Translations under genes and position numbers: made by a program
Shown here: piece by piece, positions 1 to 33,121 of the stretch
Layout of the letters: every line of letters begins with the position of its first letter
Position numbering within the stretch: position 1 is the stretch's first letter
Notes under the pieces: model-generated
Seen by the model: the letters and a program-made list of their open reading frames with translations, nothing else
The model's database searches: none
Told to the model about the DNA's origin: nothing
NCBI GenBank assembly: GCA_021378535.1
Contig: JAACJV010000011.1
Coordinates: 1-33,121, forward strand
Direction: 5' to 3'
Source: Ureaplasma sp. Hg1
GTDB taxonomy: Bacteria; Bacillota_I; Bacilli_A; Mycoplasmatales; Mycoplasmoidaceae
Length of the DNA: 33,121 nucleotides

Positions 1-803
1 CAAAAATACCTTTAGCTGAAATACCAAATGTATCAGCTAAGTATGGGAATGATGATCCGTCTAAATCTTCAATATATTCGCCTCAAGTATCTAAAGTAAA
101 ACAAGGTTATTCATTAGCTTATAATACTAATATTTATTATAAGGATGACAATGGAATCATTAAAGATACTAACGATAATTCAATTGTAGACCCGAAATCA
201 AATCTAAAACCAGGCTATACAACAGATTCAAACGGAAATTTTGTTTTTCCTAATGGCGAAAGACCACGAAAGAAAAGTCACGTATCAGATGCATACGGAG
301 ATTTAATTGTTAATAATTTCTTTACTCCATACAACCCAGTAGTTGGTACTGACGGTTGAACTAAAAACAAGCCAATAGATAGTACTGAAAATAATAGCAG
401 TCAAATAATAAGAACAGCAATTAATGATTCAATTAATTGATATAGTATAACTGGTGAGATTGACCCTACAACTAATTCAAGTGTTCAATATTCATTTATG
501 CCATTCGGGGTATATGGTACTGGTGATAATACTGGACTTAAAGCAAATGTACAGCGAGATTTAAAATATTGATATATTACTTCGGGTTATATACTAGATA
601 CTCCAGAATGAGACAAAAAAACCCCAGCTAAAAGGGACCCAACTATTTTAGCTGTAGTTACTAAATTAGAAGGTCTAGGAAATTGATTTTTTGATACAAG
701 TGGTAAATCAGTTGATCCATCTATGCGAATGGGTGGCTTGATGCCATGAAGTATAGATGAAATGCATCTAGCTTGAGAATTGAAATTTCCCAAGGTAAAT
801 TAA
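1..803 (+). CDS. OppA-like substrate-binding lipoprotein, C-terminal part (5' partial)
   Basis: An open frame begins at base 3 and runs to TAA at 801-803, giving about 266 residues of a protein that starts outside the window. Seven in-frame TGA codons read as Trp, including in the segments around NDSINWYS, LKYWYIT and MPWSID. The text is rich in Asn, Asp, Ser, Tyr and Pro, like the extracytoplasmic part of mycoplasma surface lipoproteins. There is no membrane segment at the C-terminus. It lies 10 bases upstream of oppB in the same direction, the position of the peptide-binding OppA/P100 lipoprotein in mycoplasma opp operons. The assignment rests mainly on this position, because the conserved N-terminal half and the lipobox are not visible here. 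It would capture peptides and deliver them to OppBC. Confidence 0.7.
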
Positions 804-813
804 GGAGAAAAAT

Positions 814-1830
814 ATGATTAAATATATTATCAAAAGATTAATTTTTTCTTTAATCGCACTTTTTGTATTATTAGTTTTAATATTTGCATTAATGCAATTG
901 ATACCAGGTTATCCAGTTGTTAGAACACAACATGATTCAGATGCATCTTATAAGGCTAAACTTACAGCAGCAGGTTTAACAAAAGATCCTTTTACCCAGT
1001 TCTGGATTTTCTTTGCAGGAATGTTTCACGGACACTTTGGACAGGTATTCAATGGTTCTATTACAGATACAACAACATACTTTTTAAGACCAATGAGTAA
1101 TACTTTATTAATTGCAGGACCAGCCTTTATTTTATCTAGTATTATCGGTGTATTATTAGGTATTGTATCTGCTTACTACCGTGGTCGTTGACCAGATACA
1201 TTAATAAATATGATTGCCGTAGCTTTCATTTCAATCCCTTCATTTATTTTTGCATTATATTTAATTGAATTAGCAGGTGTGATAGACATGCCGGTACAAT
1301 TTATTGCGCCAGATGCAGAAGGGGCGACCGCTAGTTCTGTTATTGAATCTGCTATTATGCCAATTTTAGCAATGACATTAGCATCAGTTTCAACCTTAAC
1401 ATATTACACCCGTAATGAATTGGTTGACGTTTTTAAACAAGATTATATTAAAACAGCTTTAGCTAAAGGTATTAGCTTTAGAAAAGTTGTATTCACACAT
1501 GCAATAAGAAATGCTATGATTCCAATTATGGCAGCATTACTGCCATCATTTATGACTATTCTATCTGGATCAATTATTATTGAAACATTTTTTAATGTAC
1601 CAGGAACAGCGAGTAAATTAATATCTGCTGTTCAAACTAAGGAAATGTATGTGGTTATGTTTAGTGCGTTCTTTTATTCCTCAATCTACTTTATTTTGCA
1701 GATTGTTGTCGATGTGGCATATACCTTCGTCGATCCAAGAATTGTATTGGCAGAAAAATCAAGTGCTTCATATTATAAACAAGCGAAAGCTAAGTTCTTA
1801 AGAAGCAATGAATTTAAGGCGGTGATTTAA
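814..1830 (+). CDS. oppB: Oligopeptide ABC transporter permease OppB
   Basis: This 338-residue membrane protein forms half of the channel of the Opp peptide importer. Residues 1-30 hold a first hydrophobic helix, and at least five more membrane segments follow. The cytoplasmic EAA loop that contacts the ATPases is seen as TALAKGISFRKVVFTHAIRN followed by AMIP, near residues 215-240. The TGA at 1189-1191 is a Trp codon (RGRW), so the two standard-code pieces are one gene. The start at 814 is preceded by the ribosome site AAGGAG at 802-807. Its length is usual for the family (about 300-340). Its stop overlaps the oppC start by one base, which suggests translational coupling. Confidence 0.95.
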
Positions 1831-2960
1831 TGACAATTGAACAAGCTTTAAATCTTAAATTGACTTCTGATGATTTTAAAGATGTAGATATTTTAAAAGT
1901 ATCTAGTAACGAACAAGTGGTAGGTAAACCTACTAAATATTGAGGTGATGTAGCACACCGGTTTATAAAAAATAAAGCTGCTGTATTCTTTGGTTTACTA
2001 TTATTGTGTATTATTTTAATGGCAATTATTATTCCATTATCAAATTTTAATGGGGCAGAACAACCCATTGCAAATTTGCCATCAGGAATTAGTTATTTAC
2101 CTCCACGATTTCCAGGTATCATGGACGGAATTCAACCGTCAATGGTTGTTAATGCAGATACCTATCACCAATTGCTGCATTATGAATCCCTGGGAATTTG
2201 AACTAATGCAGTTGAATTGCCAAACGGCTCTTATCAAATTACAAATTATAATCCCTATGTGATTCCAGGAATGCAAGATGTTTATCCTTTTATGGGTACT
2301 GATGGAAATGGTCGAGATTGATGAACTATGTTGTGATATAGTACAGCACAATCATTAACATTAGCTGTTATTGCTTCAATGCTTTGTGTAATTATCGGAA
2401 CTATATATGGTTCAATCGCTGGATCAGTGGCTGGCTCTTGAATTGATATTGTTTTGATGCGAATTGTAGAAATTATTTCAGGTGTTCCAATTATTGTGTG
2501 AGTATTAATTTTTGCTCTTGTTTTCTCAGGAGGTTCAATGACGATGTTAACAATTGGTGTTGCACTAGTTTTAACTGGCTGAATGTGACCAGCAATTATT
2601 GCTCGAACTTATATTATGAAATATAAGGATTCAGAATTTGTGCAAGCAGCACGAACTTTAGGCGCCAGTCAGACAAGAATTATATTTAGTCACTTAATGC
2701 CTAACGTTGCTGGCCGATTATTAGTAAATTTTGTAAACCAAATCCCAAGTTTCATTTTCTTTGAAGCTTCATTAGTTTTCCTAGGTTTAAAAGGAGCGAC
2801 AGATGTAAGTTTAGGAACAATGATCGATACTGCGTGAAAAGATAATTATGCATTCTTACTATATGGTCCAACTATTGTAATTGTTTTAATTACGCTGTCC
2901 GCCCAAATTATAGCGAATAATATTAATGATTCATTGGATCCAAGAATTGTAGGTTCTTAA
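1830..2960 (+). CDS. oppC: Oligopeptide ABC transporter permease OppC
   Basis: This 376-residue protein is the second channel subunit. It has a cytoplasmic N-terminus of about 45 residues and a first membrane helix (AAVFFGLLLLCIILMAIIIP). An extracytoplasmic stretch of about 110 residues follows, then five helices. The EAA-type loop reads FVQAARTLGASQTRIIFSHL followed by MPN. Several TGA codons are Trp, including the consecutive pair at 2320-2325 (GRDWW), which is why no long standard-code ORF covers this region. The start ATG overlaps the oppB stop (TAATG), with AAGGCGGTGA just upstream. The C-terminal NDSLDPRI is typical of OppC/DppC. Confidence 0.95.
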
Positions 2961-2961
2961 T

Positions 2962-4212
2962 ATGAGTCATTTAAATAAAAAAAACTTTATCACTGAAGGT
3001 GATAATCTACTAAAAGAAAATGAAGTTTTAAAAATTAATAATCTAAACGTATCATTTAAAAATAAACTAGGATTTTTACGAGCTGTAAGATCAATTGATC
3101 TAAAAGTTAAAAAGGGAGAAATTGTTGGTTTAGTTGGAGAATCTGGTTCTGGTAAATCTGTATCAGTTAAATCGATCATTGGTTTTAACGACGGTTCTAC
3201 AACGACCGCTGATTGTTTAAACCTTTCTAACGTTGATGTTAACTCTTTAAACAAAAGCCAATGAACGCAAATTAGAGGAACAAAAGTTGCTTATATCCCC
3301 CAAGATCCATTAATGTCTTTGAATCCAACAAAAAGAATTCACAAACAAATTACTGAAACAATTAAGATAACTGAATACCGACGGTATCAAAATATTTTAA
3401 ATGATCTTAGAATGGATCAAAATTCATCAGCGGAAGAAAAACTAAAAATTAAAACTGAAGCTAAACGTGAATTTAATAAAAACACAACTCGAAAGGGAAT
3501 GAAACGAAGAATGTTTGAAATTCTAGATTTCATTGGCATTGACGATGCTGAAAATAGAGTTAAAGCATATCCCTTTGAATTTTCAGGAGGAATGCGTCAA
3601 AGAATTGCTATTGCTATGGCTGTAGCTAGTAAGCCTGATTTAATTATTGCAGATGAACCGACAACAGCTTTGGATGTTACAATCCAAGCAAAAGTGCTAG
3701 ATTTAATTAAGAAATTAAGAGATGAACTAGACGTAGCAATTATTTTTATAAGCCATAATATTGCGTTGGTAGCAAACTTCTGTGATTTCATTTATGTAAT
3801 GTATGCTGGAAAAATAGTCGAAAGAGGAACTGTGGAAGATATTTTTACAAGTGCTGCACATCCTTATACATGAGCATTAATAGCTTCAATTCCAGATAGT
3901 GAAAGTCAAGAGGAATTATTATCGATTCCAGGTACACCACCAAATATGATGAGTCCGCCTAGGGGCGATGCTTTTGCTGCAAGGAATAAATATTCGATGA
4001 AAATTGATTTTGATAAACAACCACCATTGTTTGAAATTTCTAGGACCCATAGTGCTGCTACATGATTACTTCATCCGGACGCACCAGAAAAGAAGCGTCC
4101 TACTGAAGTTATAGAAAAAATGAAAATTGCACAAAAATCACTAAAAAAAGATGACCGTGAACCTACTAGAGATATAGATGATAAAAAAGTAACCAAGGAT
4201 AATAAAAAATAG
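2962..4212 (+). CDS. oppD: Oligopeptide ABC transporter ATP-binding protein OppD
   Basis: This 416-residue ATPase subunit couples ATP hydrolysis to peptide import at the inner face of the membrane. Walker A is GESGSGKS at residues 59-66, and the Q-loop segment is YIPQDPLMSLNP. The ABC signature is FSGGMRQR around 207-214, and Walker B is IIADEP with Asp231 and Glu232. The C-terminal oligopeptide-transporter domain begins at the HPYTWALIAS segment, where TGA at 3871-3873 is Trp. About 40 charged residues (KKDDREPTRD and similar) form a tail beyond the usual end. An insertion of about 40 residues rich in Lys and Arg sits between the Q-loop and the signature. It starts one base after the oppC stop, with only a weak ribosome site. 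Confidence 0.95.
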
Positions 4213-4222
4213 AGGTGATAAT

Positions 4223-6874
4223 ATGTCAGAAACAAAAACGAGACCAATATTAGAACGTCAATTAACAAGAAAATTAATTGATGAAATTTCAGATAAAGAT
4301 GATGCCTTAAAACCTTTATTAAGAATAAATAATTTAAATAAATATTTTATGAAACAAGGGGCATATTTTAAAGCCGTAAACGAAATTTCGTTTGATGTTT
4401 TTCCTGGCGATTTTTTTGGTATTATTGGTGAATCAGGTTCAGGAAAATCTACCACTGGAAAAACCATTATCAGATTATTTAAAGCTTCTGGAGGGACAAT
4501 TCTTTTTAATGATAGATTAATTTCACAGAAAAAAATAACCAAAACTACAAAAAGATGATTAACAAGAAATATGCAAATGATTTTTCAAGATCCAATGTCA
4601 TCATTAAATCCAAAGAAAAATGTGTTGAATTTAATTTCTGAACCATTTAGAATTAATAAGCACATTCGTCATATAGCTAATGATATTATAAAGGATATGC
4701 ATCGAATTAATCCTTTCTTTCAATACACTTATAAATGAGAAGATCATTTAATTACGCAGGTATGAGCAACAAATTATTATCAAGGTTTAATTGATGTTTA
4801 TCAAAAGTACATTGAATTATATAAAAACTATAAAATTGATGATGATAATAACGGAAATGAAGAATTACTAATATTTTTAGGTCTTATGGAGGATATGGAA
4901 GAAGAATATAAAGAAATTAATGCTTCCATTTATCAATATGCTAAAGATATGAAAAATATTTTTATTAAATCTTTAGATAAATTTAATAAGCATGAAAACG
5001 ATAAGACTGAAGTAGAATTATATGAATGTTCAAAAGACCTTGCTAAAGCTAAAAAACTAGTTAAGGACTCACAAGTATATTTAGATCTAAAAGATAAAAT
5101 AAAGATTCAAAAAAAAGAGCTTAAGGAATATAAGAAAAATATTAAAATTACTTATCATGAACAAAATAGTACTTATATTAATTCCTTAATCAGTTCATAT
5201 AAATCAGATATGAAAGCAATTAAACAAGAGCGTAATTTGACGCCTGATGTTTTCAAACATATTCACCACGAAACACAATACGAATCAGCAAAGGCAACGC
5301 ATGAATTATTCAAAGAATTTGGAAAATTTATTTATTTAGAAAATGATGATATTTCAGAATATGTACAAATAATTTCTGAAGAAGTAGATAAAATTTATCA
5401 ACCAGTTATCGAGAAAACAATCGAACTACAAAAATTGGATAAAGAACGTATTTTATTAATTGGAATGCATAAAGCAAAAAAAGATCTGACTGAATTAGAA
5501 GCTAAAGTTTTAGAGGAAGGTGTTTTCCAACTAGGCTCAAAAGGGAAAGAAATTAATGAAATTATTGATAAACTAACAATTAATAAAAAAGAATACCAAG
5601 CTATTGTTACAAAATTATTAGATCTTTTAGAAACTATTAAAAAAGATTTAATAAGATTAAATGAAGCAGATTTTACACAAAAAAATCCCGCTCTTAAAAA
5701 AATGTATAAGAGACTAAAAGAGAAAAACATTAAAAAAGAGAAAAACATTAAAGAAGAAATACATCATTTTGAAGGCGAAATAGATAAGACTCATGAATTA
5801 GCAAGCCAAGAAAAAAAGCGTGCAAGAACTAGTCATGAGCATAAGATTGCATTAGATGATATGGAAAAAATTAAAAAATTATATGCAGAAAAAAATATTA
5901 ATAGGGATGCGTATGCCGCATCTGATGTTAAAGATTTTAATGCAAATAAATTACCTAAAATTATTGCTTCAAAAGAGCAAATTAAAAAATTAAAAGTTGA
6001 ATTTAAACTACAAAAAAAATTATTAAATAAATTAATTAATAAAATTGAAGTAGAGATTAAAAAAATGTCGCCACCTGAATTAGTAAATTCAAGAAATGAT
6101 ATGAATTTTCTAGAGGAATATAATTTACGAAAAGCACATCATATAGATATACACCGTGAACTTTCAATTCGAAAGAAAAATATTAAAGCATATGAATACG
6201 AATTAGATACCGTTAAAGAAGAGGTTGCTTTATATCGAATTATGCGAATTAATTCTTGAGTTTTACTTTATTTAAATCGAAATTTTTTAGAAACAGTATT
6301 AACACGTGAAAGAGTTTATAAAACATTAGAAAGTGTAGGTTTAAAAAACGAGCATGCATACCGTTACCCCCATGAATTTTCTGGTGGTCAACGACAACGT
6401 ATCGTAATTGCAAGAGCTTTAATTACCAATCCTAAAGTGATTATCGCAGATGAACCAATTTCAGCGCTAGATGTATCAATCCAAGCACAAGTTATTAATA
6501 TTATGCAAAGATTAGCTAAAGAAAATGGAATTACATTTTTATTTATTGCACATGATTTATCAATGGTTAATTACGCATGTAATAGAATGATAATTATGCA
6601 CCAAGGTAGAATTGTGGAAAAAGGTGAAACAAACACTATCTTTAAACACCCAATTCATCCTTATACCAAATCTTTAATGAAAGCTGCACCTGAACTATCA
6701 AAAATTCATGTAGATTTAGCATCTTTTAGTGTAGAAATGAATTATAATAAGTATTATGGTCCAGCTAATAAACCAAGTTATTATTCAATTGATAGTAATC
6801 TTGAACATTTAGTTTTTGGAACTGAGGAGCAAATTAAGGAATGGCAAAATACAACCCAAGCTTCGGCGGATTAA
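4223..6874 (+). CDS. oppF: Oligopeptide ABC transporter ATP-binding protein OppF with long coiled-coil insertion
   Basis: This 883-residue protein is the second ATPase of the Opp importer. Walker A is GESGSGKS at residues 69-76 and the Q-loop is FQDPMSSLNP at about 121-130. The signature FSGGQRQR comes only at about 719-726, and Walker B IIADEP has Asp743 and Glu744. The 590 residues between Q-loop and signature compare with roughly 90 in ordinary OppF, so about 500 residues are inserted in the helical domain. The insert is very rich in Lys, Glu, Ile and Leu with heptad-like spacing (long coiled coil). OppF of similar size (about 850 residues) is known in the M. pneumoniae group, so the insertion is a lineage trait. 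Ribosome site AGAGGTGA lies at 4211-4218. TGA codons at 4556-4558 and 6257-6259 are Trp. Confidence 0.95.
5716..5751 (+). repeat. 18-bp tandem duplication inside oppF
   Basis: Two exact copies of an 18-base unit (AAAAGAGAAAAACATTAA) lie head to tail at 5716-5733 and 5734-5751. They keep the oppF frame and duplicate a hexapeptide of the KEKNIK type in the coiled-coil insertion. The unit is short and likely a slippage product, so it may vary in number between strains. Confidence 0.85.
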
Positions 6875-7650
6875 GAACAGGATACCACCAGAGAAGTAGT
6901 TTAACCACCAACATTAATAATAAAAAAAATCGAGATATTTACAATGAAACAAACGAATCAAAGCGCTACCCTAACGGATTAGTACCTTTGATTTGTCTTA
7001 CTGTTATCGGAATTATTGTACTTTTTATAGCACTAGCTTTGAACGGTGGATTCACCACATATTCAAAAATGCCAGATTGAGATGAATTAAATAAATGAAA
7101 TCCAATTTATTGTAACAATTTAGTCACAGATCATCCTCAAATTGATAGTCCTTATAAAACCGATTTGGATAATTATCATAATTATTTAATGGGTTTTGTA
7201 GCTCCGATGAAAACAAATGACGGAACCTGGATGATTCATATTGGAACAGGCGATATATATGATCCAAAAGTTGATTACGATGTAGGGAGTCAAATTCACA
7301 ACAATGTATTCGGACAAAATTGGGGTGATGACTTTGTTTATGCAGCAATTGTTTGTGATTGTTTACTAGTATTTTGATGACTAGGGCGGCAAGGGTTTAC
7401 TGCGTGAGCAAGATTCAGCATTCTTAAATTTAATAGAATGTTTAAAATTAGAAAATTACGTGAAAAAATGCAATTATATGTTATTACTCCAGCACTAGCG
7501 GACGTAACTAATTTAGAAGAATTTAAAATGTTTGAGAAAAAACGTTCAAAATCAACTAAAGCATATTTCAAAATATCTTGTTATGGGTATTTAGTATTTA
7601 CAATTATTGCTATTTTGTTAATGATAATAATGCATTTTGCAGTTTGATAA
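6841..7650 (+). CDS. Hypothetical membrane protein downstream of oppF
   Basis: This 269-residue protein matches no family I recognise. It begins inside oppF, 34 bases before the oppF stop, with GAGGAG at 6825-6830 as ribosome site, so its translation is probably coupled to oppF. The N-terminal 45 residues are polar and probably cytoplasmic. A hydrophobic helix spans about 47-67, then comes a soluble segment of about 100 residues with NWGDDF near its end. A second helix lies at about 165-185 (contains FWWLGR), followed by a basic cytoplasmic stretch, and the third helix is at the C-terminus (about 245-268). Six TGA codons are Trp. Its place in the opp operon suggests an accessory membrane role, but nothing in the sequence proves it. 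Confidence 0.85.
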
Positions 7651-7662
7651 AGGAGATTGAAA

Positions 7663-8910
7663 ATGAATAAATTTTTAGAAGAATTAAAGTGACGAGACAT
7701 TTTAAATAATGTTACCAATGAAACCAAATTAGCTAAGGCAATTGAAAATAACATGGGGGCTTATATTGGCTTTGATCCAAGCGCTGATTCATTACACTTA
7801 GGTAATTATGTAATGATTATGATGCTACGTCGATTAAAACAATTTAACATTGAAGCTTACGCTGTTATCGGTGGGGCAACAGGAATGATTGGTGATCCTT
7901 CTGGTAAATCTAACGAACGTAATCTTCTAGATAAGGAAACATTAGAACATAATAAAGTGGCTATCAAAAAACAACTTGAAAAATATGGTAAAGCTAAAGT
8001 ATTAGATAATTTTGATAATTTTAAAGACACTAATTATCTTGACTTTTTACGTGATATCGGCAAAATGATAAATGTTAATTACATGTTAGAAAAGGACATT
8101 ATTAGAAGCCGTTTAGAAACAGGTATTAGCTACACTGAATTTTCTTACACACTAATACAAGCATATGATTTTTTAAAATATTATCGAGATTTTAATATTG
8201 GAATTCAATTAGGTGGTTCAGACCAATGAGGCAATATCACAACAGGATGTGAAATGATTAGAAAAGCGATAGGTGATAAAAACTTAGGTTGTGGAGTTAC
8301 TATTAATCTTTTATTGAAAAGCGATGGTAAAAAATTTGGAAAATCCGAAAAAGGAGCTATTTATTTAGATCCAGAACGTACAAGTCCTTATGCTATGTAT
8401 CAATTTTTAATCAACCAACATGACGATGATGTTATAAAATTATTAAAATTTTTCACGATGTTAGAACAAAATGAAATTGAAGAGATTGAAACACAACATA
8501 AAAAGGAGCCATTTAGAAGAATTGCTCAAAAAAAATTAGCTGAATTAATTGTTAAAGATATTCATGGTGATGTGCAACTTAATAAGGTGATGGAAACGTC
8601 TAGATCTCTTTTTAGCGGAGACATTACTAAAATAGATTATAAGGATTTAAAAGTGGCTTTAGAAGCGGCTCCGACTACTATTTTAAACGAGAAACAAATA
8701 GATCTTATTGATTTATTGATACGAGCTAATATTTGTTCAAGTAGACGACAAGGTCGCGAGCTGATTAAAAACAATTCAATTAAAATTAACGGTGTTAAAC
8801 AAAACGATGAGTTTTTTAAGGTTAGTCAAACCGATGCTTTAAACCATGAATTTTCTGTACTTCAAAAAGGTAAGAAAAATTATTTTATGATACAATTTAT
8901 TTTAAGTTAG
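7663..8910 (+). CDS. tyrS: Tyrosyl-tRNA synthetase
   Basis: This 415-residue class I enzyme attaches tyrosine to tRNA-Tyr in the cytoplasm. The N-terminal Rossmann domain has YIGFDPSADSLHLGN, with the HIGH-type motif HLGN at 45-48. The tyrosine pocket includes QAYDFLKYY and GGSDQWGN (TGA at 8227-8229 is Trp). The KMSKS-type loop is KFGKS at 224-228. A C-terminal S4 RNA-binding domain is visible (SSRRQGRELI and INGVKQ). The length fits bacterial TyrRS (about 410-420). The start at 7663 has AAGGAGAT at 7650-7657 and gives the conserved N-terminal helix with WRD. It is 12 bases after the preceding membrane gene, so it may be cotranscribed. Confidence 0.97.
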
Positions 8911-8949
8911 ATTTATTTTACGATAAATTAAAAAATAAGGGAGTTTAAT

Positions 8950-9804
8950 TTGAATTCTACAAATGTATTTATTTTAATTGTAACAATCGCAATTGTTCTT
9001 GTATCAATTTCATTAAATTATTTTTATGTTAAGGGCCAAATTACGTTTAATAAAAAACGATGAAGTTATTATTTCATTGCTATTGGAGTTTTGTTTTTAA
9101 TATATTATTTAGGTACGCGATGAGTTCCGCTACTTGAAATGTTTAGTAAGGGTGAAATACCGTCAAAAAAAACTGATGCGACACAATATAATTTAAGCTA
9201 CAGTTGAACTTGATTTTTATCTTTTTGTACAATGTTTGGTCTTATAATCCCTATACTAATAACTTTTAAAAAAGGCCGTAAATTTTTAGAAGTAATTTCT
9301 CCATTATGTACGTTTGCTGGTGGAATGGTGATGTTTGGTTCAATTATTTTTGCTAAGGAAGCTTCTTGATCATTAAGTTATTTCTTTTTTGATAATATCC
9401 CTGAATATCCTGTTCCAACTGTTTCAATGCAACTTCATTTATTTATTTTAACAATTGCATTTAATTTTTTAATATATCAAAAACGTTATAAATTTAAATC
9501 TTTTATGGGAATGCTAGGATACGTATTGTGTTATTTATCTTATGTCGCAATAATAATGTCAATATTTCATTTAGATGCATATGTTTCTGGACTAAGTTTA
9601 AATGACTATTTTATTAGTAGCGATAACCTATTCCCTAATTACGGAACTATAGGCAAACTATTAAATAGTTTGCCCCATGCAGCTGTACCGTTTGTTGCTG
9701 GAATCTTTTACTTTTTTGCCATTCTATTTTTATTGTTTATTAAGAACCTAACTGTTCCTAATGAAAAATATGAGCAAATAGTAAGTTGATATAATTATAA
9801 ATAA
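8950..9804 (+). CDS. Hypothetical polytopic membrane protein (TTG start)
   Basis: This 284-residue protein has about seven hydrophobic helices. The first lies at residues 5-25 and the last near the C-terminus (VPFVAGIFYFFAILFLLFI). It starts with TTG at 8950, preceded by AAGGGAG at 8937-8943; no ATG lies near that site. Five TGA codons are Trp, so only its distal half appears as a standard-code ORF. A His-rich segment (TVSMQLHLFILTIAFNF) and NYGTIGKLLN before the last helix loosely recall YwaF/TMEM164-type membrane proteins, but this is too weak to name it. No catalytic motif was seen. It follows tyrS by 39 bases. Confidence 0.85.
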
Positions 9805-9925
9805 AAATAAATCTAAAAAATGTTAATTATATCAAATGCCTATTCTATTTATTATGTTTAAAACACGCTAATAGGGTAGTGCTTCATTGATCCAATTACT
9901 TTTTTATTTTATAAAATAAATTTTT

Positions 9926-9955
9926 TAGACATTATTAATATAAAATAAGTATAAT
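9926..9955 (+). promoter_or_regulatory. Probable sigma-70-type promoter of ffh
   Basis: A TAGACA -35-like hexamer (9926-9931) and a perfect TATAAT -10 (9950-9955) are separated by 18 bases, about 40 bases before the ffh start and after a gap of 190 bases without a gene. Confidence 0.6.
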
Positions 9956-9993
9956 TTAAATACTTAACTAACTTAATAAGGATGGAGAAAATT

Positions 9994-11346
9994 ATGGCGC
10001 TTAAAACGATGATTGCATCAATTGTTACTAAAACAATGACAAAAAAATTGAAAAATGCAACAATTCAAGAAGAAGATATAAAAGAAATTCTAAAAGAAAT
10101 TAGAATTTCTTTACTTGATGCAGATGTTAATCTATTAGTCGTCAAAAAATTTATAAAAAACATTAAAGAAAAAGCTATTGGTTTAATAGTTGACCCTAAG
10201 CAAAAACCAGGTGATGTTTTATTAACGATTATTAAAGATGAATTGGTGTCAATTCTTGGAAAAGAAATGACACCAATGAACATTAATAAAAAGCCATTAA
10301 AAATTATGATGGTTGGTTTGCAAGGTTCAGGTAAAACCACGACAACAGCAAAAATTGCAAATTATTATAAATCGCGTAATCAGAAAGCACCACTATTGGT
10401 AGCTTGTGATATTTACCGCCCCGCAGCAATAGATCAATTAAAAACATTGGCCGAACAAACTAGAACTGAATTTTTTGAAAAAGGCACCCAGGACCCTGCT
10501 AAAACAGCAAAACAAGCTTTAGAAAAAGCAAACAAAGAAGGTTTGGATATTGTTCTTTTTGATACTGCAGGACGGCTTCAAACTGACGCTAAATTAATGC
10601 AAGAGTTACGTGCCATAAAATCATCAGTTAAACCTGATGAAATTATTTTAGTTGTTGATGCAATGGCAGGACAAGATATTATAAATGTAGCAAGAGAATT
10701 TAATGAAACATTAAAATTAACAGGAATCATTATTACAAAATTAGATTCTGATGCAAGAGCTGGAGCGGCTCTTTCTATTACATCGATGATTGATGTTCCT
10801 ATAAAATTCACAGGTGTTGGAGAAAAAATAGGCTCATTAGATCTTTTTTATCCTGAGAGAATGGCAGACAGAATTCTTGGTTTAGGAGACGTTATGTCAC
10901 TTGCTGAAAAAGCAGCTGACGTTATTGATGAAAAACAAGCAAAAAACCAATTACAAAGAATGCTTTCTGGGAAAATGGATTTAGAAGATTTAATGCAACA
11001 ATTAAACCAAGTAAGTAAAATGGGATCATTAGGTGGAATAATGGGAATGTTACCTGGTCAAAATAAAAAAATGAGTGAAGAAAAATTATTTGAAATCGAA
11101 AATAAAATGAAGGTTTGAAATATTTTAATGACGAGTATGACAAAAAAAGAAAGACGAAATCCCAAGTTATTTAAAAAACAACCAAATCGTAAGGCTCGTG
11201 TTGTTAAGGGCTCTGGACGAAAACCAGATGAATTAAATAAATTATTAAAGCAATGAGAAGATGGCAAAACTAAAATGGCTCAAATGGGCCAAATGATGAA
11301 GAAAGGTAATAACCCTTTTAGTGGAAGCGGAGGATTTAATTTCTAA
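9994..11346 (+). CDS. ffh: Signal recognition particle GTPase Ffh
   Basis: This 450-residue protein binds signal sequences at the ribosome and docks with FtsY to target proteins to the membrane. The N domain has the LLDADVN segment. The G domain has G1 GLQGSGKTTT at 108-117, DTAGRLQTD from 190, and TKLDSDARAGAA around 248. The methionine-rich M domain follows (GIMGMLPGQ) and contains two TGA Trp codons (11116-11118 and 11254-11256). It ends with a Gly/Phe-rich tail (NPFSGSGGFNF). ATG at 9994 is preferred over the in-frame ATG at 9982, because the AAGGATGGAG ribosome site at 9978-9987 covers the earlier ATG. Confidence 0.97.
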
Positions 11347-11409
11347 CAATTAAATCTCATATAGTAAATAACCATAAATAATAAAAACATTCATACATCA
11401 GGAGGCATT

Positions 11410-12489
11410 ATGTTTGAATTAAAAGAAATAATAGATTTTGATAAACCGATATCATTCATTGATATTGAAGCAGACGGGTGTGCTATAAAACCAAAAGTTA
11501 TCCAAATAGCCGTTGTTAAAACCAACGGTCCTAATAGTGAGCCCACTATTTTTAATGAATACAGTAATCCTGAGTGTAATTTAGCACCACGAATCAAAGA
11601 AATGTTACAAACCGATGAGAGCAAATTAGAAATTTATCCTAATAACAAAGAAGTTATGCAACGATTTTATGAATTCGTTAAAGGATCACAAGTCATCTAT
11701 TTTGGTGGATACGATGAATGTATCTTAAAGCATCAATTAACCAAAGAAGTTTTTAACGAAATGATTATGATAGATATACAAAAAGAATTTTTTGAAAAGT
11801 TTACAAAAAATATCCACGCCCCAGGTATTGCTAGTCTTTGTTATTCTATTGATAGAGTTCATGATACTAGCATTAAACATGATGCTTTAGTAGATGCTTA
11901 CGCTTTAAAATCAATTATTGATGCTTATCAAACATACGATCCAAAAGAGATTAAAACTAAATTATGAAATACTTTAATTAAAATCAATCGCTCAGGTCAT
12001 TTGGACCCCCACGTTACTAATAATATGATCCGTGAATACAAGTTTAATTTAAATTTTAAATTATTATTTATTGATGTTAAAGAAACACATATAAACAAAA
12101 TTTTAATTAATTCTCAAACAATAATTAAAATTTATGACCAATCTAAAAAAATGATAAAAATATACAAATATAGTTTAAAGGAAGATATTGAAGGTTATGA
12201 AATCTACAAGAGTAGTAAGGACTATAGAATAAAAATCGCTAAAATCCTTTTAAAAAATATGGACAATACCTTACTTTGCTGCGGCGATGTTCCAGATTAC
12301 GTGAAAAAATTTCACCGAAGAGTTTTGAGAACTATCCCTATTACTACTTATTTATCTAAGGGCTGCTTGCTAACGTATCTAAAACAAAATATTCATAGTG
12401 ATGAATACGTTGACAATGTCTTTGATAACTTAGAAGAAATTAAAAAAGTTGTCCAATATAATTACAAATACATTTGAACCCATAAATAA
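11410..12489 (+). CDS. DEDDh 3'-5' exonuclease-like protein with unknown C-terminal half
   Basis: This 359-residue protein begins with a DnaQ/PolC-type exonuclease fold. All five catalytic positions are present: Asp18 and Glu20 (FIDIEADG), Asp102 (GGYDECIL), His157 and Asp162 (KHDALVDAYAL). It therefore probably removes nucleotides from 3' ends of DNA or RNA using two metal ions. Residues from about 185 to the end are rich in Lys, Ile and Tyr and match nothing I know; they begin after a TGA Trp codon at 11965-11967. Ribosome site AGGAGG lies at 11400-11405. It is not a polymerase fragment, because no polymerase motif follows. The two genes downstream run in the same direction with short gaps. 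Confidence 0.85.
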
Positions 12490-12527
12490 ATTAAGACTAT
12501 TTACTTATTTAGATTATAGAATTTAAT

Positions 12528-12869
12528 ATGAATAATTATCATGTCTTTGTTTTATTGCCGAATTTTCTAATGTTAAAAATAATTAGCATTGAAGATAATC
12601 GGATCATAGATATTAATTACACCGTAACAACCAAGGGTGATAATTTTTATAGTGCCTTTAAAAATGTTCAGATTATTTCTTCTACTCCATTAGTCACTAG
12701 AACAATTTCACATTTCATTAGTATTCGAGGACTTAAAAAAGAGGACTATAATATTTTAAAATTTGTTAATCAACAATTGGCGAATGATGAATCATATGTC
12801 ATAAAAATATATCACGATTATTTCATTAATATTGCTCAACCAATTTTTATTAAGAGAATCTTATCATAA
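12528..12869 (+). CDS. Hypothetical protein, 113 residues
   Basis: A small protein of unknown family. It has no signal peptide and no convincing membrane helix. It is rich in Ile, Asn and Phe with a mixed alpha/beta look. The start at 12528 has no strong ribosome site, 38 bases after the exonuclease gene. It ends 58 bases before the pseudo-MacB gene, whose frame stays open over its 3' end. It could be a real gene or a diverged remnant; the same-strand context and an uninterrupted frame favour a gene. Confidence 0.6.
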   Translation: MNNYHVFVLLPNFLMLKIISIEDNRIIDINYTVTTKGDNFYSAFKNVQIISSTPLVTRTISHFISIRGLKKEDYNILKFVNQQLANDESYVIKIYHDYFINIAQPIFIKRILS

Positions 12870-12891
12870 AGCATTAGAATATTTGTCATTA

Positions 12892-12897
12892 TATAAT
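12892..12897 (+). promoter_or_regulatory. Possible -10 element before the MacB-like gene
   Basis: TATAAT lies 31 bases before the ATG at 12928. No good -35 hexamer was found at 16-18 bases upstream, so this is only a candidate. Confidence 0.3.
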
Positions 12898-12927
12898 ATA
12901 ATTAATAATATAAATAAAGGTGTTTTA

Positions 12928-14226
12928 ATGTTAAATTTTGAATCTATAAAAAACAAAGTAATTGATCAGTTGGGTGAAGCGGGCTTTAGTTACAAAATAA
13001 AAGATGAATCGATTTGTGTTTTTTACCATGAGAATGTACTCTATACGAACGAAATTTATGGTATTTTACAAGGCCGTAAAAACATTGATGATGGCAATAT
13101 CCTTTTTGATAATATTCCATTCACTGAATTGATTTTAAAAGATCGTATGCGATTTATTAATACTTCTCTAAGTTTTGTCGAAAATGATAATATTTATGAT
13201 GAAAATATTAAATTAAACCAACTTTTGGGAGATACATTAATTATTACTGGTGTGCCTATGGGAAGTATTAAAAACCGTATTAATGAAGAATTGTTATTTT
13301 ACGGATTGTTAGATTTAAGAGATAGAAAAATTAATTCGTTAACTATCTATCAACGGTTATTGGTAACTATGATGGTTGCTACTATCACCTATAAAAAATA
13401 CATTTTTTTTCGTGATGTAGATTTAAAATTAAATAATAATGATGAACTTAAACAATTTGTTAATTTGATTAAAAATATTAATAAAGAACGAAAATTAACT
13501 ATAATTATTTTTAGTAATAGTGAACAATTTAAACGAAATATTAAAACTATTATAGACCTTAAATCTCCAGAGTATTATAAATTTAATAACACTATTTCAA
13601 TTTATAATCGTTATAATTTACCAAAAATAAGTAATCGGAAATTTGGATTTATAAATTTATTTTACGTTATTTGGAATTTAATTAGGGGTTATCGAACACT
13701 CTTATTAGCAATATCTATTTTATGTGTATTGTGCTATTCAGGAATAATTTTTCTATCAACTCAATTGGAATATCAGACACCATCTCCAGAAGCTGTTAGT
13801 ATGGCTTTTTTATCAAGTGCTCAATATAATAAATTAAATGTGACCAATGAAATTATATCTTTAGTAATAGCCTTTACATATATAGCCATCATTTTTCTAA
13901 TTGCTTGTTATATCAAAGTGATTACTGCGCGTAAAAAATTATATTTGAAATATTTACAAATTATAGGAGTGAATCCTTTAATTACTTTTATTGTTATTCC
14001 AATTGTTATCGTTACCACTACAATTCTAATTATTTTATGTAGTTATGTATGTGTAACAATTGCTTTATCAGCCGGCTTGGTTGATGGAAATACAACGACA
14101 ATTAATTGATGACTTTCACTTTATCTTTCAATGGGGTTATTTTTAGTAACATTATTATTATCATTATTACCAATATTTTTAATTAAAAGTAATGTTCGTC
14201 CTTTGAAACGAGATCTAATAAAATAA
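12928..14226 (+). CDS. MacB-like ATPase-permease fusion with degenerate ATPase motifs
   Basis: This 432-residue protein has the outline of a MacB/LolD-type ABC ATPase (residues 1-225) joined to an FtsX-type permease (about 240-432). Where Walker A is expected, before GILQGRKNIDDGNILFDNI, stands FYHENVLYTN (32-41) with no Gly-Lys-Ser. The LSGGQ signature position reads LTIYQR (138-143), and the Walker B region is IFFRDVD with no catalytic Glu. The permease half has four helices with a loop of about 35 residues after the first, as in FtsX/MacB. It probably cannot hydrolyse ATP alone. ATG 12928 with AAAGGTG at 12916-12922 is preferred over an in-frame ATG at 12832 inside the previous gene. Two adjacent TGA codons at 14107-14112 are Trp. 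Confidence 0.7.
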
Positions 14227-14668
14227 CTTTCGAAAGGAATAAATTATTATAATTGCTTATTAAAAGGTTGTTTTAAAGAATAATAATATTCAATGAAAAT
14301 ATTTAAGGGTAATACCATTAAATTATATTAAATTCCACATAAACATTTTTTAAATATACACTACACAAGATAGCAAATAAACTGAGTTATTATCAATGAT
14401 AATTTTTTATATATGAGAATAATTATTCAAGCTTCTATTAATAAAATCTATTATTTCTAATTCTCCATAATGCACATAAATAACTTGAAATTAAGGTTAT
14501 ATAATATCTCAAAAAAATATACTTATATTATATTTTAAAGACATACACAATTAATAGAAACAATTCAGATGCTTAAGCTTAATTGCCTCGAATGAACATT
14601 TAAGTTTTAAAAAGGATTACAATAATACAAATTGACTAAAAAATATATCACTTTTTAAATCAATCCAC
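14227..14668. other. Gene-free interval with small palindromes
   Basis: No ORF with a plausible start is seen here, even with TGA as Trp; stops are dense in all frames. It holds CTTTCGAAAG right after the stop (14227-14236), the hairpin ATTATC-AAT-GATAAT followed by T6 (14389-14409), the palindrome GAATAATTATTC (14417-14428) and TTAAGCTTAA (14573-14582). No T-box motif, tRNA or repeat of other parts of the window was recognised. Confidence 0.7.
14389..14409 (+). terminator. Weak hairpin plus T-run downstream of the MacB-like gene
   Basis: A 6-bp all-AT-rich stem with loop AAT is followed by TTTTTT. The stem is short, so termination here is only possible. Confidence 0.3.
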
Positions 14669-14674
14669 TATAAT
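14669..14674 (+). promoter_or_regulatory. Probable -10 element of lysS
   Basis: TATAAT lies 63 bases before the lysS start, just upstream of a perfect inverted repeat. No clear -35 is seen at the usual distance; TTGACT at 14632-14637 is too far away (31 bases). Confidence 0.5.
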
Positions 14675-14686
14675 GTATAAGTAAAA

Positions 14687-14712
14687 TAAATTTATTTGTA
14701 TAAATAAATTTA
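14687..14712 (+). promoter_or_regulatory. Perfect 11-bp inverted repeat in the lysS leader
   Basis: TAAATTTATTT (14687-14697), a GTAT loop, and AAATAAATTTA (14702-14712) form a perfect hairpin or a dimeric-protein operator. It lies between the -10 element and the ribosome site AGAGGA at 14725-14730. Confidence 0.6.
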
Positions 14713-14736
14713 TAAAAATTTAAAAGAGGAATCACT

Positions 14737-16215
<1,479 letters not shown>

Positions 16216-16218
16216 AGT

Positions 16219-17199
16219 ATGTCATTCCAATTTCCATCTAACTATAGGAGTGTTTTATCATTAATACAAACTAATAATTATATTAATGATTTTCAAAAAA
16301 AATTATTGGAAGAACTAAAATTGAAATTTTCATTAATGGAATTACAATTACCTTTAGTTTCGCCATATTCGCATAATTACTATGATAAACGTATTATCGC
16401 TTTTGATAATATGGAAACAGCGAATATAAATGAACTATTACCAAGTGCAGATTTGTGGCTAGTAGGTCAACTAGAGCGATATAAACGTACTTTAAATCAA
16501 GGTTTAATAACATCTTATACAAAGTTAACAAGAGACATTAAACCGAGCCCTATTAAAGCTATTAACGAGTCTACTATTTTATTTAATAGTAAACTGTTAA
16601 TTTCAAACAAGCGGAACGAGGAAATTAACGAATTTGCTTCTAGAACCATAGAAGTTATAATTTCAACAATTAAAAACATGAATTCAAAATTTGATTTAGG
16701 AAATAATATCGAACCTTTAAACAATGTTATTACAGTTTCAAAATTAAGTAGTAAATACCCAATATTATCGTTAGATAAAGCTCTTAAAAAGGAAGTTATA
16801 ACAAACGGAATGACATTAGTTTTAGATGCTTCTAAAACTACTTTAACTAACAAAAATTTAACTACAAACAACCCTATTGCATTTGATTCAAAGCTAATGG
16901 GTAAAGTTTATTGATATTACGCTTCATGCGACGAACTTATTGAATTAGTAAATTTAGGGATTACCCCAAATCGCCAAGATGCATATGATCAAATTTTAAT
17001 CAAAGGTGGTAACCCACTTCATTACACTCAAAATATAAATATTTTAAAAGAAACTCAAGACACTATAGGAATTGAAATTAATTTGAGTCGTTGGTTAATG
17101 ATTATTACTAAAAAAAAGCATATTGCAGAAGTCGTATCTAGTCCTTGAGGTAAAACGTTTCTAGAAGAATGCGATACTAAGAAAGTGGATATCTTATAA
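16219..17199 (+). CDS. AsnA-like aspartate-ammonia ligase, divergent
   Basis: This 326-residue protein has the length and outline of AsnA, which makes asparagine from aspartate, ammonia and ATP with a class II synthetase-like fold. Segments that follow AsnA are LMELQLPLVSP near 39-49, QLERYKRTL at 84-92, IELVNLGITPN, and NLSRWLMIITKKKHIAEV followed by VSSPWG. Several expected active-site stretches are altered. The QDNLSG-type stretch is replaced by YYDKRI, the WDWE stretch is missing (FNSKLLI), the Arg of the MGIR segment is Thr, and the glycine-rich GGGIGQSR is GIEINLSR. It may have lost or changed its activity. It starts three bases after lysS with no clear ribosome site. Its stop overlaps the next start (TAATG). 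Confidence 0.7.
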
Positions 17200-17858
17200 T
17201 GGAATATGATGTCATAATAGCGGCCGCGGGATTATCGCAACGAGCGGGTGTGGATAAATTGGAATTAAACATCGATAACAAAACTGTAATCCAAATGAGC
17301 ATAGAACTATTTGAAGTAGATAAAGATTGTAAAAATATAATCATCGTAACAAACAAAAATAAATTAGATACTTACCGCAACAAATATTATGGAAATAGTA
17401 GATTCAAGATTGCGTTAGGAAGCAATTTTAGACAAGAATCAATTTATCAGGGTTTAATGCTTTGCAAATCTGAATATGTAATGATTCATGATGCTGCCCG
17501 GCCATTCACTTCAAATAATATGATTAATAAATTAAAATCAAAATTAATTACACATGACGCAATTATACCAGTAGTAAATGTTGTTAATACATTAATTGAA
17601 AAAAAAGGCACTGAAATTAGATATTTAAATAGAGATAACATATTAGGAATCCAAACACCGCAAGCTTTTAAAACAGATAAGATTATATCAGCTTACGAGA
17701 ATGTAATAAATAAATTATCAACATATAGTGATGATTCAAGGATATATTATGACACGTTCGCTAATAAAAAATATTTTTTATTAGAGGGAGAAGTTAATAA
17801 TATTAAAATAACCTATGCATCGGACATAAATGAATGACATAGTGCTAAGAAAAGATAG
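17199..17858 (+). CDS. IspD/TarI-family cytidylyltransferase
   Basis: This 219-residue protein belongs to the nucleotidyltransferases that use CTP to activate a sugar-alcohol phosphate. The family loop is IIAAAGLSQRAG at residues 6-17 with Arg15, then GSNFRQESIYQGL, HDAARPF at 97-103, the TLIEKKG segment, and GIQTPQAFKTDKI. The length (about 220-240 expected) fits IspD, which acts in the MEP isoprenoid pathway, and TarI, which makes CDP-ribitol. The sequence cannot decide between them, and no other MEP or teichoic acid gene lies in the window. The start overlaps the asnA-like stop by one base. A TGA at 17835-17837 is Trp, so the protein extends seven codons beyond it to TAG. Confidence 0.85.
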
Positions 17859-17911
17859 AAAAAAGAAAATGAGCAAATTTTAAGATTGTTCATTTTCTTT
17901 TTTCTATCTTT
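17851..17911. terminator. Strong, probably bidirectional terminator
   Basis: A 25-base arm (17851-17875) pairs with 17887-17911 through one G-T wobble, around an 11-base loop. The arm overlaps the last codons of the cytidylyltransferase. The stem itself is A-rich then T-rich, so it can end transcription from the left and from the gene-free region on the right. Confidence 0.85.
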
Positions 17912-18020
17912 CGAATAGTATTATTCTATATATTTAATCAGACAAACACAAAAAATTGCAACATATCTATAATTTGATTTACAGAATTGTATCTGACTAA
18001 TACAATAAAATTCCATAAGC

Positions 18021-18262
18021 AGATCAATTAACTAGGTATATTGCCCTAATTATGCAGATATTAGGTCGTTTATGATGCCGTTTACAAGCTAATAATGGTG
18101 TTAAGCAGCGATGTTAATACAAAAATGGTAGTAAATAGCCATAATTCATTAAATAAGCTCTAAACTACACTAATATTAGTTCTATTTAGCAGTTGAGTAT
18201 ATTATTAAATATCCCTAAAAATAGGTTGTTATTTAGATATTGTCAATAAAGTTGTATATTAT
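18021..18262. repeat. 242-bp direct repeat, copy 1
   Basis: It matches 18328-18569 with only three differences (one in the GGTC[G/A]TTTATG segment and two in the CAGTT[G/T]A[G/A]TATA segment). Inside are the hairpin CCTAAT-N9-ATTAGG, the palindrome ACTAATATTAGT and the short hairpin CCTA-AAAA-TAGG. Confidence 0.95.
18218..18246 (-). promoter_or_regulatory. Promoter-like sequence in repeat copy 1
   Basis: Read on the minus strand, a perfect TTGACA (18246-18241) is followed after 17 bases by TATTTT (18223-18218). This could drive a leftward RNA ending at the 17851-17911 terminator. Confidence 0.4.
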
Positions 18263-18327
18263 AAATAAAATCTTATAGTCAATAACTAATATATTTAACT
18301 AGATAAATGTATTAAACCACTGTAATT

Positions 18328-18569
18328 AGATCAATTAACTAGGTATATTGCCCTAATTATGCAGATATTAGGTCATTTATGATGCCGTTTACAAGCTAAT
18401 AATGGTGTTAAGCAGCGATGTTAATACAAAAATGGTAGTAAATAGCCATAATTCATTAAATAAGCTCTAAACTACACTAATATTAGTTCTATTTAGCAGT
18501 TTAATATATTATTAAATATCCCTAAAAATAGGTTGTTATTTAGATATTGTCAATAAAGTTGTATATTAT
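18328..18569. repeat. 242-bp direct repeat, copy 2
   Basis: Second copy in the same orientation, 65 bases after copy 1. The flanks differ at both ends and no short target-site duplication or terminal inverted repeat was seen, so it is not obviously an insertion sequence. Confidence 0.95.
18525..18553 (-). promoter_or_regulatory. Promoter-like sequence in repeat copy 2
   Basis: The same TTGACA-17-TATTTT arrangement as in copy 1, shifted by 307 bases and fully conserved. Confidence 0.4.
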
Positions 18570-18613
18570 TAAAATTATTAATGAAGAAGATTTATTATAT
18601 AAGTGTGTGCACA

Positions 18614-18645
18614 ATGTTTGTATACGTGTATTAACACACAAACAT
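18614..18645. repeat. Imperfect palindrome ATGTTTGT...ACAAACAT
   Basis: Eight-base perfect arms lie at 18614-18621 and 18638-18645. The interior GTG-TATTAA-CAC can extend the pairing. It contains a TATACGTGTAT segment related to the palindromes further right. Confidence 0.7.
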
Positions 18646-18794
18646 GTAATGTGTTATTTAGAGCTTTTTAAAGTTTTTTCCTCTGTTTTTATCTTTTTTT
18701 AATACAAAATAGATCATCAATTTATTAACGTATATTAAAAAACAATTATATATAAATATATAATTGAAAAAATATATTTGTTTATTTTGTAGAC

Positions 18795-18810
18795 ATAATG
18801 CGCGCATTAT
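18795..18810. repeat. Perfect 16-bp palindrome ATAATGCGCGCATTAT
   Basis: A perfect palindrome with a GC-rich centre (GCGCGC), which is rare in DNA this AT-rich. Its last three bases overlap the next palindrome. Confidence 0.9.
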
Positions 18811-18823
18811 ACACACGTGTATA
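18808..18823. repeat. Inverted repeat TATACAC-AC-GTGTATA
   Basis: Seven-base perfect arms around a two-base centre. It has the same arms as the site at 19063-19078. Confidence 0.9.
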
Positions 18824-19062
18824 TGTAATGAATTGGAAAATCATAATACTAAAGCAATGTATATCGTGAATAAAGGTGTTTTAAGAGCATTTTTAGTTAT
18901 TATAAAGAATATGTACTGAAATATAATTAAACTCCGTTAAAATAGGCTTAAAATGAACTACAGAGCATATTAGAGATGATGTTAAAGTGATATAAATGTT
19001 TCTAATGATCTAGAATTAGATTATTTAACCCACTATTTGTTAAGATATCAATCATAATAATA

Positions 19063-19078
19063 TATACACTAGTGTATA
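19063..19078. repeat. Inverted repeat TATACAC-TA-GTGTATA
   Basis: A perfect 16-bp palindrome that differs from the 18808-18823 site only in the two central bases. Recurrence suggests a protein-binding or recombination site. Confidence 0.9.
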
Positions 19079-19139
19079 AATCAATTTTTATCAATATTTT
19101 AATTAAATTTTAGACCTTTTAGACACCTCTTAATTATCT

Positions 19140-19178
19140 AAAAAAACACTATTTTCAACCAAATAGGGCTGAAAATAG
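19140..19178 (-). terminator. Terminator of the minus-strand operon
   Basis: On the minus strand, CTATTTTCA pairs with TGAAAATAG around a 12-base loop (19178-19149) and is followed by TGTTTTTTT. It lies about 100 bases past the SGNH hydrolase stop. Confidence 0.75.
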
Positions 19179-19227
19179 CTAATTTTACCCATTAAAACAG
19201 GAACATTTTGATTTTAAATTAGAAAAC

Positions 19228-19265
19228 TATACTAGTATACACTGATTAATTTAATACTATAGTAT
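19228..19265. repeat. Pair of perfect 12-bp palindromes
   Basis: TATACTAGTATA (19228-19239) and ATACTATAGTAT (19254-19265) lie just downstream of the SGNH gene stop on the minus strand. The first keeps the TATAC and GTATA ends of the 16-bp sites. Confidence 0.85.
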
Positions 19266-19277
19266 GCTTTTCTTACT

Positions 19278-19883
19278 CTAATTAAGCTTGGGGTTAAGAA
19301 TATTATAAGTTTTTTTAGCTACACTATTATGGTTTGATATGCTGAAATGCATTCCATCGCCACCTTCGTCTAAACAAGGGGGATTAATATTTGTAATATC
19401 AATTAGTTGCATACCGTATTCATTGCTAAATTTCTTATAAATTTGTAGCACTTCTTCAATTTTAAAATCTATTGACTCATGAGGTGAAGGTGTCATTAAA
19501 ATACAATGTTTTAAATTGTTTTCAGTAAAATTAACAAAAAAGTTTTTTAAACGACCATATATTTCGTCTACATCATCCATTTTTTCCTTAGTCGCCATTA
19601 GATCATTTGAACCTAATGCGATGATGATGTAATCAGCGTTCGGATGCTGGGACAGTGCTTTTGAAATTTGTTTTGATCCATCTAGACATTCAAAGTGACT
19701 TCGATATGGTTTACCAAAAAGTGCTCGACTATTTAAAGCATCAACATAAAGTTCAATCTTAAGACCATCTTCCATTAATATTTTTTTTAATATACCTCAT
19801 CAACATTGTTTTTCATCGTAAAGGTCTTTTGTTGAATAATTATAAGCTGTAGTATTAGAATCTCCAAAAATTAAAATTTTCAT
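19278..19883 (-). CDS. SGNH/GDSL-family hydrolase
   Basis: This 201-residue protein is a cytoplasmic esterase or lipase of the SGNH fold. Block I is FGDSNT with the catalytic Ser9. Block III is ALGSNDL with Asn93. Block V is DGMHFS with Asp176 and His179. It has no signal peptide. The start at 19883 has AAGGAGT upstream and restores the GDS block, which lies before an adjacent TGA-TGA pair (Trp-Trp, residues 28-29) that hides it from standard translation. The substrate is unknown; the closest family outline is acyl-esterase or arylesterase of the TesA type. It is the second gene of a two-gene minus-strand operon, 28 bases after the unknown 298-residue gene. Confidence 0.85.
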
Positions 19884-19911
19884 AATTGTTGATACTCCTT
19901 ATTCGATTTTC

Positions 19912-20808
19912 TTAAATAAAATATTTGCTTTTAATAATATTGCTAATAGGTTCAATAATTTGATTGCTCTTTTTGAAAGCTTCAATTGTATCAACGGCTT
20001 GCAATAATAGTTGTTCGCAAGATACAACTAATCCTTTTGCATAAACTAATTCATAAGGACCATAAAATTTAACAAAATTAGTTTGGAAGCGCAGATCAAC
20101 AAACTTGGTTGCATTAGTTTTATTATTTTTCCATCTAAAAATATCATTTTTAAACGTATAAGGGTATGGTGTATTATCATTAAGCAAATTTGAATTAATC
20201 ATTTCCTCGCATTTTAATTTAATTTGGGTAATAAATTTAGTTACTAAATCATTTATTTCATAGAAGTTCTGATAAAGTAAGGGAATTTCTAATAACCCGC
20301 TAATAATGCTAGCGGTATTAACTGATGTTTTGATTTTAGTAACATATTCATTATTAGCATCGATTGTACTTTCTAATTGATTACGTTGTTCTTGAATTTG
20401 TCTAATTAATTTATTGTAGTCACTAAAAGGCGCGTCCAAAAAATAACTTTTAGAAGATTCGACTAAATGATCGTCAAAATTATTCTTTGCCAATGTTATT
20501 TGATAATCTCAAAGTTTTACGTCTTTTACGATCGAATTAAAATTATCATAATACCAAGCAATATAGCCTTGTGCAGTTGCATACAAATTAACATACACTT
20601 GAACTATTTCATTACCGATAGGTAGTGACAAACCTGTCTTAATGATATTGAATAATTGTTCTAATAAATCTAAGTCATTGCCTGCTTTAGGACAAAGATG
20701 ATCAAAACATTCGCTACTTTTTGTACACGCCACACCTTCGTATAAATAAGAAGATTCTAATTTACTGATTTCAAATTGACGTTTTATAGTACTTAATTGT
20801 TTTTTCAT
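19912..20808 (-). CDS. Hypothetical protein, 298 residues
   Basis: No family is recognised. The TGA at 20511-20509 is Trp (VKDVKLW), joining two pieces into one frame. The start at 20808 has AAAGGAA as ribosome site. There is no signal peptide and no clear membrane helix. The protein looks mostly helical, with a coiled-coil-like stretch (about residues 130-160, KLIRQIQEQRNQLESTIDAN). The N-terminus holds a Cys cluster at about 28-39 (ACTKSSECFDHLCPKAG) that could bind metal. It heads the minus-strand island and is likely cotranscribed with the SGNH hydrolase. Confidence 0.75.
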
Positions 20809-20999
20809 TTGTGATTCCTTTAGTTAATTAGGTTTGATGTAATCGTATCATATAATATTTTAATTTATAGTCCACTAAACAAATTTAAATGCTATTTTAA
20901 ACATAAAATTTGTAATTCTCAGATCAAACATTAGTATGGCATAACATCACCCTAAAAAATAATTTTTCTAATTTATCAAATAGTTTTTTATTAATTGTG
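20809..20999. other. Divergent intergenic region
   Basis: It separates the minus-strand pair from the rpsF operon. A minus-strand -10-like TATGAT is seen about 40 bases before the 298-residue gene, without a convincing -35. No gene is visible. Confidence 0.5.
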
Positions 21000-21005
21000 T
21001 ATAAT
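20997..21005 (+). promoter_or_regulatory. Extended -10 promoter element of the rpsF operon
   Basis: TATAAT at 21000-21005 is preceded by a TG-type extension (TGTG just upstream), about 100 bases before rpsF. A -35 match is poor, as expected for extended -10 promoters. Confidence 0.55.
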
Positions 21006-21028
21006 ATATTAGTTTAATATATAGTATT

Positions 21029-21083
21029 GCAAGAAAAATACTACTAACAACGATAAATATTAGACACTCTTGCCTAAAGGCAA
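21029..21083 (+). promoter_or_regulatory. Structured leader of the rpsF operon
   Basis: GCAAGA (21029-21034) can pair with TCTTGC (21068-21073). Alternatively TTGCC-TAAA-GGCAA (21070-21083) can fold as a local hairpin. The two pairings share TTGC and exclude each other. rpsF leaders in many bacteria bind the S6:S18 complex, so autoregulation is plausible, though the consensus was not verified here. Confidence 0.45.
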
Positions 21084-21105
21084 AACCCAAAAGAGGAGGA
21101 CAATT

Positions 21106-21558
21106 ATGGCAAAATATGAAATCATGCTTATTCTTAAAGGCGACTTAGATATAAAAGTTGCTGATGGCGTTGCCCAAGAACTTAAAAGCGTAATTAAAGC
21201 TAAAAAAATTGATGAAGTAAAACACGGAAGCAAAGATATGGCGTATGAAATTCAAAAAATGAGAAAAGGATTTTATTACCAATATAACTTTGAAACTGAA
21301 GAAATTGCTGGCATCGACGAATTTAGAAGACTTTGTGGGATTAATAAAAATGTTTTACGACATTTAATTATTAACCTTGAAAAAGATTATGGTTATAAAG
21401 CAACCATCAACCCTAAAAAAGTTGCTAAATCTAAATTGCGAAGCGTTCAATATGCTAAACATGCTGAAGAAGCTAAGAAGCGTGCAGAAGAACGTCAATT
21501 AGCTTATGAAGCAAGAAAAGCTGAAATGAAAGCTAATAAAGCACAACAACAACAATAG
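21106..21558 (+). CDS. rpsF: Ribosomal protein S6
   Basis: This 150-residue protein of the small ribosomal subunit pairs with S18 on the platform. The first 95 residues are the normal S6 ferredoxin-like fold (MAKYEIMLILKGDL, YYQYNFE, and RHLIINLEKD near residue 85). About 45 further residues are rich in Lys, Ala, Glu and Arg and end in a Gln run, as often in mycoplasmas. The start at 21106 follows the strong AGAGGAGGA site (21092-21100); an upstream in-frame ATG-like start at 21070 falls in the leader hairpin and is not used. First gene of a run through dnaB. Confidence 0.95.
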   Translation: MAKYEIMLILKGDLDIKVADGVAQELKSVIKAKKIDEVKHGSKDMAYEIQKMRKGFYYQYNFETEEIAGIDEFRRLCGINKNVLRHLIINLEKDYGYKATINPKKVAKSKLRSVQYAKHAEEAKKRAEERQLAYEARKAEMKANKAQQQQ

Positions 21559-21569
21559 TGGTATAAAAT

Positions 21570-22049
21570 ATGAACCGCGTAAACTTAGCTGGATATTTAG
21601 CAAGTGACCCCGAAGCAAGGGTGACTTCTAATGGTAATCCGCAATCAAGAATTAGTATTGGAGTGAATGATTTAAGAAGTTGAGATACATCTTATTTTAT
21701 ACCATGTACAGCATGGCAACAAACCGCTACTTATATTAATAACAACCTTCACAAAGGAGACTTTGTAATTGTTGACGGACGATTAACTCGTCGTAACTAT
21801 GTTAACAAAGAAGGCAAAACAATTTATGTTATGGAAGTTGTGATTGATTCATTAAAAAATTATGGATCGAAAAAACCATCAGTAAAGCCTGCGACAAAAC
21901 CGCAAATGGTTTCGTTGGACGAATCATTAACTGATAACGTAGATGTTAATCTAAATGATGCTTTTAAAACATCAACTAGACCCAAAGTGGAAACTAACAA
22001 AGAAATAACAAGTTCATCAATCGATTGAGAAGATGATCTTGATGATTAA
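21570..22049 (+). CDS. ssb: Single-stranded DNA-binding protein
   Basis: This 159-residue protein covers single-stranded DNA during replication and repair. The OB fold occupies about residues 1-105 (MNRVNLAGYLASDPEAR, PCTAWQQTA, GDFVIVDGRLTRRNY). A variable linker follows, then the acidic tail SSIDWEDDLDD that recruits partner proteins. The usual DDIPF ending is absent. TGA codons at residue 38 and in the tail are Trp, so only the C-terminal part appears as a standard ORF. It lies 11 bases after rpsF, with a poor ribosome site (coupled translation is likely). Confidence 0.95.
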
Positions 22050-22066
22050 AGAAAGGATTTTTTATC

Positions 22067-22303
22067 ATGGGAAATTACAATAATAAAAATCGTAAACCAC
22101 GAAAGAAAATTTGTCATTTATGTGCAAAAGGAATTGAACACATCGATTACAAAGATACAGAATTATTACAAAGATATATGAATAACAATTGTAAAATTGT
22201 TGCACGTCGTGTAACTGGAAATTGTTCTAAACACCAAAAACGTATATCAAACTCAATTAAACGAGCTAGAATCGTCGCTTTATTACCATTTGTAAAAGAA
22301 TAA
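22067..22303 (+). CDS. rpsR: Ribosomal protein S18
   Basis: This 78-residue small-subunit protein binds next to S6. The features are KKICHLCAKG with a CxxC pair, the IDYKDTELL segment, GKI-like NCKIVARRVTGN, and the C-terminal SKHQKRISNSIKRARIVALL with its typical basic helix. AAAGAAAGGA at 22048-22057 serves as ribosome site. It keeps the bacterial order rpsF-ssb-rpsR. Confidence 0.97.
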   Translation: MGNYNNKNRKPRKKICHLCAKGIEHIDYKDTELLQRYMNNNCKIVARRVTGNCSKHQKRISNSIKRARIVALLPFVKE

Positions 22304-22366
22304 TTTAGCAAACTTTTAACTTATTAATTGAATTCAAATATTCAATTAGAAATAGGGGTGGCAAAA

Positions 22367-22804
22367 TTGAAAGTCATATTACTACATGATGTAAAAAATT
22401 TAGGAAAAACTAATGACGTTTTAAAAGTCAAAGACGGTTATGCTAAAAATTATTTAATTAAAAATAAGCTAGCTGTTGTTTACACTAACGTTGCAAGTCA
22501 AAAACTTAATATTGATTTACATCTTCTAGATGAAGCTGAGCAAAAACGAAGAAAGCAAGCAACGCTTACTAAAAATGAACTCGAATCTCTAAAAATTAAA
22601 CTAACCTTAAAGACTAATAAAGACCAAGTTTTTGGATCAATTAGTAATAAGGCAATCATGGAAGCTGTCAATGAATCTAAAAAAATAGTAACAAAACATA
22701 TGTTTCATGAAGCTCACAAATTAGGTCTTGGATTTAGTAATGTTAAAATTGATATTTATAAAGATATTTTTGCAACCCTAAAAATTGAAGTGGTAGGGGT
22801 ATAA
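22367..22804 (+). CDS. rplI: Ribosomal protein L9 (TTG start)
   Basis: This 145-residue large-subunit protein has an N-terminal RNA-binding domain (MKVILLHDVKNLGKTNDVLK, then VKDGYAKNYLI), a long helix rich in Lys and Glu, and the C-terminal domain (GSISNKAIMEAV). TTG at 22367 is chosen because AGGGGTGG (22354-22361) precedes it and it gives exactly the family N-terminus. The in-frame TTG at 22328 would add 13 unrelated residues. It is followed two bases later by dnaB. Confidence 0.95.
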   Translation: MKVILLHDVKNLGKTNDVLKVKDGYAKNYLIKNKLAVVYTNVASQKLNIDLHLLDEAEQKRRKQATLTKNELESLKIKLTLKTNKDQVFGSISNKAIMEAVNESKKIVTKHMFHEAHKLGLGFSNVKIDIYKDIFATLKIEVVGV

Positions 22805-22806
22805 AA

Positions 22807-24168
22807 ATGAGTGGAAATACCCAGAATAACATTCATGTTATTGAAGAGAAAGTATTAGCAACAATGATGGGCGACAAACGCATTCTTGATGAAGTGTTTG
22901 CGCGTTTGGATATTCAGGACATTGATAATAGTCAAAATCGTACTATTTTTACTGTTATGCATAAATTATATGATGATAATAAACCAATTGATTTATTTAC
23001 TGTCAGTAATTTTATGAAGAATAATCCCAATTATGATTTTAAGAATCATGATAGTTATTTGCAGAAAATACTAAACAAATTTACAACATCACACGATATT
23101 AATACACATATTGATATTTTAAAAAATTCGGCTATTACAAGACATTTAGCAATATTTGGTAATAAGCTAACTAGTTTAAATATGGATATTACTGATTTTG
23201 ATGATCAGTTATGGAGTGTAGAAAAAGATTTTCTTGAATTAATTCATTCAAAGACATCTACGCAAATCAAAAGTAGTAAACAAGTTTCAGAAGAATATTT
23301 AACTAAGCTACAATATATTCAAGAACATCGTGGCAAAATGACTGGGACACCGTGTGGTTATCAATCAATAGATGATATTACTAATGGATTCCAGCCTGGA
23401 GATTTGATTATTTTAGCTGCAAGACCTAGTATTGGAAAAACGGCACTTTCACTTAATTTTTTACTAAACGCTAGTAAAACTTTAGAAAAAGATGAAGTTG
23501 TAGTTATCTTCTCATTAGAAATGGGTTGTGAACAACTTTTTCAGAGAATGGTTTCGTGTAAATCTGGTGTTAATTCAGATGCCTTAAGAAAAGGTGAATG
23601 AACTAGCGAAGAGGATTATGCGATTCACGAAGCAATTAGTCAATTAGGTGATTTAAATATTATGATTGATGATTCAAGTGATTTAAGTATTTTAGATGTT
23701 CAAACTAAATTGAAGCAATTATCTGCAACAAAGAAAATTAAATTAGTAGTAGTAGATTACCTTCAATTATTAAGAGGCTCAAAAAATAATACATCGCATG
23801 CTAATCGTCAGCAAGAAGTGGCACAAATTTCAAGGACTTTAAAAGCGATTGCCCGAGATATTGATACCCCAGTTATTGCAGTTGCGCAACTATCGCGGAA
23901 AATCGAAGAGCGTAAGGGTGACGACAAAAAACCAATGTTATCAGACTTAAGAGAGTCAGGAGCCATTGAACAGGATGCGGACTTAGTTACATTTATTAAT
24001 TATGAACGTGGCGAAGTTGATAAAGATGGCGATAAAACTGCAACAAAATATAAAGATACAGTAGCAGTTGATTTTATTATTGCTAAGCACCGTAACGGTG
24101 CAACCGGTGAAATTTCATTATTATTTGAAAAATCAATCGGTAAATATAATGATATGTCACACAAATAA
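22807..24168 (+). CDS. dnaB: Replicative DNA helicase DnaB
   Basis: This 453-residue hexameric helicase unwinds DNA at the replication fork. The N-terminal domain (about 1-150, EEKVLATMM, ILDEVFARL) is joined by a linker to the RecA-like ATPase. The ATPase has Walker A ARPSIGKTAL near 205-214, FSLEMG, and Walker B with VVVDYLQLL. The family segment QEVAQISRTLKAIARD and LRESGAIEQDAD are present. TGA at 23599-23601 is Trp (KGEW). There is no intein. The length matches bacterial DnaB (about 450-470). Confidence 0.97.
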
Positions 24169-24179
24169 AAGAGGTAAAT

Positions 24180-25640
24180 ATGAAAAAACGTTCTCAAATT
24201 AAACTATTAGCACTAATAGCCGGATCACTTATTATGGTCGGTCCAATTTTAGCTTTAACATCATGTAGTTCAGCAGCGACGCCACATGGCCCAACTACTA
24301 ATGTAAATGTTTCTAGTATTTATACCACACTAGGTGGAGACTATAATCAAAACGATGGAACCAATCATAGCATTATGTTAAAATATGGAGATGCTTCATC
24401 AAATGATGCAATTTCACGAGTAGAGATACCTAATACCCCTTCTAACATTCCTTATAGTTTGAGTGATGCTAATGCTAAATACACAGATAAGGATGCTAGT
24501 GAAGAAAGTATTAAACAAGCCGCTTTTTACTATAATGAATATTATATTAACGGGATGTTAACTCAATCGCTTTTATCAGCAGCTGCTAGTTTAGTAAATT
24601 TTGCAGCTCACAATTTAATCACTGATAGTATTATAGATAGCGGGAATCATGATTCTAATTGAGGTGATACAAATTGAACTCACACAGTTTATGATAGTTT
24701 AGTTGCAAGTAATAAAACTGTCAAACCTAAACAAAAAATAACTGAAATTAATAAACAAATGGGTCAACTTCGTGAATTCATGGCAGCTTGAGTTTTAGGT
24801 GCTGGTAGTGGAAGTAATACATATCATATATGACCTAAAAACGTTTCTTATACTTTAAGTTACAGAGGTTATGATAGTTTGGGTCATAAAACAGAAAATT
24901 TGCATGACCAAGCATTAGGTTTTGATCCAAAGACTAATCTTGATAAATTACGAAATTTAAATAACAATATTATTGTAAGTGATATTAGTATAGATTTTGC
25001 ATGATATAAAACATCTAAAACAGGCGGATCATGAGTTGATAGTGGCAGCGAATTAAGTGCGCTTCAAAAACAAACTCATGATGCTGGCACATGATCTAGT
25101 TTAGATTATACTATTCCAGGGGATATAAAAAATCCAACCAAAGATAATCCTTGTGCTGGTACTGAAATAAAAATTAATCCAGATCACTTAGATTACCATA
25201 TTAATATGGGCGATATGGAATTAACAACCGCTAAAACATATTATGCAAAAAAAGATGATCCTAAAAAAGACGATACTACAGATGTTTATTCTGGGTTATT
25301 AGAAATGACATCACCTTTAGTGGGTGACTCAGGACATTATAGTGTTGATTCATCCAAAGGTTCATTTCTTAAATTTAATGCTTTTGATCAAGGCGGAACA
25401 ATAACTTTAAAACCTTCATTTGATGTTGATGCTTTTGATAAGACCAATAAATTAATAAATGCAACAACACTAACAACAGATTTAAAGGCGAATGATTGAG
25501 ATTCAATTAAAGATAAAATATTAAAATATGTAGCTTTTACTGACACTGATACAATAGACCCTAAAACAAATCCTGATGGGCTTCCAGGACTTTATCAGAT
25601 TTTATCTTTTGATAAAGCTGATAACGACGAACCTAAATAA
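24180..25640 (+). CDS. Surface lipoprotein, unknown function
   Basis: This 486-residue protein carries a lipoprotein signal peptide: KKR at the N-terminus, a hydrophobic core, and a lipobox ending LTSC with Cys29 as the lipidated residue. The mature part is rich in Asn, Asp, Ser, Thr and Tyr, without a recognised domain. Seven or more TGA codons are Trp, which breaks the gene into pieces under the standard code. AGAGGT lies at 24170-24175. In M. genitalium an unrelated-looking lipoprotein gene sits at the same place between dnaB and ung, so the slot is conserved though the sequence may not be. Confidence 0.85.
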
Positions 25641-25654
25641 AGGTTAATATTAGT

Positions 25655-26314
25655 ATGAATTTTAATAATATTATAACTGATTGAAAAGGGGTTTTAGAAT
25701 TGGAAACTAAACAACCATATTGAAACCAACTACAAGCAACAGTATCACAAGCATACGAAAAAAAAGATGTCTTTCCATTAGAAGAACATCTTTTTGCTGC
25801 TTTTAATTACTTTAATATTAGGGATTTAAAAGTGGTTATTTTAGGACAAGATCCATACCATAATTTTGATCAAGCTAATGGTTTAGCTTTTAGTGTTAAT
25901 ACAAAAAAACTTCCACCTTCCTTAAAAAATATTTTTAAGGAATTAAAAAATGATTTAGGTATTACAAGGGTTAACGGTGACCTTACTGATTGGGCGAAAC
26001 AAGGTGTTTTATTACTTAACACTAGTTTGACTGTAATAGCACACGAACCACAAAGCCATAGTAAAATCGGTTGAACTAATTTTACCGACAATATAATTAG
26101 ATATATAAATCTAAATTGTGAATCAATTATTTTTGTTTTGTGGGGGAATAGTGCTATTCAAAAAATCAAATTAATTGATGAAACAAAACATTATGTTTTA
26201 AAGAGTGCCCATCCTTCACCACTAAGTGCAAGAAAAGGATTTATAAATAATAATCATTTTAGTAAAATAAATAATATACTTAAAGATATAAGTAAATCTA
26301 GAATTGAATGATAG
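25655..26314 (+). CDS. ung: Uracil-DNA glycosylase
   Basis: This 219-residue enzyme removes uracil from DNA and starts base excision repair. The water-activating motif GQDPYH is at residues 64-69 with Asp66. The substrate-pocket motif GLAFSVN follows at about 77, then the segment LLLNTSLTV, and the catalytic HPSPLSA at 186-192. TGA codons occur at four places as Trp. The length equals family-1 UNG. It starts 14 bases after the lipoprotein gene with AAAGG upstream. The position matches ung of M. genitalium in this neighbourhood. Confidence 0.97.
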
Positions 26315-26323
26315 GAGGATAGT

Positions 26324-27364
26324 ATGGATACAGTATTATTAATTAATAATGTCATTGACACTAATGCAGGGTTATCAGCACTTAATGTCGTCCTTATCTT
26401 TCTAGCGTTCGTTTTAGTTTTAGTTTTTGTAGCTTTTATTAAAAAGTTAATCTACCGTTTTAAATATAAAAAAAGATATTATATTATTCCTCGCGTTGGT
26501 GTTAAAGGGATTAGTAATATCGCCATGGTGATATCAATTTCAATCGCAGTTATTTTATTATTAACTGTTGTAACAGCGGGAATGGCTTCAGTTATTTTTC
26601 GTACATGAGCTGGAACACGGGTAACGCTAGAAGGTATTTTAATTAAAATAGGTGGTTTACTGTTTGGACCTATCATTGGTATTTTTATAGGGCTAATGAC
26701 TGATTTATTAGCAGTGGCACTAACTGCTGGAGTATTTCATTATGGTTATCTATTTGCAGCAATGGCCTTTGGCTTAGTTGGTGGTGTAATTCGTAATATT
26801 ATGACTTACAGTAATCAAAAGGATACTGTCTTTGCATTTTATTCGACAATCTTAACTGCCCTCGTCGGTATCGGAGTTTGTGTTTTCTTATTCTATTTAG
26901 GACCAAAGCCTAACTATAGTATTCCGATTTTTGGGAAAAATATTACTATACCACAAGCCGTTGTGATTGGTGTTGTTGCAGGTTTTGTTATTTTATCAAT
27001 CGCCATTATTTGGGTATGCCTCTTTGTCCAGCGGTATCAGAATAAATTTATTTTGCCAAAAAAACGACAATTTAAAGAGAATCAAAAAGAATATGATTGA
27101 TACCGCGTTTTCGCCCCGGTGTTAACAACCGTCATGATTACTGAGATTGCAATCAATGTTTTTATGATGCCGTCGTTTGATGCCTCCTTAACCGGACTGC
27201 AATATTCCCAATGAGTTAGTTTGAGAATTGCTGCTTTAATTCCAATGGTAATATTAAATATGCTAGTAATTTATCCAGTATTTAAAATTGTAGTGCCATT
27301 AGTTACTTATAATTATGAAGATGATTTGATAGAAGATTTAAATGTGCCGTTATACGTCAACTAA
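26324..27364 (+). CDS. ECF transporter S component-like membrane protein
   Basis: This 346-residue membrane protein has at least seven hydrophobic segments. The stretch GGLLFGPIIGIFIGLMTDLL (about residues 110-129) is the typical feature of ECF vitamin transporter S subunits such as FolT, which bind a substrate and dock with EcfT and the two ATPases. The protein is longer than a minimal S component (about 170-200), with an extra N-terminal helix and a C-terminal part, as in several mycoplasma members. The substrate is unknown; folate is only one option. AGGAGG at 26313-26318 precedes the start. It lies between ung and gatC. Confidence 0.75.
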
Positions 27365-27375
27365 AAGGAGATAGT

Positions 27376-27666
27376 ATGAAAATTAATCAAGAAAAAATAA
27401 TGTTATATGCTAAGTCATTATTGTTTGAACCAAACAAAGATGAAATGCATCATTTGATAGAAGAGTTTGAAGATATTTTAGAACAAATGGAAATTGTTGA
27501 TGAAATTGATACTAAAGGTGTAGCAATTTCTAGTTTTCCAAATTTAAACAATAAAACATATTTACGTGAAGATATTGTCATTGATGTTAAAAATAGCGAA
27601 GCAATGACTAGTAATGCAAATGATCAATATGATAATTATATTATGGTAGAACACAATGATAAATAG
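27376..27666 (+). CDS. gatC: Aspartyl/glutamyl-tRNA amidotransferase subunit C
   Basis: This 96-residue subunit bridges GatA and GatB of the enzyme that converts Glu-tRNA-Gln to Gln-tRNA-Gln. The features are the N-terminal helices with KIMLYAKSLLFEPNKDE, the LIEEFEDILEQMEIVDEID segment and a C-terminal LREDIVI typical of GatC. AAAGGAG at 27364-27370 precedes the start. Its end overlaps the gatA start by 11 bases. Confidence 0.93.
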   Translation: MKINQEKIMLYAKSLLFEPNKDEMHHLIEEFEDILEQMEIVDEIDTKGVAISSFPNLNNKTYLREDIVIDVKNSEAMTSNANDQYDNYIMVEHNDK

Positions 27667-29092
27667 AACAATTAGAGAGCTTCATGAAGCATTATTAAAT
27701 AAGCAAATAACATGCCTAGAACTTACTAAACAATGTATTAATAAATTAGCTAATACTAAAAAATACAATGCATGTATTTTTGATAATCAAAAAAAAGCAT
27801 TAGAATTAGCTAAACAAATTGATGAAAAAAATGAAATAAAAAAAGAAGATTATCTTTTTGGAATTCCTTTTTCATTAAAAGATAATATTTCAACTAAAGG
27901 TATTGTTACAACTGGAGGTTCATTATTTTTAAAAAACTATGTCCCGCCGTTTAATGCTTTTGTGGCTGAATTATTATGTAATCAAAATGCTGTTTTATTA
28001 GCCAAGGCTAACCTTGATGAATTTGGTTTAGGTGGAACAGGAACTTTTTCAGCTTTTGGTGATGTAATCAATCCGCTTGATAAAACTTTAATTACTGGTG
28101 GTTCAAGTTCTGGTTCAGCCGTTATGGTGCAACAAGGGGTCGTTCCGTTTTCATTAGGCACCGATACTGGTGATTCAATCCGCAAACCAGCTAATTATTT
28201 AGGGATAGTAGGTTTTAAGCCATCGTATGGCTTAATATCTAGGTATGGGGTTTTTCCTTATTCACCTAGTTTGGATCACGTGGGGATGTTAACTAATGAT
28301 GTGACTGATGTGGCAATTTTAATGGATTATTTAGCTAAAGTTGATTATCGCGACTTTACATCTATTAGTAACGATAGAAGTTATTACAATAATTTAAAAC
28401 CAAATAAAAACTATAAAGTAGCTATTCTTAAAAACTTAGATAAATATATGACTCCAGCAGTTAAAAAAGAATTTGATAAAACAATTAAAATTTTAAAAAA
28501 AGAAGGGTTTAAATTTACAGAAATTGAGTTTAATGAAAAATTGCTACAGGCGATTGATCCGCTTTACAAAATAATTAGTTATGCTGAAGCAGCTAGTTGT
28601 TATGCCAATTTAACTGGGATTCCATTTGGTTTAAAAGCTGAAGGAAAAACATATTTGGATGTTGCTCACGAATCTCGTACCATGTATTTTGGGAAACAAT
28701 TAAAACGTCGTTTTATTATTGGAGCTTATGCAACAAGTACAGAGAACTTCGAACGTTTATTCAATGAAGCCAAAAGAATTCGTACTTTGGTAAATCAAGA
28801 ATCAACCAAGATTTATCAAAAATATGATTTTATTATGATGCCAGGCGCAAGTAATATCGCACCCAAGGTTAGTGATGTTAAAGTAAACAAGGCAACATTA
28901 AATATCTGTGATGATGCTTTACAAATGGCAAATTTTGGTGGGTTTCCATCAATCACCATCCCAATGGCAACAATCAGCAAACAACCAATTGGGCTTAATA
29001 TATCTTCGTCATATAAAAATGATTTAGAAGTTTTAAATTGTGCATTAGCGATTGAGCAAATTTTAAAGTTAGAAGGTACTAATAATGGATAA
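27656..29092 (+). CDS. gatA: Aspartyl/glutamyl-tRNA amidotransferase subunit A
   Basis: This 478-residue amidase releases ammonia from glutamine for the transamidation reaction. The Ser-cisSer-Lys triad is visible: Lys75 (SLKDN), Ser150 (TGGSSSGS, 147-154) and Ser174 (DTGDSIRKP). The second glycine of the usual DTGGS is Asp173 here, a change that still fits the amidase signature. Length and order with gatC and gatB are standard. The start overlaps gatC and the stop overlaps gatB, suggesting coupled translation in a C-A-B operon. No TGA codon occurs in it. Confidence 0.97.
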   Translation: MINRTIRELHEALLNKQITCLELTKQCINKLANTKKYNACIFDNQKKALELAKQIDEKNEIKKEDYLFGIPFSLKDNISTKGIVTTGGSLFLKNYVPPFNAFVAELLCNQNAVLLAKANLDEFGLGGTGTFSAFGDVINPLDKTLITGGSSSGSAVMVQQGVVPFSLGTDTGDSIRKPANYLGIVGFKPSYGLISRYGVFPYSPSLDHVGMLTNDVTDVAILMDYLAKVDYRDFTSISNDRSYYNNLKPNKNYKVAILKNLDKYMTPAVKKEFDKTIKILKKEGFKFTEIEFNEKLLQAIDPLYKIISYAEAASCYANLTGIPFGLKAEGKTYLDVAHESRTMYFGKQLKRRFIIGAYATSTENFERLFNEAKRIRTLVNQESTKIYQKYDFIMMPGASNIAPKVSDVKVNKATLNICDDALQMANFGGFPSITIPMATISKQPIGLNISSSYKNDLEVLNCALAIEQILKLEGTNNG

Positions 29093-30515
29093 TTTTGAAG
29101 TTGTAATTGGAATTGAAGTACATACTGCTTTAAATACCAAAACTAAAATGTTTTCACCAGCATTAAATAGTCACACGTCTTATCGTAATAGCAATGTTAA
29201 TGAAGTGGATTTAGCATTGCCTGGAAGTATGCCACAACCAAATAAGGCAGCAATTGATAAAGCTATTTTATTGGCAACAGCATTAGGAATGAAAATCAAT
29301 ATTGATAACATTCAATTTGATCGAAAAAATTATTTTTATATGGATTTACCAAAAGGTTTTCAAATCACACAACAACATTATCCAATCGGTCGTAATGGTT
29401 ACTTAGATATTAACGTTGATAATGTTAAGAAGCGAATTGAAATTGAAAGAATTCATATTGAAGAAGATACAGCCAAACATATAGATATTGATGATAAAAT
29501 TATGTTAGATTACAATCGTGCAGGTTCTCCTTTGATTGAAATCGTGACAGAGCCTGTGATTAGTTCAGCAGCTGAAGCAATGAACTATGTGGCAACATTG
29601 CGAAGGGTATTAAAATTTATTAATATTTCAGATGCAAAAATGGAAGAGGGTTCATTGCGAGCTGATGTTAATATTTCATTGCGTCTATATGGTCAAAAGG
29701 AATTAGGAACTAAAGTTGAAATAAAAAATATTAATTCAATTAGTAATATTTCAAAAGCAATTGCTTTTGAAATTAAACGTCAAACTGGATTACTATTAAC
29801 CGGGCAACCTGTCATGCAAGAAACGCGGCGATTTAATGATCAAAAAGCAACAACCGATTTTATGCGAGCTAAAACTGATGCAGTTGATTATCGTTACATG
29901 ACTGAGCCTAATATCGCTAGCATTAGTCTTCCTAAAACATATTTAAAAGAAGTTACTAAAACGATGCCGCAGCTACCTCAATCAATTAGTGAGCAATTAT
30001 TAAAGCAAAAATTGGACATCAAAAATATTGAATTGCTATTAGACAATTACGAATTATATTTAATTTTTAATAAAATTAACGAGGTTGTTAAAGATGCACC
30101 ATTAACTTTTAAATGAGTAGCTTTGGAATTAGTTGGTTTATTAAATAAGAAACAAATTAACATTAATACTTTATCACCAATTATTCTGGATAATATTAGT
30201 GCCATGATTAAACTTTTAATTAGCCAAGAAATTAATGGTAAGCAGGCTAAAACTATTTTAGAACAAATTATCATTAGTACAGATTCAGTAGACGAAATTA
30301 TCAAAACATTCGGTTTCATTCAAATTAAGGATTCTAAAATTATCGGTGATATTTTAATTAAAGTAATAAATGATAATCCAAAAATGGTCGAACAATACCA
30401 CGAACGTCCTGAACGAACTGAAAAGTTTTTTATGGGTATGGTAATGAAGCAAACGCATGGTCAAGCTAATCCAATTATAACTATTGAAGTTTTAAAAAAA
30501 TTATTACAAAAATAA
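29085..30515 (+). CDS. gatB: Aspartyl/glutamyl-tRNA amidotransferase subunit B
   Basis: This 476-residue subunit binds the misacylated tRNA and activates the glutamate side chain with ATP. Seen in order: GIEVHTAL, the YMDLPKGFQITQQHYP segment, HIEEDTAKH, DYNRAGSPLIEIVTEP, and EIKNINSI. Then come FNDQKATTDFMRAKTDAVDY and the C-terminal helical YqeY-like tail domain with MVMKQTHGQANP. TGA at 30114-30116 is Trp. The length is usual (about 475). The start overlaps gatA by eight bases. Confidence 0.97.
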
Positions 30516-30535
30516 GTTAATTTCAAATAATAAAT

Positions 30536-30574
30536 AAAACATTCGTATTGTAATAATTTACAGGCGAATGTTTT
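30536..30574 (+). terminator. Terminator after gatB
   Basis: AAAACATTCG (30536-30545) and CGAATGTTTT (30565-30574) form a 10-bp stem with a 19-base loop, and the T-run continues to 30575. Confidence 0.8.
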
Positions 30575-30575
30575 T

Positions 30576-30923
30576 ATTAAAAGAGACTAATTTTATCTAA
30601 AATATTTATGTAAAAGTGATTATTTATAATTTAAATACACATAATTAAAATATCGAGCACCATAAATAATCACACGCTAATGAAATTTATAGTAGCATTT
30701 CTATATAATAAATCTAAAATATTTAATTACAAGTTGCTATAGGATTTTCCTTTAATGTGAGATTTATTGCAACAAAAGATAAACTTCTAACAATTAATAT
30801 TACTAAAGTAGCAATGAAGCAAAATCAATGTGTAATGCTAATCATAGGCTTAAACGAAACTATGAATGGTGTAATATTATTTATAGTTTAATGATATTTT
30901 GATATTAGTTTAATCAATAATAT
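30576..30923. other. Gene-free interval
   Basis: No believable gene is seen. It contains a perfect 12-bp inverted repeat (30616-30627 with 30662-30673) and a weak nested hairpin (GTTGC to GCAAC, 30733-30773). An open frame of about 55 codons without a good start is noted among the rejected items. Confidence 0.6.
30616..30673. repeat. Perfect 12-bp inverted repeat
   Basis: GTGATTATTTAT and ATAAATAATCAC lie 34 bases apart. No T-run follows, so it is not a simple terminator. Confidence 0.8.
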
Positions 30924-30953
30924 TTTACTTTTTTATTTTAATGTTATTATAAT
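30924..30953 (+). promoter_or_regulatory. Probable promoter of the zinc-ribbon gene
   Basis: TTTACT (30924-30929), an 18-base spacer and a perfect TATAAT (30948-30953), 22 bases before the start codon at 30976. Confidence 0.55.
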
Positions 30954-30975
30954 ATTAGAAAGTTAAGGAGACACT

Positions 30976-31419
30976 ATGGGCAGAAGAAAAAAATCAGCAA
31001 ATGTAGTAAAACCTCAAATTGCTAATGCAAGGGATATTGCTACAACCATCTTTAGTGATTTATATGAGGCGAGTCTTGTTGCAACCGAATGTCCGTATTG
31101 TGAGTCAATTAAGTTTGCACAATTAAAGGATAATCACAAACGTTTTAAATGTAAGACATGTAAGAAAAGCTTCAGCGCTAAAACCGGCACAATTTTTTTT
31201 AATAGTCGTTATACAAATGCTAGATGAACCCAGTTGTTAGAAGCGATGATTAAAGATTTAACCGCTGAACAAACTTCTAAAAAAATTGATACTTCAACAG
31301 CAATCGCTGAAATAAAATGAGATAAAATGTTTCATGCTGTTAATTGAGATCATTATAATGTTACAGTACGCGAAAAACCAAGTAAAAATATCTATGGAAC
31401 TTTTGAGATTTCATTCTAA
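30976..31419 (+). CDS. Zinc-ribbon protein resembling the N-terminus of IS1595-type transposases
   Basis: This 147-residue protein carries a zinc ribbon with Cys39, Cys42, Cys59 and Cys62 (ECPYCES and FKCKTCKKSFSAKTGTIF). The CKKSFSAKTGTIF ending is characteristic of the zinc ribbon that opens IS1595/ISXO2-type transposases. It is followed by a helical segment (RWTQLLEAMIKDLTAEQTSK, ...IDTSTAIAEIKW) like the adjoining helix-turn-helix. The DDE/DDN catalytic domain is absent and no terminal repeats flank it. Three TGA codons are Trp. It looks like a domesticated DNA-binding remnant, but it could be an unrelated small regulator. AAGGAG at 30965-30970 precedes it. Confidence 0.7.
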
Positions 31420-31448
31420 GTTCTAACTATTAAGATAAAGGAGAAAAA

Positions 31449-32180
31449 ATGCAAGCTACAACTTTTCGGTGTGATTATCCCAAGGCCACCATTATTTATT
31501 TACACGGGTTTAAAATAAACCCACCAGCTTATTTAAAATTAGCCGAACAATTTCAAAACATGAATTATAACTTTGATGTGTTATGGTTCCCGGGCTATAA
31601 TAATTCTGAAGCATTATCAAACAAGGAAACCACTTTATTGCAATATGCTAGTTTAGTTAATGATTATATTAATCATCAAAAACTAGCGAATGTTATTATT
31701 TTTGGACATTCAATGGGTGGGGCAATAGCAGCTTTAGTTAATACTTTTAATAATAAATATATTACTAAAACAATTTTAATTGATCCCTTTAATATTGTTT
31801 TCTATAAAAAAATGATAGTAAATTTAACTAACGATCAGGGCGAGTTAAATATTAAATTGCTAAATGATAAATATTATCACCAAGCAATTGCTGGTTTTAA
31901 TTTAAGCGACGAAGAGAAAAAGACACATTATTTACCGCTATTAAACGATATGTTAAATGGTGAAACTTTAAATCATGTTGGTGCAGCCATTGCAAAATTG
32001 CAAAATACCACGGTTGTTTTTGGTTCTAACGATAAAGTGGTTTGACCACAGGATTCAATTGTTTATTTTAAATGGTTAAATCCAACCCTTAAATTTATTG
32101 AAATAGACAATGGCGGTCATATTCCCCATTTGTGTCAAACTGATGACTTCATTAAAAAGATTATATCTACTATTAAATAG
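31449..32180 (+). CDS. Alpha/beta hydrolase
   Basis: This 243-residue cytoplasmic enzyme of the alpha/beta-hydrolase fold probably acts on an ester or thioester. The strand and oxyanion region is IIYLHGF (15-21). The nucleophile elbow GHSMGG has Ser88. Asp195 lies in FGSNDKVVW (TGA at 32044-32046 is Trp), and His224 is in GGHIPH. The length suits small lipases or esterases. AAAGGAG at 31437-31443 precedes the start. It follows the zinc-ribbon gene by 29 bases without its own promoter, so it is probably cotranscribed. Confidence 0.9.
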
Positions 32181-32217
32181 TAAAATTATATACACAAATG
32201 ATTGTATATGCGAATGT

Positions 32218-32246
32218 TTGCTTTTCTAGTAAACATCGGCTATAAT
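32218..32246 (+). promoter_or_regulatory. Probable promoter of the 67-residue gene
   Basis: TTGCTT (32218-32223), a 17-base spacer and a perfect TATAAT (32241-32246). An imperfect inverted repeat, ATGTTTGC with GTAAACAT (32214-32236), overlaps the -35 and could be an operator. Confidence 0.5.
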
Positions 32247-32325
32247 GAATATTATTAGCAAATATTCTATATAAAATGAATTTTAACATTGTTAAGAAAA
32301 TTGAAAATGTAAGAGGTGGATAATA

Positions 32326-32529
32326 ATGGCAAACAAAAAAACAAACCCTATTAATTTAGATTATGAACAATTAGCAATTGATGGTCAGGAATCTAAGTGT
32401 GACAATACTAGTATAATTACAAAAGGTAGTAGTGAAGATGCAATTAGTATCGCTTTTTTAATTAACCAATTAATTAAACAACAACAAGAAAATAATGAAC
32501 TTGAGTTTGATGACACATTGATTTATTAA
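32326..32529 (+). CDS. Hypothetical small protein, 67 residues
   Basis: Unknown family. It is acidic and rich in Asn, Gln and Ser, with a helix-like middle (EDAISIAFLINQLIKQQQEN) and no membrane segment. A good AGAGGTGG site (32312-32319), an upstream promoter and a terminator directly after the stop all support a real gene. Confidence 0.7.
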   Translation: MANKKTNPINLDYEQLAIDGQESKCDNTSIITKGSSEDAISIAFLINQLIKQQQENNELEFDDTLIY

Positions 32530-32548
32530 TAACATCTTGGTTATAACA

Positions 32549-32592
32549 ATAAAATAATTGAATGTAGTTTAGGCTACATTCAATTATTTTAT
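32549..32592. terminator. Bidirectional terminator
   Basis: A perfect 19-bp stem (32549-32567 with 32574-32592) closes a six-base loop TTTAGG. The stem ends are A-rich and T-rich. It sits between two convergent genes. Confidence 0.9.
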
Positions 32593-32611
32593 ATATATTA
32601 TTTAATATTAA

Positions 32612-32911
32612 TTAGTTTGTTATTTGACCATTTTCGGGAATTGGTATATTTAAAGCGAATATCAAGGCTAATGCAACTAGCAACAATGTCATAATAAAAT
32701 AGAAAAGAAATTTATTTCTTTCTCAGAAACGGCGAAACTCGCCAAGGTGAGCTAAAGTTAAATCAGATACACGATTACCTTTTGATCTTCAAGCTAAAAC
32801 TGCACAAATAATTGCTAATGCGAAAAAAATTGCTGATAGTAAATACATGATTCAAATATTTTTACCTAATAATTCGCCTAAATTAGTGTTGTCTAATAAA
32901 ATTATATTCAT
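32612..32911 (-). CDS. Small membrane protein, 99 residues
   Basis: This short minus-strand gene is hidden by three TGA Trp codons. The N-terminal dozen residues are polar. Two membrane helices follow, one at about 20-41 (IMYLLSAIFFALAIICAVLA) and one at about 72-90 (FYFIMTLLLVALALIFALNI), joined by a basic and acidic loop that is probably cytoplasmic (WRSKGN...HLGEFRRFWERN). GGAGC lies just before the ATG. No family was recognised. It is transcribed away from rarA. Confidence 0.75.
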
Positions 32912-32944
32912 GTTTTTGCTCCGTTACTAAATTAATTTTATCAA

Positions 32945-32977
32945 AACATCTTAATTTGTAAATAACTTTAAGATGTT
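32945..32977. promoter_or_regulatory. Inverted repeat between divergent genes
   Basis: AACATCTTAA (32945-32954) and TTAAGATGTT (32968-32977) are perfect arms around 13 bases. They lie in the 97-base region between the membrane protein gene and rarA and could be an operator for both. Confidence 0.6.
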
Positions 32978-33008
32978 ATTATTAATATATTAAATAGAAG
33001 GAGGGGTT

Positions 33009-33121
33009 ATGAAACAACCTTTAGCAGATTTATTAAGACCAAAAACTATGACAGATGTTTTTGGTCAGCACCACCTTTTAAAAAAAGGTAGTTTAATTGC
33101 GCGAATGATTTTAAAAAACGA
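33009..33121 (+). CDS. rarA: Replication-associated recombination protein A, start (3' partial)
   Basis: The first 37 residues fit the RarA/MgsA AAA+ ATPase, which acts at stalled replication forks. PLADLLRPKTMTDVFGQHHL, followed by LKKGSLI, matches the family N-terminus (PLAxRxRPxxLxxVxGQxHLL). GGAGGGG at 33000-33006 precedes the ATG. The Walker motifs lie beyond the window. Confidence 0.85.
   Translation, partial: MKQPLADLLRPKTMTDVFGQHHLLKKGSLIARMILKN

Follow-up and report, generated by a model that had tools for sequence, protein, structure and literature searches.

Among ABC proteins, the possession of one degenerate site is a common condition. The holotype of the type VII ABC transporters is MacB, in which an N-terminal nucleotide-binding domain (NBD) is followed by four transmembrane (TM) helices, and an extracellular Porter domain between TM1 and TM2 defines the type (PMC5985334). 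BceA, MJ0796 and LolD, for all of which solved structures exist, are separate subunits in which Walker A, signature, Walker B glutamate and H-loop histidine are all intact. In the heterodimeric exporters with one degenerate site (TM287/288, BmrCD, TAP), catalytic residues are likewise lost in a conserved manner, but the degenerate site keeps ATP and works together with an active partner (PMC7756269).

The stretch of DNA analysed here, called the window (33,121 nucleotides), comes from a 1.16-Mb draft mollicute genome, and the bacterial family which holds this genome presumably belongs to the pneumoniae/Ureaplasma group. An open reading frame on its forward strand (12928-14226; ATG start, 432 codons, TAA stop) is open under genetic code 4 only, as two TGA codons are read as tryptophan (W395-W396). 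Its product very probably descends from a type VII ABC protein and is a half-transporter without catalytic activity. The order NBD and four TM helices in one chain is that of MacB (PMC5985334). In contrast to BceA, MJ0796 and LolD, the domain is fused to the membrane part and its motifs are lost. The features of the locus are:

12916-12922, + strand: AAAGGTG, plausible ribosome-binding site 5 nt upstream of the ATG (read from the sequence)
12928-14226, + strand: gene for 432 amino acids (code 4), predicted dead ABC ATPase domain and four TM helices in one chain
12982-13581, + strand: predicted pseudo-nucleotide-binding domain, residues 19-218 (profile alignment to BceA residues 14-218; Foldseek)
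13027-13053, + strand: Walker A position, HENVLYTNE (residues 34-42) instead of GxxGxGK[ST], lysine replaced by Thr40 (alignment)
13339-13353, + strand: signature position, LTIYQ (residues 138-142) instead of LSGGQ (alignment)
13402-13419, + strand: Walker B position, IFFRDV, catalytic glutamate replaced by Val164 (alignment)
13516-13518, + strand: H-loop position, histidine replaced by Asn197 (alignment)
13690-13767, + strand: predicted TM helix 1, about residues 255-280 (hydropathy; low-confidence model)
13846-13932, + strand: predicted TM helix 2, about residues 307-335 (hydropathy; low-confidence model)
13930-13974, + strand: RKKLYLKYLQIIGVN, aligned in register with KKxxxxLxxxG, the motif of the loop between TM2 and TM3 of FtsX (hhalign, null test)
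13975-14070, + strand: predicted TM helix 3, about residues 350-381 (hydropathy; low-confidence model)
14107-14181, + strand: predicted TM helix 4, about residues 394-418 (hydropathy; low-confidence model)
14737-16215, + strand: lysS, conserved downstream neighbour in two genera

Descent of the N-terminal half

Searches with the single 432-residue sequence gave no usable Pfam assignment (the best match was a salamander pheromone family, E=0.014) and only weak ABC ATPase matches in NCBIfam (E=3e-4). A profile built from three homologues, none of them with ABC motifs, matched BceA in the PDB (E=6e-8, residues 14-218) and was aligned without gaps through the Walker A region. Because a profile of degenerate proteins alone finds BceA, the relation of this half to ABC proteins is more than chance. 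With 13 homologues the match to BceA reached E=6e-10, followed by MJ0796, LolD, YtrE and PsdA, with FtsE further down. The top PDB matches thus represent the type VII branch (MacB/LolD/BceA/FtsE), and the best relatives with solved structures, BceA, MJ0796 and LolD, are aligned to profile positions 12-220. HHalign of the family profile against an intact NBD-FtsX fusion gave a probability of 97.6% (E=4e-12, 23% identity over 189 columns). The best match outside the family members was an intact NBD-FtsX fusion from a genome of the same class (L232 in G322; E=3.5e-20), and this alignment extends into TM1; in contrast to the window protein, the fusion has kept its motifs (GPSGCGKST, LSGGQ, DEP and SHD) and also carries FtsX repeats and large extracellular domains to which they belong.

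An AlphaFold model of the protein, based on an alignment of four sequences, is of low confidence (mean pLDDT 50), and the best 50 PDB matches of this model in Foldseek are all ABC ATPases (probability 1.00). According to profiles and model, the N-terminal half descends from an ABC ATPase of the type VII kind (MacB/BceA/LolD/FtsE-like). The preliminary description had recognised a MacB-type ATPase by the order of the segments, and profiles and HHalign bear this out. The structure prediction which it had proposed gave an ABC-like fold in the Foldseek comparison of this weak model, and not a fold unrelated to ABC ATPases.

Loss of the catalytic motifs

The motif positions were compared in an alignment of 13 members and 14 ABC ATPases of related genomes whose motifs are intact. 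The Walker A motif GxxGxGK[ST] and a signature of the LSGGQ type are present in none of the 13, and these aligned positions are robust; the Walker B Asp-Glu pair, whose aligned position is less robust, and the H-loop histidine are likewise missing from every member. HENVLYTNE of the window protein aligns without a gap to GASGSGKTT of BceA. Across the family the glycine-rich loop is gone and the Walker A lysine is replaced by Thr, Ile, Leu or Val; at the same place 13/13 members show a motif specific to the family, whose third residue is Asn or Asp and in which the lysine has given way to Thr or to an aliphatic residue. The signature position reads LTIYQ, LSSLL, LNTLL, LEEIK and others. The Walker B stretch of the window protein is YIFFRDVD, without the catalytic glutamate, and the Asp-Glu pair is replaced by RDV, KLD, KGI or NLL among the members. 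The losses of Walker A, signature and Walker B glutamate had been noticed before from the window protein, and the missing H-loop histidine is added here. Three residues, L138 (the signature leucine), G19 and G56, are invariant in the alignment, the pattern expected of a protein which would have kept the fold but not the chemistry.

The membrane half

Hydropathy indicates four TM segments, all after residue 250. The loop between TM1 and TM2 is short, with about 25 residues in the window protein and fewer in other members, and the predicted membrane domain has hardly any extracellular portion; in contrast, MacB, which hydrolyses ATP, carries a large periplasmic domain at this place. Neither hydropathy nor the low-confidence model gave an extracellular Porter domain between TM1 and TM2.

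The assignment to the FtsX-type permeases is weakly supported and leans to the positive side as judged from sequence comparison. One member of the family matches Pfam FtsX (PF02687), weakly (E=0.41), and an FtsX HMM built from 31 mollicute domains gave no match to single members. In the profile-profile comparison TM2, the KKxxxxLxxxG motif and TM3 are aligned in the expected register with an HHalign probability of only 26%; the score of 27.2 exceeds that of all 150 topology-preserving shuffles (maximum 22.1) and of the reversed control. The membrane half modelled alone (pLDDT 47) gave no match in Foldseek. Of the FtsX-type permease with four helices described previously, the helices are seen again in the hydropathy profile, and the label FtsX is weakly supported.

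Selection on the gene

The nearest relative genome (G001), a metagenome-assembled genome (MAG) of Ureaplasma sp. Hg2, contains a syntenic homologue with 80-81% identity, the same frame, the same motif losses and no gaps. Between the two, dN/dS is 0.11 for the whole gene (95% bootstrap 0.08-0.16), 0.065 (0.03-0.11) for the pseudo-ATPase half and 0.18 (0.11-0.27; point value 0.179) for the membrane half. Two further pairs gave 0.20 and 0.30 with both halves alike; as dS is near 1 in the pairs, all these values are to be read as estimates. For lysS, ffh and tyrS dN/dS lies at 0.04-0.07, and for other membrane genes of the window at 0.12 (DUF5378) and 0.14 (6841-7650). The gene evolves faster than housekeeping genes and in this respect resembles the other membrane genes of the window. 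Both halves are shown to be under purifying selection; the gene is maintained and not rotting.

The fully open frame reported earlier (432 codons under code 4, gapless in the syntenic homologue) and the view that the gene is maintained rather than junk (dN/dS 0.11, no frameshift) both agree with these results, and a dN/dS near 1 with frameshifts was not found in the window pair. The wording of a decayed ATPase half is right as to the lost motifs but not as to decay: all 13 members share the loss, and the N-terminal half is the more constrained one in the window pair. The loss of the motifs is most simply ancestral, because 13 full-length homologues from four genera are without exception devoid of these same motifs.

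Distribution and gene neighbourhood

Thirteen genomes carry a full-length member; they represent four genera (g1, g7, g10 and g11) of a single family, and two members besides that of G001 come from uncultured Ureaplasma MAGs. A fourteenth copy (G113), a 3' fragment at a contig end, was recognised by eye only. Some of the relatives are probably from cultured species, for example G035, a complete genome of 1.28 Mb. Outside the family no full-length member was found among 320 genomes of the order and 395 sampled from the class; those outside matches that were opened individually, a minority of all, were intact ABC transporters. A candidate from a different family within the order (G283, E=2.5e-17) was rejected as a relative, as an ordinary intact ATPase gene is followed there by a separate permease gene. 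No paralogue was found in the genome of the window. In the gene tree the members group by genus, weakly in the case of g11.

In six genomes, all from g7 or g10, the gene closes the ATP synthase operon: it lies on the strand of atpC and begins 3-19 nt behind it. The spacing is only 3-4 nt in two g7 genomes (L161:532-1803 and L159:494-1759), which suggests translational coupling with this operon. In g11 the gene lies directly upstream of lysS and divergent from mnmG, and in g1 it is also located upstream of lysS. One genome (G109) has the order atpC, the gene, one membrane ORF and lysS, and in two others (G035 and G069) lysS likewise follows nearby. The simplest reading is an ancestral order of atp operon, this gene and lysS which was later broken in different ways. 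A match to atpD is absent from five g11 genomes with a full-length copy (G029, G112, G114, G115 and G116; drafts, 74-93% complete) and present in five other g11 genomes, and many atp operons of the family are without the gene.

The conserved neighbours seen in the 5-33 kb examined per locus do not include an active ABC ATPase; one such ATPase lies near the G035 copy and an oppD/oppF pair upstream in g1. The draft genome of the window has 29 ABC_tran matches over the cut-off and one detected FtsX locus, on contig C39, with two FtsX domains and an ATPase of its own, and an active NBD-4TM fusion was not found in it.

Some further observations concern the surroundings of the gene. A 510-bp AT-rich stretch without an ORF (14227-14736) separates it from lysS; the corresponding gap in the sister genome, of about 104 bp, can be aligned to the lysS-proximal part of this stretch only. 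An ORF of 113 amino acids (12528-12869) has no significant Pfam match and shows 84% identity to the sister genome with a dN/dS of 0.096. In an OppF-like ATPase of 883 amino acids (4223-6874) the half with Walker A is separated from the half with the signature by a very large insert. No Rfam family reached the gathering score across the 33-kb window.

Possible functions

The whole reading preferred here, with a probability of roughly 0.5, is that of a catalytically dead type VII half-transporter which persists as a scaffold or sensor in the membrane, independent of ATP. The grouping of the genes by genus and the absence of the motifs from all of them suggest a single loss that preceded the split of the four genera. 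The protein would work without ATP hydrolysis, most likely without ATP, and its pseudo-ATPase half may serve in the cytoplasm as a platform on which its own membrane domain docks or dimerises. The result, reached by elimination, would be a scaffold or sensor and not a pump; this mechanistic part is tentative, somewhat less probable than its opposite.

A pseudogene of a MacB-like transporter in the process of being lost might be expected from the absence of every catalytic motif and from an evolution faster than that of the neighbours lysS and ffh. However, dN/dS is well below 1 in three independent pairs, frameshifts and gaps are missing in the window pair, full-length frames are kept in four genera, and the dead half is no less constrained than the remainder; on dN/dS and conservation this reading was rejected, and its chances are minute. 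Rather unlikely is a non-catalytic half of a mixed ABC complex, paired with an active ABC ATPase encoded elsewhere. Conserved degenerate sites are well known from heterodimeric exporters (PMC7756269), and the many ABC_tran matches in the draft genome offer possible partners. Yet the known degenerate sites still hold ATP, whereas this protein has lost all motifs; the likeness to heterodimeric exporters is an analogy only, with no partner visible for the window protein. The structural partner of an active ABC ATPase proposed in the preliminary description found no support, as the loci examined have no such ATPase among their conserved neighbours, the genome yielded no active NBD-4TM fusion, and its sole detected FtsX protein sits elsewhere with its own ATPase.

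The position behind atpC in the six genomes of g7 and g10 would fit a protein that assists the F1Fo ATP synthase or its assembly and whose gene is the last one of the atp operon. In g1 and g11, however, the gene lies outside this operon, and many atp operons of the family do without it; the g11 copies in draft genomes without an atpD match (74-93% complete) indicate that the gene can persist after the ATP synthase is gone. This speaks against a role strictly tied to that enzyme, and such a factor is improbable. As unusual modes of nucleotide binding are possible for an ABC fold, motif loss alone does not exclude binding. A remodelled P-loop which still binds nucleotide or another small ligand, making the protein a ligand sensor, would agree with the family-specific motif at the Walker A position and with the strong constraint on the N-terminal half in the window pair. 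With glycine-rich loop and lysine gone, classical phosphate binding is very unlikely, and this alternative, too, is held to be quite improbable. A wider form of the ATP-independent scaffold or sensor reading is improbable at present: the ATPase of an ABC half-transporter would have been lost in a common ancestor of several mycoplasma genera, and the gene, at first the final one of the ATP synthase operon, would have been kept for a role tied to membrane energetics or organisation; the members would form a true pseudo-ABC family and not the degenerate half of a working pump.

Significance

No published description of such a family was found in a limited search of the open-access literature, and its novelty rests on this literature and on the absence of a matching family model. 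It is unusual that small genomes, which shed genes they do not need, maintain under selection a fused ABC half-transporter in which no motif is left. It offers a clean case for asking what the ABC fold does without ATP, and it illustrates that an open frame which has lost its motifs is not necessarily in decay.
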